64,000 bases of DNA. It comes from Thioalkalivibrio sp. AKL19 (GTDB lineage: Bacteria; Pseudomonadota; Gammaproteobacteria; Ectothiorhodospirales; Ectothiorhodospiraceae). The DNA is taken from NCBI RefSeq assembly GCF_000420165.1, contig NZ_ATUK01000010.1, positions 310,001 to 374,000 of the forward strand, read 5' to 3'. Numbering within the stretch: position 1 is the first letter of the stretch; every line of letters starts with the position of its first letter. The notes beneath the pieces are model-generated. The model saw only the letters and a program-made list of their open reading frames with translations. It was not told the origin of the DNA and made no database searches. Shown here piece after piece: positions 1 through 64,000 of the stretch. The position numbers and the translations under genes are program-made.

Positions 1-1
1 G

Positions 2-529
2 TTTGAGCCGCAGATAAGTGCTCCCGTTTGCGTGATCTTTGAAAAGGCAAGAGCTACGGTTGTCTCCTCTTTGTTCGGAGACGAAATTTCCAGTCGTGGA
101 GTGGCTCCCTCAAAGTCTTTGCCCGTAATTAAGTTTGATGTTCCTTTAAAATGTAAAAAAGAAGAATCCTATTGGTGCATCAATTACACATATTTTTGCA
201 ATCAAAGCAATCTAAAAGAAGCGATTGAGTATCTCGAAGGTGATTCTGTAAAGAAAAGAAGTTTTATTCGCTATATTGATTTCCTAGATGCGTTGCCAGA
301 AGATAGGTTGATGCCTAGTGAGGATAATATTGCTGGCACTTTTGTAAAGGTTATGAAGAGCAGAAGCGGAATGCGAGTAGCGATCACGAATGGCGATGGT
401 GAAATCCTTCAAGGGGCTATTCACTGGGGGTTTCCTCAGATATTCATTAAGCCGCCAGAAGAAATAGAAATGAAAATAGATCCAACAACAGGACAAGTTA
501 GTTTCAATGCAAAAGGGCGGTGGTATTAG
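2..529 (+). CDS. Hypothetical cassette protein (5' end outside window)
   Basis: The reading frame is open from the first bases of the window to the TAG stop, so the true start lies upstream; an internal GTG at 32 is only a possible start. The visible part is about 175 residues with no domain I recognise. It has no signal peptide or membrane segment. Codon use is AT-rich compared with the genes beyond 12 kb, and an attC-like site follows closely, so I read it as an integron gene cassette. Such cassettes usually encode one small protein of unknown role. Existence of the gene is fairly secure; function is unknown. Confidence 0.6.
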   Translation, partial: FEPQISAPVCVIFEKARATVVSSLFGDEISSRGVAPSKSLPVIKFDVPLKCKKEESYWCINYTYFCNQSNLKEAIEYLEGDSVKKRSFIRYIDFLDALPEDRLMPSEDNIAGTFVKVMKSRSGMRVAITNGDGEILQGAIHWGFPQIFIKPPEEIEMKIDPTTGQVSFNAKGRWY

Positions 530-556
530 GTGTCCTTCCTGAGTTGGCGAAATAGC

Positions 557-628
557 TTTTAACAAGGCGCTGTTGTCGGACCAATTCTCCGCTGCGCTAA
601 AAATTGGCCGCAAAGCGCGGCGTTAAGC
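557..628 (+). other. attC-like integron recombination site 1
   Basis: A 72-bp imperfect inverted repeat ends in GTTAAGC, an exact match to the R' core GTTRRRY. It begins with TTTTAAC, one mismatch from the R'' core RYYYAAC. Inner arms AACAAGGCGC and GCGCGGCGTT are complementary, as are CCAATT (581-586) and AATTGG (602-607), enclosing a short loop. It lies between the stop of the first gene and the start of the second, in the orientation expected for cassettes. Confidence 0.75.
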
Positions 629-656
629 GACAAAATACCCGAGGAGTTGATCGTCG

Positions 657-1070
657 ATGGAGAAGTTTAATTTACTAGTCGGTCTTTTATTCGGGAAACT
701 CTATGAGGAGTTCCCAGTTGCTTTCCGAGTGACTCCGGAACAATTTCTTGAAGAGATAATCGAGAAGGAAGATTACGAGGGCTCATTCGATTTCACGGAG
801 TACCTTGAAAGTACCGTAAGGTGGCTTGAAACTGCCGGATATATTTGGGTCAGTCAGGATCTTTCTGATGATGGAGGCGTGGAGTTCGATGTCGTGCTGA
901 GCGAGAATGGTCTGGAGACTTTGCGCAAGGCTCCTAAATCACTTGAGGGAACAGCATCCATTGGTGAACGACTTTCGAATTTTGGTAAGTCAAAGGCTTC
1001 AGATGCCGTTGGCACTCTGGTTTCTCTTGCAATTACAAGCGCCGTCAGTAGTTCCGGAATTGCCTCTTAA
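657..1070 (+). CDS. Hypothetical cassette protein, 137 aa
   Basis: This soluble 137-residue protein has an acidic N-terminal half and a small-residue, mildly hydrophobic C-terminal tail (about residues 108-137). The ATG is supported by a GAGGAG ribosome-binding site at 641-646. The first half has the look of a small winged-helix or helical domain (ending in a stretch with GLETLRKAPKSL), but I cannot name the family. Its stop codon lies inside the R'' end of the next attC-like site, which is typical of a cassette gene filling its cassette. Function unknown. Confidence 0.65.
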   Translation: MEKFNLLVGLLFGKLYEEFPVAFRVTPEQFLEEIIEKEDYEGSFDFTEYLESTVRWLETAGYIWVSQDLSDDGGVEFDVVLSENGLETLRKAPKSLEGTASIGERLSNFGKSKASDAVGTLVSLAITSAVSSSGIAS

Positions 1071-1140
1071 CCAGTCGCAGCAGTACGCTGCCTTCGGCGC
1101 CGGACGCTCGTCCCTCGCGCCGCTGTGCTCTGCGTTAATC
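1065..1140 (+). other. attC-like integron recombination site 2
   Basis: About 76 bp, from TCTTAAC (R''-like, one mismatch) to GTTAATC (R'-like, one mismatch), with partly complementary arms such as CAGCAG and CGCTG. It overlaps the end of the preceding gene. The match is weaker than for sites 1 and 4, but position and orientation fit the cassette series. Confidence 0.6.
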
Positions 1141-1195
1141 ACTGAGAGCCCTGAAAATCGGTTTGTTGGGAGCCTATCTGTTGAAAGTTAGGGAG

Positions 1196-1663
1196 ATGAG
1201 TGAGTCCAAACGACTGGAATTAATAGCTGAGGCCGTTCGTTATTGTCAGCGAGTCAGTGCGATGGGTATGCCTGCTTCAGCCTTTTCCAAAGCGTTGCGA
1301 GAGCCCATCCACTTCTTGTGGGAGCGCAGAGCCGGATCGAAAACTGCGGCTGCACACTATCGTTCGAGATCTGCAGTGGGCCTATCATTTGGGAATGGAA
1401 CTCTGGTTTATGATCATGCGGTGCCATTCATTTATCTTCAGCGGCGTTTACTCGCCTTGGAGACTGTCGATGAGCCTTCAATTCGCGCTTTGCTACAGCA
1501 GCTTAACCTGATTGCGCTGATCACGAAGGACGAAGATCAGATGCTCAGATCGGTTGGTTTGAATAAGAGCATGCCAAAGGATTGGGATGGTAACGACCCG
1601 CTGGCGCGATATAAAGAAATTGGAATAGAGCTTATGCCAACCCGAGAAGCTGTAAATGTTTAA
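1196..1663 (+). CDS. Hypothetical cassette protein, about 155 aa
   Basis: This is a soluble protein with no domain I recognise and no signal peptide or membrane segment. The ATG at 1196 directly abuts an AGGGAG motif, which is too close to serve it. A TTG at 1181 with GGGAG eight bases upstream, or a TTG at 1163, are alternatives that would add 5 or 11 residues. The stop overlaps a GTTTAAC motif, the R'' core of another attC site, so this is again a cassette gene. Function unknown. Confidence 0.6.
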   Translation: MSESKRLELIAEAVRYCQRVSAMGMPASAFSKALREPIHFLWERRAGSKTAAAHYRSRSAVGLSFGNGTLVYDHAVPFIYLQRRLLALETVDEPSIRALLQQLNLIALITKDEDQMLRSVGLNKSMPKDWDGNDPLARYKEIGIELMPTREAVNV

Positions 1664-1690
1664 CAAGTCATTCAAAAGTGGAACAAGAGG
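1658..1690 (+). other. Truncated attC-like site 3
   Basis: GTTTAAC at 1658-1664 is an exact match to the R'' core RYYYAAC and follows the preceding cassette gene. No matching R' end or complementary arm follows; the sequence changes abruptly to GC-rich DNA near 1690. I read it as the left half of an attC site cut by a rearrangement. Confidence 0.5.
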
Positions 1691-1693
1691 ACA

Positions 1694-1721
1694 CCCACCT
1701 TTTTCCGCCCACCTTTTTCCG
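1694..1721 (+). repeat. 14-bp perfect direct duplication at a junction
   Basis: CCCACCTTTTTCCG occurs twice in immediate succession (1694-1707 and 1708-1721), exactly where the cassette-type sequence meets the modC fragment. It may record a repair or insertion event. Confidence 0.7.
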
Positions 1722-1728
1722 CCGGCCA

Positions 1729-2027
1729 CCCCCGGCTCCACCAACGGCGCCGGAAGCCAGGCCCGCCTGCGCATCGACGCCCGCGACGTCTCCATCGCCC
1801 TGACCCCACCCCAGGACGTCTCCATCCTCAACATCATCCCCATCACCATCGAGTCCCTGGACGAGGCCCCCGGCCACCACGGCCCCGCTCGCATCCTCGC
1901 CACCTGCCGCCAGGACGACAGCCAGACCCTGATGGCCGAACTCACCCGCCTCTTCACCGAACGCCTTGCCCTCCAGCCCGGCGCCCGTGCCTACGCACTC
2001 GTCAAATCCGTCGCCTTTCTCGCCTGA
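1729..2027 (+). pseudogene. modC: modC fragment, C-terminal TOBE domain only
   Basis: The translated segment resembles the C-terminal end of ModC, the ATPase of the molybdate ABC transporter. It has RIDARDVSIALTPP, then SILNIIPITI, and ends with KSVAFLA, in the order seen in the molybdate-binding TOBE domain. The whole nucleotide-binding domain (Walker A, signature, Walker B) is missing. The frame runs back into the truncated attC site, giving a chance open frame from about 1656. Base composition is much more GC-rich than the flanking cassettes. It is almost certainly a non-functional remnant brought in by rearrangement; translation of the fragment itself cannot be excluded. Confidence 0.7.
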
Positions 2028-2250
2028 ACGGCCCGCGCGCACACCGCCGATCCGACGACCCAGCGGCTCCCCTCGCAAACCCAAAACGCGCGTGCCAGAA
2101 TCCACCTGACCACCATGCTAGACGCCGCAGAGCCGACCTACCGCCTCCCACAACCTGTCTACGCCGCAACATATCCAGGATCCATCGTCGCCCATGAGCC
2201 ATAACCCGCTGAATACACGCCCATTCGTCCCGCCGCCTCATTCGGGATAT
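2028..2250. other. Gene-free spacer after the modC fragment
   Basis: I see no convincing gene in this stretch. Composition shifts gradually from GC-rich (modC side) to AT-rich toward the hairpin and the next cassette gene. Confidence 0.4.
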
Positions 2251-2287
2251 ATAGCGCGCACGTTCAACCAATATCTGTGCGCGCTAT
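2251..2287 (+). promoter_or_regulatory. Perfect 11-bp inverted repeat upstream of a cassette gene
   Basis: ATAGCGCGCAC (2251-2261) and GTGCGCGCTAT (2277-2287) are exact reverse complements separated by 15 bases. There is no T-tract behind the stem, so it is not a standard terminator. It lies 36 bases upstream of the next start codon and could be an operator or an RNA hairpin in the leader. Role not known. Confidence 0.5.
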
Positions 2288-2322
2288 CTAATAACTGTTA
2301 AGGCTCAAAAGGAGAAAATTTC

Positions 2323-2724
2323 ATGCCAGTAGTTATTACATTTGATATTGAAGGGGCGCCCCCAGGGGAACGGAACAGAATCCAAAGCTTTTTCGAGCGA
2401 TTCGGCTGGCAAAACCTTGGGGGTAGTTCCTATCGATATCCGAGGCTAGGAACACAAGACCAGCCCGTAGAAGATTGGTTTAACCACGTCATTCCGGCGT
2501 TGACTTTGTTCAGGCAGTATCTAGTCAAGAGTGGTCGGCCACTCGGTTGCTTTACTCTGGATGTACAGTCTACCACTGGGTATGAACCGAAAGGCGGTTT
2601 CGGGACTGGTCCCTTGGATGGGGCGAATGTTCGTCTGTACCAGCCCGGAAATACGGCATTCGGCGAGCGAAACCTGCGCGATTGGATCGATAACCTTGAT
2701 TATCCCTACGATGTCGGGGAATAG
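2323..2724 (+). CDS. Hypothetical cassette protein, 133 aa
   Basis: This is a 133-residue soluble protein preceded by a clear ribosome-binding site (AAAGGAG, ending 8 bases before the ATG). It begins PVVITFDIEGAPPGERNRI, which suggests a beta-strand followed by a helix as in a ferredoxin-like fold, but I cannot assign a family. It is followed within one base by the best attC-like site in the window, so it is a cassette gene. A perfect hairpin lies in its leader. Function unknown. Confidence 0.7.
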   Translation: MPVVITFDIEGAPPGERNRIQSFFERFGWQNLGGSSYRYPRLGTQDQPVEDWFNHVIPALTLFRQYLVKSGRPLGCFTLDVQSTTGYEPKGGFGTGPLDGANVRLYQPGNTAFGERNLRDWIDNLDYPYDVGE

Positions 2725-2793
2725 CCTTAACACTACGCTCCAGCCGACGTCAGGCCGCAACGCGGCCTTCCTCGGCTGAGCTTGGCGTTGGGC
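2725..2793 (+). other. attC-like integron recombination site 4 (best match)
   Basis: This 69-bp site starts CCTTAAC and ends GTTGGGC, the latter an exact R' core. The two arms pair well (GCTCCAGCCG against CGGCTGAGC), with an unpaired extra base in one arm, a hallmark of attC strand choice. The centre GGCCGCAACGCGGCC forms the terminal hairpin. Confidence 0.8.
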
Positions 2794-2807
2794 GTCAAGG
2801 AGAAGTC

Positions 2808-2933
2808 GTGCATAACGAAACCGCAAAAGTCACGTTTGATTCAAACGTGTGGAGAAGGGTTGCCAGCCCGGACAAGTTTCCTGACGCGCCTGATATAGCG
2901 TCAATTCGCTCCATTAGGGAAACGCTGATTTAA
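2808..2933 (+). pseudogene. N-terminal remnant of a PIN-like cassette protein
   Basis: A GTG start with AAGGAGA upstream opens a frame reading VTFDSNVWRRVASPDKF, which resembles the first strand of PIN-like nucleases with the conserved acidic residue in the FDSNVW motif. After about 36 codons the frame enters an insertion-sequence end and stops at TAA 2931-2933. The gene belongs to the cassette that starts at the R' end of attC site 4. The matching C-terminal part may be the fragment at 3979-4137. Confidence 0.5.
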
Positions 2934-3031
2934 TCCGCCGTGGGTCCCGCCCACCTGGCGGGTTTGGGATAATGGCGCCAGGTTTTCTGCCCGAGGTGAT
3001 GGCCTATGTCCCAGCGCAGCTTTTCAGCTTC
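2918..3031 (+). mobile_element. Left-end remnant of an IS5-type insertion sequence
   Basis: TTAG (2914-2917) followed by GGAAACGCTGATTTAATC looks like a YTAR target and a terminal inverted repeat. The first 18 bases differ at two positions from the terminal repeat of the MITE at 52806-53086. About 90 bases in, ATGTCCCAGCGCAGCTTTTC encodes MSQRSF, the way many IS5-family transposases begin. The rest of the element is gone, apparently removed where the RAYT unit begins. The family call is inference. Confidence 0.5.
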
Positions 3032-3042
3032 ACCCACATAGC

Positions 3043-3974
3043 GGGGTCGGACCCCCAGGAACGCCCTATTTTCAATCGGATAGCCTTTTATAGACCCCTC
3101 TGAGAAGCCTTAGAAGGCCCATTTCAGCACCGAAAATGACGTTCCAGGGAGGGAACTCATGCCACGCGCCAACCGCTACGTCTTACCAGGCCTGGTCTGG
3201 CACATCACCCATCGCTGCCACCGCCAGCAGTTTCTGCTCAAGTTCCAGCGCGACCGGGCCAATTGGCGTCGATGGCTGTTTGAGGCCCGCAAGCGTTATG
3301 GGCTGTGTGTGCTCAATTACATCGCGACGTCCAACCACATTCATCTGCTGGTGCTGGACACTGGGCGTAACGAGATCCCGGCCGCCATGAGGCTGGTCGC
3401 TGGACGCACCGCCCAGGCCTATAACCGGCGGAAGTCCCGGAAGGGAGCCTTCTGGGAGGATCGGTATCACGCCACTGCGGTGGAGACGGGTGAGCATCTG
3501 GCTCGTTGCCTGGTGTATATCGATCTGAACATGGTGCGCGCCGGCGTCGTCCGGCACCCGGATCAATGGGGGGTGTCGGGCTATCACGAAATCCAGACGC
3601 CCCCTGCCCGCTATCGCGCGGTGGATCGCGAGGCCTTGGCCCGCACCCTGGAGCTACCTTCGATTCAGTCGCTGGCTGTCCATCACAGGCAATGGGTAGA
3701 AGAGGCCCTTACCAATGACCGCTGTAGCCGCGATGACCGCTGGACGCGTTCCATTGGAGTCGGAAGCGAGGCCTTTGTGGCCCAACTGAAGCAGCAGCTC
3801 GGCCTTCGGGCGCTCGACCGGACGGTTACGGTCGATGACGATGCGGCCTTCATTGCCGAGGATCCAGCGCCTTACGCGGCCATTTCGCCCCCAAAATCGA
3901 GCTTCTAAGCCTCTTAACGGGCGCCAAATTCGCATATCTCTATGATTACCAGTCTCTTTCTCAGGTCCGACCCC
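3043..3974 (+). mobile_element. RAYT-type element flanked by GGGGTCGGACC palindromes
   Basis: GGGGTCGGACCCC at 3043-3055 and AGGTCCGACCCC at 3963-3974 are inverted copies that bracket a Y1 transposase gene. A third copy (GGGGTCGGACC) lies at 4228-4238. Near-palindromic GGGGTC-GACCCC motifs next to a Y1 transposase fit a REP-associated tyrosine transposase (RAYT) unit. It appears to have inserted into, or recombined across, a cassette already hit by an IS5-type element. Confidence 0.6.
3159..3908 (+). CDS. REP-associated tyrosine transposase (Y1/HUH)
   Basis: The 249-residue protein is a Y1 transposase, a single-strand DNA nuclease that cuts with one tyrosine. HITHRCHRQQFLL near residue 15 and the HUH metal motif NHIHLLVLD near residue 62 are present. 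The likely catalytic tyrosine is in AQAYNRRKSRKGAFWEDRY near residue 90, followed by the conserved YIDLNMVRAGVV segment. Length is normal for the RAYT group, and no frame damage is seen. A good ribosome-binding site (GGGAGGGA) supports the ATG. It probably acts on the GGGGTCGGACC palindromes around it. Confidence 0.85.
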   Translation: MPRANRYVLPGLVWHITHRCHRQQFLLKFQRDRANWRRWLFEARKRYGLCVLNYIATSNHIHLLVLDTGRNEIPAAMRLVAGRTAQAYNRRKSRKGAFWEDRYHATAVETGEHLARCLVYIDLNMVRAGVVRHPDQWGVSGYHEIQTPPARYRAVDREALARTLELPSIQSLAVHHRQWVEEALTNDRCSRDDRWTRSIGVGSEAFVAQLKQQLGLRALDRTVTVDDDAAFIAEDPAPYAAISPPKSSF

Positions 3975-3978
3975 GGTA

Positions 3979-4137
3979 ATCAGCAGTAGCTGGCCGCACC
4001 TCAGCGACGAAGACGTTGAGACGTTCAAGCGTCTAAAGGATGCACGAGACGCGATCGCACATGGGCGAACCTCTGAGCCACCGCAGGGCTATGCGAGGAG
4101 CGCTGAACTACTGGCACACAAGGTCTTGTGGCGATGA
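3979..4137 (+). pseudogene. C-terminal remnant of a HEPN-like cassette protein
   Basis: The frame from about 3979 to the TGA at 4135-4137 encodes WPHLSDEDVETFKRLKDARD followed by AIAHGR. An RDxxxH-like motif of this kind (RDAIAHG) is typical of HEPN-type domains. There is no start codon; the upstream boundary coincides with the right palindrome of the RAYT unit. An attC-like site follows, so this was a cassette gene. It may be the tail of the gene whose head is at 2808-2933. Confidence 0.5.
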
Positions 4138-4147
4138 ACGCGGCGAC

Positions 4148-4216
4148 GCCTAACCCCTCGCTCAACCTGACCCGCTACGGCAGGTGTCGCCTTCCCGTAA
4201 ATTCGGTCCATTGGGC
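4148..4216 (+). other. Degenerate attC-like site 5
   Basis: GCCTAAC is an exact R'' core and lies 11 bases after the stop of the HEPN-like remnant. An inner ACCTG / CAGGT hairpin is present. Sixty-nine bases on, ATTGGGC is one base from the R' core GTTRRRY, with the G at the cleavage point replaced. The arms pair less well than at site 4. It is probably an eroded site and the last one in this series. Confidence 0.45.
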
Positions 4217-4227
4217 GTGATACGTAC

Positions 4228-4238
4228 GGGGTCGGACC
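4228..4238 (+). repeat. Third GGGGTCGGACC motif
   Basis: An 11-bp copy of the palindrome half that flanks the RAYT gene, in the same orientation as the left copy. It sits just behind the eroded attC site. Confidence 0.55.
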
Positions 4239-4366
4239 TCCGCAAATCACTGAACATAGGGCGTAAAGGGCCGCGCCAGGCGCCGCATACGGCCTTAAAC
4301 GACGAATTTTCGGGCTAATAACGGGCCGCCAAGAGCTTTCACATGCGTCCAGCGGTGTCGCGAGTG

Positions 4367-4392
4367 TTGCGTGTTGCGCAATCGGCGATACT
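4367..4392 (+). promoter_or_regulatory. Possible higBA promoter
   Basis: TTGCGT (4367-4372) and GATACT (4387-4392) resemble -35 and -10 boxes, but the 14-base spacer is short. The palindrome TTGCGCAA (4375-4382) between them could be a HigA operator. GATACT ends only 6 bases before the ATG, so the message may be nearly leaderless. Confidence 0.3.
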
Positions 4393-4398
4393 AGCGAC

Positions 4399-4677
4399 AT
4401 GATCAAGTCGTTTCGGCACAAGGGACTGCGCCGTTTCTACGAGTCGGGGAGCGGCACCGGGATACAGCCTCGGCACGCGAAGCGGCTAAGGATGCAGTTG
4501 GCGGCCCTGGATACCGCGTCCACGATCAAAGACATGGATATCCCCGGGTTCCACCTGCACCGATTCAAGGGCACCGCGCAGGATCGCTGGAGCATCCGGG
4601 TCAGCGGCCACTGGCGTCTGACCTTCGAATTCCATGACGGCAATGTCCATCTCCTGGACTACGAGGATTACCACTGA
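4399..4677 (+). CDS. higB: HigB-type toxin (RelE superfamily)
   Basis: The 92-residue protein matches the HigB family of ribosome-dependent mRNA nucleases. It starts IKSFRHKGLRRFYESG, has a central RFKGTAQDRWSIRVSGHWR and ends with the strand FEFHDGNVHLLDYEDYH, all standard for the family. The conserved arginines and C-terminal histidine are in place, so it should be active. The toxin gene comes first, as usual for higBA, and its stop overlaps the antitoxin start. The pair lies between the cassette region and the restriction operon. Confidence 0.9.
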   Translation: MIKSFRHKGLRRFYESGSGTGIQPRHAKRLRMQLAALDTASTIKDMDIPGFHLHRFKGTAQDRWSIRVSGHWRLTFEFHDGNVHLLDYEDYH

Positions 4678-4994
4678 TGACCATGCACAACCCTCCGCAC
4701 CCGGGCGAGTTCATTCGCGAGGTCTATCTGGAACCGTTTGGACTCAGTGCCCGCCAGCTTGCCAGCAAGCTCGATGTCTCGCCTTCCACCTTGGGGCGCG
4801 TCCTGCAGGGTCGCAGCGGGGTCAGCCCCGAGATGGCACTGCGGCTTTCCAAGACGCTTGGCCGTTCGCCGGAAAGCTGGCTGGCCATGCAGGACCAGCA
4901 CGACCTCTGGTGTGCACGTAAGAGCGTGAAGCTGGACACCGTGCAGCGGGTGCGGTTCGATGGGCCTGGCGACGGCGGGCCACCTGCCGCTTAG
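4677..4994 (+). CDS. higA: HigA-type antitoxin
   Basis: The 105-residue protein has the HigA hallmark HPGEFIREVYLEPFGLSARQ followed by a helix-turn-helix (LASKLDVSPSTLGRVLQG). It should neutralise HigB and bind the operon promoter. Its ATG overlaps the higB stop in a TGATG, so the two are translationally coupled. The C-terminal tail is Gly/Pro-rich and probably disordered. Type I restriction genes follow after about 95 bases. Confidence 0.9.
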   Translation: MTMHNPPHPGEFIREVYLEPFGLSARQLASKLDVSPSTLGRVLQGRSGVSPEMALRLSKTLGRSPESWLAMQDQHDLWCARKSVKLDTVQRVRFDGPGDGGPPAA

Positions 4995-5088
4995 CACCGC
5001 AGGAAGTACGCCAGGGAAGTGGCGCCCACCTTTCTCCTGACCTGCGCGCGAAGGGATAATGCGGCGTCCAAGGAGAACGGGTGACTGA

Positions 5089-6588
5089 ATGTTCGAGCAA
5101 ACCTTCCGCAATATCGATGATGTGCTCTGGAAAGAGGCCGGCTGCGCGACGGAGCTGGACTACACGGAGCAGACGTCGTGGATGTTGTTCCTCAAGTACC
5201 TGGATGATCTGGAGTACGAACGCGCGCAGGAGGCGGAGCTGGTGGGCAAGCCCTACCAGTACATCATCGATGAGCCGTATCGCTGGTCGGCGTGGGCGGC
5301 GCCGAAGACGGCCGATGGCGCGTTCGACCATGACGAAGCGCTGACGGGCGCGGATCTGATCGGCTTCGTCAACGACGATCTGTTTCCATATCTCCAGGGC
5401 TTTCGCACGCGCGCGACGGGGCCGGACACCCTCGAATACAAGATCGGGGAGATCTTCAGCGAGATCCGCAACAAGTTCGCCAGCGGCTACAGCCTCCGCG
5501 ATGCCCTGGAGCTGATCGACGGCCTGAGCTTCCGCTCGCAGCAGGAAAAGCACGAGCTCTCCCATCTGTACGAGGCGAAGATCCGCAACATGGGCAATGC
5601 GGGGCGCAACGGCGGGGAGTACTACACGCCGCGCCCGTTGATCCGCGCGATGATCCAGGTGGTGAAGCCGCGCATCGGCGAGCGCATCTACGACGCCGCC
5701 GCCGGGTCAGCCGGCTTTCTGTGCGAGGCGCACGACTATCTGCGTTACGGGCCGGACGGCCAGGGCGACGGCAGCCACCTGTCCACCAGCGACCTGAATA
5801 CCCTCCAGACCCGCACCTTCTACGCCAAGGAGAAGAAGAGCCTGCCCTATGTCATCGGGATCATGAACCTGATCCTGCACGGCATCGAGGCCCCCAATGT
5901 CATCCACACCAACAGCCTCACGGAGAACCTGAGCGACATCCAGGAGAAGGACCGCTTCGACGTGATCCTGGCCAACCCGCCCTTCGGCGGCAAGGAGCGC
6001 AAGGAGGTCCAGCAGAACTTCCCCATCAAGACCGGCGAGACGGCCTTCCTGTTCCTGCAGCACTTCATCAAGTACCTGAAGGCCGGTGGCCGCGCCGCCG
6101 TCGTCATCAAGAACACCTTCCTCTCCAACAGCGACAACGCCTCCCGCGCGCTGCGCAAGGAGCTGCTGGACAGTTGCAACCTGCACACCATCCTGGACTG
6201 CCCCGGCGGCACCTTCCTCGGTGCGGGTGTGAAGACCGTGGTGCTGTTCTTCGGCAAGCCTGCCCTGAGCTTGGCCGAAGGGGGCGCCCCGACCCGCAAG
6301 ATCTGGTACTACCAGCTCGACCCCGGCCGCAGCCTGGGCAAGACCAACCCGCTCAACGACAACGACCTGAAGGACTTCGTCGCGCGTCAGGCCGGATTCG
6401 AGGATTCCGAGAACTCCTGGACCGTGGACATCAAGGACATCGACCCGGACAGCGTCGATCTGTCGGTGAAAAACCCCAACAAGGCCGAAGCCGAGCCCCT
6501 GCGCGATCCCGAGGTCATCATCAACGAGATCGAGACTCTGGACAGGGAGAGCGAAGAGATCCTGGAAGGGATTCGGGGGATGTTATGA
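5089..6588 (+). CDS. hsdM: Type I restriction-modification methyltransferase subunit HsdM
   Basis: The 499-residue N6-adenine methyltransferase pairs with HsdS to mark DNA and with HsdR to restrict it. The N-terminal helical HsdM domain covers roughly residues 1-150. The SAM-binding motif is DAAAGSAGFL (about residue 203) and the catalytic NPPF is near residue 299. Residues 391-398 (PALSLAEG) look like an extra loop that encodes one copy of a dispersed repeat, inserted between the strand VVLFFGK and APTRKIWYYQL. The frame is kept. The loop is at the surface of the Rossmann domain in homologues, so activity may survive; that is inference. The stop overlaps hsdS by ATGA. Confidence 0.95.
   Translation: MFEQTFRNIDDVLWKEAGCATELDYTEQTSWMLFLKYLDDLEYERAQEAELVGKPYQYIIDEPYRWSAWAAPKTADGAFDHDEALTGADLIGFVNDDLFPYLQGFRTRATGPDTLEYKIGEIFSEIRNKFASGYSLRDALELIDGLSFRSQQEKHELSHLYEAKIRNMGNAGRNGGEYYTPRPLIRAMIQVVKPRIGERIYDAAAGSAGFLCEAHDYLRYGPDGQGDGSHLSTSDLNTLQTRTFYAKEKKSLPYVIGIMNLILHGIEAPNVIHTNSLTENLSDIQEKDRFDVILANPPFGGKERKEVQQNFPIKTGETAFLFLQHFIKYLKAGGRAAVVIKNTFLSNSDNASRALRKELLDSCNLHTILDCPGGTFLGAGVKTVVLFFGKPALSLAEGGAPTRKIWYYQLDPGRSLGKTNPLNDNDLKDFVARQAGFEDSENSWTVDIKDIDPDSVDLSVKNPNKAEAEPLRDPEVIINEIETLDRESEEILEGIRGML
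6263..6282 (+). repeat. Single copy of the CTGAGC-TCGAAGGG repeat inside hsdM
   Basis: CCCTGAGCTTGGCCGAAGGG differs by only a few bases from CCCTGAGCCTGTCGAAGGG at 10203-10221 in hsdR. It encodes the extra residues PALSLAEG of HsdM, in frame. Confidence 0.7.
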
Positions 6589-7835
6589 GGGAGGGGTGGA
6601 CTGTTCGGCCGCTCGATGAAGTCTGCGAAATAAAGCCACCGAAGCGCGAGGTTCGCAACAGACTCAATGCTGACGATCCAGTGTCGTTCGTGCCCATGAA
6701 TGACCTGGGAATCCGCGAGAAGTGGCTGCTTCCTAAGGATGAATGGCCTCTTTCAACGGTCGCCGGTAGCTACACGTACTTTGCTGATGGTGACGTGCTG
6801 CTCGCCAAAATCACTCCGTGCTTCGAGAACGGGAAGCTCGGTATCGCTCGGGGCCTTACGAATGGGGTCGGGTTTGGATCAAGTGAGTTCGTAGTCTTGC
6901 GGCCGTCCGAGGCACTGGATGCCGAGTTTCTGTTTTATTTCTTGTCACAGGATAGCTTCAGAGACGCAGGCGCTCGTGTAATGTCCGGCGCGGTTGGTCA
7001 CAAGCGAGTGCCCAAAGAGTTTATCCAGGGCGTGGAGATTCCGCTCCCACCCCTCCCCGAACAAAAGCGCATCGTCGCCATCCTCGATGAAGCCTTCGCG
7101 GGAATCGCCACCGCGGTCGCCAACACCGAAAAGAACCTCGCCAATGCCCGGGAGTTGTTTGAGAGTTACCTCGATTCCGTATTCGTCCAGCGAAGTGGAG
7201 ACTGGCGCCTAAGCACACTGGGAGCTGAGTACGACGTCAGGGATGGCACACATGATTCACCAAAATATACGGATGCCGGCAGGGCTTTGGTGACATCAAA
7301 GAATCTAAGAGCCGGTAGGCTAGACCTTGCAAAAGTCAAGTACATTTCAGAAGAAGACTACGTGAGTATCGCGAAGCGAAGCGCTGTCCACAAGGGCGAT
7401 GTATTATTGGCGATGATTGGAACAATCGGAAATCCAGTAGTGGTTGAAGATGAGCCGGAGTTCGCAATCAAGAATGTTGCGTTGTTTAAGGTGGGGCATA
7501 ACAGGTCGGGCCGGTTTCTTCGCTACTACCTAATGTCAAGTCATGCATCGGCAAAAATGATGGCAGAGGCGAAGGGTACCACGCAGAAATTCGTGGGACT
7601 TGGGTACTTAAGAGAATTTCCGATCAGATTGCCAGAGCTTGATATTGAAACGCAGTTGGTTGAGGAAATCTCTGCGATCGAATTCGAGACGGGCCGCCTT
7701 TACCAAATATCAATGCGAAAGCTTGAGGCACTGGAGGAGTTGAAACAATCCCTCCTGCAAAAAGCCTTCTCCGGCGAACTCACCGCAGGCAAGGAAGCCT
7801 CCGATGCCATGCGTCAGGTGGAGGAAATTGCATGA
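6585..7835 (+). CDS. hsdS: Type I restriction-modification specificity subunit HsdS
   Basis: The 416-residue protein has two target-recognition domains (about residues 1-145 and 205-350), each followed by a conserved helical spacer. The first spacer contains IPLPPLPEQKRIVAILDEAF and the second LRLPELDIETQLVEEI-like sequence. The C-terminus KLEALEELKQSLLQKAFSGE is the classic HsdS end. It reads a bipartite DNA sequence for HsdM and HsdR; the sequence itself cannot be told from here. The recognition domains are less GC-rich than the spacers, which is normal for exchanged specificity modules. The ATG overlaps the hsdM stop, and the stop overlaps the next gene. Confidence 0.93.
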   Translation: MREGWTVRPLDEVCEIKPPKREVRNRLNADDPVSFVPMNDLGIREKWLLPKDEWPLSTVAGSYTYFADGDVLLAKITPCFENGKLGIARGLTNGVGFGSSEFVVLRPSEALDAEFLFYFLSQDSFRDAGARVMSGAVGHKRVPKEFIQGVEIPLPPLPEQKRIVAILDEAFAGIATAVANTEKNLANARELFESYLDSVFVQRSGDWRLSTLGAEYDVRDGTHDSPKYTDAGRALVTSKNLRAGRLDLAKVKYISEEDYVSIAKRSAVHKGDVLLAMIGTIGNPVVVEDEPEFAIKNVALFKVGHNRSGRFLRYYLMSSHASAKMMAEAKGTTQKFVGLGYLREFPIRLPELDIETQLVEEISAIEFETGRLYQISMRKLEALEELKQSLLQKAFSGELTAGKEASDAMRQVEEIA

Positions 7836-8836
7836 CCGCTGAAACCCAGGCTCCCATCCAAATCTTCGAGGAGGCCGGCAAAGCCGTCGAAGTGCGGCTG
7901 GATGCCGATCACGAGACCGTCTGGCTGAGCCTGCAACAGATGGCGGAGTTGTTCGACCGGGACAAATCGGTCATATCCCGACATTTGAGTAACATCTACA
8001 AGGAAGGCGAGCTGGCGCGTGAGGCAACTGTTGCAAAAAATGCAACAGTTCAGCAGGAGGGCGCGCGCCGGGTACGACGCATGATCGAGCTCTATAACCT
8101 TGATGCCATCATCTCGGTCGGCTACCGGGTCAACTCCAGCCGTGCCACCCGCTTCCGCCAGTGGGCCACCCGCGTGCTGCGCGAACACCTGACCCAAGGC
8201 TGGACCCTGAACCGCCAGCGCTTCGAGGAAAACGCGCGGGAGCTGGAGGCGGCCCTGGCGCTGGTACGGAAGGCCGCGCAAAGCCCGGCGCTGGATGCGG
8301 GCAGCGGTCGTGGTCTGGTGGATATCGTCAGCCGCTACGCCCAGACCTTTCTGTGGCTGCAACGCTATGACGAAGGCCTGCTGACCGAACCGCGCGCCCA
8401 GACCGGAGGCACGCTGCCCTCCTGGGAACAGGCACGGGCCGCGCTGGACGGGCTGAAATCCGACCTCATGGCACGCGGCGAAGCCACCGAGCTGTTCGCC
8501 CGCGACCGGGGTGATGGTCTGACCTCGCTGCTCGGCAATCTCGATCAGAGTGTGTTTGGTGAGCCCGCCTACCCCAGCGTCGAATCCAAAGCGGCGCACC
8601 TGCTCTATTTCGTGGTGAAGAACCACCCGTTTTCCGATGGCAACAAGCGCAGCGCGGCCTTTCTGTTCGTGGACTTCCTCCACCGCAACGGTCGCCTGCT
8701 GGATGCGTCCGGCGAGCCGGTGATCAACGATGTCGGGCTCGCGGCCTTGACCCTGCTGGTGGCCGAGTCCGACCCTGCGAACAAGGAGACCATGATCCGT
8801 TTGATCATGAATATGGTGGCTGGAGACCAGGGATGA
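7832..8836 (+). CDS. RhuM family protein with C-terminal Fic domain
   Basis: The 334-residue protein has an N-terminal RhuM-type domain (about residues 5-110; VWLSLQQMAELFDRDKSVIS resembles a winged helix-turn-helix, then the ISVGYRVNSSRATRFRQW signature). A C-terminal Fic domain carries the intact motif HPFSDGNKRSAAFLF (near residue 265), which transfers AMP or a related nucleotide moiety to a target protein. I see no obvious inhibitory (S/T)xxxE(G/N) helix. It is fused by 4-base overlaps to hsdS and hsdR, so it is made with the restriction enzyme. RhuM/Fic genes recur inside type I operons; what they modify there is not established to my knowledge. Confidence 0.88.
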   Translation: MTAETQAPIQIFEEAGKAVEVRLDADHETVWLSLQQMAELFDRDKSVISRHLSNIYKEGELAREATVAKNATVQQEGARRVRRMIELYNLDAIISVGYRVNSSRATRFRQWATRVLREHLTQGWTLNRQRFEENARELEAALALVRKAAQSPALDAGSGRGLVDIVSRYAQTFLWLQRYDEGLLTEPRAQTGGTLPSWEQARAALDGLKSDLMARGEATELFARDRGDGLTSLLGNLDQSVFGEPAYPSVESKAAHLLYFVVKNHPFSDGNKRSAAFLFVDFLHRNGRLLDASGEPVINDVGLAALTLLVAESDPANKETMIRLIMNMVAGDQG

Positions 8837-11769
8837 ACGAGGCCGGCCTCAATGAGGCAGACACCCGCGCCGAACTGATCGATCCGGCCTTGAAGGAGGC
8901 CGGCTGGGGCGTGGTGGAGGCCAGCCGGGTGCGGCGCGAGGTGATCACTCTCGGTCGGCTGCAGGGTGGCGGCAAGCGCGCCAGGCAGGACATTGCCGAC
9001 TACGTGCTGATCTATCGCGGCCAGAAGCTGGCAGTGATCGAGGCCAAAAAGCGTAGCCTGCCGGTGACGGAGGGGCTGGCGCAGGCCAAGCGCTATGCCG
9101 AGCGCCTGCAGGCGCGATTCGCCTACTGCACCAACGGCGACGGCATCTACCGGGTGGACATGGCAACCGGCGTGGAGGGCCCTGTGGAGGCCTGGCCGTC
9201 GCCGGATGACCTTTGGGTGGAGACCTTCGGCGCGAGTGTTGGCGCGCAGGACACCTGGCGCGAGCGCTTCGGGGCCGTGCCGTTCGAGGACAAGGGCGGC
9301 TTCTGGCAGGCGCGCTACTACCAGCACAACGCCATCAATCAGGCGCTGGAGGCGGTTGCGGCGGGGCGGGATCGCATCCTGCTGACTCTGGCCACGGGGA
9401 CCGGCAAGACGGCCATCGCCTTCCAGATTGCCTGGAAGCTGTTCCATGCGCGCTGGAGTCTGGCGGCGCGTGCTGGGGGCACGCCGGGGCGGCAGCCGCG
9501 CATCCTGTTTCTGGCGGACCGCAACATCCTCGCCAATCAGGCCTTCAACGACTTTTCCGCCTTTCCCGAGGATGCGCTGGTGCGCATCGATCCGGAGGTG
9601 ATCCGCAAGAAGGGGCGGGTGCCGAAGAACGGCAACGTGTTCTTCACCATCTTTCAGACCTTCATGGCTTCGACAGGCTCAGCCACCGGGGGCTCGACAG
9701 GCTCAGCCACCGGGGGCTCGACAGGCTCAGCCACCGGGGGCTCGACAGGCTCAGCCACCGGGGGCTCGACAGGCTCAGCCACCGGGGGCTCGACAGGCTC
9801 AGCCACCGGGGACTCGACAGGCTCAGCCACCGGGGACTCGACAGGCTCAGCCACCGGGGACTCGACAGGCTCAGCCAGTGGTTTGATTCTGGAGAGTATC
9901 GATCCCGATCAGATTGAACGGGCGCGTGCTTACATGTACATCCTGGAGTGTGGGGATAGGAGTTTCTACACTGGTAGCACCAGAGACTTGCAACGCCGCC
10001 TGGAACAGCATCGGAACGGGCATGGAACGAAGCATACGCGGGTTCGTATGCCCGTCAAACTGGTTTATTACGAATGTTTTGATCGAATTGATAAGGCATT
10101 CGAGCGCGAGCATCAGCTAAAGGGATGGAGTAGAGCCAAGAAGCTCGCGTTGATCGGTAATGATATGGAGCGTCTTCGTCGATTGGCGTCCAGCAAGAAG
10201 GTCCCTGAGCCTGTCGAAGGGAACTTTGGTGATTACCCGCCGGATTTTTTCGATTTCATCATCATCGACGAGTGCCACCGGGGCGGCGCCAATGACGAGA
10301 GCAACTGGCGCGGCATCCTCGAGTACTTCCAGCCCGCCGTGCAGCTCGGCCTGACCGCCACGCCGAAGCGCACGCACAACGCCGACACCTACGCCTACTT
10401 TGGTGAGCCGGTCTACATCTACTCGCTGAAGGAAGGCATCAACGACGGCTTCCTGACGCCGTTCAAGGTCCGCCAGATCGCCACCACGCTGGATGACTAC
10501 GTCTACACGGCGGATGACGAGATCATCGAGGGTGAGGTGGAGCAAGGACGGCGCTACACCGAGGAGGACTTCAACCGCGTCATCGAAATCACCGAGCGCG
10601 AGCGCTACCGTGTGAAGCTGTTCATGGAGCAGATCGACCCGCGTGAAAAGACGTTGGTGTTCTGCGCTACGCAGGACCACGCGCTGGCGGTGCGCGACCT
10701 GATCAACCAGTTCAAGACCAGCACGGACCCGCACTACTGCGAGCGCGTGACCGCCAACGACGGCAAGGAGGGCGAGCGTTTCCTGAAGCTGTTCCAGGAC
10801 AACGAGAAGACCATCCCGACCATCCTCACCACTTCGCAGAAGCTGTCCACCGGCGTGGATGCCCGCAACGTGCGCAACATCGTGCTGATGCGGCCGGTGA
10901 ACAGCATGATCGAGTTCAAGCAGATCATCGGACGGGGCACGCGCCTGTTTGAGGGCAAGGACTACTTCACGATCCACGACTTCGTGAAGGCCTACGAGCA
11001 CTTCAACGATCCGGAGTGGGATGGGGAGCCCTTGCCGCCCGAACCCTGCGAGCAGTGCGGCAACACCCCTTGTAGCTGCACCAGGGAGCCTCCGCAGCCC
11101 TGCCCGGTTTGCGGCGAGCGGCCTTGTGTTTGCGAGAAGGAGCCACCGGAACCCTGCGAGGTCTGCGGCGAACGGCCCTGCATCTGCGAGAAACGCCCCA
11201 AGGTGAAGATCCGACTGGCCGACGGCAAGGAACGCACCATCCAGCACATGACCGCCACCAGCTTCTGGGGACCGGACGGCACGCCTATCTCTGCCGCTGA
11301 ATTCATCCAGCGACTGTTCGGCGATCTACCCGAGCTATTCCAGGACGAAGACGAGCTTCGCCGCCTGTGGGGCCGCCCGGACACCCGGGAAAAGCTTCTG
11401 GAGGGCCTGGAGGAGAAGGGTTACGGCAGACAACAGTTGGCCGAAGTCGGCAAGCTGATCGAGGCCGAGAACAGCGATCTATACGATGTGCTGGCCTACA
11501 TCGCCTTCAACATGGCGCCGGTAACCCGAGCCGAACGAGTGGATGCCCACAAGGAGCGCATCTTCCGGGGACACGACTACAGACAGCAAGAATTTCTGAG
11601 ATTCGTGCTCGATCACTATGTCGCTCAGGGCGTAAGCGAACTGGACACGGCGAAGCTCCCCCAGCTGATCGAATTGAAGTACCACAGTCTCGGTGATGCG
11701 GTTCAAGAGCTGGGACCTGTGGGTGACATTCGAGAAGTGTTCGTGGGCTTTCAGCAACATTTGTATTGA
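8833..11769 (+). CDS. hsdR: Type I restriction subunit HsdR with embedded GIY-YIG nuclease domain
   Basis: The 978-residue protein is an HsdR motor-nuclease. Its PD-(D/E)XK centre is D56, E70, K72 (VIEAKKR). Walker A is ATGTGKT (residues 187-193) and the helicase DECH box is at 479-482. Between the FQTFM strand and DYPPDFFDF, residues about 280-463 are extra. They hold nine STGSATGG/D repeats (280-350), a GIY-YIG domain (about 366-442) and a short tail with PEPVEG. Removing them leaves about 794 residues, near the usual family length. The GIY-YIG part has YIL, YTGS, RRLEQH and [10 protein letters not shown], so its catalytic residues look intact. Residues about 738-792 hold three Cys-rich units of the type PCxxCGxxPCxC, likely zinc binding. 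Whether the enzyme restricts DNA with this insert is unknown. Confidence 0.93.
9670..9882 (+). repeat. Nine tandem 24-bp repeats in hsdR
   Basis: The unit starts TCGACAGGCTCAGCC and recurs every 24 bases, eight complete copies and a ninth that ends early. Copies 1-5 encode STGSATGG; copies 6-8 encode STGSATGD after one identical base change; copy 9 encodes STGSASG. The unit length is a multiple of three, so gain or loss of copies would change linker length without shifting the frame. There are no spacers, so it is not a CRISPR. Confidence 0.95.
10203..10221 (-). repeat. Inverted copy of the hsdR repeat, right border of the insert
   Basis: CCCTGAGCCTGTCGAAGGG is the reverse complement of the core of the 24-bp units and encodes PEPVEG in the hsdR frame, just before the protein returns to conserved HsdR sequence. 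Confidence 0.85.
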
Positions 11770-11871
11770 GTTGGGTTCATGAACATGAGCAAGGGCGAAC
11801 GGTCAGGTCTCGTCTGATTGCATTCCGTTGCCCTCCATCGCCATCCCTGAGACCCACCCCCTCCCTGCCCG

Positions 11872-11994
11872 GTCATGGCGAGGCCCTGCAAGGGGCCGTG
11901 GCCATCTCCACACCCTACCCCTGACGTCCGCCTCTGCCAGCACCGAGGACATCCCCTGAGAGATCGCCGCGGCGCTGCGCGCCTCGCGATGACG
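11872..11994. repeat. Dispersed inverted repeat (GTCATGGCGAGG type)
   Basis: The left arm begins GTCATGGCGAGGCCCTGC and contains GTGGCCATCTC; the right arm is the imperfect inverse, GAGATCGCCGCGGCGCTGCG running to CGCGATGACGGG. It fills most of the gene-free stretch 11770-12117, in which I see no gene. It resembles the widespread intergenic CGTCATTGCGAGC-type palindromes. Confidence 0.6.
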
Positions 11995-12117
11995 GGGAAG
12001 GGAAAAGCGGACACCCATTGGCCGTTTCTGATGCACCGCACGCTTGCCGCCGAAAACGGTGCACGTGAGCCGCGAAGGCCCTACATTGGGTGAAAGGGAC
12101 ACCCGAGGGAGCGGTGA

Positions 12118-13932
12118 GTGACGGCCGAGCAGTGGATGATCTTCGGGTTGCTGGCGGTGACCCTGGTGTTGTTCGTCTGGAACCGCTGGCGTTACGACAT
12201 CGTCGCCATTGCGGCGCTGCTGACTGCGGCGTTCCTGGGGCTGGTCCCGTTCGGCGAGATGTTCTCCGGATTCGGGCATCCGGCGGTGATTACGGTCGCA
12301 GCCGTCCTGGTACTGAGCCGGGGGCTGCTGAATGCGGGCGTGGTGGACGCAGTGGCGCGGCAACTCACCCGGGTGGGGGAGCGCCCCTGGGTGCAGGTGA
12401 CCGCGCTGACCGTGATTGTCGCCCTGGCCTCGGGGTTCATGAACAACGTGGGCGCGCTGGCCCTGTTAATGCCGGTGGCCGTGTGGATGGCGCGCCAGAG
12501 CGGCCGGTCACCCTCTTTCCTGCTGATGCCGCTGGCATTCGGGTCATTGCTTGGCGGGATGCTGACGATGATCGGCACGCCACCGAATATCATCATCGCA
12601 GGGTACCGCGCGGAGATTACGGGCGCGCCGTTCGCGATGTTCGACTTCATGCCGGTGGGATTGGGCGTCACCGCGGTCGGCGTGATTTTCATCGCCTTGA
12701 TCGGCTGGCGCCTGACACCCCAACGGAAGCGCCCGGACGCGACTGGCGAGCTGTTCGAGATCAGCGCCTACCTGACCGAGGTGCGGATTACCGAGGAGAA
12801 TCGCTATGTCGGGCACACCGTCTTCGAGCTGATGCGCGAACTGCAGGGAGAGGCCGAGGTGGTGGTGGTCGGTCTGGTGCGCGGAGAACGCCGCGAGCCG
12901 ATGCCGGACATCTATGAAGTACTGCGCGCGGGCGACATCCTGCTGGTCGAGGCGGACCCCGACAGCCTGAAGACGCTACTGGACGTGACGGGAATGGAGC
13001 TGGAGGCAAGGCTCGAAGAGGCACAGGAACAAGACGCGCAAAAGGGCCGCGGAGAGGGCCGCGATAGCCCCATGGGCGAACTGGCACTGGAGGAGGCCAT
13101 CGTCACACCCACTTCGCGCCTGGTCGGTGCCACTGCCAGCGCCCTGGAACTGCGCCAGCGCTACGCACTGAACGTACTCGCGGTTGCACGTCAGGGGGTC
13201 CGGCTGCGCGAGCGGCTGGATCGGGTGCGCTTCCGGGCCGGTGACATCCTGCTGGTACAGGGGAGCGAAGAGGAGTTACCCGATGCGCTGGGCGAGCTCG
13301 GCTGTCTGCCGTTGGCGTCTCGCGGGCTGCGCATTGCCCGGCCGCGCAAGGTCATCCTGGCCACCAGCCTGTTTGCCCTGGCCCTGGGACTGGTGGCCCT
13401 GGGCTGGGTGCCGGCAGCGCCGGCGCTGGTCGGGGCGGCTGTAGCCATGGTGCTGGTGGGACTGATCGGTCCGAGCGAGGTGTACCGCGGGATCGAATGG
13501 CCGGTGATTGTGCTGCTGGCGGCCTTGTTGCCGGTGGGACAGGCACTGGAAACAACCGGCGGATCGCAGTTGATCGCGGATGGGCTGTTCGCACTGGGCG
13601 CGGCCGCCTCGCCCGCATGGATGCTCGCGCTGCTGATGGCCGTGGTCATGCTGCTGTCGAACGTGGTCAACAACGCCGCCGCGGCAGTGCTGGCGGCGCC
13701 AGTGGGGATCGCGCTGGCCCGGTCGATGGAGGCCGCGCCGGATCCGTTTCTGATGGCGGTCGCCGTGGGTGCGTCCTGCGCCTTCCTGACGCCGATCGGG
13801 CACCAGTCGAACACCCTGGTCATGGCACCCGGTGGCTACGAATTCCGCGACTACTGGCGCATGGGCCTGCCATTGTCGCTGATCGTCATCGTGACTGCCG
13901 TGCCGCTGATCCTGTGGATTTGGCCGCCCTAA
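12118..13932 (+). CDS. SLC13-type anion permease with two TrkA-C domains
   Basis: The 604-residue inner-membrane protein has two membrane halves of the SLC13/ArsB-like fold (about residues 1-200 and 410-604) separated by two TrkA-C (RCK_C) regulatory domains (about 210-300 and 325-400). Conserved hairpin signatures are GFMNNVGALALLMPV, GGMLTMIGTPPNIIIAG in the first half and LSNVVNNAAAAVLAAPV, FLTPIGHQSNTLVMAPGGY in the second. Relatives carry sulfate, dicarboxylates or similar anions; sulfate would suit this organism but cannot be proved from the sequence. The start is GTG at 12118. Confidence 0.88.
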   Translation: MTAEQWMIFGLLAVTLVLFVWNRWRYDIVAIAALLTAAFLGLVPFGEMFSGFGHPAVITVAAVLVLSRGLLNAGVVDAVARQLTRVGERPWVQVTALTVIVALASGFMNNVGALALLMPVAVWMARQSGRSPSFLLMPLAFGSLLGGMLTMIGTPPNIIIAGYRAEITGAPFAMFDFMPVGLGVTAVGVIFIALIGWRLTPQRKRPDATGELFEISAYLTEVRITEENRYVGHTVFELMRELQGEAEVVVVGLVRGERREPMPDIYEVLRAGDILLVEADPDSLKTLLDVTGMELEARLEEAQEQDAQKGRGEGRDSPMGELALEEAIVTPTSRLVGATASALELRQRYALNVLAVARQGVRLRERLDRVRFRAGDILLVQGSEEELPDALGELGCLPLASRGLRIARPRKVILATSLFALALGLVALGWVPAAPALVGAAVAMVLVGLIGPSEVYRGIEWPVIVLLAALLPVGQALETTGGSQLIADGLFALGAAASPAWMLALLMAVVMLLSNVVNNAAAAVLAAPVGIALARSMEAAPDPFLMAVAVGASCAFLTPIGHQSNTLVMAPGGYEFRDYWRMGLPLSLIVIVTAVPLILWIWPP

Positions 13933-14199
13933 AAAGTTCAAGGGGCTAGCGGGGTCAGCCGTGCATTGCCGATTCGGGCCTCGACAAGGTACTGAGCATC
14001 GAGCGGTCGCTGCCGGATCGTGGCCTGTAAAGCTTCCCCAAGAGCCAAGGTCCGGGCTGGAGACGGGCCATGACCGGCTGGCTCGGCCCGGCAAATGGGG
14101 GCGAGCCGTGCAACCCCGCACCATGTTCCGTGCTGTGCCTTGCGGTAGGCATCCGGGCCTGTATCCTCGGGCTGTCACCTGCCACCGAGCGCATCAGCC

Positions 14200-15306
14200 A
14201 TGGACACGCCCACCTCATCTTCCAACCCCTTGCCCCCCGACAGTCCGGGCGTCGCCGACCGCGACGGTTTTTTCGCCTTCGAACGGGGCGACTACCGGGC
14301 CGCCCGGGACATCTGGGAGGCCCGCGCCGATGGTGGATCGGCCTGGGCGCAGCTCGGCATGGGAATCCTCTACGCGGAGGGACTGGGGCTGGAGGCGGAC
14401 CCAGAGCGTGCACGCGAGTATTGGACTCAGGCCGCGGAACAGGGGCTAAGCGATGCCAGCTTCAACCTGGGCGTGATGGCCGAGAAGGCAGATCCGGCGG
14501 ACACCAGGGCGGCCGAGCACTGGTATCGCCGCGCGGCCGAGGCAGGACACGTCGCGGCACAGAACAATCTGGCGGTTCTACTGCTCAACCAGGGCGGCGA
14601 CGCCGCCGCCACCGAGGCCGTCCAGTGGTGGAAACGCTCCGCGGAACGCGGCGATCCCGATGCCCTGAACAGCCTTGGGGTGGCCCACCAGCAGGGCAGC
14701 GGCTGCGAGCGGGATCGAACGGCCGCCGTCGGGTATTACGCCCAGGCGGCCAACGCGGGACACCGCGACGCGGCCTTCAATCTCGCCCTCGCCCTGGAAC
14801 AAGGCGACGGGGTGGACCCGGACCTGACCGCCGCTGCCCGCTGGTATCAGCAGGCGGCCGAGGCCGGGGACCCCGACGCCGCGGCGAAGCTGGGGAATCT
14901 CTGCCGCGATGGCAAGGGCACAAAGGAAGACATGGAAGCTGCCGCTCACTGGTATCGGGCGGCGGCCGAAGCGGGCCACCCCCAGGCCCAGGCCAATCTT
15001 GGGGTCCTGCTGGATCGGGGTCTGGGCGTGCCCCGGGATCAAACGGCGGCGGCGCGCTGGTATGAAGCCTCTGCCCGGCAGGGTCTGGCCCCGGCGCAGT
15101 ACAACCTGGGCATCGTGCTGGCCGACGGCCATGGTGTGGAGGTCGACTATGTCGCCGCCTGGGTCTGGTTCGCGCGCGCCGCCGATCAGGGCCACAAGCC
15201 GGCGGCCGAGGCGCGCGACTACATCCACCAGCAGCTCACCCCGGAACAACGCGCGGAGGCCGAGACGCGCAAGACCGAGCCCTTCGGTCCGCCCATCCCT
15301 CGATAG
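14200..15306 (+). CDS. Sel1-repeat protein
   Basis: The 368-residue protein is built of about eight Sel1-like TPR units of roughly 36 residues, recognisable from repeated AxxWYRRAAEAGHVAAQNNL-type blocks. No signal peptide is seen, so it is probably cytoplasmic. Such arrays are scaffolds for protein-protein contacts, often linked to envelope stress or signalling; no partner can be named. It stands alone, with 267 bases upstream and 254 downstream in which I see nothing else. Confidence 0.85.
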   Translation: MDTPTSSSNPLPPDSPGVADRDGFFAFERGDYRAARDIWEARADGGSAWAQLGMGILYAEGLGLEADPERAREYWTQAAEQGLSDASFNLGVMAEKADPADTRAAEHWYRRAAEAGHVAAQNNLAVLLLNQGGDAAATEAVQWWKRSAERGDPDALNSLGVAHQQGSGCERDRTAAVGYYAQAANAGHRDAAFNLALALEQGDGVDPDLTAAARWYQQAAEAGDPDAAAKLGNLCRDGKGTKEDMEAAAHWYRAAAEAGHPQAQANLGVLLDRGLGVPRDQTAAARWYEASARQGLAPAQYNLGIVLADGHGVEVDYVAAWVWFARAADQGHKPAAEARDYIHQQLTPEQRAEAETRKTEPFGPPIPR

Positions 15307-15560
15307 GAACGAGGGTGACACAAGTGGCCCCGCTTCAAGCTGCTGAAGGACAAGAAAACGGCACGGATTGATTTGTCGCCGCAAAGGGCCCCAGACCGTT
15401 CTGTTTGTCACCGTACCGACGCCAGCCTGAAACCGCCTTACTGTGGCGAACAGTCTGTGTGGATAACGAGACCATGCGAGAAACAAACTCCATGGCGTGA
15501 CGTTATCCGCCGCCATGCGCACACCCGCAGGCGGCCACTCAGGGTAACGGGAGGGAGCTG

Positions 15561-16145
15561 ATGCGACTGAGGCTCGAATCGGCGCGGGAAGAGTCGCTCA
15601 GCAATTACCTGACGGTTGCGGTCATCATTGCCGCCATATTGACCGCACCGCTGACGGTCACCTACTGGTTAGACGTGGAACACTCGCTGATCACGGTCTC
15701 CGATTGGCTGATCTGGGCAGTGTTCGCCGTCGAGTATGCTTTCTACATGGCCATCTCGCATGACCGGTGGAAAACGACCAAAGAGAACTGGCTGTCCGTG
15801 TTGATCATCCTGTTCTCCTTTCCACTGCTGCACGAGATACTCAAGTCCACTCGGCTGATCCGACTTCTACGCCCACTGCCGCTGCTGCGACAAACGGCCC
15901 TGCTTCGGCAGATTGAACTGTTCCGCCTGTCCAGCGTCCGCAACGCCGGTGGCAGTGCCGCGAAGACAGCGGCCAAGGAGCAGCTGGGGAAGGAACACTG
16001 GGCGGTCCGCTTCATCGTTCGCGTCGAGTACTATCGCTCGCGCGTGGTTACGGGCCTGCTGAAACTCCTGCCGGGCATAAAATCCAGCACCATCCGCAAG
16101 CGGCGTCAGGAGGAGCGCTCAAAGCGCGAAGACATGAACGAATAA
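15561..16145 (+). CDS. Voltage-sensor-like membrane protein without a pore
   Basis: The 194-residue protein has three hydrophobic segments (about residues 16-38, 44-65 and 75-95) followed by an S4-like helix with arginines at regular spacing (STRLIRLLRPLPLLRQTALL, about residues 94-113). That is the order of an ion-channel voltage-sensor domain. No S5-pore-S6 segment or selectivity filter follows; the C-terminal 80 residues are basic and soluble. It could be a stand-alone voltage sensor, a proton channel or a regulatory subunit. The ribosome-binding site GGGAGG supports the ATG. The fold call is moderately sure; the function is not. Confidence 0.6.
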   Translation: MRLRLESAREESLSNYLTVAVIIAAILTAPLTVTYWLDVEHSLITVSDWLIWAVFAVEYAFYMAISHDRWKTTKENWLSVLIILFSFPLLHEILKSTRLIRLLRPLPLLRQTALLRQIELFRLSSVRNAGGSAAKTAAKEQLGKEHWAVRFIVRVEYYRSRVVTGLLKLLPGIKSSTIRKRRQEERSKREDMNE

Positions 16146-16347
16146 CCGGCGGAAGGGCATTGGAAGAAGATGGAAGAAGAAGACACCCATGTTGTTCCGA
16201 TGGTCCGAACACGCGCCACAACGGGCCGTTATCGCGCGCCCCGGCAGCGTTAGTGGGTGTCCTGCGGCTCGTCCTGTGGCTCGAGGTGCCACGAATGTGA
16301 TCTAGAATCCAGGGAACCGACAATTCTTGGCCACAGGAGAAAACGCC

Positions 16348-16818
16348 ATGCACAAGTCATCTTCTTTTTCGACTCGGATTGTGAGCGTGGTGGCAGGGCT
16401 CATGGTACTCAGCGTAGGAGCACTGGCCAGTGACACGCGAGCTGCTGAGACAGTGGACGGGGTGACGATCTATTTGGGTGTGGTCCCGGCCGCGGTGGTG
16501 CGCGGTCACCATCCTCCTGATCACCCGGAGGCCGAGATGCACGGCGGGGTCCCGGATAACGGCTATCACGTGATGATCGCCCTGTTCGACGAAAAGACCG
16601 GGGATCGAATCACCGACGCGGAGGTTGAAGCAACGGTCAGCGGCGAAGGGATGGCCGAAGCACGCAAGGATCTCGATGCAATGGTGATTGCCGATGCCGA
16701 AACATACGGCAATTACTTCGACCTGACCGGAAGCGGCCCATACGACATTGACCTCAACATCCGCATGCCGGATGAGGATCGCAAGGTGCGGGCAACCCTG
16801 GGCTGGCAACGCCCCTGA
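16348..16818 (+). CDS. Exported His/Met-containing protein of unknown function
   Basis: The 156-residue precursor has a Sec signal peptide (about residues 1-30, ending near ASDTRA). The mature part has a predicted beta-sandwich look and a short metal-binding-like stretch, RGHHPPDHPEAEMHGG (about residues 53-68). An AGGAG ribosome-binding site 7 bases upstream fixes the ATG at 16348. The arrangement recalls periplasmic FixH/YtkA-like or copper-handling proteins, but I do not recognise a named family. A copper or iron role is a guess from composition. Confidence 0.65.
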   Translation: MHKSSSFSTRIVSVVAGLMVLSVGALASDTRAAETVDGVTIYLGVVPAAVVRGHHPPDHPEAEMHGGVPDNGYHVMIALFDEKTGDRITDAEVEATVSGEGMAEARKDLDAMVIADAETYGNYFDLTGSGPYDIDLNIRMPDEDRKVRATLGWQRP

Positions 16819-17034
16819 CCACCGGGACCGCACGAACAGGACAAAGCGGTGCGCGGAAGGCTAAGCGGCTAACCTACAGCCGGTAACGATCTTGGTTTCG
16901 CGGCTGCAGGGGGCGCATCGCACGAAGCGTGCCCTCTTGATTCCACGGGCTTGACCCGGCCGCGCCTGACCATCGACGACAGGCGTGCGCAGACGGTTTA
17001 CCCTCAGGGTCATCGCTCGGACCAAGGCCTGTCC

Positions 17035-18486
17035 ATGCCGTTTCCCACGCAGAAGACAAAGATCGTGGCCACCATCGGGCCCGCGTCCGATTCGCCCGAA
17101 ACCCTGCGGCGCATGTTGCAAGCCGGACTCAATGTGGCGCGGCTGAACTTCTCGCACGGCGATGCCACCTACCATGCCGACTTGATCGGCCGCCTCCGCG
17201 AGGCCGCGCGCGAAACCGGCACCCGCGTTGCCATCCTCGGCGACCTGCCGGGCCCGAAGATGCGCATCGGCGAACTGGCGGAAGAGCCGGTCGAATTGCA
17301 CGCCGACCAGACCCTCACCCTGACCACCGAGGACTGCATGGGCGACGCCTCGCGGGTCAGTGTGTCGTTCGCGGGCCTGCCGGAGGCGGTGCGGCCCGGC
17401 GACGCCCTGTTCCTGAACGACGGCTTCATCGAACTGGAGGTGGTGGCGATCGAGCACAGCGAAGTGATCTGCCGCGTGCATACCGGCGGCGAACTGCGCT
17501 CGCGCAAGGGCCTGAACCTGCCGGGGATCGATCTCGGCATCCGCGCCTTCACCACGGAAGACCACCAATGGCTGCGGTTTGCAGCGCAACACGGCGTGGA
17601 TGCGGTCAGCCAGAGCTTCGTGGTCGACGGCGATGACCTCCTTGCGGTGCGCAAGGCCGCGGAAGCGCTGGACTACACCCCCTTCATCATCGCCAAGATC
17701 GAGCGCGCCGCCGCGCTGGAGCAGCTCGACGGCATCCTCGAGGCCGCCGACGGCATCATGGTGGCACGTGGCGATCTCGGGGTGGAGATCCCGATCGCGA
17801 GCATCGCCCTCGCCCAGCGGCGCATCACCCGGCGCGCCAACCGGCACAACCGCCCGGTCATCACCGCCACCCAGATGCTGGAGTCCATGGTCACCTCGCG
17901 CCGCCCCACCCGCGCCGAGGCCACCGACGTCGCCAACGCCATCCTCGGCGGCACCGACTGCGTCATGCTGTCCGCCGAGTCGGCGATGGGGCGCTATCCG
18001 GTGGCGGCCGTGGCCATGCTGGCGGCCATCGCCCGATCCATCGAGCCGGAGCGCGAAGGCGGCATCAGCGCCGATGGCCCGGACGACCCCGACGAGGCCG
18101 GTCACGACCGCGCCGTCGACCTGATCGCACGCAGCGTACTGCACACCGCGCAGCGACGCCTGCCACGGGTCACCCTGGCGCCTACGCTCAGTGGCGCCAC
18201 CGCCCGGCGCATCGCCCGCCTGCGCCTGCCCTGCTGGGTCGCCGCCTTCACTCCGAATCCGGCCACGGCCCAGGGTCTGCAGTTTTCCTATGGGGTCCAT
18301 CCGGTGGAGGTCGCCGAGGACCGCGCCGACTGGAACGATTTCGCCCGCCAGTGGCTCACCGAGCACGGCATCGACGACGGCCTCGTCCTCCTCGTCCAGG
18401 GCCCCTCGGGGCCCAACCCGACCGGCAACCACCGCCTGGAACTGCTCGAACTCGGTCCAGGGCCAAGCGCGGTCGGGCGCGGGTAA
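17035..18486 (+). CDS. pyk: Pyruvate kinase
   Basis: The 483-residue enzyme converts phosphoenolpyruvate and ADP to pyruvate and ATP in the cytoplasm. The N-terminal KTKIVATIGPASDS, the active-site stretch ARGDLGVEIP with the preceding IAKIE (catalytic lysine), and the ITATQMLESM block are all present. The B-domain is intact and the C-terminal allosteric domain is of normal length though divergent. ATG 17035 matches family N-termini; the in-frame upstream codons are not conserved. It stands alone. Confidence 0.95.
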   Translation: MPFPTQKTKIVATIGPASDSPETLRRMLQAGLNVARLNFSHGDATYHADLIGRLREAARETGTRVAILGDLPGPKMRIGELAEEPVELHADQTLTLTTEDCMGDASRVSVSFAGLPEAVRPGDALFLNDGFIELEVVAIEHSEVICRVHTGGELRSRKGLNLPGIDLGIRAFTTEDHQWLRFAAQHGVDAVSQSFVVDGDDLLAVRKAAEALDYTPFIIAKIERAAALEQLDGILEAADGIMVARGDLGVEIPIASIALAQRRITRRANRHNRPVITATQMLESMVTSRRPTRAEATDVANAILGGTDCVMLSAESAMGRYPVAAVAMLAAIARSIEPEREGGISADGPDDPDEAGHDRAVDLIARSVLHTAQRRLPRVTLAPTLSGATARRIARLRLPCWVAAFTPNPATAQGLQFSYGVHPVEVAEDRADWNDFARQWLTEHGIDDGLVLLVQGPSGPNPTGNHRLELLELGPGPSAVGRG

Positions 18487-18565
18487 TACCCGGATAGTCG
18501 ACCACGAGGAGAACGACACCCAGCTGCTTCCCGAGCTGCAGGGACAAGGATATCCGGATACCCCG

Positions 18566-19495
18566 TCAGTCCAGGTCCAGGATACGCCGACGGGGCGGTG
18601 GGGCATGCTGCTGTCGCTGCTGATTCGCATACTCGCGCTGCTTCTGGTCAAGATAGGTCTCGCGGTCCAGTTCGCGGAGCTGGCGCGGGTATTCATCGGT
18701 CAGGTCAAACCAGCGCTCGAGACGGGCCTGAAGCTGCTCCTGAGCCGGCCGGTCACGGATATCGAGCCAGGCCTGCAGGGCAAGATAGAAGCGCATGACG
18801 TTGCGTTCGATCATCCCTTCCAGGCCGCCGATGTATTGCGCCTCCCCGTTGTCGTCGCCCACCACGGTGAATCCCACCCGGTCGCGTCCGCCGGTGGCGA
18901 GGTAGACGCGAGCGGCCAGCCGGGCAATCAGCCCAAAGCGCAACGAGTACTCGAGGTTGACGAGGATCCCCGTATCGTGCGGCACGACGTGGACGATGAT
19001 GGCGTAATCCCGCGTCCCGTAAGGGCCGCGATCGGCCTCCAGCTCGATCAGTAGCCAATCGTCGTCCATCTGCGCCGAGCGCCTGACGAGCTCGACAGGT
19101 TCTGCGTACTCGGGCACCTCGTAACGCGCGCGACCCACGTACAGACGCAGCAACGGGTTCTCACCCTCGCGGTAGACACAGCTCTTGATGTTGATATGCA
19201 GGAAGGTGATTTCACACCACACCGAAAGCGCTTCCAGCTCACTGGATACCAGCTCGAAAGAATACGGAAGCCGGGCGTACACCGCCCCCTCGACGACGCC
19301 ACCCCGAACGGTAGAGGTGACCGCAATCGGCTCGCCCAGCGGCGATTCGGCAATGGCAGCCAGCCACTCTTCGGCACCATCCGCAAGGGCCGGCAGAGGA
19401 TGTCCGGCCAGCAGGGCCAACGCGAGAAGCGCGCCGAGAGGCAGCCGGCGACACCCGGACTGCGGCGCAAACGGGACGAGCGGCAGTCGAGGCAT
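18566..19495 (-). CDS. Hypothetical exported protein, 309 aa
   Basis: The protein has a long N-region and a hydrophobic signal segment (LPLGALLALALLAGHPLPALA, about residues 18-38, given in part here as motif only). The mature part, about 270 residues, carries repeated Arg/Gln-rich helices near the end (ERWFDLTDEYPRQLRELDRE) and a basic C-terminus. Residues 60-230 look like a mixed alpha/beta domain, but I cannot name it. It is convergent with pyruvate kinase. The 306 bases upstream, to the rhodanese gene, hold no feature I can recognise. Confidence 0.65.
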   Translation of the reverse strand: MPRLPLVPFAPQSGCRRLPLGALLALALLAGHPLPALADGAEEWLAAIAESPLGEPIAVTSTVRGGVVEGAVYARLPYSFELVSSELEALSVWCEITFLHINIKSCVYREGENPLLRLYVGRARYEVPEYAEPVELVRRSAQMDDDWLLIELEADRGPYGTRDYAIIVHVVPHDTGILVNLEYSLRFGLIARLAARVYLATGGRDRVGFTVVGDDNGEAQYIGGLEGMIERNVMRFYLALQAWLDIRDRPAQEQLQARLERWFDLTDEYPRQLRELDRETYLDQKQREYANQQRQQHAPPPRRRILDLD

Positions 19496-19801
19496 GGCAA
19501 CGTCCCTCCGTAGAATCGCTCGAGCGGCACCCTTTGACCGTCATACCGGGGGCCGGCCCGAGCAAGAATCCGGAACGGTCGCGGGTGCCGAGAAAGTGCC
19601 CCCGTTCACCTCCTAGATAGCCCATCACGGCAAGAAAAGTGGCGCTCGGACACAAGGGAGGCGCCGGGCAAGTCGCACGTTCACGCCCGATTCGATCTTG
19701 TGTGGTGACAAGGCTCTACAAGTGATGTGCAGCCGGACTCCCCGGGCGCGCCACAATGCGGTGGGCAGCCCCGGATCCAGAAGGCAGCACGGACGTGCCA
19801 A

Positions 19802-20212
19802 TCACTCGCTGGCCCAGCCGCGGAATCCTTCGCGGACAGAAAGACAGCGGGCATACCCGAGGTCGCGCAAGAGCTCGGCGGCGCGCAGACTGCGGCGACC
19901 GCTGTTGCACAGGCACAGCAGGATCTGGTCCTGGGTGACATGGTAGCTGTTGATCAGGGAGATGAAGTGCTGGAAATCCCGATCGTCCGGCTCGTCGGCG
20001 TCCAGCAGTTCCTGCTCTTCTTCCGACAGGCTCCGGCCCAGCAACTGCTTCAGGCGAAACAGGGGCACGGGGACGGCGCCTTCCACCTGCCCTTCCAGCT
20101 CCAGCTCGAAGGGCTGCCGGATATCCAGCAGCACGGCCAGGCCGATGTCCACCAGTTCCCGCGCCGAGTGCACGCTGATCTCCAGCTGCGGGGTATTCGA
20201 ATCATCTGCCAT
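19802..20212 (-). CDS. Rhodanese-domain protein
   Basis: The 136-residue cytoplasmic protein is a single rhodanese domain, a sulfur-transfer fold. The active-site loop CNSGRRS (about residue 105) has the catalytic cysteine and two arginines. An insert of about 35 residues between LLDIRQPFE and the loop carries an acidic run (SLSEEEQELLDADEPDD). ATG 20212 has an AAAGGAG site 6 bases upstream. Likely roles are persulfide or thiosulfate sulfur transfer, in line with the other sulfur genes here. It is divergent from the alternative oxidase gene. Confidence 0.85.
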   Translation of the reverse strand: MADDSNTPQLEISVHSARELVDIGLAVLLDIRQPFELELEGQVEGAVPVPLFRLKQLLGRSLSEEEQELLDADEPDDRDFQHFISLINSYHVTQDQILLCLCNSGRRSLRAAELLRDLGYARCLSVREGFRGWASE

Positions 20213-20388
20213 GAGCTCTCCTTTGCGTTCAGCGTCTCCCTGTGGCAACCATCCCGGCTCCGGGTTCCTTCCCGGTCGCCCTCGGAGGATCTACGCGGTG
20301 TGAACGGGAGCATCCCGCCGCAGTTCGGAAATAACGGGGCCGTTCGTGCTCTGTGAAGGTCGCCCGCGACATATCGTAACCCGCCCTC

Positions 20389-20394
20389 TATGCT
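20389..20394 (+). promoter_or_regulatory. Possible -10 box for the alternative oxidase gene
   Basis: TATGCT lies 45 bases upstream of the aox start. No convincing -35 box or regulator site was found around it. Confidence 0.25.
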
Positions 20395-20439
20395 CCCTGG
20401 ATAGCTGCCGCCCGAATCGGCACATACAAGCGGGAAACC

Positions 20440-21069
20440 ATGACGAACGACCGGGACACCGACCTGACCCGTCACCACGAGCCACGCGATTTCTCCGACC
20501 GCGTCGCGCGCGGCTTTACCTCGCTGATGCGATTGTTCGCCGACACGTTCTTTGCCCGGCGCTACGGGCACCGCGCCGTGGTCCTGGAGACCGTTGCGGG
20601 CGTCCCCGGCATGGTGGGCGCGACCCTGCAGCATCTGCGCTCGCTGCGCCGCATGGAGGATGACCACGGCTGGATACGCACGCTGATGGACGAGGCCGAG
20701 AACGAGCGCATGCACCTGCTCACCTTTATCGAGATCACCTCGCCCAACTGGCTGGAGCGCTTCCTGATCATCCTGGCGCAGGGCTTCTTCTACACGCTGT
20801 TCTTTCTGATCTACATCGTCTCGGCGCGCACGGCGCACCGGATCGTGGGCTACTTTGAAGAGGAAGCGGTCGTCAGCTACACCGAGTACCTGGAGGAAGT
20901 GGAGTCCGGCGCGCTCGACAACGTCGCCGCGCCGGAACGCGCGATCCAGTACTGGAGACTTCCGGAAGATGCCCGTCTGTCCGACGTCATCCGCGCGGTA
21001 CGCGCCGACGAGGCCGGCCACCGCGACGTCAACCACGGTTTCGCCGACTTGCTCGGCAAGAAGGACTAA
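20440..21069 (+). CDS. aox: Alternative oxidase (cyanide-insensitive ubiquinol oxidase)
   Basis: The 209-residue protein is a di-iron alternative oxidase that passes electrons from ubiquinol to oxygen without pumping protons. The iron ligands are visible as the first Glu in RAVVLETVAGVPGM, ENERMHLLTF, FEEEAVVSYT and RADEAGHRDVNH. Two hydrophobic helices, including LERFLIILAQGFFYTLFFLI, form the membrane-facing surface. Length fits bacterial members. Likely uses are redox balance or protection when cytochrome oxidases are poisoned by sulfide, nitric oxide or cyanide; that is inference. It is divergent from a rhodanese gene. Confidence 0.93.
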   Translation: MTNDRDTDLTRHHEPRDFSDRVARGFTSLMRLFADTFFARRYGHRAVVLETVAGVPGMVGATLQHLRSLRRMEDDHGWIRTLMDEAENERMHLLTFIEITSPNWLERFLIILAQGFFYTLFFLIYIVSARTAHRIVGYFEEEAVVSYTEYLEEVESGALDNVAAPERAIQYWRLPEDARLSDVIRAVRADEAGHRDVNHGFADLLGKKD

Positions 21070-21148
21070 CCGGGGCGCTCACTCGCGGCCTGAAGGGGCC
21101 GGTTTTCGGGCAGTATCGTCGGCCTGTACGAACGAAACGGAGGCGAAC

Positions 21149-21766
21149 GTGAGCGACGAACGGACCGGGGGCAGCGAAGGGGTGCTTCCCCTGCAGCGGC
21201 TTGCAGGGTGGGGACTGCGTGGCTTCGCTATCCTGACGGGCCTGGCTGGCTTGCTGGCATCGGGGGCTTTCTGGACCCTGGCGCAGGAGACATGGCAACT
21301 TCCGTGGCCGACCATTTCCCTGGTGGTTCTCCAGATCCTCTTTGCCATTGCGATACTAGCCTGGGCAGGGCTCCTGTGGCGGAGGGCACAGGTTTTGGGG
21401 GCACTGGAAACACGAGACTACCCCGCCATCACCTGCGTCGTGGTCTGTATCCGGCTGATGGGCGAACTGCTGGCCATTGGCTTCGTGCTGTTCTCGCTGG
21501 CGTTTGCGGTCCTCTCCCTGACGACCGTCGAGCCCCTGGCGAGTAACGCGGTGGTCGCTCTCGGCCTGAACGCCGACCGGATCGAACCGGCGGGCTGGAT
21601 GCTGGCCGTGCTGCTCGCCGCCCTTTGGCCCCTTGCCGGGCTGTTCGCGGCCGGCATGGCCCTGTTCGGGACCTACCTGTTCGCGGACGCGATGACAGCG
21701 ATGCTCGAGTACGTGCGCGATGTTCGGCGCATTCGCGAAACCCTCGCCTCCAGCAGCGCGAAGTAG
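21149..21766 (+). CDS. Membrane protein of unknown function, four predicted helices
   Basis: The 205-residue inner-membrane protein has four hydrophobic segments (about residues 20-42, 50-70, 100-125, 150-180). The GTG start has GGAGG ten bases upstream. No family is recognised. It lies 80 bases downstream of aox on the same strand and could be co-transcribed. The cytoplasmic ends are short and charged. Confidence 0.7.
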   Translation: MSDERTGGSEGVLPLQRLAGWGLRGFAILTGLAGLLASGAFWTLAQETWQLPWPTISLVVLQILFAIAILAWAGLLWRRAQVLGALETRDYPAITCVVVCIRLMGELLAIGFVLFSLAFAVLSLTTVEPLASNAVVALGLNADRIEPAGWMLAVLLAALWPLAGLFAAGMALFGTYLFADAMTAMLEYVRDVRRIRETLASSSAK

Positions 21767-21929
21767 CGCGACCCGACCCGCGCGCGAGCCCGACGTACTG
21801 GAAAACAGTCACCCCGAACGGCCTCGGCACGGTTGAGGTATCTCAAGGTTTTCCTTGGCAGGCCGTTTAAAGTGCCACTGGCCTGATGCGTCAGGCTCGC
21901 CCATTCCAGGCAATACAAAGGACCCGCCC

Positions 21930-23564
21930 ATGAACCTCCGCTCGCTTTCCGTTCGATCCAAGCTGGTCATCACCATCGTGGTGCCCGTGGCCGCACTACT
22001 GCTGCTCGCGGCGCTGGCCGCCCGCGGCACGGCCAACATCGAGGACGGCGTGCAAAACATCTATCACGACCGGGTCGTGCCCCTGCAGCAGCTGAAGACC
22101 ATCGCCGACAACTACGCGGTGCTGGTCATCGATGCGGTGAACAAGGCCGATGCCGGGCGGATGACGGCCGAAGAGGCGCTGGCCAACGTGCGCGAGGCGC
22201 GCACGGAGATCGCCGACATCTGGGAGGCCTACCTGGCCACCACGCTCACGCCCCGCGAGCAGGAACTCGCCGATGGCGCCCGCGCCTTGTTCCGTGCCGC
22301 CAACGCCGATCTGGACCGCCTGGAGGAAGCCCTTGAGGGGATGTCCGGCAATGTTCAGGGCGAGCTCGACGCCTTCAATGGTCCGCTGTACGACAGCATC
22401 GACCCGATCAGCGACCAGATTACCGAGCTGGTCGACCTGCAGATCGACGTAGCCGGGGCCGAGGCCGAACGCGTTTCGGAGTTCTATACGCAGGTGCTGG
22501 TGCGCACCGGCGGGCTGATGCTGCTGGTGCTGATCGCCGTGGTGATCACCGGCGTTTGGACGTACCGCTCGGTGGCACTCCCGATCGCCCACATGCGCGA
22601 AACCCTGGGCCAGATCGCCGAGCACCATGACCTGTCGCGCCGGGTGGATGTCAGCGCCGACGACGAGATCGGCGCCACCGCGAATGCGCTGAACAGCATG
22701 CTCGACCAGTTCCAGGACTCGATCCGCGAGCTGCGCACCCTGACCGACCAGATGGCCTCGGCCGCCGAGGAGCTGTCCGCCGTGAGCGCACAGACCGACG
22801 GCAACATCGACCAGCAACGCTCGCAGACCGAACAGGTCTCCACGGCGATGAACGAGATGGCGGCGACGGTGCAGGAAGTCGCCCGCAACGCCTCCGATGC
22901 CGCGTCCTCCAGCCAGGAAGCCGACCAGGAGTCGCGGGCGGGCGGCGAGGTGGTGCGCACGGTGGTCAGCGATATCGGGCGCCTGTCGGGCGAGGTCGCC
23001 ACCATCGAGGAGACCGTGCGCAATCTGGACGAGAAAGGTCAGCAGATCGGCACGGTCCTGGATGTGATCCGTGGCATCGCCGAACAGACCAACCTGCTGG
23101 CCCTGAATGCGGCGATCGAGGCCGCCCGCGCCGGCGAACAGGGACGCGGCTTCGCCGTGGTCGCCGACGAGGTGCGGACCCTCGCCTCGCGCACGCAGGA
23201 CTCCACCGCCGACATCCAGGCGATGATCGAGGCGCTGCAGGCCGGCACCCGCAACGCCGTGTCCGCCATGGGCCGCGGACGCGAGATGGCCGAGGCCACC
23301 AGCAACGACGCCGAACGCGCCGGCCAGGCGCTGGAATCCATCGTCCAGGCCGTCGGCCGGATCAGCGACATGACCACGCAGATCGCCAGCGCGGCGGAAG
23401 AACAGAACGCGGTGGCCGAGGAGATCAACCGCAACATCTACGCCATCAACGACATTACCGGCGATACCGCCAATGGTTCCCGCCAGACAGCAACCGCCAG
23501 CCAGGAGGTCGCGGACATCGCCTCGCGTGTACGCGACCTGGCCTCCACCTACCGCATCGCCTGA
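21930..23564 (+). CDS. Methyl-accepting chemotaxis protein
   Basis: The 544-residue chemoreceptor has a first membrane helix at about residues 11-30 and a periplasmic four-helix-bundle sensor (about 35-190). A second helix follows at about 191-215, then a HAMP domain and a long MA signalling domain with the hairpin tip [20 protein letters not shown]. It should control the CheA kinase and hence the flagellar motor. There is no C-terminal CheR-docking pentapeptide; the protein ends in TYRIA. The ligand cannot be deduced. No che genes are nearby. Confidence 0.93.
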
Positions 23565-23724
23565 CCTTGATGCTCGGGGCGGTGGCGGCGCCGGGGCCGG
23601 CGGGTTTCATGCGGACGACGCCGATTCGACCGGAACAATGGCTGCGGGGTGTTGACCGCAAGCGCTTGCGCGCAGGATGGGTGCGCACACGTGCATGTCT
23701 CCGCGTGGCCCCGAGGGCGTTCGC

Positions 23725-23997
23725 ATGAGGCTGTGGTCAAAGTGGAAGAAAGGGGGATCCTTGCTGGCCGATGTCCTGCAGCGCCAGGGGATCGATCCGA
23801 AGGCGGCCGCGGCACGGGAAAGCTTCAAGCAGATCCTGGATGACGCCGAGGCCGCGGCGGATGCGCGCCTGGAGCGCGAGCAAGAGGACACCGGGGCCCT
23901 GTCGCGGGAGGAACACAACACCCGCTGGGAGGTGCTGTTCTTCGAAGAGATCCGTGCCCGGGCCAGGGCCCACGCCGCGAAGGGCAAAGACCGCTGA
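23725..23997 (+). CDS. Hypothetical small charged protein
   Basis: The 90-residue protein is rich in Ala, Glu and Arg and is probably mostly helical (DDAEAAADARLEREQEDTGA), with a conserved-looking block TRWEVLFFEEIRARA. The ATG is preceded by GAGGGCG. No domain is recognised. It stands alone between the chemoreceptor and a convergent methyltransferase. Confidence 0.5.
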   Translation: MRLWSKWKKGGSLLADVLQRQGIDPKAAAARESFKQILDDAEAAADARLEREQEDTGALSREEHNTRWEVLFFEEIRARARAHAAKGKDR

Positions 23998-24027
23998 GCG
24001 ACAAGCGGCGGCGGGCCGGCCGGTGAC

Positions 24028-24645
24028 TCACGCGCTCTTGCGGAATACGCACCAGTTGAACGGCTGCTCGGTCCCGCCCGGGGTCACGTGTACCTCCCGC
24101 TGCGACTGCACCAGTACACATTCCGGACCGAACGCGTCCTGCAGGGTATCCGGAGAGTGACGCTGGACCGGCAGGCCGGAACACGTTTCCGGGCCGTCGG
24201 GCGCGAAGGTCCCGATCACCACGTGTCCGCCCGGACGCAGTGCCCGCCGCATCTGCCTCGCATAGCGGGCACGTTGATCCGGATCGGTCAGGAAGTGGAA
24301 CACCGCACGGTCATGCCAGACATCGAACGACGCTTCGGGGAACGCATATCCCAGTACGTCTGCTTCCTGCCACACCACCTCTGACGCGCGCGTCCCGATC
24401 CGTTCCCGTGCCTTCGCGAGCGCCGCCCCGGACAGATCGACCACCGTCAGGTTGCCGTAGCCCGCCGTCAGCAACTCGTCCGCCAGGACAGAGGCGCCGC
24501 CGCCGATATCCACAATCGCGGCATCCCGATCCGGGGCAACGGCCTCGATCAGCGCCCGCGACGTTCGCGCCTGGGCCTGATACCAGCCTACCGCATCGGT
24601 GGCACGGGTCTGGTAGACGTGTTCCCAGTGCTGCCTTGTACTCAT
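24028..24645 (-). CDS. Class I SAM-dependent methyltransferase
   Basis: The 205-residue protein has the SAM-binding motif I IVDIGGGASVLADELL (about residue 45), an acidic motif II (LTVVDLS) and motif IV region FDVWHDRAVFHFL. It begins HWEHVYQTRATDAVGWYQ, a start seen in small-molecule methyltransferases of the thiopurine or tellurite-resistance type. The substrate is unknown. It is divergent from the DUF3817 gene. Confidence 0.82.
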   Translation of the reverse strand: MSTRQHWEHVYQTRATDAVGWYQAQARTSRALIEAVAPDRDAAIVDIGGGASVLADELLTAGYGNLTVVDLSGAALAKARERIGTRASEVVWQEADVLGYAFPEASFDVWHDRAVFHFLTDPDQRARYARQMRRALRPGGHVVIGTFAPDGPETCSGLPVQRHSPDTLQDAFGPECVLVQSQREVHVTPGGTEQPFNWCVFRKSA

Positions 24646-24754
24646 GCGGGTTCCTGGTGACCGAAGCGAGGCTTCTCGTGCCGAAAGGTTACCAGAGGCG
24701 TTCGGACGGCCTGTGCTACCCTCCGCGCCGATCCCCATGCCACCGGTCCCGACC

Positions 24755-25057
24755 ATGCAATTCTTCCGTCTGCTCAGCGTCATCGAGGGCATTTCGCTCC
24801 TCGTCCTGCTCTTTGTCGCGATGCCCCTGCGCAGCTACGCGGACATGCCGCTGGCCGTGACCTACGCGGGCTGGGTGCACGGCGTCCTGTTTATCGTCTA
24901 TGGCGCGACCTCGTTGTTCGCCAGCCATCTGAGCGGCTGGCCGGTATGGAAGTGGCTGCTGGTCTTGTTCCTCGGCGTTGTCCCCTTCGGCTTTCTCTAC
25001 GTCGACCACCTGATCCGGCGCGAAATCTCCAACGCAAGCGCGGCCAGGACAGCCTGA
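24755..25057 (+). CDS. DUF3817 family membrane protein
   Basis: The 100-residue protein has three hydrophobic helices with the family signatures IEGISLLVLLFVAMPL, WVHGVLFIVY and a C-terminal GVVPFGFLYVDHLIRRE. DUF3817 proteins are small inner-membrane proteins of unknown function. ATG 24755 gives the usual length. Confidence 0.82.
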   Translation: MQFFRLLSVIEGISLLVLLFVAMPLRSYADMPLAVTYAGWVHGVLFIVYGATSLFASHLSGWPVWKWLLVLFLGVVPFGFLYVDHLIRREISNASAARTA

Positions 25058-25104
25058 CGCCCAATCATCACGGGCCACGACCCAACCGCCTTCTGCCCCC
25101 GCTC

Positions 25105-25206
25105 GTCATCCCGGCGGGATCGAAGCGCAGAGCCGGGATCTCCTACGTCAGCGACTCCCCCAGCGCCGGAGATCCCGGGTCGCCGCTGCGCGGCGTCCGG
25201 GATGAT
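25105..25206. repeat. Dispersed palindromic repeat (GTCATCCCGG type)
   Basis: The left arm starts GTCATCCCGGCGGGATC and runs to GCCGGGATCTCC; the right arm is its imperfect inverse, GGAGATCCCGGGTCGC running to GTCCGGGATGA. The two are separated by about 25 bases. This is an intergenic repeat of a kind common in proteobacteria; it probably folds into a long hairpin. Confidence 0.65.
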
Positions 25207-25319
25207 GGCCCCAGGTGTGCCTCGATGAATCGGACTGGCCACTCGTCCCTTGAATACCTTCCCCAGAACCGACGCTCGCGTGGTCTAATCGGCCCTTCAT
25301 CCCCATACCAAAGCCCGCC

Positions 25320-25667
25320 ATGATCGCCGTAATCTTTGAAGTGGAACCGCATACGGAACGCAAGCAGGACTACCTGGATGCGGCCGCGAGTCTGCGCGAA
25401 CACCTGAAGGACGTCGACGGATTCCTCTCCATCGAGCGTTTCGAAAGCCTGAGCCAGCCGGGCAAGGTGCTGTCACTGTCTTTCTGGCGGGATGAAGCGG
25501 CCGTTCGGGAATGGCGCAACCTGGAGGAGCACCGCCAGGTGCAGGCGGCCGGGCGCGGCGGCATCTTTGCCGACTACCGGCTACGGGTAGCCGAGGTCGT
25601 GCGCGACTATGGCATGCACGACCGCGACCAGGCCCCGGACGACTCCCGCCGGGCCCACGGTTCCTGA
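25320..25667 (+). CDS. ABM-domain (antibiotic biosynthesis monooxygenase-like) protein
   Basis: The 115-residue protein has the ferredoxin-like ABM fold: AVIFEVEPHTERKQDYLDAA, then FLSIERFESLSQPGKVLSLS and FWRDEAAVREWRN. These small dimeric proteins act on quinones, heme or reactive metabolites. The substrate is unknown. The C-terminus is charged and probably flexible. Confidence 0.82.
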   Translation: MIAVIFEVEPHTERKQDYLDAAASLREHLKDVDGFLSIERFESLSQPGKVLSLSFWRDEAAVREWRNLEEHRQVQAAGRGGIFADYRLRVAEVVRDYGMHDRDQAPDDSRRAHGS

Positions 25668-25731
25668 CCCCCGTCAATCCACCAAACACGGCTGCGCGTG
25701 GGGCAAGGCTCCCCGATCGTGACAGCCCGCG

Positions 25732-27222
25732 TTAGTCCGGATCCCGCACGATGATGCGCCCTTCCATATAGGGGTGCGGGGCGCAGATATAGTTGTACGT
25801 ACCCGGCTCCGTCAGCGTGACGCTGTCGCTCTCGGCATGGCTCAGCATCGCCGTGGCGAACGACTGCGGGCCGCTCATGACGACGGCATTGTGCGCCCCC
25901 GAGGTCTCCCCGAGACCGTAGGTAAAGACGTCCTCGTTCACCCAGGTAACCTTGGTGCCCGATGCCACCTCGACGACCTTCGGATAGAAGGAATTGCCCT
26001 TCATTTCGATCACGACCTCGTCCACATCGTCCCCGAACCGGACCGGACGATCGGCTCGGGCGGGTACCGGGTTCGTCTCGGCCGCGGGGATACCGAACGG
26101 CGAAAGGATACGCCGGGCTTCACCGATCCGCTCCGCGCGCTCCCCCTCGTCGTAGGTGGGACCGTCGGCCAGGACCTCGGAGGGGGTATCCGCATCCGCA
26201 CGCGCGTCCAGCAATCCGATCGCCCCGCGGCTGGTGGCCCCGACGCCATGATCCAGCATGGTGTAGACGCCTTCCTCCGGGGGTATGCGGAACTCGATCA
26301 CCCAGGAGTCCGAGGGACCCGTGGTCACCGTCTGGCCCCCTGGCCACCGTGCTTCCGGGTGCCCCTGCCAGTACACGTAGTCCCAAACGATGCCGACGAT
26401 ATGGAAGGTCGACAGAAGATTGGGGCCGATATTCATGAAATACATGCGCACGTAGTCGCCCGGCCGGACGGGGATGGGGTTCTCCACGTAGCGGAACAGC
26501 TGGCCATTGAAGGCGGTGTAGCTGGCGTCGCCTTCCACCGCCTCCTTGCCGCTGGCGTACAGTTCGTGCTGCAACATGTACAGCTTCAGGTCCGGCTCCT
26601 GTCCCAGATCCGCCTCCAGCTGGTAGGACTTATCGCGGGGCTCGACCACGATCATCCCGTACTGGCCGAACATCACGTGCATCGGGATGGCGTGGCCCCC
26701 CGGGGCGCAGTGATACATGAAGACCCCCGGCGTGGTGGCACGGAAGGTCACCGACTTGGTCTGCCCGGGGAGGATGTGCCCGACGTGCTTCGAGGTCTGG
26801 GTATAGGCGGCATGGATCGAGGCGCCATGCATCACATCGCCGCTATTAGTGATCTCCATGCGCACGATGTCGCCCTCGGTCACCCGCAGCGTGGGTCCAG
26901 GCAGCTTCCCGTCGATCAGGAAGCCGTCGTAGACCACGCCCTGCCCGATGGGCACCTGCCCCTCGTCCAGGTCGATCCGGAACACATGGTCCGGCTCGGC
27001 ATCCTGGGAGACGTACCCGGTCGGGCGGGTCTCGAGGCCCTCGTCGCGCTCGATGATCTCGATAAAGTCGCTGTCGCCGAACAGCGCGCTGAAATCCGGC
27101 CCCGGTGTTGCCTGGGCCACGGGGGCCGCCCACCAAAGCACAACCAGGGCGAGCCACGCCATGCCGCGTGCAGCGACGTGGTCCCGGCCGGTGGGAGCTT
27201 GTACGCATTCCGTCTGTTTCAT
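25732..27222 (-). CDS. nirK: Copper nitrite reductase-like protein with C-terminal cupredoxin
   Basis: The 496-residue exported protein has a signal peptide ending near AQA. Two cupredoxin domains of NirK type follow (about residues 60-210 and 211-340). The type 1 copper site is in GVFMYHCAPGGHAIPMHVM, and type 2 histidines are likely in SIHAAYTQTS and MLDHGVGA, with the FHIVGIVWDYVYW block between. After a linker of about 70 residues a third, plastocyanin-like domain (about 405-496) has its own copper site in AHNAV and YICAPHPYMEGRI. NirK reduces nitrite to nitric oxide in the periplasm; the extra domain could feed it electrons. It is divergent from mscL. Confidence 0.85.
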   Translation of the reverse strand: MKQTECVQAPTGRDHVAARGMAWLALVVLWWAAPVAQATPGPDFSALFGDSDFIEIIERDEGLETRPTGYVSQDAEPDHVFRIDLDEGQVPIGQGVVYDGFLIDGKLPGPTLRVTEGDIVRMEITNSGDVMHGASIHAAYTQTSKHVGHILPGQTKSVTFRATTPGVFMYHCAPGGHAIPMHVMFGQYGMIVVEPRDKSYQLEADLGQEPDLKLYMLQHELYASGKEAVEGDASYTAFNGQLFRYVENPIPVRPGDYVRMYFMNIGPNLLSTFHIVGIVWDYVYWQGHPEARWPGGQTVTTGPSDSWVIEFRIPPEEGVYTMLDHGVGATSRGAIGLLDARADADTPSEVLADGPTYDEGERAERIGEARRILSPFGIPAAETNPVPARADRPVRFGDDVDEVVIEMKGNSFYPKVVEVASGTKVTWVNEDVFTYGLGETSGAHNAVVMSGPQSFATAMLSHAESDSVTLTEPGTYNYICAPHPYMEGRIIVRDPD

Positions 27223-27275
27223 GGAGAGCTCTCCTCAGGTTCGGACGGACAAAGTCCCGCCATATAACCTTTATA

Positions 27276-27295
27276 GCAGATACAGCTAAATCTGC
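27276..27295. promoter_or_regulatory. Candidate operator upstream of nirK
   Basis: GCAGAT and ATCTGC are perfect inverted 6-bp arms around an 8-base spacer. On the nirK strand a TATAAAGGTTATATG stretch, a plausible -10 region, follows directly. Position and shape would suit an NsrR- or NO-responsive regulator, but the match to the NsrR half-site is partial. Confidence 0.35.
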
Positions 27296-27456
27296 CGGCC
27301 GCCGGGAAACGGCGCGAGCCGAGCCAAGCGATCATCCGGATGCATGAGTGCGTGCGGGCGAGCGCCCGCGTTTGCCGAGGTTCTTCCCGGCACCGCCTCG
27401 CAACACCCCCACGCTGGCCTATAGATCGAACCGTAATCACCGACTGGAGACGAGGC

Positions 27457-27867
27457 ATGGGCATCGTGAACGAGTTCAAGCAGTTCGTGGCGCGTGGCAA
27501 CGTAGTGGACATGGCCGTGGGCGTCATCATCGGGCTGGCGTTCGGCCAGATCGTTTCGTCACTGGTTTCCGATGTGGTGATGCCGCCGATTGGCCTGCTG
27601 ATCGGCGGGGTCGATTTCTCCGATCTGATGATCGTGCTGCGCGAGGCGGAAAACGGCGTGGCAGCGGTCACGATCAATTACGGTACATTCATCAAGCGCG
27701 TGGTGGACTTCCTGATCATTGCCGCGGTGGTGTTTGCCGCCATCAAGATGATCGCCCGCCTCCAGCGCAAGGAGGAGGCAAAGCCCGCGGAACCCCCGGC
27801 CCCCAGCAACGAGGAAAAGCTGCTGGCCGAGATCCGCGATCTGCTGAAGACGCGCCGGGACAGCTGA
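27457..27867 (+). CDS. mscL: Large-conductance mechanosensitive channel
   Basis: The 136-residue inner-membrane protein has the MscL start [19 protein letters not shown] and the pore helix [20 protein letters not shown]. The second helix is [15 protein letters not shown], and the C-terminal bundle [13 protein letters not shown] closes the protein. It opens under hypo-osmotic shock to release solutes. Length is standard. It precedes an ABC exporter on the same strand. Confidence 0.95.
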
Positions 27868-27933
27868 CGGGAACGCCCGGAACCGGCACAACCCGAAGGC
27901 GTCTCAGCAAAAACAGGAAGACTGGAGACGAGT

Positions 27934-28902
27934 TTGGACAACGCCATCGAAGCGGAAGGTCTGGTTCGCGCCTTTGGCGCCACCCGGGCCGTGGACGGGG
28001 TGGACCTTCGGGTACCCTCCGGGCAGGTCCTGGGCCTGCTGGGTCCGAACGGGGCCGGCAAGACCACCGTGGTGCGCATGCTGGCCACGCTGCTCGCCCC
28101 GACTGCCGGTACGGCCCACGTTGGCGGCTTCGATATGGTCCGCGAAGCCGCTCGGGTGCGCGAGATCATCGGCCTGACGGGCCAGTACGCATCAGTGGAC
28201 GAGAAGCTGACCGGGCGCGAAAACCTGATCCTGATCGGCCGCCTGCTGGGCCTGAAACGCCGGGAGGCCCGGGCCCGCGCCGACGAATTGCTGGGAGACT
28301 TCGACCTGCGCGAGGCCGCAAATCGCCCCGCGCAGACCTATTCCGGAGGCATGCGGCGCCGACTGGATCTGGCCGCCAGCCTGGTAGGCCGGCCACGCAT
28401 CCTGTTCCTCGACGAACCCTCCACCGGCCTGGACCCGCGGGCCCGCCGCGATCTGTGGGAACGCGTGCGGCAACTGCAAGCCGGTGGCACCACCGTGCTG
28501 CTGACCACCCAGTACCTGGAGGAGGCCGATGCCCTGGCCGATACCATCGTGGTACTCGACCACGGCCGGGTCATCGCCAAGGGCACGGCCGCGGAACTGA
28601 AGGCGCGGGTCGGGGGCCGCACATTGTTCCTGGTGGTGGCCCACACGGAACAGGCCGCTGCCGCCGGCGACCGGGTGGCCGGGATCGTGGGCACGCAGCC
28701 CCGGGTGGACGGCGAGACCATCAGCGTGCCGGTATCCAACCCGTCGCTGCTGCCTGCGGTGCTGCGTGACCTCGACGCCGCCGGCATCGAGGTCGCGGAG
28801 CTGGGGCTGCGCGGCGCCAGCCTGGACGACGTGTTCCTGTCCCTGACCGGGCGCAGTGGAGCCAGCCGTGAAGAGCCCGGCGCCGGGGAGGACGCGGCAT
28901 GA
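27934..28902 (+). CDS. ABC exporter ATP-binding protein, DrrA type
   Basis: The 322-residue ATPase has Walker A GPNGAGKTTVVRML, signature YSGGMRRRLDLAASL, Walker B ILFLDEPSTGLDP and a C-terminal DrrA-like domain ending in LDDVFLSLTGR. It energises the permease that follows with a 4-base overlap. The family exports drugs, lipids or polysaccharides; the substrate is not known. The start is TTG at 27934, behind a GGAGA site. Confidence 0.9.
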   Translation: MDNAIEAEGLVRAFGATRAVDGVDLRVPSGQVLGLLGPNGAGKTTVVRMLATLLAPTAGTAHVGGFDMVREAARVREIIGLTGQYASVDEKLTGRENLILIGRLLGLKRREARARADELLGDFDLREAANRPAQTYSGGMRRRLDLAASLVGRPRILFLDEPSTGLDPRARRDLWERVRQLQAGGTTVLLTTQYLEEADALADTIVVLDHGRVIAKGTAAELKARVGGRTLFLVVAHTEQAAAAGDRVAGIVGTQPRVDGETISVPVSNPSLLPAVLRDLDAAGIEVAELGLRGASLDDVFLSLTGRSGASREEPGAGEDAA

Positions 28903-29666
28903 AAGCCATCGACCAGACCCTGGCGCTGGCCTGGCGCAGCCTGGTGCAGGTGCGCCGCAACCCGTGGGAGCTGGGCGACTACAGCATCCAGCCGATCCTG
29001 TTCCTGGTGCTGTTCCTGTTCGTGTTCGGCGGGGCCATTGCCGGCTCACCGGAGAACTACCTGGCGTTCGTGCTGCCGGGCGTGATCGTGATGAACATGC
29101 TTTTCGTCACCGTGTATGTCGGCCACGGCCTGAACACCGACCTGACCCGTGGCGTGTTCGACCGCTTCCGTGCCCTGCCCATCCCGCGCTGGGCGCCACT
29201 GGCCGGCCGCATCCTGGCGGACGTGGTCAAGCAGCTTTTGTGTATTGCGCTGTTGCTGGTGGTCGGGTATCTGCTGGGCTTTCGCCTGGAGACTTCATGG
29301 GCCCATCTACTGGCGATGGTGGCGCTGGTGCTGGCCTTCGCGGTGGCCTTCTCCTGGGTGATGGTGCTGGTGGGCGTGATCGCTCGCGACCCCGAGCATG
29401 TCCAGCTGTTCGGCTTTACCGCGCTGTTCCCGATCACCTTCGTCAGCTCCGCCTTCGTGCCCGTGGACACGATGCCGACGTGGCTGCAGGGCTTCGTGCA
29501 GGCCAACCCGGTATCGCTGCTGGCGGATGCCGCCCGCGGACTGATGAATGCCGATGGTCCGGCCCTGGAGCCGGCACTTGGGTCGCTGGCCTGGGCCCTG
29601 GGGATTGCGCTGGTGTTCGCGCCACTGTCGGTCTACATGCTCAACCGCCGCCTCGCGCGCGGCTAG
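28899..29666 (+). CDS. ABC-2 type permease, DrrB type
   Basis: The 255-residue protein has six membrane helices, an N-terminal segment LAWRSLVQVRRNPWELGDYS typical of DrrB, and the conserved late block FVSSAFVPVDTMPTWLQGF followed by NPVSLLADAARGL. It forms the membrane channel for the ATPase encoded just upstream. Substrate unknown. Confidence 0.9.
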   Translation: MKAIDQTLALAWRSLVQVRRNPWELGDYSIQPILFLVLFLFVFGGAIAGSPENYLAFVLPGVIVMNMLFVTVYVGHGLNTDLTRGVFDRFRALPIPRWAPLAGRILADVVKQLLCIALLLVVGYLLGFRLETSWAHLLAMVALVLAFAVAFSWVMVLVGVIARDPEHVQLFGFTALFPITFVSSAFVPVDTMPTWLQGFVQANPVSLLADAARGLMNADGPALEPALGSLAWALGIALVFAPLSVYMLNRRLARG

Positions 29667-29687
29667 CCCGGCATCCACCCCGGTCGT

Positions 29688-30728
29688 TCAGAACAGTTCG
29701 ATCTCGCCAGTCTGGATGCTGGAGGGCTCCACCGCACCTTCGGCCACCAGCCGGTCGTACAGGCAGACCCGGTTCTTGCCATGTGCCTTGGCGTAGTACA
29801 GGGCCTGGTCGGCCTCATCCAGCACAGCGCTAACGGTCTTGTAAGACTGCAACCGCGTCACGCCAATGCTGGTCGTGACACGACCGACCCGCGGCAAGGC
29901 ATAATCGGCGACCGCATCCTTGAGCCGTTCGAATGTGGCGACAGCCCGGTCGGCGCCGGCAATCTGGGCCAGGACGACGAACTCCTCGCCACCGAAACGA
30001 TAGATCAGGTCGTTGTCACGGAAGCTCTGCTGCAGCAGCCGGGCCAGCAGGATCAGGACTTCGTCTCCGTAGACGTGCCCAAAACTGTCATTGATCTTCT
30101 TGAAGTCATCAACATCGATGACGGCCACCCAGATCTGCGTTTCCTCGGGGCCGGGCTCGTGACGGCGATCGTCCGCAAGCCCGGGGCGGGTAACACTGCG
30201 CCCCATCGTCGCGAGGTCACGAAAGTTCGCGTCGAAGGTCTTGCGGTTGAGCAACCCAGTGAGCTCGTCGGTCTGCGCATCGTCGATCAAACGCACGAAA
30301 TTGCGGTAGACCGAGAGGAAGCTCTCGACCAGGAGTGTATCGAGCGACTCGTTACTTCCGTCGTCATCGAAAGAAAACACCAGACAGATACTGAATTCGT
30401 TGAGTCCGGACATGGGAAAGACCGAGACCCGAGAGCCGGATTCGTCGACATCCGCGACCGGCTGGCCAGTCGCCAATGCCCGTTCCAGCAACCCGGCGGG
30501 CGTGGGCTGATCCGCGGAATCAAACGGAACCGTCATCACGGCATCGTGCTTGCGATCGAACGAATGCAGGCTCCTGGGTCGCCCATCGGCCTTCAACTGA
30601 ATCGCCCAGATGCACGCAGACTCGTAAATGCCGTCCAGTGTCTTGAGCAGGCTGTACTCCAGACGCTGGGCATCGCGGTTGCCCGTCAGGTGGGCCAGTC
30701 CGTCAAGCAGGTCACGGCTACTGGGCAT
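29688..30728 (-). CDS. GGDEF-domain diguanylate cyclase
   Basis: The 346-residue soluble protein has an N-terminal GAF-like region (about residues 1-155) and a C-terminal GGDEF domain. The catalytic motif is GGEEF and the inhibitory RxxD site (RDND) lies five residues before it, so it should make cyclic di-GMP and be subject to product inhibition. Metal-binding VIDVDDFKKINDSFGH is intact. The ATG at 30728 was chosen because the upstream in-frame codons have no conserved look. The 290 bases upstream contain nothing I recognise. Confidence 0.88.
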   Translation of the reverse strand: MPSSRDLLDGLAHLTGNRDAQRLEYSLLKTLDGIYESACIWAIQLKADGRPRSLHSFDRKHDAVMTVPFDSADQPTPAGLLERALATGQPVADVDESGSRVSVFPMSGLNEFSICLVFSFDDDGSNESLDTLLVESFLSVYRNFVRLIDDAQTDELTGLLNRKTFDANFRDLATMGRSVTRPGLADDRRHEPGPEETQIWVAVIDVDDFKKINDSFGHVYGDEVLILLARLLQQSFRDNDLIYRFGGEEFVVLAQIAGADRAVATFERLKDAVADYALPRVGRVTTSIGVTRLQSYKTVSAVLDEADQALYYAKAHGKNRVCLYDRLVAEGAVEPSSIQTGEIELF

Positions 30729-31018
30729 GGCGTGGATCCCGTGGATTCGGTGAGGGCCGCGGGCACCCCGGTTCGATCGTCCGGGGTGCCCGCGGCGCGA
30801 AATCACTTTGCGCAAATGCCGCCGGGCAGCGCGCGAACCTGGGACACTGCCCCGCCCACAAGGTTTCCCGACGGAGCAACGCCCGAATTTCGAACTTCAT
30901 GATAGTCGAAAAGCACGGCGCCGAGCGAAGGGCTTCACTCGAGGAGGTAGCTGGAGGCAAAGCAGTCGTCGCCTCCCTGCGACGACAAGAAAGGACCCGT
31001 GTGAGGGCCGGCGGGAAC

Positions 31019-31519
31019 TCAGTAGACGGGGACCAGTGCGTAGCCCTGGTTCTGGTAGCCCATGACGGCGATGAACCCACTGCGGACCGGCTGGATGGGC
31101 TCCAGCACCTGGTCGTTGTCCACCCCGTAGGCGCGGGTCGCGGCGGCGCAGACCTCCATCTTCACACCCAGCTCATCGAGGCGGTCGACGGCCTTGGCGA
31201 TCTCTTCCAGGGTGTCGCCGTGGTCGATGGCGATCTCCGGCTCGGGGTCGGTGGTGATGAACTTCACCGCCTCGGCGATGAAGACCATGCGCAGATCGGG
31301 CTCCACGCCCTCCTTGAGCAGGTTCTCGTGGTTGGTGGCGATGCCGCGCAAGTAGGCCAGCATCACGTTGGGATCGGACTTGCGCATGTCGTAGACCGCC
31401 CGCATGGTCTCGATGCCCTGGGTCGCCTCGCGGTTGTCCAGGCCCTCGGCGGCGGCCGTGGACGCCAGACCGAGCGGCAGCAGCAGGGCCACAAGCAGGA
31501 TCACTATTCGGTTTCGCAT
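31019..31519 (-). CDS. Exported DsrE-family protein
   Basis: The 166-residue precursor has a signal peptide (cleavage near AAAEG). The mature domain has a DsrE/F-like fold, with a conserved cysteine in KMEVCAAATRAYGV (about residue 126) and the end block GFIAVMGYQNQGYALVPVY. DsrE-type proteins bind sulfur on such a cysteine. A periplasmic location sets it apart from the cytoplasmic DsrEFH complex. It is the second of a tandem pair with the gene at 31590-32081. GAGGAG precedes the ATG. Confidence 0.8.
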   Translation of the reverse strand: MRNRIVILLVALLLPLGLASTAAAEGLDNREATQGIETMRAVYDMRKSDPNVMLAYLRGIATNHENLLKEGVEPDLRMVFIAEAVKFITTDPEPEIAIDHGDTLEEIAKAVDRLDELGVKMEVCAAATRAYGVDNDQVLEPIQPVRSGFIAVMGYQNQGYALVPVY

Positions 31520-31589
31520 GGATACTCCTCCTTTCGTGGTTTAGGTCCGGGGGTCTCGTCCCCGGACTCGGAGCCTGAATCACTCGGAC

Positions 31590-32081
31590 TCAGTAGATGG
31601 GGATGACCGCGTAGCCCTGCGCCTGATAGCCGGTCAGGGAGACGAAGGTGTTGCGCACCGGTTCGATGCCGGGTAGCAGCTCGCCATGTTCGACCCCGAA
31701 CAGCCGGGTGGCCACGGCACAGGACTCCATGCGAACGCCCTTCTCCTTCAACGCAGCCACGTGCTCCTCGATGGCGTCGAGGTGGTCAAACTCGGTCAGA
31801 TCGAAGCGTTCGCGGTCCTCGGACACCATGGTCACGGCCCGCCCGCGAAACGCCAGAATCATGTCCGGCTCGACACCTTGATCGGTCAGGTCGTCAAAGG
31901 TCTCGCGAATCACCATCAGATATAGCGCCAGCATCTCCGGGTCATTGTTGTTCAAGTCGAACACCACCCGGCCCTGTTCAACACCCTCCAGGGCCCGGGC
32001 ATCGGTGGGGGTATCGGCCTGGACGCTCAAGGCGGACAGGGACAAGGCAAACAGCAGGAACAGGGAAGCAACGATTTTCAT
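31590..32081 (-). CDS. Exported DsrE-family protein (paralogue)
   Basis: The 163-residue precursor has a signal peptide ending near VQA. It resembles its downstream neighbour over the whole length: the cysteine block RMESCAVATRLFGV, and the end FVSLTGYQAQGYAVIPIY. The pair probably arose by duplication. Sulfur binding is inferred from family. It lies 29 bases behind the TetR-type gene on the same strand and is likely co-transcribed with it. Confidence 0.8.
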   Translation of the reverse strand: MKIVASLFLLFALSLSALSVQADTPTDARALEGVEQGRVVFDLNNNDPEMLALYLMVIRETFDDLTDQGVEPDMILAFRGRAVTMVSEDRERFDLTEFDHLDAIEEHVAALKEKGVRMESCAVATRLFGVEHGELLPGIEPVRNTFVSLTGYQAQGYAVIPIY

Positions 32082-32110
32082 GGGGGCTCTCCTTCGTGGT
32101 GGAAGCGGGG

Positions 32111-32722
32111 TTACGGGTTGTCCGCGGGGGTCATGACAATGGCGCGCCAGGCGGCCTCCTGCGTCTCGGCCAGGTAGTGCGCCAGCGGTTGCTCCAGGAC
32201 ACCGTCGAGGTGCAGGTGCAGCAGGCGGATCGCGCCGCCGAACGCGGCGGTGGCGGCCACGGGTACCTCCATCGGGCGAACTTCGCCGTTCTGAATGCCC
32301 TGCTCGATGCACTCGCGCATGCGCTGGAACGGCTGCGAGGAACACACCGGCGGCTCGTCCGGAAGAAACTCGCGGTGGCGCGCCTCCAGCACGAAGCGCA
32401 GGGTCTGAGGGGCCACGATCGCGGCCTCGAACAGGAACGCGATAATCCCGTCACAGCGCGCACGGCAGTCACTCTCGCGCTCCATCACCTCGGCCAGGCC
32501 GGCGTCCATGCGTTGCAGCAGGTCGTCGTACAGCGCCTTGGCCAGCGCCTCCTTGTTGCCGAAGTGGTGATAGATCGAGCCAATGGAGACCCCGGCCTGG
32601 CGACGGATGTCATGGATGGAGGTATTGAAATAGCCATCACGACTGAACCGCTCCAGGGCGGTATCCAGCACGAGCTTGCGCAGTGCGGCACCGCGCACCG
32701 ATTGCTTTGGGTTTTCCGTCAT
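32111..32722 (-). CDS. TetR-family transcriptional regulator
   Basis: The 203-residue protein has an N-terminal TetR helix-turn-helix (TSIHDIRRQAGVSIGSIYHH, about residues 34-53) and a helical ligand-binding domain. It is first in a run with two exported DsrE genes and may control them and itself; a CGAACGTTCG palindrome lies 14 bases upstream of its start. The ligand is unknown. Confidence 0.9.
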   Translation of the reverse strand: MTENPKQSVRGAALRKLVLDTALERFSRDGYFNTSIHDIRRQAGVSIGSIYHHFGNKEALAKALYDDLLQRMDAGLAEVMERESDCRARCDGIIAFLFEAAIVAPQTLRFVLEARHREFLPDEPPVCSSQPFQRMRECIEQGIQNGEVRPMEVPVAATAAFGGAIRLLHLHLDGVLEQPLAHYLAETQEAAWRAIVMTPADNP

Positions 32723-32736
32723 CACCACAACCGAAC

Positions 32737-32746
32737 CGAACGTTCG
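32737..32746. promoter_or_regulatory. Candidate TetR operator
   Basis: CGAACGTTCG is a perfect 10-bp palindrome, set in GAACCGAACGTTCGTTC, which extends the symmetry imperfectly. It lies just upstream of the TetR-type start, where an autoregulatory site is expected. Confidence 0.4.
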
Positions 32747-32889
32747 TTCTAATTTAGCGCGAACATATGCGAAACGCCATACGCCGGCCACGAGACATCG
32801 CGGAAAAACGAGCGAGCCCATGCGCTGCACAGGCCCGATCAATACCCTGGAGGGGGCGGGCCGCCGATGGGAGGCCCGGATTATGGATG

Positions 32890-32922
32890 GAGATTGCTTC
32901 GCTGCGCTCGCGATGACCGGGT
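32890..32922. repeat. Half copy of a dispersed repeat
   Basis: GAGATTGCTTCGCTGCGCTC followed by GCGATGACCGGG resembles the right arm of the repeat at 11872-11994. No inverted partner is seen nearby. Confidence 0.5.
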
Positions 32923-32942
32923 CACCGCACCCGGATTGCGGT

Positions 32943-34259
32943 TCAGAAGTCCTCGAACTCCATGGCGCGGAAGACGCGGCCGGCGTTCTGGCGGTGCAGT
33001 TCGCCGTAGGTGTCCAGGTGACGGTAAGCGGTCTGGTCGATGTTGTAGGCATCGTTCAACGTGCCGCCCTCGTCCAGGATGCGCTGGACTTCTCCGCGCA
33101 GATACACGAGGTAATCGTGCGTGTAGCGCCGGAGCACATCGAAGTCACTCACGGGGTCGCCGTGGCCCGGGATGATGTAGTCGGCATCCAGGGCCTCCAG
33201 TTCGTGCCAGGTCTCGATCCAGCCGGCGGTGTCGGTGTACTCGAAGATCGGGAGCATGCGCTGGTGAAAGGCCAGGTCGCCGGTAATGAGCGCCTTGCGC
33301 TCGGGCGCCCAGATGGCGATATCGCCCGGGGCATGGCCCGGGCCGAGATAGCGGACCTGGATGGTCTCGCCACCCATGTCCAGGTCCAGGCGGGTGGCGA
33401 AAGTGACATCCGGCGTGCCCAGCTCGGTCATGAAGGACTTGTCGCGGGTGCGATTGGCCGCGCCCTCCAGGCTGGCCTGGCCGTTGGCCTCGATCTCGCG
33501 CCAGGCATCCTTGTGGGCGATCACCGTGGCGCCCTGCTCCTGCCAGTAGGTCATGCCGAGCATGGCATGGCCCTGGGCGTTCTCCAGCACCACGTATTTC
33601 ACTGGCTGGTCGGTGATCTTCCGGATCTCCTCGTGCAGTGATTTGGCCAGCAGGTAGTTGTCGCCGGCGTTCATCACCACCACGCCGTCCTCGGTGATGA
33701 TGAACGACAGGTTGTTGTTGTGGCCGGAATTCTCGTAGGTGGAGGGCTGAGTCGCGCCAATCGCGGACCACACACCGTCGGTTACCTTTTGCGGGCGATC
33801 GTAGAGGAACGAGTCCCGCGCCTTGTCCAGCACGTACAGCGGCAGGCCCGCGTCCTGCCACTCGAAGAAGCCACCGGGATAGTTCTGCACGTTGGTGTAG
33901 CCCATCTGCTGCAGGGTCTGCGCGGCGGCCACGCTGCGCAGGTTCTGGCCGCAGTAGACGACAATCGGGGTGTCCTTGTCCGGGATCTCGCCGGGGGCCT
34001 CGAACTCGATCCAGCCACGCGGGATATTGAGCGTCTCGCTGGAACGGATCTGCCCGCCGGTGTGCTCGATCTCGGTGCGGGTGCGCACATCAATCACCAC
34101 GTGGTCCGGCTCGCTGGCGATCCACTCCTGCAGGCCCTCCTTGTCGATGTTGGTGATCTCGGCGTTGGCCGCCTCCAGCAGCGTATCGCCCGTCAGTTCC
34201 TCGGCCTGCGCGGTACTACCCACCGCGGCAAGGGCCAGCCCCAGCCAGATCGCTCGCAT
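32943..34259 (-). CDS. Exported rhodanese / metallo-beta-lactamase-fold fusion
   Basis: The 438-residue precursor has a signal peptide (cleavage near AQAEE), a rhodanese domain (about residues 35-140) with active loop CGQNLRS, and a metallo-beta-lactamase-like domain (about 160-400). The usual zinc motif HxHxDH is replaced: the aligned stretch reads VLENAQGHAMLGM. Later motifs GPGHAPGDIAIW, LITGDLAFH and YIIPGHGDP are kept. Relatives with both domains handle persulfides or act in sulfur oxidation; here metal binding may be altered or lost. AAGGGAGA precedes ATG 34259. Confidence 0.82.
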   Translation of the reverse strand: MRAIWLGLALAAVGSTAQAEELTGDTLLEAANAEITNIDKEGLQEWIASEPDHVVIDVRTRTEIEHTGGQIRSSETLNIPRGWIEFEAPGEIPDKDTPIVVYCGQNLRSVAAAQTLQQMGYTNVQNYPGGFFEWQDAGLPLYVLDKARDSFLYDRPQKVTDGVWSAIGATQPSTYENSGHNNNLSFIITEDGVVVMNAGDNYLLAKSLHEEIRKITDQPVKYVVLENAQGHAMLGMTYWQEQGATVIAHKDAWREIEANGQASLEGAANRTRDKSFMTELGTPDVTFATRLDLDMGGETIQVRYLGPGHAPGDIAIWAPERKALITGDLAFHQRMLPIFEYTDTAGWIETWHELEALDADYIIPGHGDPVSDFDVLRRYTHDYLVYLRGEVQRILDEGGTLNDAYNIDQTAYRHLDTYGELHRQNAGRVFRAMEFEDF

Positions 34260-34397
34260 CGTCGTTCTCCCTTTTGCATTCATCCCTTCACCATAGCCCC
34301 CTGTTCCGCCGCCGGCCAGGTCTCCGCTTGAGTCAGCCCGTGCGCCGTCTATATTCATGGAGACGGCGCACGGCCCAGTGGCCGAAGGAGCCCCCCG

Positions 34398-34631
34398 ATG
34401 AGCAATCACATGGCGGATGTCACCATCCACATCGACGAGCACACCGATCACGCGTCGCGCGAACGCATCCAGGACACCCTGCGCGAACTGCCCGGCGTAA
34501 TGGCTGCCTCCAGCCACGACGAACGGCCCCACCTGATGGTCGTGGAATACGACCCCGAGCGGATCAACAGCCGCAAGCTGCTGGACACGGTGACCGCCTC
34601 CGGCGTGCATGCCGAACTGATCGGCCTGTAG
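34398..34631 (+). CDS. Small HMA-like protein lacking CxxC
   Basis: The 77-residue protein has the beta-alpha-beta pattern of a heavy-metal-associated domain (VTIHIDEHTDHASRERIQDT, then HLMVVEYDPERINSRKLLDT), but the metal-binding CxxC is absent. It contains several histidines near the N-terminus instead. AAGGAG lies 9 bases before the ATG. Function unknown; it is divergent from the rhodanese fusion. Confidence 0.65.
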   Translation: MSNHMADVTIHIDEHTDHASRERIQDTLRELPGVMAASSHDERPHLMVVEYDPERINSRKLLDTVTASGVHAELIGL

Positions 34632-34731
34632 CGCCGGGGCACTGGCGGATCGCGCCAGCACCCCCTCGTAACCCGCAATCGGCGCATGCCGAAACGGGAC
34701 AACCCCTCACCGGTCTGTCACCATATCGGAA

Positions 34732-36258
34732 ATGGGGAAATGGGCCGGCACACAGCGCGACAAGGTGCACTCGGTAGGCAAGCCAGACCGCCGGGATACC
34801 CGGTTATTGCACCCGAATGCCTGGAAGGTGCTACTGGCTGTCGGCCTCCTGCTGACCGCAGCCTATGTCGCCCTGCCCTATGGCCTGGCGGCCAGCGGCC
34901 TCTACGTGATCGCCACCGCAGGCGCCGCGGTCGCCGTCGGCATTGCCCTGCTACAGCGCCCGCGACCGTTCGCCGCGACCGCCTGGGGCCTGGTCGCGGC
35001 CGCACTGGCACTGGCGGCCAGCGGCCACGCCATCTGGTACTGGCTCGACCTGCAGGGCCTGGAACCCTTCCCCTCGGCCGCGGATGTCTTCTATCTGTCC
35101 GTATATCCGCTGTTTGCCGTGGCGCTGTGGCGACTGGGAGCTCCGACCGCACGCGACGACGGTGCCCTGGTGGATGCCCTGATCGTGGGGATCTCGGCGG
35201 CGGTACTCGGCTGGGCGCTGCTGATCGCCCCCTACACCTACGACTCCGACCTGACCTGGCTGCAATTGCTGGTTTCGGCCGGCTATCCGGTCGCGGACCT
35301 GATCCTGCTACCGCTGGTCCTGCGCCTGGTGTTCCTGCATCAAACGCGCATCACCGCCCACAGCGTCCTGCTCCTGGGGATGCTGGCCTACCTGACCGCC
35401 GACCTGCTCTACGCCCACGGAAACTCCACCGGCTGGTACACCGCTGGGGGCCTGACCGATGCATTCTGGCTGATTGCCTATTCCCTGATCGTGGCGGCTG
35501 CGTGGCACCCTTCCGCCAAGATGGAACCGCGCGCGCACACCTCGGCCGCCGAACTCTCCGGCCGGCGTCTGCTCGTGCTGGGCGCCGCATCCGTCCTGGT
35601 ACCCATGGTGATCCTGTTTACCGCTGGCAGCGAGATGGAGATCATCCGCGTCGCGGCAATCGCTTCTATCCTGCTGTTCCTGCTGGTGTTGTACCGGATG
35701 GCCGGACTGCTGCGCGAGACCCAGCACCAGGCCCGGCGCCTGGAGCACCTCTCGCACACGGACCCGCTGACGGGCGTCAGTAATCGCCGCCACCTGGAAG
35801 AACAGCTGGCCCGCGAAATCGCCCGTGCCGAACGCACCCGGGGTCCGCTGAACCTCGCATACCTGGATGTCGACCATTTCAAGCGCTTCAATGACACCCA
35901 TGGCCATGCCGCCGGCGACGCCCTGCTGCAGGAAATGGTGGATGCCTGGCGCCCCATCCTGCGGCCCACGGATCTGCTGGCACGCTTCGGCGGCGAAGAA
36001 TTCGTGGTGGCACTCCCGCATGTGGATGCGCAACAATCCCGGCTGGTGCTGGAGCGCCTGCGCGCCGTAATGCCCTACAGCCAGACCTGCTCGGCCGGCA
36101 TTGCCAGTTTTCGTCCCGGCGACACCGCGGACTCGCTGCTGGGGCGCGCCGACCAGGCCCTGTACGCGGCCAAGAACAGCGGACGCGACCGCATTATCAT
36201 CGCCTCCACCGACTCCCTGCCCGAACCGAATCCGCCAACATCCGAGGGGAACCACTGA
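34732..36258 (+). CDS. Membrane-bound diguanylate cyclase (GGDEF)
   Basis: The 508-residue protein has about eight membrane helices (residues 30-325) followed by a linker and a GGDEF domain. GGEEF is intact and RPTD five residues upstream is an inhibitory site. DVDHFKRFNDTHGHAAGD is the metal and substrate segment. It should make cyclic di-GMP in response to a membrane or small-molecule signal. The TGA lies 3 bases before the next ATG, so it may be co-transcribed with the transporter gene. Confidence 0.9.
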   Translation: MGKWAGTQRDKVHSVGKPDRRDTRLLHPNAWKVLLAVGLLLTAAYVALPYGLAASGLYVIATAGAAVAVGIALLQRPRPFAATAWGLVAAALALAASGHAIWYWLDLQGLEPFPSAADVFYLSVYPLFAVALWRLGAPTARDDGALVDALIVGISAAVLGWALLIAPYTYDSDLTWLQLLVSAGYPVADLILLPLVLRLVFLHQTRITAHSVLLLGMLAYLTADLLYAHGNSTGWYTAGGLTDAFWLIAYSLIVAAAWHPSAKMEPRAHTSAAELSGRRLLVLGAASVLVPMVILFTAGSEMEIIRVAAIASILLFLLVLYRMAGLLRETQHQARRLEHLSHTDPLTGVSNRRHLEEQLAREIARAERTRGPLNLAYLDVDHFKRFNDTHGHAAGDALLQEMVDAWRPILRPTDLLARFGGEEFVVALPHVDAQQSRLVLERLRAVMPYSQTCSAGIASFRPGDTADSLLGRADQALYAAKNSGRDRIIIASTDSLPEPNPPTSEGNH

Positions 36259-36261
36259 TCC

Positions 36262-37563
36262 ATGACTGCTTCCACCCGCGCCGCGCTGCGCGCCGCCATC
36301 GGACCGGGCCTGCTGATGGCTGGAGCGGCCGTCGGCGTGTCGCATCTCGTCCAGGCCACCCGGGGCGGGGCCGAATACGGGCTGCTGCTGATCCCGATCG
36401 TGCTGCTGGCCTGCCTGTTCAAGTATCCATTCCTGGAGTTCGGCCCGCGCTACGCGGCCGCCACTGGACATCACCTGCTGACCGGCTACCACCGGCTCGG
36501 CAACTGGGCACTCGGGCTCTACATCGCGGTGACCGTGGGTACCCTGTTTACCATCCAGGCAGTGGTCACGCTGACCACCGCCGGGCTGGTCACACTGGTC
36601 TTTGACCTGGATCTGTCGGTCACCCTGGTCTCGGCCCTGGTGCTGGCCGCATGCATTATGTTCCTGATGATCGGCGCCTACCGCGGGCTCGATCTGGGCA
36701 TGAAGATCATCATGGCGGCGCTCAGCGTCTCCACCGTGGCCGCCGTGGCACTCGCCTTCCGCGAGGCTCCGGACCTGGTCACCCTGTCCGGCGCGCAAGA
36801 GTGGTCGAGCCTCTGGACCCTGGCCGGCTTCGCCTTCGTGCTGGCCCTGCTGGGATGGATGCCGATCCCGCTCGATGTGGCCGCCTGGCATTCGATCTGG
36901 ACCCAGGAGCGCGCCCGCCAGACGGGCCACGCCCCAACGGTACGCGAGGCGATCTTCGACTTCCGCCTGGGCTACCTGGGCGCGGTGGTGATTGCCCTCG
37001 CGTTCATGCTGCTGGGCGCGGTGCTGATGTATGGCAGCGGGATCGGCTTTGCCCCGGGGGCGGCCGCCTTCTCCGCTCAGCTGGTAGACCTGTATGCCCA
37101 TAGTCTGGGCGAATGGAGCCGCACCCTGATCGCCGTGGCCGCCCTGACCACAATGTTCTCGACCACCCTGGCCGTCACCGATGCCTACCCCCGTGTGATC
37201 GTGGCGATCATCCGCACCCTGCGCGAGGACGGCCACGCACCACAGACCATGGATCCCTCGCGCAAAGGCGAACGAGGCCTGGACTGGTGGGGCTACCGGA
37301 TCGCGCTGCTGGTGGTCGCCAGCGGCGCCGTGCTGCTGATTTCGCAGGCCGGGGAACACTTCACCCGCCTGGTCGATTTCGCCACGCTGCTGTCGTTCCT
37401 GTCCGCCCCAGTACTGGCCTGGATCACCTTCAAGGTGGTGATGTCACCGGACATGCCGGAGCAACACCGACCAGGGCGCGGCATGCGCGCCCTGTCCTGG
37501 GCCGGGATCGTATTCGGCCTGGTGTTCTCGGTGCTCTACATCCTCTGGCGCCTGTTCGGCTAA
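36262..37563 (+). CDS. Nramp-related transporter without the canonical metal ligands
   Basis: The 433-residue protein has about eleven membrane helices in the Nramp/APC fold. Helix 1 reads GPGLLMAGAAVGVSHLVQAT, where Nramp metal transporters have DPGN; helix 6 has GWMPIPLD in place of the MPH motif. Both changes remove side chains that bind manganese or iron. So the fold is kept but the substrate probably differs; it could be magnesium, another ion or a small organic solute. It follows the GGDEF gene by 3 bases. Confidence 0.8.
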   Translation: MTASTRAALRAAIGPGLLMAGAAVGVSHLVQATRGGAEYGLLLIPIVLLACLFKYPFLEFGPRYAAATGHHLLTGYHRLGNWALGLYIAVTVGTLFTIQAVVTLTTAGLVTLVFDLDLSVTLVSALVLAACIMFLMIGAYRGLDLGMKIIMAALSVSTVAAVALAFREAPDLVTLSGAQEWSSLWTLAGFAFVLALLGWMPIPLDVAAWHSIWTQERARQTGHAPTVREAIFDFRLGYLGAVVIALAFMLLGAVLMYGSGIGFAPGAAAFSAQLVDLYAHSLGEWSRTLIAVAALTTMFSTTLAVTDAYPRVIVAIIRTLREDGHAPQTMDPSRKGERGLDWWGYRIALLVVASGAVLLISQAGEHFTRLVDFATLLSFLSAPVLAWITFKVVMSPDMPEQHRPGRGMRALSWAGIVFGLVFSVLYILWRLFG

Positions 37564-37585
37564 CCCGCGACGCCAAGAACCGCCT

Positions 37586-38497
37586 TTAACGCCCTTGATC
37601 GTCACGGGCGTGAAGGCAAAAACGCGCCAGGATGGCCACATCGTGATCGGCCTGCCCGGCCTCCAACGCCTCGTCCACCGCGCGTCGCACCGGCATGAGT
37701 CCATCGAGGCTCAGCCCCACCGCCTCGCCCAGCCCGGCCACAATGCCCAGATCCTTGTGGTAGAGCCCGGTCTGGAAACCGGGCTCGAAGTCGCCATCCA
37801 GTAGCCGCTGGCCGTGTACCTCCAGGATGCGCGAACCGGCAAAGCCTCCCATTAACGCCTCGCGCATGCGTGCCGGGTCCACCCCGGTCTGTTCGGCCAA
37901 CGCAAACGCCTCCCCGATCGCGACCAGGGTCTCGCCCACCACCAGCTGGTTGCAGGCCTTGGCGATCTGCCCCGCGCCGCTGTCGCCCACGTGGGTCAAG
38001 GTGGAGCCCACCACCTCGAAGATCGGTCGCAGCCTCTCGACAACATCGACCGGCCCGCCCACCATCAGGCTCAGGGTCCCGGCCCGCGCGCCCGGCTCCC
38101 CGCCCGAAACCGGGGCATCCACGAAGGTCACCTCGCGTTCGGCAGCCGCGCGGGCGATGGCGCGGGTGCGCATCGGGTCGATGGTGCTGTGATCGATCAC
38201 GATCAGTCCGGGACGGGCGTGCTCCAGGACCCCGTCCGGCCCCAGCATCAGCGCCTCGACATCCGGCGTATCGGAGACATTCAGCACCAGCACCCTCACA
38301 CCGCGAACCAGCTCCGGGAGGCTCGTGCATGGCTGCGCCCCATCCTGCGCGAGTGCTTCAGCCGTCTCCGGCCGGCGCGCCCAGACCTGGACGTCGGCCC
38401 CGGCGGCGAGGAGGTTGCGGGTCATGGGTGCCCCCATGATGCCGAGGCCAATGGCTCCGATCGACTGCAGTTCGGGCGGGATCTGGGATGCGGACAT
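37586..38497 (-). CDS. NAD-binding beta-hydroxyacid dehydrogenase (HIBADH family)
   Basis: The 303-residue enzyme has a Rossmann motif IGAIGLGIMGAPMTRNLL, the substrate-binding FVDAPVSGGEPGARAGTLSL, and the catalytic lysine in GQIAKACNQLVV. It reduces or oxidises a beta-hydroxyacid such as tartronate semialdehyde or 3-hydroxyisobutyrate; which one cannot be told. It is convergent with the transporter and divergent from the EamA gene. Confidence 0.92.
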   Translation of the reverse strand: MSASQIPPELQSIGAIGLGIMGAPMTRNLLAAGADVQVWARRPETAEALAQDGAQPCTSLPELVRGVRVLVLNVSDTPDVEALMLGPDGVLEHARPGLIVIDHSTIDPMRTRAIARAAAEREVTFVDAPVSGGEPGARAGTLSLMVGGPVDVVERLRPIFEVVGSTLTHVGDSGAGQIAKACNQLVVGETLVAIGEAFALAEQTGVDPARMREALMGGFAGSRILEVHGQRLLDGDFEPGFQTGLYHKDLGIVAGLGEAVGLSLDGLMPVRRAVDEALEAGQADHDVAILARFCLHARDDQGR

Positions 38498-38573
38498 ACG
38501 GCACTCCGAAAACGGTACCCAGGCACTGTAACAACCCCGCTGGAAAAGCGGCACATGGAGGGTGAACCGGATC

Positions 38574-39437
38574 ATGCAACGCGAACACCTGCACGGCTCC
38601 CTGCTCGCCTTCACCGGCGTGATGGCGCTCAGCTTCGACGGACTGCTGGTGCGCCTGGCCGACACCCAGGGCATGGACATCGTCTTCTGGCGCGGGGTGC
38701 TGATGGCCCTTGCCCTGACCCTGCTGCTGCGCATCCTCGACGGGCGCTGGGCCTGGACCCACCTGCGCCTCGGCGGGCGCGCTGCCGGCTGGGTCGCGGC
38801 CGGGTTCGCGGCGACCACCATCCTGTTCGTGCTCGCCATCCTGCACACCACGGTGGCTAACGTGGTGGTCATCCTGGCGGCCTCGCCACTGTTCGCGGCC
38901 GTGTTCTCCGGACTGCTGCTGCGCGAATGGGTGCCGCTGCGGACCTGGGTCGCCATGCTGATCTGTATCGGCGGGATTGCCGGGGTGTTGGCCGGCTCGC
39001 TGGAGGCCGGGGGCTGGCTCGGCGACGCCCTGGCGCTGCTGGCGGCCCTGGTCGTCGGCATCAACCTGACCCTGCTGCGCCGCTCGCCCCAAGTGGACCG
39101 GCTGGCCGTGATCGCGGCGGGCGGGATGCTGGCCGCGCTGATCGCATGGCCGCTGGCGACGCCACTCGCCGTCGGCCTCGACAGCCTCGCGGTCCTGGCG
39201 CTCATGGGCCTCGTCCAGCTCCCGCTGGCGCTGACCCTGATCGCCCTGTCGACCCGCTACCTCCCGGCCGGCGAGGTTGCCCTGTTCCTGGTGCTGGAGG
39301 CGGTGTTCGGCACACTCTGGGTCTGGCTGTTTCTGGCCGAGGCCCCGAGCCTGCTCACACTACTGGCCGGCGGCCTGGTCCTGCTCACCCTGGCCGTGCA
39401 TGCAACGTGGGGCATGCATGAAAGACGAACACCCTAA
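38574..39437 (+). CDS. EamA/DMT-family transporter
   Basis: The 287-residue inner-membrane protein has ten predicted helices in two EamA repeats. Repeat signatures include FWRGVLMALALTLLLRILDG and LASPLFAAVFSGLLLREWV in the first half and LFLVLEAVFGTLWVWLFLAE in the second. Relatives export amino acids or metabolites; the substrate is unknown. A GTG at 38562 would add four residues. Confidence 0.88.
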   Translation: MQREHLHGSLLAFTGVMALSFDGLLVRLADTQGMDIVFWRGVLMALALTLLLRILDGRWAWTHLRLGGRAAGWVAAGFAATTILFVLAILHTTVANVVVILAASPLFAAVFSGLLLREWVPLRTWVAMLICIGGIAGVLAGSLEAGGWLGDALALLAALVVGINLTLLRRSPQVDRLAVIAAGGMLAALIAWPLATPLAVGLDSLAVLALMGLVQLPLALTLIALSTRYLPAGEVALFLVLEAVFGTLWVWLFLAEAPSLLTLLAGGLVLLTLAVHATWGMHERRTP

Positions 39438-39633
39438 TATTCTAATTGTCGACTCTATATCAAATTCTTATGTTGCATCTTTTCGGAATAATCGCGAACG
39501 GTTCCCGTCCTCCCCATAACCGGATACGAAAGGCACGGACGCCCACTATCGGATCCGGTCTGCTCATTGCAGCGCGACATACGCCCCGGGCGTATCGAAA
39601 ACAAAACACGGGAACAAACGCAGGAGCCCGATC

Positions 39634-40080
39634 ATGAAAAAACGCTTCATCCTTCCGCTGGCCATGGCCGCCGCCGTATTCGCCCTGCCGGGTACCGCCC
39701 TCGCGGATAGCTACTATTCCGAGCAAAAAGTCGTCTATCACGTGAACCATGACAATGAACAGCGGCAGATCGGCGCGATGCGGAACATCCAGAACCACAT
39801 CAACGCCGTGGGCGCCGACCGCATGAGCATCAAGGTCGTGATGCACGGCAACGGGCTCAGCCTGCTGCAGCACGCCAAGTCGAACGAAGACCTGAAGGCC
39901 TTCGTCGACCAGCTGAAGATGCAGGACGTGGACTTCCAGGTGTGCAACAACACCGTCGTTGGCCGGAATATCGATATCGCCAACGATCTCTACGACGCCT
40001 CCGAGGACGACATCATCCCGAGCGGCGTGGCCCACCTGTCGCACCTGCAGCAGGACGGTTACACCTACGTGCGTCCGTAA
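39634..40080 (+). CDS. Exported DsrE-family protein, tandem copy 1
   Basis: The 148-residue precursor has a signal peptide (cleavage after TALA). The mature domain has the DsrE-like pattern VVYHVNHDNEQRQIGAMRNI, then IKVVMHGNGLSLL and a conserved cysteine in DFQVCNNTVVGR. It ends GYTYVRP. It should be periplasmic and may bind sulfur on that cysteine, by family analogy. The AT-rich 200 bases upstream probably hold its promoter. A strong terminator follows, so it is its own transcription unit. Confidence 0.85.
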   Translation: MKKRFILPLAMAAAVFALPGTALADSYYSEQKVVYHVNHDNEQRQIGAMRNIQNHINAVGADRMSIKVVMHGNGLSLLQHAKSNEDLKAFVDQLKMQDVDFQVCNNTVVGRNIDIANDLYDASEDDIIPSGVAHLSHLQQDGYTYVRP

Positions 40081-40130
40081 TACCCCTGCGGCAAGCACCG
40101 CGGCGACCGCCATCTCCCGGTCGTCGCTTC

Positions 40131-40160
40131 GGGCCCGGGACTTCCCGGGCCCTTTTCTTT
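40131..40160 (+). terminator. Rho-independent terminator after DsrE copy 1
   Basis: A 9-bp GC-only stem GGGCCCGGG / CCCGGGCCC with loop ACTT is followed by TTTTCTTT. Confidence 0.9.
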
Positions 40161-40384
40161 GTGCCAATAGACCCCACGCGTAAACCCGCCCCGGCTCGTG
40201 CCGCACATGACCCTATTGTGGCGCTGCAGACGGGAATAGGCGCATGGCTGATGCGTCTTATCCACACCTGTCGATCGCCTTCACCGCGAAGTCCCCGATC
40301 GCAGCGCGCCACCCCCGGCGCAAGGCCCCGTGGCGTACTCGAAACCCGCCCGGGTTCGTTGTTGTTTCAGGAGGAACCTGTGCA

Positions 40385-40831
40385 ATGAACACAATGAAAC
40401 TGATCCTGCCCGTACTGCTCGCAATGGTACTGAGCATTCCCGGCCTGGCGGCCGCGAGCGAGTTCGACTACGGCACCCACAAGGTCGTCTACCACGTGAA
40501 TTACGACGACGAGCGGCGTTACATGGGCGCGATGGGCAACATCCAGAACCACATCAACGCCGTTGGCGCCGAGAACATGGAGATCAAGGTGGTGATGCAC
40601 GGAGATGGCCTCGGCCTGCTGCAAACCGCCAACACCAACGAGAACCTGCGCGGTCGCATCGAAAACCTCAAGATGCAGAACGTGGAATTCCAGGTCTGCG
40701 CGAACACCCTGCGTGGACGCAGCATCGAGCTGAGCTCACTGTTCGATGCCTCCGAGGCCGACGTGATCCCCAGCGGCGTGGCGCACATCTCCTGGCTGCA
40801 GCACCAGGGCTACACCTACAGCAAGCCGTAA
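40385..40831 (+). CDS. Exported DsrE-family protein, tandem copy 2
   Basis: The 148-residue precursor is a close paralogue of the gene at 39634-40080. They share NIQNHINAVGA, IKVVMHG, the cysteine block (EFQVCANTLRGR here), IPSGVAH and the C-terminal GYTY. The signal peptide ends near LAAAS. It has its own upstream region and its own terminator, so the two copies can be expressed differently. Role inferred only from family: periplasmic sulfur binding or transfer. Confidence 0.85.
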   Translation: MNTMKLILPVLLAMVLSIPGLAAASEFDYGTHKVVYHVNYDDERRYMGAMGNIQNHINAVGAENMEIKVVMHGDGLGLLQTANTNENLRGRIENLKMQNVEFQVCANTLRGRSIELSSLFDASEADVIPSGVAHISWLQHQGYTYSKP

Positions 40832-40858
40832 CCGCGGCGCGTAATCCATCCACGGCGA

Positions 40859-40887
40859 GGCCCGGATCGAGAGATCCGGGCCTTTTT
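40859..40887 (+). terminator. Rho-independent terminator after DsrE copy 2
   Basis: A perfect 10-bp stem GGCCCGGATC / GATCCGGGCC with loop GAGA is followed by five T. Confidence 0.92.
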
Positions 40888-40936
40888 CATGGTGCCGCAC
40901 CGGGACATTGGGGGCACTGCCGCGAACCGGTATGGT

Positions 40937-41872
40937 ATGCACTCTCCATCCGTCCCGAGTCTCGCCGTGTCCGCCATTCACATCCAGCAGCTGTACAAGG
41001 CATACGACGGCGTTGCGGTCGTGGACGGCGTGGATCTGGAGATTGCCCCCGGCGAGTTCTTCGGCCTGCTGGGCCCCAATGGCGCCGGCAAGACCACCAC
41101 CCTGCGCATGCTGCTGGGCATGACGCCGATCGACGGCGGGCAGGTCGAGGTCCTGGGCCTGCCCATGCCGGAGGGCGAACGCGCCGTGCGCGAACGCCTG
41201 GGCATCGTGCCCCAGTTCGACACGCTCGATCCCGACTTCACGGTGATCGAGAACATGCGCACCTACGCCGCCTACTTCGGCCTGGCCGGGCCGGAGGTCG
41301 AGTCGCGCATCGACCGGCTACTGGGGCAGGTCAACCTGAACGACAAGCGCGGCGCGCGCATCGACGCCCTGTCCGGCGGCATGAAGCGCCGCCTGACCCT
41401 GGCCCGTGCGCTGATCAACGAACCCGAGGTGGTGGTGCTGGACGAACCCACCACCGGTCTCGACCCACAGGCCCGGCATCATCTGTGGCGCCAGCTTCGG
41501 GCACTGCGCGCCTCGGGCGTCACCCTCGTGCTGACCACCCACTACATGGAAGAGGCCGAGGAGCTGTGCGACCGCATCGCGATCATCGACCACGGCCGCA
41601 TCATCGCCTGTGATGCCCCAAGCCGGCTGATCGCCGAGCACATCGAGCCCTGGGTGCTGACGGTCGGCGGTGCGGACGCCGGGGAGGTCCTGCAGCGCGA
41701 ACTGGGCCCGAAGGACCGGGCCCACCAGGTCGCCGACACGTGGCTGGTCTACACCGCCGAGCCCGACCGGCTGCGCGAGCGCCTGCGCACGTTGGGCCAC
41801 GAGCCGACCCTGCGCGAGGCGGATCTGGAAGACGTCTTCCTGAAACTCACCGGCCACGAGCTGAGGGACTAA
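40937..41872 (+). CDS. ABC exporter ATP-binding protein, NodI/CcmA type
   Basis: The 311-residue ATPase has Walker A GPNGAGKTTTLRMLLG, Q-loop IVPQFDTLDPDFTVIENM, signature LSGGMKRRLTLARAL and Walker B VVVLDEPTTGLDP. Both the family length and the late block LRERLRTLGHEPTLREADLE match NodI-type proteins. It powers the permease 4 bases downstream. A GTG at 40967 is an alternative start, giving a shorter N-terminus. Outside rhizobia the substrate of this exporter is unknown. Confidence 0.88.
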   Translation: MHSPSVPSLAVSAIHIQQLYKAYDGVAVVDGVDLEIAPGEFFGLLGPNGAGKTTTLRMLLGMTPIDGGQVEVLGLPMPEGERAVRERLGIVPQFDTLDPDFTVIENMRTYAAYFGLAGPEVESRIDRLLGQVNLNDKRGARIDALSGGMKRRLTLARALINEPEVVVLDEPTTGLDPQARHHLWRQLRALRASGVTLVLTTHYMEEAEELCDRIAIIDHGRIIACDAPSRLIAEHIEPWVLTVGGADAGEVLQRELGPKDRAHQVADTWLVYTAEPDRLRERLRTLGHEPTLREADLEDVFLKLTGHELRD

Positions 41873-41876
41873 GCCC

Positions 41877-42662
41877 ATGTCCGGCGACCACCCTATCCTG
41901 CCCCGCCCCAGCCTGCGCTTCGTTGCGGTCTGGCGGCGCAACCTGCTGGTCTGGCGCAAGCTGATTGTGCCGTCCATGCTGGGCAACTTCGGCGAGCCCA
42001 TCCTGTACCTGCTGGCCTTTGGCTACGGCTTTGGCAGCCTGGTGGGCGATCTCGACGGCATGCGCTACATGGTGTTCATCGCCTCGGGCATCATCTGCTC
42101 CTCCGCGATGTTCACCGCGAGCTTCGAGGGCATGTACTCCGCCTACACCCGCATGGCAGAACAGAACACCTGGCTGGGCATGCTCGCGACCCCGCTAACC
42201 CTGGACGACATCGTCTTCGCCGAGGCCTCCTGGGCCGCGACCAAGGGCCTGATCAGCGCCATCACCATCCTGGTGGTCGCCAGCCTGCTGGGGCTGGTCG
42301 CCGATGCCCGCGCGCTGCTGGCGCTGCCGGTGATCTTCCTCGCCGCGTTCACCTTCGGCGCGCTGGCCCTCGTCATCACGGCCCTGGCGCGCAGCTACGA
42401 TTTCTTCCTCTACTACTTCACCCTGGCCGTAACGCCCATGCTGCTGCTCTCGGGCGTGTTCTTCCCGCTCACGGAGTTGCCCGGCTGGGTGCAGGGCCTG
42501 GCCCTGGCCCTGCCGCTGGCGCACGTCCTGGAGATCGTGCGGCCACTGATGACCGGCACCTGGCCCGCGGCCTGGCTGCCGCACCTGGCCGTGATTGCCG
42601 CCTACGGCCTCGGCGCCATCATCCTGGCGACCTACCTGATCCGCCGGCGCCTGCTGCGCTGA
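41877..42662 (+). CDS. ABC-2 type permease, NodJ type
   Basis: The 261-residue protein has six membrane helices with the NodJ-like blocks FAVWRRN-like start (VAVWRRNLLVWRKLIVPSML), YMVFIASGIICSSAM and LLLSGVFFPLTELPGWVQG. It pairs with the ATPase just upstream. Substrate unknown. Confidence 0.88.
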   Translation: MSGDHPILPRPSLRFVAVWRRNLLVWRKLIVPSMLGNFGEPILYLLAFGYGFGSLVGDLDGMRYMVFIASGIICSSAMFTASFEGMYSAYTRMAEQNTWLGMLATPLTLDDIVFAEASWAATKGLISAITILVVASLLGLVADARALLALPVIFLAAFTFGALALVITALARSYDFFLYYFTLAVTPMLLLSGVFFPLTELPGWVQGLALALPLAHVLEIVRPLMTGTWPAAWLPHLAVIAAYGLGAIILATYLIRRRLLR

Positions 42663-42744
42663 ACGCCGCGCGTCCCCGGTCCCGCTCCGGCACAGCACCC
42701 GGTTGTGCCAGAATGTCGGGCTTCCCAGCCTGCCCGAGCCCGCG

Positions 42745-44967
42745 ATGACCGAGTCTTCCTCCGGCGAACCGATTGCCCCCTTCGACCCGACGGCCGACGA
42801 CCGCGAATACCTGGCCACGGCCGCCGGCGGGCTCGCCCCGCTGGTCGCTCGCGAGCTGGAGGGTCTCGGTGCCCTGGACCTGCGGGAAGACCGCGCCGGC
42901 ATCCACTTTCACGCGGATCTCGCCACGCTGTACCGCTGCCTGCTTGGCAGCCGCGTGGCCAGCCGCATCCTGCTGCCGCTGGCGCGCTTCGACGAACCCG
43001 ACGGCGATGCCTGCTACGTCGCCAGCCGGACCCTGGACTGGCCCGCCCTGTTCGGGCTCGACGCCACCTTTGCCGTGGATGTCACCGGGAAGAGTTCGCA
43101 CATCGGGCATACCCATTTCGCCGGGGTGCGCGTGAAGGATGGCATCGCCGATGCCTTCCGCGACGCCACCGGTGAACGCCCCGACGTGGACGCCCCCGAT
43201 CCGGACGTGCGCGTGCTGCTGCAACTGCAGGGCCGGCAGGCCCAGATCAGCCTGGATATCGGCAACGGTGGCCTGCACCGTCGCGGCTATCGCGGCAGCG
43301 GCGGCGAGGCCCCGCTGCGCGAGAACCTCGCCGCCGCCCTGCTGATGCGTGCCGGCTGGCCGGAGCACTTGGAGACCCATCCCGACGCGCAGTTCCTCGA
43401 CCCCTTCTGCGGCAGCGGCACGCTGGTGATCGAAGCGGCCCTGATGGCCACCCGTACCGCCCCCGGCCTGCTGCGCGAGGGTTTCCGCCCCCATGGCTGG
43501 TCCGGCCACGACGCCGGGCTCTGGGCCAGCTGCGTGGCCGAGGCGCGTGACGCGGTGCGCCCCTGGCAGGGCCCGCCGCTGCGGGGCAGCGACCGCGACC
43601 GGGGGGCGGTGGCCGCCGCCCGCAAGGCGGCCCAGGCCGCCGGCGTGCGCGACTGCACGCGCTTCGAACAGGCCGATGCCCTGACCCTGGAGCCCCCGGC
43701 CGACCACGGCATGCTGGTCAGCAACCCGCCCTACGGCGAGCGCATCGGCAACACCCCGGAACTGATCAAGCTCTACAGCCTGCTGGGCGAGCGCCTGCGC
43801 AGCGCCTTCGGCGGCTGGCATGTCGCCCTGCTGGTCGCGGATACCACCGACTCGCAACGCCTGGGCCTGCGCGCCAGTCACAAGCACCGCTTCTACAACG
43901 GCACCCTCGCCTGCCACCTGCTGCAGTTCGAGATCCATCGGCGCGACGAGCCGGCCGCGGCCCCGGCGCCGGATTTCGCCAATCGGCTGCAAAAGAACCT
44001 GCGCCACCTGGCCCGCTGGGCACGCCGCCAGGGAGTCACCTGCTATCGCATCTACGACGCGGACCTGGCCGAATACCCCCTGCAGATCGACCGCTACGAG
44101 GCCGAGGACGGCACGGTTCACCTGCATGTGCAGGAGTTTGCCGCACCCGCCAGCGTCGATGCGGCACGCGCCGAGGCGCGTCTGCGCGGGGCACTGGCCG
44201 CGATGCTGGAGGTTACCGGCATCGAACCCGCCCATCTGCATTACAAGCAGCGCCGGGCACAGAAGGGACGCTCGCAGTACCAGCGCGCGGAGACCGTCCA
44301 GCCCGCTCCGTTTCCGGTGCACGAGCACGGCTGCCGCCTGTGGGTCGACCTGGATGCCTACCTCGACAGCGGGCTGTTCCTGGACCATCGACCGATGCGC
44401 CTGCGCCTGCAACAGGAATGCCGCGGCCTGCGCCTGTTGAACCTGTTCTGCTACACCGCCGCGGTCAGCGTGCATGCCGCAGTGGGCGGTGCCCGCCAGA
44501 CCGTCTCGGTGGACCTGTCCAACACCTACCTGGAGTGGGCCGCGGACAACTTCCGCGCCAACGGCCTGGAGGCCGAGATCCGCGATGGCCGCAGCCGGCG
44601 CCAGCCCGGCACCCACGCCCTGCTGCGCGAGGACGTGATCCACTGGCTGGAAGGGGCCACGGACACCCCCGGCATGGTGTTCGAGCGGATCTTCCTGGAC
44701 CCGCCCACCTTCTCCAACTCCAAGCGCACCGAGGACGACTTCGAGGTGCAGCGCGACCATGCCCACCTGATCCTCCTGGCGGCGCGCCTGCTCACCCCGG
44801 ACGGCGTGCTCTACTTCTCCACCAACCGCCGCCGCTTCGAACTGGACCACGAGTCCCTGACCGGGCTCCATGCCCGCGACATCACCCGCGAGACCCTGGA
44901 CGAAGACTACCGACGCCCGCCCCCGCCCCATCGCTGCTGGGCCATCACACCCGCGACCGGCGAATAG
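42745..44967 (+). CDS. rlmL: 23S rRNA (guanine-N2/N7) methyltransferase RlmKL
   Basis: The 740-residue enzyme methylates two guanines of 23S rRNA (positions 2445 and 2069 in E. coli). It has an N-terminal THUMP domain and a first methyltransferase domain with FLDPFCGSGTLVIEAAL and VSNPPYGERIG. The second methyltransferase domain (after residue about 480) has LNLFCYTAAVSVHAA and FLDPPTFSNSK. It is slightly longer than the E. coli protein. It stands alone after the ABC exporter genes. Confidence 0.93.
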   Translation: MTESSSGEPIAPFDPTADDREYLATAAGGLAPLVARELEGLGALDLREDRAGIHFHADLATLYRCLLGSRVASRILLPLARFDEPDGDACYVASRTLDWPALFGLDATFAVDVTGKSSHIGHTHFAGVRVKDGIADAFRDATGERPDVDAPDPDVRVLLQLQGRQAQISLDIGNGGLHRRGYRGSGGEAPLRENLAAALLMRAGWPEHLETHPDAQFLDPFCGSGTLVIEAALMATRTAPGLLREGFRPHGWSGHDAGLWASCVAEARDAVRPWQGPPLRGSDRDRGAVAAARKAAQAAGVRDCTRFEQADALTLEPPADHGMLVSNPPYGERIGNTPELIKLYSLLGERLRSAFGGWHVALLVADTTDSQRLGLRASHKHRFYNGTLACHLLQFEIHRRDEPAAAPAPDFANRLQKNLRHLARWARRQGVTCYRIYDADLAEYPLQIDRYEAEDGTVHLHVQEFAAPASVDAARAEARLRGALAAMLEVTGIEPAHLHYKQRRAQKGRSQYQRAETVQPAPFPVHEHGCRLWVDLDAYLDSGLFLDHRPMRLRLQQECRGLRLLNLFCYTAAVSVHAAVGGARQTVSVDLSNTYLEWAADNFRANGLEAEIRDGRSRRQPGTHALLREDVIHWLEGATDTPGMVFERIFLDPPTFSNSKRTEDDFEVQRDHAHLILLAARLLTPDGVLYFSTNRRRFELDHESLTGLHARDITRETLDEDYRRPPPPHRCWAITPATGE

Positions 44968-44977
44968 GACCGCGCCG

Positions 44978-45024
44978 GGCGCCGTTTGTGGACAACCTCG
45001 CGAGGCTCCACAACGAACGGCGCC
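44978..45024. repeat. Compound inverted repeat behind rlmL
   Basis: GGCGCCGTT (44978) pairs with AACGGCGCC at the right end, TGTGGA with TCCACA inside that, and the centre CCTCGCGAGG is a perfect palindrome. The stem has a small bulge. There is no T-tract directly after it; it may help end rlmL transcription together with the next hairpin. Confidence 0.6.
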
Positions 45025-45042
45025 GGGAAGTGTTCACGGTTC

Positions 45043-45078
45043 GAAAAAAAACGCCCCGGACCAGCCGGGGCGTTTCGT
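45043..45078 (-). terminator. Bidirectional terminator between rlmL and sorB
   Basis: A 9-bp stem ACGCCCCGG / CCGGGGCGT with a 5-base loop has eight A on its left, giving a U8 tail for the leftward sorAB transcript, and TTCGTT on its right. Confidence 0.85.
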
Positions 45079-45094
45079 TGTCACCGTGTCAGGA

Positions 45095-45421
45095 TCAACG
45101 CGGTGGGTAGTACGTCTCCAGGTAGTCCAGGATCTCTTCCTCCACTTCAGGCGAGAACTCCCAGAGCCCCTGCGTGTCCTGCATCCAGCGGATCTGTTCC
45201 AGCCAGATCTTGCGGGTATACCCCCGACTCGTGAACAACCGGGCCGAGTGGCACACCGTGCAATTGTTCTTGACCGTATCGAATCCCGGGGCCTTGATCA
45301 GCCCGGTTTCCGAGTCGGTCTTGTACTCCTCGGCCGCCTCGACGTGGTCGCCCGCAAATGCGGGCGCCACCCAGAGGAGGCCGAGGATGGCCGGCAACAA
45401 CAGGACCATCTTCGACTTCAT
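45095..45421 (-). CDS. sorB: Sulfite dehydrogenase cytochrome c subunit
   Basis: The 108-residue precursor has a signal peptide ending near AFAGD and a single heme motif CTVCH. A methionine in EQIRWMQDTQG is the likely sixth heme ligand. Small monoheme cytochromes of this shape are the partner of SorA. It is encoded 9 bases behind the molybdoenzyme gene and would pass electrons from sulfite to the respiratory chain in the periplasm. Confidence 0.88.
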   Translation of the reverse strand: MKSKMVLLLPAILGLLWVAPAFAGDHVEAAEEYKTDSETGLIKAPGFDTVKNNCTVCHSARLFTSRGYTRKIWLEQIRWMQDTQGLWEFSPEVEEEILDYLETYYPPR

Positions 45422-45430
45422 TAGGGCTCC

Positions 45431-46762
45431 TTAGGCTTTGACTCGGACATCAATGTGGTGGGCCTTGTTGTTGCCGTAACCCCGCGGGTTCCAGCCCGGC
45501 AGCACCATCGGCTGACGATCGCCCTTGCTGTTGGTGGCCACGGCCCACACCTGATGGAAACCGGGTTCGGAGAACTCGATGTCCGCCTCCCAGGTCTGCC
45601 AGGCAAACTTGTTCACCGGACGCTTCAGGTCGGCCTTCTGCCAGGTCACCCCGAAGTCGGTCGAGACATGGAGCTCCTCGACATCGCCATAGCCATCCCA
45701 GGCCTTGCCCGCGACCTTCAGCGTGCTGCCAACGGAGGTCTCGGCACCGGTCTCGGGATAGGTGATCAGCGACTTCACCGGCATTTCCTCGAGGACGACC
45801 ATGTCCTCGTTCGGCACGTCGGCACCCGGCTCCACCGGATGACGCGGTACGCGATAGCTGTGGCCGGTCATGCCCTGACCGTCATGCTCGCGATCACGGA
45901 CGAGGATCTCGGTCAGCCACTTGCCGCTGGCGGAACCCGGGAAGCCGGGCGTGATCAGCCGCAGCGGATAGCCGTGCTGCTCGGGGATATCCTCGTCGTT
46001 CATCGCCCAGACGATCAGGGTCTCGTCCTCCAGGGCCTTGCGCATCGGGCAGCCACGCGACAGCGCATCCAGGTCATCGCGGCCGCTCAGGTGGGCATCG
46101 CCCGCCTTGTATCCAATATACACGGCCTTGTCCGCGTCATAGCCGACATCGTCCAGCACATCGCGCAGGCGCACACCGGTCCAGGTCGGGCAGCCGACCG
46201 CACCGAGATCCCACTGGTTACCACGCGGGGACGGCTCGAACGCGGCACGCCCGTTGCCGCCACACTCGATCCAGATTTGCAGGGTGTGGTGCTCGAACTT
46301 CTCCTTGAGGTCCGCGATGGTATAGGACTTCTCTCCATTCGCCGCTTCGCCGTGGACCGTCAGGGTCCATGCGGATGCGTCGATGCCGGCCTTCTCCGGT
46401 GGCACACCGTTGTTGCGGATGAACATGTTGGGAAACGGGGTGACTTCGTCGTGCAGCAGGTGCGGCGGCAGCTCGCCGTTGATGGGGCGGTCGTTCAGCC
46501 AGATAAAGCCATCCACCTTGCCATCGACGTGGAAGCCCTCGATGCCGGCGGCCACGGCGCTGGACAGGGTGCTGCGGTTGAACAGGGTCTGCATGGCGGT
46601 TTCCGCACCCAGACCAAACACGGCAAGGGCGGCACCGCCCTTGCCCAGATTGCCCAGGAAGCTCCGGCGGGCGGCACCCGTCTCGGTCAGCTCCCCGGTT
46701 TCCTTGATCTCTTGTTCGGACTTGTTGGCCTGGTCGGAACGTTCGTTCTTGTGGTCAGTCAT
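45431..46762 (-). CDS. sorA: Sulfite dehydrogenase molybdopterin subunit
   Basis: The 443-residue protein has a twin-arginine signal (ARRSFLGNLGKGGAALAVFG), so it is exported folded. The sulfite-oxidase fold is shown by IWIECGGNGRAAFEPSPRGN, whose cysteine binds molybdenum, by GCPTWTGVRLRDVL and by the C-terminal dimer domain VNKFAWQTWEADIEF. It oxidises sulfite to sulfate, the last step of sulfur oxidation. SoxCD-type enzymes are related, but a single-heme partner of this size points to SorAB. It is divergent from the FKBP-rhodanese gene. Confidence 0.9.
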   Translation of the reverse strand: MTDHKNERSDQANKSEQEIKETGELTETGAARRSFLGNLGKGGAALAVFGLGAETAMQTLFNRSTLSSAVAAGIEGFHVDGKVDGFIWLNDRPINGELPPHLLHDEVTPFPNMFIRNNGVPPEKAGIDASAWTLTVHGEAANGEKSYTIADLKEKFEHHTLQIWIECGGNGRAAFEPSPRGNQWDLGAVGCPTWTGVRLRDVLDDVGYDADKAVYIGYKAGDAHLSGRDDLDALSRGCPMRKALEDETLIVWAMNDEDIPEQHGYPLRLITPGFPGSASGKWLTEILVRDREHDGQGMTGHSYRVPRHPVEPGADVPNEDMVVLEEMPVKSLITYPETGAETSVGSTLKVAGKAWDGYGDVEELHVSTDFGVTWQKADLKRPVNKFAWQTWEADIEFSEPGFHQVWAVATNSKGDRQPMVLPGWNPRGYGNNKAHHIDVRVKA

Positions 46763-46975
46763 TTGCCAGCCTCCGGCTTGTACTCGGAACGAAATTGCAT
46801 GTGCTGTCCCTCTCTCCCTGGGACAGCTGAATAAGGTTTTAGTACATCCCGTAAAAGCCTGCAATAAAAGTTCGGTATTTTTTACACAATCCAGAATACC
46901 GCTTCTAACGCCTGTATTCGGACCGAGTAATACGGTGTAGAATGCCGGCATCAAAAGAACCCCCAACCGGCTGAC

Positions 46976-47002
46976 ATTAAAGGGTTATCGAAATCCTTTA
47001 AT
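46976..47002. promoter_or_regulatory. Candidate operator in the sorA / FKBP-rhodanese divergent region
   Basis: ATTAAAGG (46976-46983) and CCTTTAAT (46995-47002) are perfect inverted 8-bp arms around 11 bases, 18 bases upstream of the FKBP-rhodanese start. The whole 258-base divergent region is AT-rich compared with its surroundings. It could be a regulator site or a leader hairpin. Confidence 0.35.
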
Positions 47003-47020
47003 ATTAGAGGACGCTACATA

Positions 47021-47830
47021 ATGAAAACCGATATTCATCGTTTCGCATATGCCGCCGTTGTTATATTCTCGACCGCCCTGGGTGGGGCGCTAATGACAGC
47101 AGGAACGGCCAGCGCGGAATCGGCCGCTTCCATCGAGATTCACGAGGTTGAACGTGGGGAGGGTCCAGAGATCGTTCGCCACGACACGGCGATCCTCCAT
47201 TACACCGGCCGTCTGGAGGAGGATGGCACCGTGTTCGACTCGAGCCGCGAATCCGGCGCCCCGTTCGCGCTGACCATCGGCACGGGCCAGGTCATCCCCG
47301 GCTTCGAGCAGGGCGTGACGGGCATGCGCGAGGGCGGCAAACGGGAGATCGTCATCCCGCCGGAACTGGGCTATGGCGAGCGCGGGGCCGGCAACATCAT
47401 CCCGTCCAACGCGACCCTGCGCTTCGAGGTGGAAATCCTCGACGTCGAACGCGCGCCCTTCAGCGCGCTGGACAACGAGGGGCTCGCCGAGAAGATTGAC
47501 GAGGGCGCGACCATCGTCGATATCCGCCGCCCGGACGAGTGGGCGGAGACCGGTGTGATCGAGGGAAGCCATCGCATTACCGCCTTCGACGAGGACGGCG
47601 AACTCCATCCGGACTTCGGCCGGCAGTTCACGGACCTGGTCAAGCCCGACGAGGAAGTCGTGCTGATCTGCCGCGTAGGCAACCGCACCGGCGCCCTCGC
47701 CCGGGCCCTGGCCGACGGCCTCGGTTACGAGAACATCTACAACGTAACCGACGGCATCATGGAATGGCTGGCCGACGACCGCCTGGTGCAGCACGACTGC
47801 CCGGAGGCCACCGAAACGGCCCAGTGCTGA
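47021..47830 (+). CDS. Exported FKBP-type peptidyl-prolyl isomerase fused to rhodanese
   Basis: The 269-residue precursor has a signal peptide ending near ASAES. An FKBP domain (about residues 40-142) is identified by ILHYTGRLEEDGTVFDSSRE, VIPGFEQGVTGMREGG and LGYGERGAGNIIPSNATL. A rhodanese domain (about 150-255) has the active loop CRVGNRT. The first domain should help proline-limited folding in the periplasm; the second suggests sulfur transfer. The fusion is unusual. It sits back to back with sorAB, which fits a sulfur-related role. Confidence 0.88.
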   Translation: MKTDIHRFAYAAVVIFSTALGGALMTAGTASAESAASIEIHEVERGEGPEIVRHDTAILHYTGRLEEDGTVFDSSRESGAPFALTIGTGQVIPGFEQGVTGMREGGKREIVIPPELGYGERGAGNIIPSNATLRFEVEILDVERAPFSALDNEGLAEKIDEGATIVDIRRPDEWAETGVIEGSHRITAFDEDGELHPDFGRQFTDLVKPDEEVVLICRVGNRTGALARALADGLGYENIYNVTDGIMEWLADDRLVQHDCPEATETAQC

Positions 47831-47832
47831 GC

Positions 47833-48552
47833 TCAGAATGAGCGCGTCGGGGCTGCCGGCTCCGGGTCGGCATTCCCGTCATCGAAATCGAGACTCTGGT
47901 TCGCGCCCGGACCGGCGTCTTCTTTCGGGTCCGGCGGCGCCAGGCTCAGCCCGGCATCCGAGGCCACGTCCGCCAGATCGCGGATCTGATCCAGCGGCGG
48001 CAGCTCCTCCAGGCGCTTGAGGCCCAGGTCATCCAGGAAGGCACGGGTGGTCGCGTACAACGCGGGGCGGCCCGGTACCTCCTTGTGCCCCACCACGCGC
48101 ACCCACTCGCGCTCCTGCAGGGTTCGCATGATCCCGGAGCTGACGGCGACGCCGCGCACCGCCTCGATCTCGGCGCGGGTAACCGGCTGGCGGTAGGCAA
48201 TGATCGCGAGGGTCTCCAGCAGGGCCCGGGACAGGCGCGCCGGGCGCTCCGGCTGGGCCGCCTGCACCGTCGCGGAGAAGCGCGCGCGCACCCGGAAGCG
48301 GTAGCCTCCGGCGGAGCGCACCAGCTCGATGGCACGATCCTGGTAGCGTTCCTGCAACCGGCCCAGCGCCTGCTCGAGCAACGCCTGGTCGACCTCGCCC
48401 AGGTCCTCGCAGGCCGCCTTCAGGTCCCGGGTGGCGACGGGTTCGGCAGCCGCGAACAGCACCGCTTCCAGCGCCAGTTCAACCGCCCGCAGCTGCTCGT
48501 CGTCCACGCCCGCAGGGGGCGTGCGCTGATCCACCATGGTCGATTCGCTCAC
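47833..48552 (-). CDS. scpB: Segregation and condensation protein B
   Basis: The 239-residue protein has two winged-helix domains typical of ScpB: ELALEAVLFAAAEPVATRDL and RLSRALLETLAIIAYRQPVT, with GRPALYATTRAFLDDLGLK. It joins ScpA and SMC in chromosome condensation. The GTG at 48552 overlaps the scpA stop; an ATG at 48537 is an alternative. The C-terminal 40 residues are acidic and Pro-rich, probably disordered. Confidence 0.93.
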   Translation of the reverse strand: MSESTMVDQRTPPAGVDDEQLRAVELALEAVLFAAAEPVATRDLKAACEDLGEVDQALLEQALGRLQERYQDRAIELVRSAGGYRFRVRARFSATVQAAQPERPARLSRALLETLAIIAYRQPVTRAEIEAVRGVAVSSGIMRTLQEREWVRVVGHKEVPGRPALYATTRAFLDDLGLKRLEELPPLDQIRDLADVASDAGLSLAPPDPKEDAGPGANQSLDFDDGNADPEPAAPTRSF

Positions 48553-49418
48553 GCCGGTTCTCCCCTTTCGTCGTCCACAGGCGTCCCGCGCCGGCGCAAC
48601 CGGATGGGGCTGTAGGGTTCGCTCTGGCCCCACTCGACCAGGCCGGCCTTGGTCAGCTCCAGCACCGCGAGAAACGATACCACCACGCCCTGGCGGCCCT
48701 CGGCCGCCATCAGCAGGGCCACGAAGTCGGTGAAGCGCTCCGGGTGAAGGCTGTCGAGGATACTGGACATGCGCTCGCGCACCGACAGCTGCTCGGTGGA
48801 GACATGGTGATGCGCCATCAGGCTGGCGCGGTGCATCACCGCGGCCAGGGCCTCCATCAGCTCATCCATCGTCGGGGCCGGGGGCGCTGGCCCCTCCAGC
48901 GCCTCGATACTGGCGCCGGCGGCGAACACGTCGCGATCCATGCGCGGCAGGGCATCCAGGCGCTCGGCGGCGGTCTTGAACTGTTCGTATTCCTGCAACT
49001 GGCGGATCAGGGCCATGCGCGGATCGGAATCGTCCTCCGCCTCGGCCTCCTTCGGCCGTGGCAGCAGCATGCGCGACTTGATCTCGGCCAGCAGCGCGGC
49101 CATCACCAGATATTCGCCGGCCAGTTCCAGGCGCAGGGCCCGCATCACCTCGATATAGGCCATGTACTGGCGGGTGATCTCGGCGATGGGAATCGCGAGG
49201 ATGTCGAGGTTCTGTCGCCGGATCAGGTACAGCAGCAGGTCGAGCGGCCCCTCAAAGGAATCGAGAAAAACCTCCAGGGCATCGGGCGGGATGTAGAGGT
49301 CGGCCGGCAGCTCCGCCACCGGCTCGCCATGGACGCGATAAAGCACCTCCCCGTCCGCGCCGGTCTCTGCCGTCGCGGACGGGTCGGGGGCTGCGTTCAG
49401 TTCATCGCGCGGGTCCAT
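48549..49418 (-). CDS. scpA: Segregation and condensation protein A
   Basis: The 289-residue kleisin has the conserved N-terminal block FEGPLDLLLYLIRRQNLDI and the C-terminal winged helix FVALLMAAEGRQGVVVSFLA. It bridges SMC heads. The start may be the ATG at 49418 or a GTG one codon earlier. It lies directly behind trpS and overlaps scpB by four bases, so all three are likely one operon. Confidence 0.93.
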   Translation of the reverse strand: MDPRDELNAAPDPSATAETGADGEVLYRVHGEPVAELPADLYIPPDALEVFLDSFEGPLDLLLYLIRRQNLDILAIPIAEITRQYMAYIEVMRALRLELAGEYLVMAALLAEIKSRMLLPRPKEAEAEDDSDPRMALIRQLQEYEQFKTAAERLDALPRMDRDVFAAGASIEALEGPAPPAPTMDELMEALAAVMHRASLMAHHHVSTEQLSVRERMSSILDSLHPERFTDFVALLMAAEGRQGVVVSFLAVLELTKAGLVEWGQSEPYSPIRLRRRGTPVDDERGEPA

Positions 49419-49421
49419 CAC

Positions 49422-50642
49422 TCATCGCAGGTAGTCCAGCCCCATCGCGCGGCGCACTTCCTCCAACGTCTCGCGGGCCTCCTCGCGGGCCGCTTCGGAG
49501 CCCTCGACGATGATGGAGCGGACCAGCGCCGGGTCCTCGGCGTATTCCTTCGCCCGCTGCTGGATGGGCTCCAGTTCTGCCTGCACCGCCTCGATCAGGG
49601 GCCGCTTGCAGTCCAGGCAGCCGATGCCGGCCGTGGTACAGCCGGCATGCAGCTCCTCGCGGCGGCTGGCGTCGGTGTAGACCTTGTGCAGGTCCCAGAC
49701 CGGGCACTTTTCCGGATCGCCCGGATCGGTGCGCCGCACCCGCGCCGGGTCCGTGGGCATGGTGCGGATCAGGCTCTCCACCTCGGCCGGCTCGGTGCGC
49801 AGGCTGATGGTGTTGCCATAGCTCTTGGACATCTTGCGCCCGTCCAGCCCCGGCATCTTCGAGGCCGGGGTCAGGCGTGCCTGCGGCTCCGGCAGGATGA
49901 TCTTGCCGCCCCCCTCGAGGTAGCCGAACAGGCGTTCGCGATCGCCCAGCGAGATATTCTGCTGCGACTCGAGCATCGCCCGGGCCACCTCCAGTGCCTC
50001 GTCCTCGCCCTGCTCCTGGAAACGCTTGCGCAGGTCGCGGTAGCGCTTGGCGGCCTTCTTGCCCATCTTGTCGGCGGCGGCCTCGGCCTTCTCGGCAAAG
50101 CCCGGCTCGCGGCCGTAGAGGTGATTGAAGCGTCGCGCAATCTCGCGCGTGACCTCCAGGTGCGAGACCTGGTCCTCGCCCACCGGGACCATGCCGGCGC
50201 GGTAGGCCAGCACGTCGGCGCTCTGCAGCACGGGATAGCCGAGGAAGCCATAGGTGGCCAGGTCCTTCTCGCGCAGCTGCTCCTGCTGATCCTTCCAGGT
50301 CGGCACGCGTTCCAGCCAGCCAAGCGGGGTGATCATCGACAGCAACAGGTGCAGCTCGGCATGCTCCGGCACGCGCGACTGCACGAACAGCGTGGCGGAA
50401 CCCGGGCTGACCCCGGCGGCGAGCCAGTCGATGACCATCTCGGTCACGTGCTGCTGGAGGTCGCCCGGGTCCTCGTAATGGGTGGTCAGCGCATGCCAGT
50501 CGGCCACGAAGAAGAAGCACTCGTAATTGTGCTGCAGCTCGATCCAGTTCTTCAGCACACCGTGGTAATGGCCCAGATGCAGGCGCCCGGTGGGCCGCAT
50601 GCCGGAGAGTACACGCTGGTTGCTACCCTGATTACTGCTCAC
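49422..50642 (-). CDS. trpS: Tryptophanyl-tRNA synthetase
   Basis: The 406-residue class I synthetase charges tRNA-Trp. The HIGH-type motif is in GRLHLGHYHG and KMSKS is exact (GRKMSKSYGN). It begins SSNQGSNQRVLSGMRPTGR. A lid-like segment with AGCTTAGIGCLDCKRP has two cysteines near the end. The GTG at 50642, with GGAAGG upstream, is the best start. It belongs with scpAB in one run. Confidence 0.94.
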   Translation of the reverse strand: MSSNQGSNQRVLSGMRPTGRLHLGHYHGVLKNWIELQHNYECFFFVADWHALTTHYEDPGDLQQHVTEMVIDWLAAGVSPGSATLFVQSRVPEHAELHLLLSMITPLGWLERVPTWKDQQEQLREKDLATYGFLGYPVLQSADVLAYRAGMVPVGEDQVSHLEVTREIARRFNHLYGREPGFAEKAEAAADKMGKKAAKRYRDLRKRFQEQGEDEALEVARAMLESQQNISLGDRERLFGYLEGGGKIILPEPQARLTPASKMPGLDGRKMSKSYGNTISLRTEPAEVESLIRTMPTDPARVRRTDPGDPEKCPVWDLHKVYTDASRREELHAGCTTAGIGCLDCKRPLIEAVQAELEPIQQRAKEYAEDPALVRSIIVEGSEAAREEARETLEEVRRAMGLDYLR

Positions 50643-50698
50643 GGAATCAATCCCTTCCTTCGGAAAAATACGGACGCAGCCACGCCCGGTCAGTCGTC

Positions 50699-52066
50699 TC
50701 AGAACATGCCGCCGGAGAAGGCAAACAGCATGGCCAGCAACATCGCGGTGCGATCCACGTCGTTGATGTGCACGCGGCCGTCCGCCATCGCCAGGGTGCC
50801 GTGCCAGTGCCCGGCCTCGGCATCCCGGCGCAGCCATCCATCCGCGGCCAGCGCATGCAGCTGTGCGTCCAGGTCGATATCGGGATACGCGGCGTCGAAT
50901 TCGGCCACCCATTCCAGCCCGAGACGCAGCTCGCTGTCCAGCCGCAGGGTCTCCAGCGGGCGAGTGGCGAAGGATTGCTGTGTTCCGTGCAGGCCCAGCT
51001 CGGCATCCAGCGCGAGCTGGCGCGGCGGCTCATCGTTGAGGGAGGCCTTGAGTTCGATCGCCGGACGGTGCTCGATCATCCCGCCCAGCGCATCGATCAT
51101 CGCCGAACCAATCAGGGCGTTGCGCTGCTCGTCCTCGATACCCCGCGCGTCGATCGACTCCAGCTCGGCCAGAAGCCGCAACAGGCTGGGGCGGTCCCAG
51201 CGCAGGATACCGGCCTGCAAATCCAGGGCCGTCAGCGTCAGCGCATCCCCGCTGCCGTCATCCACGCGGGCATGATCGACCTGCAGGCGCAGGCGCGAGT
51301 CCATGCGGTCGTTGTTCGTTTGCTGGAAGGCGTCCAGGCGCGGACGCTCCACCCGCAGGCGGGTCGCATCGCCCTCGCGCAGTTCGACCACGGAGGCTGC
51401 CAGGCCACCCTCGTAGTCCGGCAGGCGCCCGAAGACCCCGTCGGCGTCGGCCTCGAAGACCGTGGCATAGCGGGCATCGCGCGCGTCCCAGGTGAAGGCA
51501 TCATCCGACAGCCGCAGCTCCGGCACATCCAGGCTGACGAGGATCTGCTCGGCCGACCAGGCGAAACGCCCCTGGCCCGCCGCCAGGTCCAGCCATAGCG
51601 GGCCGCCCACCGTGGCGGGGTGTTCGGCCACCTCGGGTACCTTCATCAGGTCCATGCGCAGGTCGTCGAACGCGATGCGCGTGGTCACGCCCCCGCCGAG
51701 CCCCGCCCGTGAATGCACCTGCAGGTTGAGTGAACGCAGCAGGTGGCCGATCAGCGAATCCGCCGGCGCCGCGAGGGTGTCCAGATCGACGAACGAATCG
51801 CCGCGCGCGCCCAGCAGGCCATGCCGTACGTCATGCACCAGTGGAATCTCGAAGCGGCCGTCGGGGTCCTCCAGGATCAGCCGGCTGCGGCCGCTGGCCC
51901 CCAGGTAGCCGCGCTCGTATTCGAGCATCTCGTGGCGCAGGTGCACCTCGCCCACCTGGGCCTCGTGCATCTCCGCGACGGTCCCTTCCACCTGCTTGCC
52001 AACCACCCACGGCCAGACGGCGGCGAGCGCGAGCACGACCACTGCCAGAACCAGCCACTTACGCAT
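50699..52066 (-). CDS. DUF945 (YdgA-like) protein
   Basis: The 455-residue protein has an N-terminal signal anchor (about residues 4-22) followed by a long mostly beta domain. The family-like start KWLVLAVVVLALAAVWPWVV leads to KQVEGTVAEM, and the middle has repeated strands. Homologues are periplasmic proteins of unknown function tied to the inner membrane. It ends 57 bases upstream of trpS. Confidence 0.8.
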   Translation of the reverse strand: MRKWLVLAVVVLALAAVWPWVVGKQVEGTVAEMHEAQVGEVHLRHEMLEYERGYLGASGRSRLILEDPDGRFEIPLVHDVRHGLLGARGDSFVDLDTLAAPADSLIGHLLRSLNLQVHSRAGLGGGVTTRIAFDDLRMDLMKVPEVAEHPATVGGPLWLDLAAGQGRFAWSAEQILVSLDVPELRLSDDAFTWDARDARYATVFEADADGVFGRLPDYEGGLAASVVELREGDATRLRVERPRLDAFQQTNNDRMDSRLRLQVDHARVDDGSGDALTLTALDLQAGILRWDRPSLLRLLAELESIDARGIEDEQRNALIGSAMIDALGGMIEHRPAIELKASLNDEPPRQLALDAELGLHGTQQSFATRPLETLRLDSELRLGLEWVAEFDAAYPDIDLDAQLHALAADGWLRRDAEAGHWHGTLAMADGRVHINDVDRTAMLLAMLFAFSGGMF

Positions 52067-52116
52067 TGCGCCTCCCTGCGGCCGTGCCGCTTCGCGGGCC
52101 CCGGCCTCGACCGGGG

Positions 52117-52731
52117 CTATTCATCCAGGAATCCCACATCGCCCAGACCGTGCCGGATTACATCGGGCGCGTCGCCGGTCAGGTCGAGCACGCTGGTCGC
52201 CTCCAGGGTCCCGGCACCGCCATCGACCACCAGATCCACCACCTTTCCGAGACGATCCTCGATCTCCCAGGGTTCGCTCAGCGGGTTTTCGTCCCCGGGG
52301 AGTTGCAGGGTCGCGGACATCAGCGGCGAACCCAGCTCCTGCAGCAGCGCCGACAGGATCGGGCTCGCCGGCACGCGCATACCGATCGTACGGCGCTTGG
52401 GGTGCTGCAGGCGTCGCGGAACCTCGCGGGTCGCGGGCAGGATGAACGTGTACGGGCCCGGCGTGAGGGCCTTCATCAGCCGAAAGGCGGTGTTGTCGAC
52501 CTTCGCGTAGACGCCCAGCTCCGACAGATCGCGACACAGCAGGGTCAGGTGATGGGTCTCATCCACCTGGCGGATACGGCGAATCCGGTCCGCCCCGGTC
52601 TTGTCCCCCGGCAGGCAGGCCAGCGCATAGCAGGCATCCGTCGGCAAGGCGATCACGGCCCCTTCCTGGAGACGGTCCAGGACCTGCCGAATCAGCCGGG
52701 GCTGGGGATTGTCAGGGTGGATCGAAATCAT
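52117..52731 (-). CDS. yciO: YciO family (Sua5/YrdC-like) protein
   Basis: The 204-residue protein has the Sua5/YrdC fold with VIALPTDACYALACLPG, LLCRDLSELGVYAKVDN and LTPGPYTFILPATREVPRRL. Its size matches E. coli YciO rather than the shorter TsaC (YrdC). The Sua5/YrdC group makes threonylcarbamoyl-AMP for tRNA; the YciO branch is less well defined and may not replace it. It lies between the DUF945 gene and the yciI side. Confidence 0.88.
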   Translation of the reverse strand: MISIHPDNPQPRLIRQVLDRLQEGAVIALPTDACYALACLPGDKTGADRIRRIRQVDETHHLTLLCRDLSELGVYAKVDNTAFRLMKALTPGPYTFILPATREVPRRLQHPKRRTIGMRVPASPILSALLQELGSPLMSATLQLPGDENPLSEPWEIEDRLGKVVDLVVDGGAGTLEATSVLDLTGDAPDVIRHGLGDVGFLDE

Positions 52732-52801
52732 GGAACGTGTCGGCGCGGTGATCGGCTGCGCAGTGTAGCGCATCCACCGGCACGCCCATAAGAACGAGCC
52801 C

Positions 52802-53090
52802 TTAAGGAGACGCTGATTGAATCGCGCGCTCGCGCTCGAGTCGCTTTTGCGTGCGAACAAGGCGCGGTGACTGCCGTGCAGTCACTCTGCACAAGGGAGC
52901 CGCAACGCCGTGCGCGCGCAAAAGCGGCCGAGCCCCTGCTTTGAATGGTTTGTGGGGTTGGTGCCCCCTGTTCTCCGATCCTGCGTTGCGCCGCTTGCGG
53001 GTAGAACCACTACCCGCTGCTCGACGCGCCTTGTCTCGGAAAACAGGGGGCACCAACGCGAGCGCGCGATTCAATCAGCGTCTCCTTAAC
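52802..53090. mobile_element. MITE with 29-bp inverted ends and TTAA duplication
   Basis: Perfect inverted ends starting GGAGACGCTGATTGAATC span 52806-52834 and 53058-53086, each flanked by TTAA. There is no transposase gene inside. The right half is itself a long imperfect hairpin (GTTGGTGCCCCCTGTT and its inverse), and GTGACTGC-CGT-GCAGTCAC forms a small hairpin at the left. The terminal 18 bases match the IS5-type end at 2918 except at two positions, so it is probably moved by such an element. It fills most of the 412-base gap 52732-53143. Confidence 0.88.
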
Positions 53091-53143
53091 GGCATCCGGC
53101 CACCGACATCGCTAGAATGATGCCCTTACCAAGGAGAATGCCG

Positions 53144-53440
53144 ATGCTGTACATGATCCAGGGCGAGGATGCCCCCGACTCGCTGGATGCGCGGCTCGCC
53201 GCGCGTCCGGAACACGTCGCCCGACTGCAGGCCCTGCGCGACGACGGACGGCTGGTCCTGGCCGGTCCCTTTCCCGCCATCGACAGTGACGACCCGGGCC
53301 CGGCCGGTTTCACCGGCAGCCTGATCGTCGCGGAATTCCCGTCGCTGGAGGCCGCACGCGAGTGGGCCGACGCCGACCCCTACGTGGCGGCCGGCGTGTA
53401 CAGCGTGGTCGACGTGCGACCGTTCAAGCAGGTGTTCTGA
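53144..53440 (+). CDS. yciI: YciI-like protein
   Basis: The 98-residue protein has the YciI fold, a small ferredoxin-like domain. [20 protein letters not shown] and the conserved [27 protein letters not shown] and VRPFKQVF segments match E. coli YciI. Its histidine-aspartate pair may have a hydrolase or sensory role that is not well defined. The AAGGAG site fits ATG 53144. The stop overlaps the next start (TGATG). Confidence 0.9.
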
Positions 53441-54297
53441 TGCGACTTAATCCCCTGACCACGACCCTCGGCTCCCTGGTATTCGCGGGCCTGCTCGCCG
53501 CCTGCGACACGCAGGAAACGCCCACGCCGGAGACCGGCCCGGACGGGATCGCCGCGGATACCGGCGACGTCGATACCGTCGCCATCGTCAACGGCGAGCC
53601 GATCACCCGCGCCGATCTGTTCACCTATTCCGGCATGGACGAAGACCCGGGTCTGGCCGATGGCGACGGGACGCTGGAGGAACTGATCAGCCTCGAGCTG
53701 CTGCGCCAGGAGGCGGTGGAACGCGGGCTGGACACCGATGCGGAGACCCGGCGCATCCTGCGCATGGTGGAGACCAACCTGCTGGCCTCGCTGTTGATGG
53801 ATCGCATCACCGCGGATCTGGAGATCACCCGGGACGACCTCGAGGCGGAATACGAACGCCAGGTCGCGCAAATGCGCGGCACCGAATACCGCGCCCGCCA
53901 CATCCTGGTCGAGGAGGCGGAACAGGCCCGCGAACTCCTGGCGGAACTGGAGGACGGCGCGGACTTTGCCGAACTGGCCGAGGCCCACTCCATCGACCCC
54001 GGCTCGGCCGCCCGCGGCGGCGAGCTGGGCTGGTTTGCCCCCGGGCAGATGGTCCCCGCTTTCAGCGACGCCACCGTCGCACTGGAGACGGGCGAGACCA
54101 CCGCCGAACCGGTGGAGAGCCGTTTTGGCTGGCACATCATCCGTCTCGAGGAGACCCGTGACACGCCGGTCCCCGAGCTGGACGAGGTGCGCGCGGAACT
54201 GGTCGAGATTCTCGAAAGCCGCGCCATCCAGGAGTATCTGGAGGCGCTGCGCGAAGACGCCAACGTCGAGATTCCGACCCGCCCCGCCAACCAGTAA
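53440..54297 (+). CDS. Parvulin-type peptidyl-prolyl isomerase lipoprotein
   Basis: The 285-residue precursor has a lipoprotein signal with lipobox LLAAC (cysteine at about residue 23). A SurA/PrsA-type N-terminal chaperone region follows, then a parvulin domain (YRARHILVEEAEQARELLAE, about residue 150; GWFAPGQMVPAFSDA; FGWHIIRLEE). It should aid folding of exported proteins at the outer face of the inner membrane or in the periplasm. It is translationally coupled to yciI. Confidence 0.92.
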   Translation: MRLNPLTTTLGSLVFAGLLAACDTQETPTPETGPDGIAADTGDVDTVAIVNGEPITRADLFTYSGMDEDPGLADGDGTLEELISLELLRQEAVERGLDTDAETRRILRMVETNLLASLLMDRITADLEITRDDLEAEYERQVAQMRGTEYRARHILVEEAEQARELLAELEDGADFAELAEAHSIDPGSAARGGELGWFAPGQMVPAFSDATVALETGETTAEPVESRFGWHIIRLEETRDTPVPELDEVRAELVEILESRAIQEYLEALREDANVEIPTRPANQ

Positions 54298-54324
54298 GGA
54301 CGCCTTGCGGGGCGCCCGCAGACA

Positions 54325-54879
54325 TCAGTGCCCGTGCTGCCCGTGTTCGGGGTCCATGGGGTGCGTATCGTCGTCCATCATGTGCCCTCGGGAGTGACTG
54401 TCACTGGACCCTTCGCCCCGTTGCACCCGGGCGTGGATCTCCATGGTCCCGCCATCGTCGAACTCGAGGATCACGGGGATCCAGTCGCCCGCCGTCAGCG
54501 GCTCGTGCAGGCGGATGAACATCAGGTGCAGGCCACCCGGCTCCAGCAACAGGCGCTCGCCCGCCGGGATCTCCAGTCCGTCGACCTGGCGCATGCGCAT
54601 CACCCCGTCCACGTGGGCGTGCTCGTGCAACTCCACCACCTCGGAAATCGGTGCGTCTGCGGCCACGATGCGGTAGTCCCGCTCGCCGTGGTTGCGGAGC
54701 ACGAAGTACCCCCCCGTCATGTCGCCCGGCATCAGGCGTATCCAGGGTGTGCCCTCCATCTCCAGGCCTTCGCGACACTCACAGATCTGCGGCTCGTCGG
54801 CCGCCAGCGGGGCCGCAAACCCGCTCGCCAGAAGGCCGGACACCAGGAGACCGCCCAGAAACCGCTTGGATCGCTTCAT
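54325..54879 (-). CDS. PCuAC-type periplasmic copper chaperone
   Basis: The 184-residue precursor has a signal peptide ending near LAADE and a PCuAC domain with the copper motif spread over ELHEHAHVDGVMRMRQVDGL and GGLHLMF. After that, a tail of about 30 residues is rich in His, Met and Asp (HMMDDDTHPMDPEHGQHGH), which could bind extra copper. It would hand Cu(I) to cupro-oxidases or to the nitrite reductase-like protein. An ATG five codons earlier is less likely. Confidence 0.87.
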   Translation of the reverse strand: MKRSKRFLGGLLVSGLLASGFAAPLAADEPQICECREGLEMEGTPWIRLMPGDMTGGYFVLRNHGERDYRIVAADAPISEVVELHEHAHVDGVMRMRQVDGLEIPAGERLLLEPGGLHLMFIRLHEPLTAGDWIPVILEFDDGGTMEIHARVQRGEGSSDSHSRGHMMDDDTHPMDPEHGQHGH

Positions 54880-55065
54880 CACCTTTATCCTCATTTAAGC
54901 AAAACGTAATATTGGCACAACAGAGACCCACCGCAACCGCCGCGGTTCCCTTACAAATCCCAGTGGTAAGATAACGCCCGCGGCGGGAACCTCCGCCCCG
55001 CACGCACCTCCAAGCGTCGGGTCATGCCCGGCCCGCAAAGTTGCCGAGCCACAATCGAGACGTCC

Positions 55066-56322
55066 ATGCCGCGCGCCCTACGCCGAGCCATTCTCCCCGT
55101 CCTGATCCTCGCCATCGCGGTGGTGGGCTTCATGGTCCTGCGCGCGACCGGGCCCGAGGCCCCGCCGCCCGAGGCAGGGGAGCGCACCTGGCCCGTACAG
55201 GGCCTGACCGCCGAGCCCGGGACGCACCGGCCGGGGGTCATCCTGAACGGGCGCACCCGCTCCGCCCGTGACGCGCTACTGCGCGCTGCGGTGGAAGGCG
55301 AGATCGAGGCCGTGCCGGCACGCGCCGGGCAGCGCGTGGCCTCCGGCGACACCCTCGTGCGGATCGACCCGCGCGAGGCCCGGCTCCTGCTGGACCAGCG
55401 CGAAGCCGAACGGCGGGAGCTGGAAGGAGCGGTCGAGAGCGAGGACCTGCGGGCCCGCTTCGACCGCGAGGCCCTGCAGCGCGAGCGCGAACTGCTGGCC
55501 ATTGCCCAGCGCGGCCTGGAGCGCGCCCGTGACCTGCGCGAGCGCAATCTCGGCTCCGAATCCGATGTCGATGCCGCCCGCGAGCGACTGCAGCAGGCCA
55601 GTATCACCGTGGACAGTCGCGAGCAGGCCGTGGCCGATGCCCCGATGCGCAAGGCCCAGGCCGAGGCGCGCCTGGCGCGTGCCCGCGCCGCTGAATCCCA
55701 GGCCGAGATCGACCTGGAGCGCACCACCATCCGCGCCCCGTTCGATGCCCGCATCGTGGAGGTCGAGGTCGCCGGTGGCGAGCGCGCCCGTCCCGGAGAC
55801 CCGCTGCTGCGACTGTTCGCGGTGGATGACCTGGAGATTCGTGCCAGCCTCCCGGAACACCTGGTGGCCCGTGTGGAGGCCCTCCTGCAGGCGGGCACCA
55901 CCCTGCCCGCCCGGGCGACGGTCGGCGGTCACGAGATCGAGACCCAACTGGCGCGCCTGGAGGGCGAGACCCGCACCGGCGACGCCGGGATGCGCGGGGT
56001 GTTCGAGGTGCGCTCCGGGGGCGAGCAACTCCCCCTGAACCGCTTTGTCGAGCTGCGCCTCGAACTGCCCGAGGAGCCCGACAGCCTGGCGGTGCCTTTC
56101 GAGGCACTGTTTGGTCGCGACCGGGTATTCCGCGTGGTCGACGGGCGCCTGGAGTCGCTGCCGGTCGAGCGCCTTGGCGATTTCATCGACGCGGACGGCA
56201 ACACCCTGGCCCTGATCCGCAGCGACGCCATTCGCGCTGGCGACACCCTGATCGCCACCCGCCTGCCGAATGCCGTGGACGGCCTGCGGGTCGAGGTTGA
56301 AGAACAGGATTCCGGCCGATGA
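55066..56322 (+). CDS. RND efflux periplasmic adaptor (membrane fusion protein)
   Basis: The 418-residue protein has an N-terminal membrane anchor and the standard order of adaptor domains: lipoyl half GEIEAVPARAGQRVASGDTL, a long coiled-coil hairpin (about residues 110-215), the second lipoyl half TTIRAPFDARIVEVEVAGGE, then beta-barrel and membrane-proximal domains. It links an inner-membrane pump to an outer-membrane channel, which is not encoded here. It overlaps the pump gene by four bases. Confidence 0.92.
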   Translation: MPRALRRAILPVLILAIAVVGFMVLRATGPEAPPPEAGERTWPVQGLTAEPGTHRPGVILNGRTRSARDALLRAAVEGEIEAVPARAGQRVASGDTLVRIDPREARLLLDQREAERRELEGAVESEDLRARFDREALQRERELLAIAQRGLERARDLRERNLGSESDVDAARERLQQASITVDSREQAVADAPMRKAQAEARLARARAAESQAEIDLERTTIRAPFDARIVEVEVAGGERARPGDPLLRLFAVDDLEIRASLPEHLVARVEALLQAGTTLPARATVGGHEIETQLARLEGETRTGDAGMRGVFEVRSGGEQLPLNRFVELRLELPEEPDSLAVPFEALFGRDRVFRVVDGRLESLPVERLGDFIDADGNTLALIRSDAIRAGDTLIATRLPNAVDGLRVEVEEQDSGR

Positions 56323-59300
56323 GCGAATCGGAGACCGGCAGCGCGCCGGAATCCGGGCAGCCCATGCCTGGTGGCGGCGCGCAGGAGCACGACGGGCCTC
56401 CACGCGGCCCGATCCAGCTGTTCCTGGAGCATCGCCTCGCCGCCAACCTGCTGATTGCACTGATGCTGCTGGCCGGGGCCTTTGCCCTGACCAAGCTCAA
56501 CACCCAGTTCTTCCCCAACTTCGAGCTCGACTTCGTCACCGTCGAGGTGCCCTGGACCGGGGCCAGCGCGGAGGATGTCGAACGCGCCATCGTCGACCCG
56601 CTGGAGCAGGACCTGCGCACCGTCGACGGGCTGCGCAACATGACCTCCACCTCGGCGCTGGGGATCGGCGTGGTCACCATGGAGTTCGAGGCCGGGACCG
56701 ACATGACCCTGGCGCTGGAGCAGGTCAACGACCGTGTGAACCAGCAGCGCAACCTGCCAGAGGCCGCCGAGACCCCGGTGGTCACCCGCATCATCCGCTA
56801 CGAGCCGGTGGCGCGGTTGCTGCTGACCGGCCCCGAGGACCCGCAGCAACTGCGCATCCTCGCGCGTCAGTTCGAACGCGAACTGCTGGATGCCGGCATC
56901 GCGCGCATCGAGTTCACCGGCCTGACCGAGGACGAGATGGCCATCCAGGTGCCATCCGCAACGCTCTACCGCCTGGACATGACGCTTGCGGACATCGGCG
57001 AGCAGATCCGCGCCATGGCGCAGGACCTGCCGGCCGGCTCGGTGGGTCGCGACGACACTGCGCGCCAGATCCGCAGCCTGGAGCAGGCGCGCGACATCGT
57101 CAGCTTCGAGCGCCTGGTACTGCGCGGCGATGGCGAGCTGGGGCGCCTGACCCTGGGCGATATCGCGACCCTGGACCTGCGCCATCGCGACGGGCAGGTA
57201 CGCGTCCGCGCCAACGGCCAGCGGGCGATCGAGATGCAATTGCTGCGCTCGGAGACCGGCGACTCCCTCGCCGCCGCGCAGGTGCTGGAGGACTGGCTGG
57301 CCGAAACCCGCCCCGCCCTGCCGCCAGGGGTTGATCTACAGGTCACCGATGCCTTCTGGGAGCTCCTGTCCGAGCGCATCACGCTGCTGCTGAAAAACGG
57401 TCTGGGCGGCCTGTTGCTCGTCCTGGCCATCCTGTTCCTGTTCCTCAACCGCCACATCGCCCTGCGCGTGGCACTGGGCATCCCGATCGCGTTCACCGCC
57501 GCCTTCGTGGTGCTGTGGGTGGTCGGCGGCTCGATCAACATGATCTCGCTGTTCGGCTTCATCATGTCGCTGGGGATCATCGTCGACAACGCCATCGTGG
57601 TCTCGGAACACGCCTACAGCCTGCACCAGCGCGGAATGTCGGCCAGCCGTGCCGCGCGCGACGGGGCCCGGCGCATGGTCGGCCCGGTGATCGCCGCCTC
57701 GCTGACTACGGTCGCCGCGTTCCTGCCGCTGATGCTGATCGGCGGGATCATCGGCAACATCCTGTTCGACATCCCGCTGGTGGTGATCTGCGTGATCATC
57801 GCCACCTTGCTGATCGCCTTCCTGATCCTGCCCGCCCACCTGAAGGGCGTGATGCACCGGCTCAAGCCGCCGCGCCCGGGCAGCCTGCGCGAGCGTTTCG
57901 ACAACGGCTTCGAGGGCTTCCGCAACGGCGCCTTCCGCCGCGCGGTCACCGTGTCAGTCAATCATTCCGGCACCACCCTGGCGCTGGCCGTCGGCGCGCT
58001 GATCCTGGCCATCGGCCTGGCCGCCAGCGGGCGCATCGGCTTCACCTTCTTCCCGTCTCCCGAGGGCACCATCGTCAATGCCGGCGTCAACTTCGTCGCC
58101 GGTACCCCGCCGGAACGGGTGGAGGCCTTTCTGATCCACGCCGAGGAGGCCCTGGCGGAGACCGAGGAGGCCTTCGGCGGCGACCTGGTGCGCGCCTCGG
58201 TCACCCGCCTGGGACGCGGCATCGACCCCGGCGACGGCAACGCCCCGCGCGGCGACCAGTTCGGCAACATCCAGGTGGAGCTGATCTCGCCGGAGCAGCG
58301 CGAGGTCCGCAACCGCGAGTTCATCCAGGCGTGGGAAGACCGCGTCCGCCAGGCCCCGGGCATCGAGAATTTCAGCATCGACGAGCGCCAGACCGGCCCG
58401 CCCGGGCGTGACCTGGAGGTCCGCCTGACTGGCGATGATCCGCATGTGCTGAAGAACGCGGCCCTGGAACTGGCGGAGATCTTCGACGACTTCGCCGGCA
58501 CCTTCGCCACCAACGACGACACCCCGTTCGGGCGCGAGCAGCTGGTATTCCAGGTCAAGCCGGAGGGCCGCGCCCTGGGCCTGACCACTGAATCGGTCGG
58601 CGCCCAGCTGCGCGACGCCTATGACGGCCACCTGGCCCAGCTCTACCAGGACGGGCTGGAGGAGGTCGAGGTGCGCGTGCGCCTGCCGGACCACGAACGC
58701 CATTCCAGCGAGAGCCTGGAGCGGCTGAACCTGCGCCTGCCGAGCGGCGAGTTCGTGCCGCTGGGCAGCGTGGTCGATCTGCGTTCGCGCCAGGGCTTCG
58801 AGACCCTGCGCCATGCCGATACCCGGCTGGCCATCCAGGTCTCCACCGAGGTCGACCGCAGCGTGAACAACGCCGCGCGCATCCGCGCCGCGCTGGAGGA
58901 CGGCCCGCTGGACGACCTCGCGGCACGCTACGGCATCGAGTATTCCTTCGAGGGGCGCGCCGCCGACCAGGCCGAGACCTTCGCCGACATGCGCACGGGC
59001 CTGATCCTGGCGCTGGGGCTGATGTACCTCACCCTGGCCTGGGTGTTCGGCTCCTGGGGCTGGCCACTGATCGTGATGGCGATCATCCCGTTCGGCATCC
59101 TCGGCGCCCTGCTCGGACACTGGATCCTGAACGTGGAGCTGACCATCCTGTCGCTGTTCGGCCTGTTCGGCCTGACCGGCATCGTGGTCAACAACTCGAT
59201 CATCCTGGTGAGCTTCTACCAGGGCCTGCGCGAGGCCGGACTGGCCCTGCAGGAGGCGATCGTCGAAGCCGCCTGCCAGCGCCTGCGCGCGGTGATCCTG

Positions 59301-59507
59301 ACCTCGGTCACCACCATCGCCGGCCTGACGCCGCTGCTGTTCGAACGCTCGGTCCAGGCCCAGTTCCTGATCCCGATGGCGATCTCCATCGTCTTCGGCC
59401 TGGCCATCGCCACCGTGCTGGTGCTGTTCGTGATCCCCGCGCTGCTACGCCTCTACGAGGGTCGCTTCGACCGCGGCGCCAGCACCACCCACCACGCCAC
59501 CGAATAG
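56319..59507 (+). CDS. RND-family efflux pump
   Basis: The 1062-residue pump has twelve membrane helices and two large periplasmic loops. Family blocks are FPNFELDFVTVEVPWTGASA near the start, SLFGFIMSLGIIVDNAIVVS with the proton-relay aspartate in helix 4, and LSLFGLFGLTGIVVNNSIIL in helix 10-11. It belongs to the hydrophobe/amphiphile or broad multidrug branch. The substrate is unknown. N-terminal 27 residues are flexible and may be non-native start choice. Confidence 0.93.
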   Translation: MSESETGSAPESGQPMPGGGAQEHDGPPRGPIQLFLEHRLAANLLIALMLLAGAFALTKLNTQFFPNFELDFVTVEVPWTGASAEDVERAIVDPLEQDLRTVDGLRNMTSTSALGIGVVTMEFEAGTDMTLALEQVNDRVNQQRNLPEAAETPVVTRIIRYEPVARLLLTGPEDPQQLRILARQFERELLDAGIARIEFTGLTEDEMAIQVPSATLYRLDMTLADIGEQIRAMAQDLPAGSVGRDDTARQIRSLEQARDIVSFERLVLRGDGELGRLTLGDIATLDLRHRDGQVRVRANGQRAIEMQLLRSETGDSLAAAQVLEDWLAETRPALPPGVDLQVTDAFWELLSERITLLLKNGLGGLLLVLAILFLFLNRHIALRVALGIPIAFTAAFVVLWVVGGSINMISLFGFIMSLGIIVDNAIVVSEHAYSLHQRGMSASRAARDGARRMVGPVIAASLTTVAAFLPLMLIGGIIGNILFDIPLVVICVIIATLLIAFLILPAHLKGVMHRLKPPRPGSLRERFDNGFEGFRNGAFRRAVTVSVNHSGTTLALAVGALILAIGLAASGRIGFTFFPSPEGTIVNAGVNFVAGTPPERVEAFLIHAEEALAETEEAFGGDLVRASVTRLGRGIDPGDGNAPRGDQFGNIQVELISPEQREVRNREFIQAWEDRVRQAPGIENFSIDERQTGPPGRDLEVRLTGDDPHVLKNAALELAEIFDDFAGTFATNDDTPFGREQLVFQVKPEGRALGLTTESVGAQLRDAYDGHLAQLYQDGLEEVEVRVRLPDHERHSSESLERLNLRLPSGEFVPLGSVVDLRSRQGFETLRHADTRLAIQVSTEVDRSVNNAARIRAALEDGPLDDLAARYGIEYSFEGRAADQAETFADMRTGLILALGLMYLTLAWVFGSWGWPLIVMAIIPFGILGALLGHWILNVELTILSLFGLFGLTGIVVNNSIILVSFYQGLREAGLALQEAIVEAACQRLRAVILTSVTTIAGLTPLLFERSVQAQFLIPMAISIVFGLAIATVLVLFVIPALLRLYEGRFDRGASTTHHATE

Positions 59508-59540
59508 CCCTCCGCGCCCACCCGTGGCTTTGTACTCCCG

Positions 59541-59819
59541 CCACGAAGCGCACGAAGAAGGGCCAAGTCAAGGTCAAGGGCGGGTTGCACCACATAGGGC
59601 ACGGAGAAATGCGATGGCGGGCCAGGGGGCCGAAAAGCTGGGGCGAGAAGAACGGTGAGTGGTCCAGTCAGACCAGTGGCGGGCATTGATGCGCTTCCTT
59701 TGCGCTCCACGGCATCCTGCCCGGTTCGAAACTGTCTTCGATTTTCTCTGTGTACGCCGTGTCCTCTGTGGTGCAATCGCCCTTCGTCGTGCCTTCGTGC
59801 GCTTCGTGGTTGATCAAAC
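59541..59819. repeat. Long imperfect inverted repeat (CACGAAGCGCACGAAG type)
   Basis: CCACGAAGCGCACGAAGAAG opens the left end (59541-59584) and an inverted copy closes it (59781-59819). Inside, CACCACATAGGGCACGGAG pairs with an inverse near 59740-59775. It fills most of the 382-base gap after the RND gene, in which I see no gene. Such CACCACGAAG-type repeats are dispersed in many proteobacteria. Confidence 0.65.
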
Positions 59820-59855
59820 GAGACCGGCCCGACGGCGTGTACTCAGCCGACGGGC

Positions 59856-59861
59856 TATACT
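59856..59861 (+). promoter_or_regulatory. Probable -10 box of the toxin-antitoxin module
   Basis: TATACT lies 29 bases before the antitoxin start; an AAGGGA ribosome-binding site lies between. No clear -35 box was found. Confidence 0.4.
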
Positions 59862-59889
59862 GGATTCGTATGTTTCAAGGGAGTTACAC

Positions 59890-60102
59890 GTGACTGCATC
59901 CCTCGCTCTCGACCAGATGACCACGACCGAAAAGCTCCGTGCCATGGAAGAGCTGTGGGAAGACCTGGCGCGCAATCCCGCGGATATCCCCGTCCCGGAC
60001 TGGCATCGCGAGGTACTGGAGCAGCGCCAGGCGTCCGCGGCCAGCGGCGACGCCCGATTCCATCCCTGGGGCGACGTCAAGCAACGCCTGCGCAACAGGT
60101 AA
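59890..60102 (+). CDS. Addiction-module antitoxin component
   Basis: The 70-residue protein resembles the short helical antitoxins of the unstable-antitoxin type (Unstab_antitox), with DQMTTTEKLRAMEELWEDLA and the conserved PDWHREVLEQR. It begins with GTG at 59890, behind AAGGGAG. It should bind and block the RelE/ParE-type toxin encoded 9 bases downstream. The module lies between copies of a dispersed repeat. Confidence 0.82.
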   Translation: MTASLALDQMTTTEKLRAMEELWEDLARNPADIPVPDWHREVLEQRQASAASGDARFHPWGDVKQRLRNR

Positions 60103-60111
60103 CCCTCTGCC

Positions 60112-60417
60112 TTGCGCTTGATCGAACTCCTCGACGCGGCGGAAGAGGACCTGGCCCGAGGGGCTGCCTTCTACGCCTCCCGGTCCCCGGGGCTGGGCGA
60201 GTACTTCCTCGATGCCCTCTTTTCCGACATCGACTCCCTGCTCCTGTACGCCGGCGTGCACGAGGAACATCATGGTTTCCATCGTCTGCTTTCCCGCCGC
60301 TTCCCCTTCGCGATCTACTATCGGGTCGATGACGAAATCATCCGCGTCTACGCCATCCTCGATTGCCGCCAGGCCCCGGGTCATCTCGCCACACGCCTGA
60401 GCGATCCAGACGAGTAA
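60112..60417 (+). CDS. RelE/ParE-family toxin
   Basis: The 101-residue protein has the RelE/ParE fold: LIELLDAAEEDLARGAAFYA, then the strand FHRLLSRRFPFAIYYRVDDE and IIRVYAILDCRQAPGHLATR. ParE-type proteins poison gyrase and RelE-type cut mRNA; which applies is not clear. The start appears to be TTG at 60112. It pairs with the antitoxin just upstream. Confidence 0.82.
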   Translation: MRLIELLDAAEEDLARGAAFYASRSPGLGEYFLDALFSDIDSLLLYAGVHEEHHGFHRLLSRRFPFAIYYRVDDEIIRVYAILDCRQAPGHLATRLSDPDE

Positions 60418-60583
60418 CCCGGCTTTTCAACGAAGGAGGTCAAGGGCGGTTACAGGAAGGCTGGAAGACAAGAAGGATGATCGGGATGTGAGCCCTGGCG
60501 GGCGACTCGATACACCCCCGGTGTGCCTGTCATACACTCGACGACTTAACCCCGTCCCCCTTCCGATCTTCGCGTCTTCCTGT

Positions 60584-60645
60584 CGACGCCCTTGACCTTG
60601 ACCTGGCCCTTCTTCGTGTCTTCGTGCGCTTCGTGGTGAATCAAA
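60584..60645 (-). repeat. Dispersed repeat copy that supplies an MFS stop codon
   Basis: On the minus strand it reads TTTGATTCACCACGAAGCGC, then GAAGGGCCAGGTCAAGGTCA, very like the left copy at 59541. The TGA stop of the MFS gene (60641-60643) lies inside it. Confidence 0.75.
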
Positions 60646-61972
60646 CCGCGGCAGCACGGCGGCGGTCGGCGAGGCGGATGGGGATGGACGCCAGCAGCCC
60701 GGCGAGGAACAGGAACAGGCAGAACAGGATGGCGTTCTCGAGGCCCAGCCAGACCTGGAGCAGCCCGATGCCGAGCAGGCCGAAGATCGCCGCGGCCTTG
60801 GACGCCAGCCCCCAGAACCCGAACCAGCGCCCGGCCTCGCGCGCCGGGACCATCAGCGCCACCAGGGCACGTCCGGCGGACTGCGCCGAACCGAGGCAAA
60901 GCCCGGCCAGGATGCCGACGCCGAGGAACACCATCTGCGCCTCCACCGGTCGTCCCAGCAGCACGCTCAGCCACTGGGCGATGGTCGGCGTGGCGAAGAT
61001 CGCCAGCACCGCCAATGCCCAAAGCACCAGCGTGATTCGATAGATGCGCACCGGCCCCGCGCGGTCCTGCAGGAACCCGAAGCCCACGGCACCGATCACC
61101 GCGGTGATCTGGGTCACCACGAACATCATCACGCGTGTCGGCTCGTCCCACTGAATCACCTGCGAGCCGTAGATGAAGGTGAAGGCGATGATGATGTAGA
61201 TCCCGGCCATCACGAAGAAGATGGAGACAAACAATGCGCGCAGGTCGCGGCGCTCACCCAGCGTGACCAGCGAGGCCTTGACCCGCTTCCAGCCCAGCCC
61301 CAGCTGGACGTTGCGCGCCATGCGTCGCCGGGTGCCGCGTTCCTTCAGGAACAGGAAGGTCGGCAGCGCCGAGACCAGGAAGAACGCGGCGGCGAACGGC
61401 CCGACCCATCGGATGCGCTCGAAATTCTCCGCGCTCACCTCGCCCAGAAGCCCCAGGGCAAAGGCCGTCGCCACCAGCCCGCCGATATACCCGAGCCCCC
61501 AGCCCAGCCCCGAGATCCAGCCGAGCTTTTCCGGTGGCCCCAGGTCGGGCAGGAAGCTGGCGATGAAGGACTCGCCGATGGCATAGCCGAAGTTCGAGGC
61601 GATGATCAGCGCCATGCCGAAGAACACCAGCCCCGGCTCGACGAAGTACAGCAACGCGGTGGTGATGATCGTCAGCACCCACGAGGCAGCGAGGAAGCGC
61701 TTGCGCGAGGCGGTGGCATCCATGATCGCCCCGGCAAACGGGGCGGCCACGATCACCATCGCGTAGCTGACCGCCAGGGCCACGCTCCACAACAGGTTAC
61801 CGAGGCGATAATCCGGGGCATCGCCGACAATCACCCGCGTAAACAGGTCGCCGAAGATCACCGTGATGATCAGCAGGGTGTAGGCCTGGTTGGCAAAGTC
61901 GAACATCGCCCAGCCGAAGATCTCGCGGCGCGGGGCGGGGGCGTTGTCCGGGTAGCGCCGAATCAGCGGCAT
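60641..61972 (-). CDS. MFS permease, UMF1/Atg22-like
   Basis: The 443-residue inner-membrane protein has twelve predicted helices in two halves. The start REIFGWAMFDFANQAYTLLI and the late block AVIGAVGFGFLQDRAGPVRI fit the UMF1 family of bacterial relatives of vacuolar Atg22 permeases. The substrate is probably an amino acid or other small metabolite, not known. The final codons and stop come from a dispersed repeat, so the natural C-terminus may be slightly changed. Confidence 0.88.
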   Translation of the reverse strand: MPLIRRYPDNAPAPRREIFGWAMFDFANQAYTLLIITVIFGDLFTRVIVGDAPDYRLGNLLWSVALAVSYAMVIVAAPFAGAIMDATASRKRFLAASWVLTIITTALLYFVEPGLVFFGMALIIASNFGYAIGESFIASFLPDLGPPEKLGWISGLGWGLGYIGGLVATAFALGLLGEVSAENFERIRWVGPFAAAFFLVSALPTFLFLKERGTRRRMARNVQLGLGWKRVKASLVTLGERRDLRALFVSIFFVMAGIYIIIAFTFIYGSQVIQWDEPTRVMMFVVTQITAVIGAVGFGFLQDRAGPVRIYRITLVLWALAVLAIFATPTIAQWLSVLLGRPVEAQMVFLGVGILAGLCLGSAQSAGRALVALMVPAREAGRWFGFWGLASKAAAIFGLLGIGLLQVWLGLENAILFCLFLFLAGLLASIPIRLADRRRAAAV

Positions 61973-62015
61973 GCAGGGTTTCCGGGGATCATGAAGGGAC
62001 TCATGCTAACGCAGC

Positions 62016-62696
62016 TCAGCGTTCCCGGATCACCAGCGCATCGCCATCGGTCTCGACCACGAAATGCTCGAGGAAGCTGCGACCCAGGCGGGAACGCGGC
62101 AGGTCACGGTCCGGCAGCACGATCGCACTGACCCCCGCACGCTGCAGCGCGCCGACCCGAACCTGTTCGACGCGGACACGCTGGCCCTGGCGCGTACCGC
62201 GCTCGCTCCGGAAGCGCACCGACCGACCCTGGTCGGCATCGACCCCGGCCCGTTCGGCATCCGTGGCCCGCAACAGGACGGCATCCGCCTGCGGATCCAC
62301 GACGAGCGTGACGGCAATCCCGTTCAGCCCGGCGGTCAGCGCGTGGTCGCCGCGCGAATCCCGGTGCACCCGAACCTCGGCGGCTTCCTTCGCCGAGGTG
62401 TCCGGGCGCGGCGGAGCGACCCTTGGCTGCACCCGCAACTCGCGCTGCTCGCCGTCGAGTTCCACCCAGGCCGCCCCTGGTCGCGTGCGCAGGACGCGCA
62501 CACCGCCCGGCCCAGTCTCTCCGCTGGCGACCACGGCCCGCTCGTCCCCCACCGACAGCACCGCACGGTCCCCGAACACCGCGTGCAGGCGCAGCTCCTC
62601 CGCCGCCAGCGGGGCCGGCCAGGCCAGCACCAGCCAGGCCATCAAGCCCAATGCAGCGGACGAAGACCCGCACGGGTCAGATCGCAATCGCATCAT
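62016..62696 (-). CDS. Exported retropepsin-like protein with degenerate active site
   Basis: The 226-residue precursor has a signal peptide ending near LAAEE and an N-terminal SH3-like region. A C-terminal clan AA (retropepsin-like) domain is shown by LTAGLNGIAVTLVVDPQADA and the end LPRSRLGRSFLEHFVVET. The usual DTGA or DSGA is replaced by DPQA. The aspartate remains but the neighbours needed for the catalytic loop are changed, so protease activity is doubtful. Function unknown. Confidence 0.68.
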   Translation of the reverse strand: MMRLRSDPCGSSSAALGLMAWLVLAWPAPLAAEELRLHAVFGDRAVLSVGDERAVVASGETGPGGVRVLRTRPGAAWVELDGEQRELRVQPRVAPPRPDTSAKEAAEVRVHRDSRGDHALTAGLNGIAVTLVVDPQADAVLLRATDAERAGVDADQGRSVRFRSERGTRQGQRVRVEQVRVGALQRAGVSAIVLPDRDLPRSRLGRSFLEHFVVETDGDALVIRER

Positions 62697-62812
62697 GCCG
62701 CCCTTATAGCGCATCCGGCTGAACGAAACCCGAACACCCCGCGAGACACCGCTCCACGGGGCTTGCCCGCCGCCTGCTACCATCAGGACGTGCACATCCC
62801 CGTGGAGCCCCC

Positions 62813-63667
62813 GTGTCCCCATCCTCCCCGACCACCGAATCCAGCCCGCTCCCGACGCGGCACATCGCCCTGCGCCATGCCTTCACCCTGACGCTGCTGG
62901 TGATCGGACTATGGCTGATGCACATGAACCTGCGGGTCCTGCCCGAGGCCGGGGTGATGGCGCTGTGGATCGGTGTCACCCTGCTGATCGCCCAAGGCGG
63001 CTTCCGGCGCCACCGGGTACGGCGCGCGGCCTTCCTGCGCGGCTACCTGGAGCCGACCAGCCAATGGCCTCGCCGCCTGCGGGGCGGGCCGCTGATGGCC
63101 CTGCGTCACCTGATCATCGGCGCGCTGCTGGGCGGACTGCTGCTGATCACCCTCGCGCGCATCCCGACCCAGGAGGTCTGGGCCGCCCTGCTGGTCGCCG
63201 GCTTCGCGCTGGTGATCAGCGAGGCCCTGTTCGCCCGCCTGCTGCGCGGCCATGCCCATCCGCAGTTCGCCCCGGAACTGGTCCGCCGCGGGGCCCTGCG
63301 GCTCACGGGCCTGCTGCTGATCGTCGCCCTGCTGGTGCTGGCTCTGCAGGCCCGCTACCCCGACCTGACCGGCGCCACCCTGGAACAGGCCGTGTGGTTC
63401 CTGGTGCACCACGAGGCCGCGCGCAGCCATCTGCTCGAGGCCGGGCTGCAGCTGGCCGCGACGCAGGATGCCCTGCGCCTGTGGCTGGGCCAGCAGTGGT
63501 TCCCGCAGGGCGTGAAATCCCTGCCGGCCCTGCTTGGCTGGCTACTGGTACTCGCGGAACAGGCGTTCCTGGCGGCCGGCTTCCTGCTGCTGGCCAACGG
63601 CCTGCTGCCGCTGCGGCCGACAACCGACGCCCTGGGCGACCCGCGCAACGCGCCCGTCATCGAATAG
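62813..63667 (+). CDS. Hypothetical membrane protein, 284 aa
   Basis: The protein has about six hydrophobic segments (about residues 22-40, 48-62, 95-115, 122-140, 163-180, 240-262) and a basic cytoplasmic loop. No family is recognised. The start appears to be GTG at 62813. It is followed after 24 bases by another membrane-anchored gene that may be co-transcribed. Confidence 0.65.
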   Translation: MSPSSPTTESSPLPTRHIALRHAFTLTLLVIGLWLMHMNLRVLPEAGVMALWIGVTLLIAQGGFRRHRVRRAAFLRGYLEPTSQWPRRLRGGPLMALRHLIIGALLGGLLLITLARIPTQEVWAALLVAGFALVISEALFARLLRGHAHPQFAPELVRRGALRLTGLLLIVALLVLALQARYPDLTGATLEQAVWFLVHHEAARSHLLEAGLQLAATQDALRLWLGQQWFPQGVKSLPALLGWLLVLAEQAFLAAGFLLLANGLLPLRPTTDALGDPRNAPVIE

Positions 63668-63691
63668 TCCGGGCCCGGGGAGACCCCTTCA

Positions 63692-64000
63692 GTGACCACG
63701 TTCACGCCGGCATCGCAAGCCACGGCACCAGGAAAGGCCCGGGACGGCCTCTGGCTGGTCATGATCCTGCTGGCCAGCCTCGCCCTGCTCTGGCTCGCCA
63801 GCCAGCACGAACCGCGCACCTGGGAGGGTGACCAACCGCTGACCCTGCAACTGGGCGAACAACGCTACCAGCTCGACCGCGAGCGTCTCACCGCGCTCGA
63901 GCGCTACACGCTGGAATGGCTGGAGGCCGGTGACACCGCGGCCCGGGCCCACTGGCAGGACCGCGTAGACGCGGAGCTCGCTGCCCGGTTCGAGGCCCTG
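63692..64000 (+). CDS. Membrane-anchored protein, cut by window end
   Basis: From a GTG at 63692 the frame stays open to the last base. The first 103 residues have one membrane helix (DGLWLVMILLASLALLWLA, about residues 19-37) and then a soluble, probably periplasmic part rich in Glu and Arg. The stop is outside the window, so length and family cannot be judged. Confidence 0.55.
   Translation, partial: MTTFTPASQATAPGKARDGLWLVMILLASLALLWLASQHEPRTWEGDQPLTLQLGEQRYQLDRERLTALERYTLEWLEAGDTAARAHWQDRVDAELAARFEAL

Follow-up and report, generated by a model that had tools for sequence, protein, structure and literature searches.

The locus studied here raises the question of what kind of enzyme is encoded by a nirK-like gene whose product carries an additional copper domain. 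The gene occupies positions 25732-27222 on the minus strand of the window, i.e., the whole 64,000-nucleotide stretch of DNA that was analyzed, which belongs to a Thioalkalivibrio genome of 2.88 Mb in 18 contigs. The open reading frame (ORF) consists of 496 codons, begins with ATG, and is uninterrupted by stops. Neither the ORF nor its domains can be attributed to chance, because the protein (window NirK) shares 50% identity with the three-domain copper nitrite reductase TsNirK (57/113, 73/129, and 58/125 residues in domains I, II, and III) and has orthologs with 77-89% identity in seven other Thioalkalivibrio genomes. The best explanation is that the gene very probably encodes a periplasmic enzyme of the TsNirK type, a three-domain copper nitrite reductase that would reduce nitrite to NO and stand alone in a soda-lake sulfur oxidizer.

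Domain organization, copper sites, and predicted fold

All features of the protein lie on the minus strand. The first ~38 residues are likely a signal peptide (27109-27222), as judged from the sequence and from a predicted helix of low pLDDT at residues 16-31, with a presumed cleavage site. They are followed by an N-terminal element at residues 45-78 (26989-27090), which contains FIEIIERDEGLETRPTGYVSQD and was delimited by the alignment of its branch and the structural model. Domain I (residues ~77-194, 26641-26994), identified by Pfam, alignment, and model, holds the core type 1 copper site (T1CuN) and two of the type 2 copper (T2Cu) histidines, and domain II (residues ~212-340, 26203-26589) was mapped from 6HBE. 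A linker of residues 341-370 (26113-26202; alignment and model) is predicted to be ordered (block pLDDT 96-98) and leads to domain III (residues 371-496, 25735-26112), an amicyanin/plastocyanin-like cupredoxin supported by Pfam, NCBIfam, alignment, and model. The Pfam matches were Cu-oxidase_3 (92-197) and Copper-bind (411-492, E 6e-16), with weaker matches to Cupredoxin_1 and Cu-oxidase_2. The curated NCBI NirK model, TIGR02376, matched residues 76-345 with 136.4 bits, below its cut-off of 296.3.

The best of the PDB matches (best 60 of 157) was 6hbe (E 6e-126, residues 82-495), and the runner-up (E 1.8e-39) covered the core only. According to the available part of its description, 6HBE is TsNirK of Thermus scotoductus SA-01, in which a serine (SerCAT) replaces the catalytic aspartate (AspCAT), the core type 1 copper has Gln as its axial ligand, and domain III holds an amicyanin-like type 1 copper (T1CuC) ~14 Å away from the core one (PMC6400189). 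All mapped copper ligands and catalytic residues of TsNirK are kept in the window NirK, as determined by alignment to TsNirK and the family (TsNirK numbering in parentheses). The His-X4-His sensing loop H132-G-A-S135-I-H137 (26812-26829) contributes a T1CuN histidine, H132 (H75), the SerCAT residue, S135 (S78), and a T2Cu histidine, H137 (H80). The core type 1 loop, HCAPGGHAIPMHVM, spans residues 171-184; this region (26662-26712) includes H171 (H114) for T2Cu, and C172 (C115), H182 (H125), and the axial ligand Q187 (Q130) for T1CuN. HisCAT H274 (H216) and ValCAT V276 (V218) are encoded at 26395-26403, Q297 (Q239) and T298 (T240) are also identical, and H325 (H267; 26248-26250) is the third T2Cu ligand, which in TsNirK ligates the T2Cu of the adjacent subunit (PMC6400189). 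E439 (E385; 25906-25908) would lie on the proposed path from T1CuC to T1CuN. Domain III has a full type 1 site formed by H444 (H390; 25891-25893) and by C480 (C428), H483 (H431), and M486 (M434) in the motif CAPHPYM (25765-25785).

The first-pass annotation had described the protein as a NirK with a fused C-terminal plastocyanin-like donor containing a complete type 1 site. The fusion is well supported by these four ligands and the Copper-bind match, but the enzyme is not canonical, having Ser135 and Gln187. Its observation that the core type 1 loop is unusual was correct in that the axial ligand is Q187 instead of Met. It had also named the loss of the type 2 copper histidines as the sign of a different multicopper protein, and all three (H137, H171, and H325) are present; of the catalytic Asp/His pair that it proposed to align, the histidine was found and the aspartate is replaced by Ser135. 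When the domain limits are taken over from the 6HBE structure, the ~70-residue tether needs to be shortened to a linker of ~30 residues, as ~40 of the 70 belong to domain III.

A template-free AlphaFold2 model, with an input of 58 sequences (the window protein and those of 57 family loci), had a mean pLDDT of 88.9 and a pTM of 0.86. This model superposed on 6HBE as a single body with three domains (Z 46.4, 2.0 Å over 408 residues, range 77-496), and a Foldseek search with it ranked 6HBE first (E 1.9e-55, TM 0.90 on target). Within each subunit, domain III is predicted to pack against domain I, as in 6HBE. The blocks of lowest confidence were the copper loops, with pLDDT values of 67-82 (residues 171-190), 83 (131-150), and 70 (431-440), and therefore the model is no check on the copper geometry. 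Since AlphaFold2 may have learned from 6HBE, which we assume could be in its training set, the match in fold is not fully independent of the match in sequence. The model supports, rather than proves, a TsNirK-like arrangement.

By analogy with TsNirK, the window NirK would be a copper-loaded trimer. An outside donor, a cytochrome c or a cupredoxin, would pass an electron to the domain III type 1 copper (H444, C480, H483, and M486), from which it would move via E439 to the type 1 copper of the core (H132, C172, H182, and axial Q187). The Cys172-His171 bridge would carry it to the type 2 copper (H137, H171, and H325 of the adjacent subunit), where nitrite would be reduced to NO, Ser135 and His274 standing in for the usual Asp/His pair. 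On this basis, we infer that the protein is best regarded as a self-wired SerCAT nitrite reductase.

The SerCAT family and its N-terminal element

Contigs were scanned with a five-sequence alignment, requiring the pattern GVFMYHC or [IF]HAA[YN]TQT, and the best 80 of the 452 related stretches were kept. Because the scan depended on this pattern, was limited to the best 80 of 452, and used a query from a soda-lake genus, the family counts and the share of soda-lake members describe near members only. The closest named relatives in this set (85-89% identity) were Thioalkalivibrio sp. ALMg11, Thioalkalivibrio versutus AL 2, Thioalkalivibrio thiocyanoxidans ARh2, and Thioalkalivibrio sp. ALJ21. 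By record title, the best 80 of 452 belonged to 17 named phyla, led by Verrucomicrobiota (20/80), Pseudomonadota (10/80), and Balneolota (10/80). Sample tags were found in 41 of the 80 titles, eight of them T3Sed or B1Sed, which we take to be soda-lake sediments. The other 33 were CSSed or CSBr, which, following the accessible part of a soda-lake metagenome study, were taken as Cock Soda Lake (PMC6704655). The SerCAT three-domain NirK is a lineage that extends across many phyla and includes many soda-lake members; it is no Thermus oddity.

Comparison of the best 80 of 452 with TsNirK (81 rows, TsNirK numbering) showed that His75, Ser78, His80, His114, Cys115, His125, HisCAT, ValCAT, and Gln239 are invariant (81/81). 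His267 is kept in 80/81 rows (one gap), Glu385 and His390 in 76/81 (five gaps), and the Cys, His, and Met of T1CuC in 75/81 (six gaps). The Thr240 position is occupied by Thr (58/81) or Ser (23/81), and the axial ligand is Gln in 72/81 and Met in 9/81. Met is found in five archaeal rows and in single rows from Acidobacteria, Chloroflexi, Fraserbacteria, and Crenothrix; the proteins of the latter two are named as relatives in the available text on TsNirK (PMC6400189). Since nine of the 81 rows have Met, the axial Gln does not define the whole clade. Within this sample, the family is marked by serine and the fusion, and not by glutamine. The members seen thus have a fixed serine and an axial ligand that varies between Gln and Met, and this natural split on a constant SerCAT background constitutes a test set for axial-ligand tuning of electron transfer.

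A tree of 91 rows (103 hmmalign rows minus 13 that were genus-locus copies or partial genes, plus the window protein) included a starred branch that splits the SerCAT family from 13 NirK proteins with Asp. The Gln label requires two changes on this tree, and the starred branches force two; the long branches L083, L014, L022, and L075 were flagged as unsure. Two origins of Gln, or a single origin followed by reversion, both fit the tree. An apparent Ser at the CAT column of L011 was rejected as an alignment slip, as the sequence HSIDLH has Asp.

Some loci in the set had features of their own. A 7.8 kb contig of a Spirochaeta MAG (L091) contains a SerCAT three-domain NirK gene and a second NirK-fold ORF with Asp in its sensing loop (HAIDFH); this second ORF has YHNS at the position of the core Cys and seems to be without the type 1 copper cysteine. 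The locus of an Opitutia MAG (L077) holds a SerCAT NirK together with an AspCAT NirK that ends in a cytochrome c-like stretch (CxxCH). In a Verrucomicrobia MAG (L103), the family member is divided over two reading frames, either a broken gene or an assembly error.

The branch that includes Thioalkalivibrio has a conserved motif like FIEIIxRDxxLxxPxTxYVPQD directly before domain I. Its short form, [IV]..RD, was present in the first 130 residues of 41 of the 42 sampled rows of this branch and in one of 16 other rows (L083), which looks like a chance match. Among the sampled alignment rows, the element was absent from those of the TsNirK branch and from the archaeal ones. In the AlphaFold2 model of the window NirK, it is predicted to form a short helix (residues 54-61; block pLDDT 88-90).

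Genomic context and cellular role

A search for relatives produced matches at E 1e-20 or better in 21 of 144 genomes, eight with this protein and 13 with the core only. The carriers are eight of the 30 genus genomes (G000, G001, G002, G009, G018, G020, G025, and G029); G018 is only 66% complete, and G027 and G028 are among the genomes without individual entries in the search. NirS was not found in any of the eight carriers, and among the 30 genus genomes it was strong in G010 alone and weak in G024 (32.6 bits, above the cut-off). The NO reductase cNorB was also absent from the eight carriers and was found in G008, G010, and G011 (among the matches listed, 11 genomes); that of G010 was identified by a PDB match to nitric-oxide reductase subunit B (E 2.9e-177). 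NosZ occurred in 2/30 genus genomes, NarG above cut-off in 2/30, and NapA above cut-off in 5/30 (the last among the matches listed), none of them a carrier, and NrfA (PF02335) occurred in 9/30 genomes and 0/8 carriers. The differences between carriers and the other 22 genomes (NrfA, 0/8 vs. 9/22, Fisher p 0.07; cNorB, 0/8 vs. 3/22, p 0.54; NnrS, 4/8 vs. 5/22, p 0.20) do no more than hint that, in the genus, NirK carriage goes with a lack of other nitrogen genes, and we do not claim mutual exclusion. NnrS, which is an NO-linked membrane protein, was above cut-off in nine of the 30 genomes, four of which are carriers, the window genome among them.

Among the matches listed, NapA-like ORFs of 925-928 amino acids that scored below cut-off (143-150 bits) were present in six of the eight carriers (G001, G002, G009, G020, G025, and G029), and the best NapA score of the window genome was 83.7 bits. 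G020 also has a NarG-like ORF of 1186 amino acids below cut-off (103 bits). The NapA-like ORFs are perhaps assimilatory nitrate reductases, and nitrite may therefore be made inside those six carriers, which speaks against a purely stand-alone role of NirK in them. The window genome has one strong heme-copper oxidase, a cbb3 oxidase. A small ORF weakly like COX1 positions ~344-399 (L136, G000:C10:62700-63500) was also noticed; ORFs of this type, mostly 140-209 amino acids long, occur in the window genome and many others of the genus, and the 57-residue matched stretch of the window genome matched no NCBIfam family.

In the accessible part of Berben et al. (PMC5328954), the entries for Tv. thiocyanoxidans ARh2 are "not found" for nir and partial for nar; that survey took its reference genes from well-studied Gammaproteobacteria and applied thresholds of identity and coverage. 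The ARh2 contig NZ_ARQK01000044.1 (L028) carries a nirK whose product is 86% identical to the window NirK. Because TIGR02376 rejects the window protein, and the part of the published table that was available lists nir as not found in a carrier strain (PMC5328954), the nitrite-reducing potential of soda-lake sulfur oxidizers may be under-counted. As far as the available text goes, a study of soda-lake metagenomes found some Thioalkalivibrio MAGs that have nirK or nirS but no nitrate reductases (PMC6704655), a pattern that agrees with the genus picture obtained here.

Inspection by eye of the ORFs around the window gene identified a mechanosensitive channel, an ABM-type small protein, and an ABC transporter, and no nitrogen-cycle context. 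In the 80 family loci (best 80 of 452), neighbors were clustered and one representative per cluster was typed by Pfam. The recurrent ones were DUF542/ScdA_N (12), Crp-type regulators (10), and Rrf2 regulators (5), proteins that presumably go with NO stress. SCO1 was directly beside five archaeal family genes, a cytochrome c was close upstream in three loci, a further cupredoxin cluster occurred in five, and small cytochromes c or cupredoxins directly adjoined a few family genes (best 80 of 452). This set fits an NO-producing copper enzyme. A DUF542 protein was found in 0/30 genus genomes, which, like the surroundings of the window gene, counts against the proposed role. Visual inspection of the upstream sequence showed no FNR-type box. 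An imperfect palindrome at 27276-27295 was dropped as a regulatory site because it is not kept in the other upstream regions of an alignment of nine, two of which (L009 and L031) begin within the gene. Elsewhere in the window, the ORF at 32943-34661 (minus strand) reads by eye like a rhodanese joined to a metallo-beta-lactamase-fold protein; in G020 (L005), the ORF directly upstream of nirK is nearly identical to it at the C-terminal end.

The surroundings of the gene bear on the alternative that the protein is a NirK-fold multicopper protein with a cellular role other than nitrite reduction, e.g., an NO, hydroxylamine, or copper(I) oxidase whose Ser site serves other chemistry. The loss of AspCAT, the lack of cNorB and of a dissimilatory nitrate reductase above cut-off in the eight carriers (among the matches listed), and the inability of Tv. 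thiocyanoxidans, the species of carrier strain ARh2, to use NOx as electron acceptor reported in the accessible text (PMC5328954) are all compatible with it, as is the fact that the next full-length match is the Nitrosopumilus protein 9cck. However, 9cck, although the sole other PDB match through the C-terminal domain (E 1.3e-28, residues 86-492, best 60 of 157; Foldseek rank 3), shares only 22-26% identity at 9-10 Å rmsd over the full length, and its superposition on the predicted model gave Z 29.8 and 9.2 Å over 353 residues. Furthermore, TsNirK shares this Ser and Gln and reduces nitrite efficiently (65 s-1, KM 27 µM), according to the part of its description that was available (PMC6400189), and other family loci have neighbors of the NO-stress type, so that we consider this alternative unlikely. 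Still more improbable is a nitrite reductase of the canonical AspCAT kind whose donor is only tethered and free to move. This reading would account for the NirK core fold, the type 2 copper histidines, and HisCAT, but not for Ser in place of AspCAT and Gln in place of the axial Met in 8/8 Thioalkalivibrio proteins, the window's included, or for a linker of ~30 residues that is predicted to be well ordered with domain III placed as in 6HBE.

The three-domain nitrite reductase of the TsNirK type would act in the cell as a stand-alone enzyme, serving to remove nitrite, to supply NO, or as a side electron sink, and not as a step of denitrification. A more specific proposal, made tentatively and somewhat more doubtful than not, is that the SerCAT NirK of soda-lake Thioalkalivibrio works alone, no NO reductase having been found in the genome, and is kept for NO itself, or for the removal of nitrite, and not for denitrification. 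At high pH and salt, the N-terminal element of its branch may alter how electrons enter or how the active site is reached.

Relation to known copper nitrite reductases

A C-terminal cupredoxin fusion, described in the first-pass annotation as a minority architecture, is not in itself novel, because it was published for TsNirK, as the available part of that paper describes (PMC6400189), and is present in many phyla. Our search, with most subscription papers outside its reach, found no second experimental study of TsNirK or of the window NirK. Two-domain enzymes such as those of Geobacillus (3wia) and Nitrosomonas (4kns) share the core fold and the type 2 copper ligands with the window NirK but are without domain III, and the 13 other NirK matches from the same family or class all have Asp (13/13), with Met (12) or Leu (1) as the axial ligand. 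Hyphomicrobium 2dv6 and Ralstonia/Pseudoalteromonas 3ziy and 2zoo also combine a NirK core with a fused redox domain; however, according to the accessible text, it is an N-terminal cupredoxin in 2dv6 and a C-terminal heme c in 3ziy and 2zoo (PMC6400189), in contrast to the C-terminal cupredoxin of the window NirK. The structure matches of these three were confined to residues ~58-385, leaving domain III uncovered. The Nitrosopumilus maritimus multicopper oxidase 9cck resembles the window NirK in having a C-terminal cupredoxin on a two-domain core, and differs in the low identity and high rmsd given above.

The closest parallel is TsNirK, which the window NirK resembles in domain order, SerCAT, Gln axial ligand, HisCAT, ValCAT, the Gln239/Thr240 pair, the equivalent of Glu385, and an amicyanin-type T1CuC. 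Nonetheless, the window NirK has the conserved N-terminal element in addition, and its linker (341-370) is four residues longer than Lys283-Lys308 of TsNirK. N92 of the proposed proton channel is replaced by H149 and V265 by L323, and five positions differ around the pocket of domain III proposed for donor docking (R389 to A443, D391 to N445, K407 to M459, S429 to A481, and I430 to P482). Since the residues around the proposed T1CuC pocket are changed, the window NirK may receive electrons from a donor other than that of TsNirK. The two genes also differ in location, as that of TsNirK sits in a denitrification cluster, as far as the available text describes (PMC6400189), and the window gene does not.

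The accessible part of Pold et al. 2024 assigns Thioalkalivibrio, Caldalkalibacillus, and Thermus to NirK Clade 5 (PMC10999283), from which we infer that the window NirK belongs in this clade. Clade 5 genomes are described there as frequently encoding a formate-dependent nitrite reductase (PMC10999283), in contrast to the Thioalkalivibrio carriers, where PF02335 was found in 0/8. The three-domain SerCAT type, known from TsNirK, and the grouping of Thioalkalivibrio and Thermus in one NirK clade, as given in the available part of that study (PMC10999283), were known before. The present analysis adds the invariant Ser combined with a Gln or Met axial ligand, the N-terminal element of one branch, the occurrence of the gene in eight of 30 genus genomes, the lack of NirS, cNorB, NosZ, and NrfA, and of NarG or NapA above cut-off, in those eight, and the nirK of ARh2.
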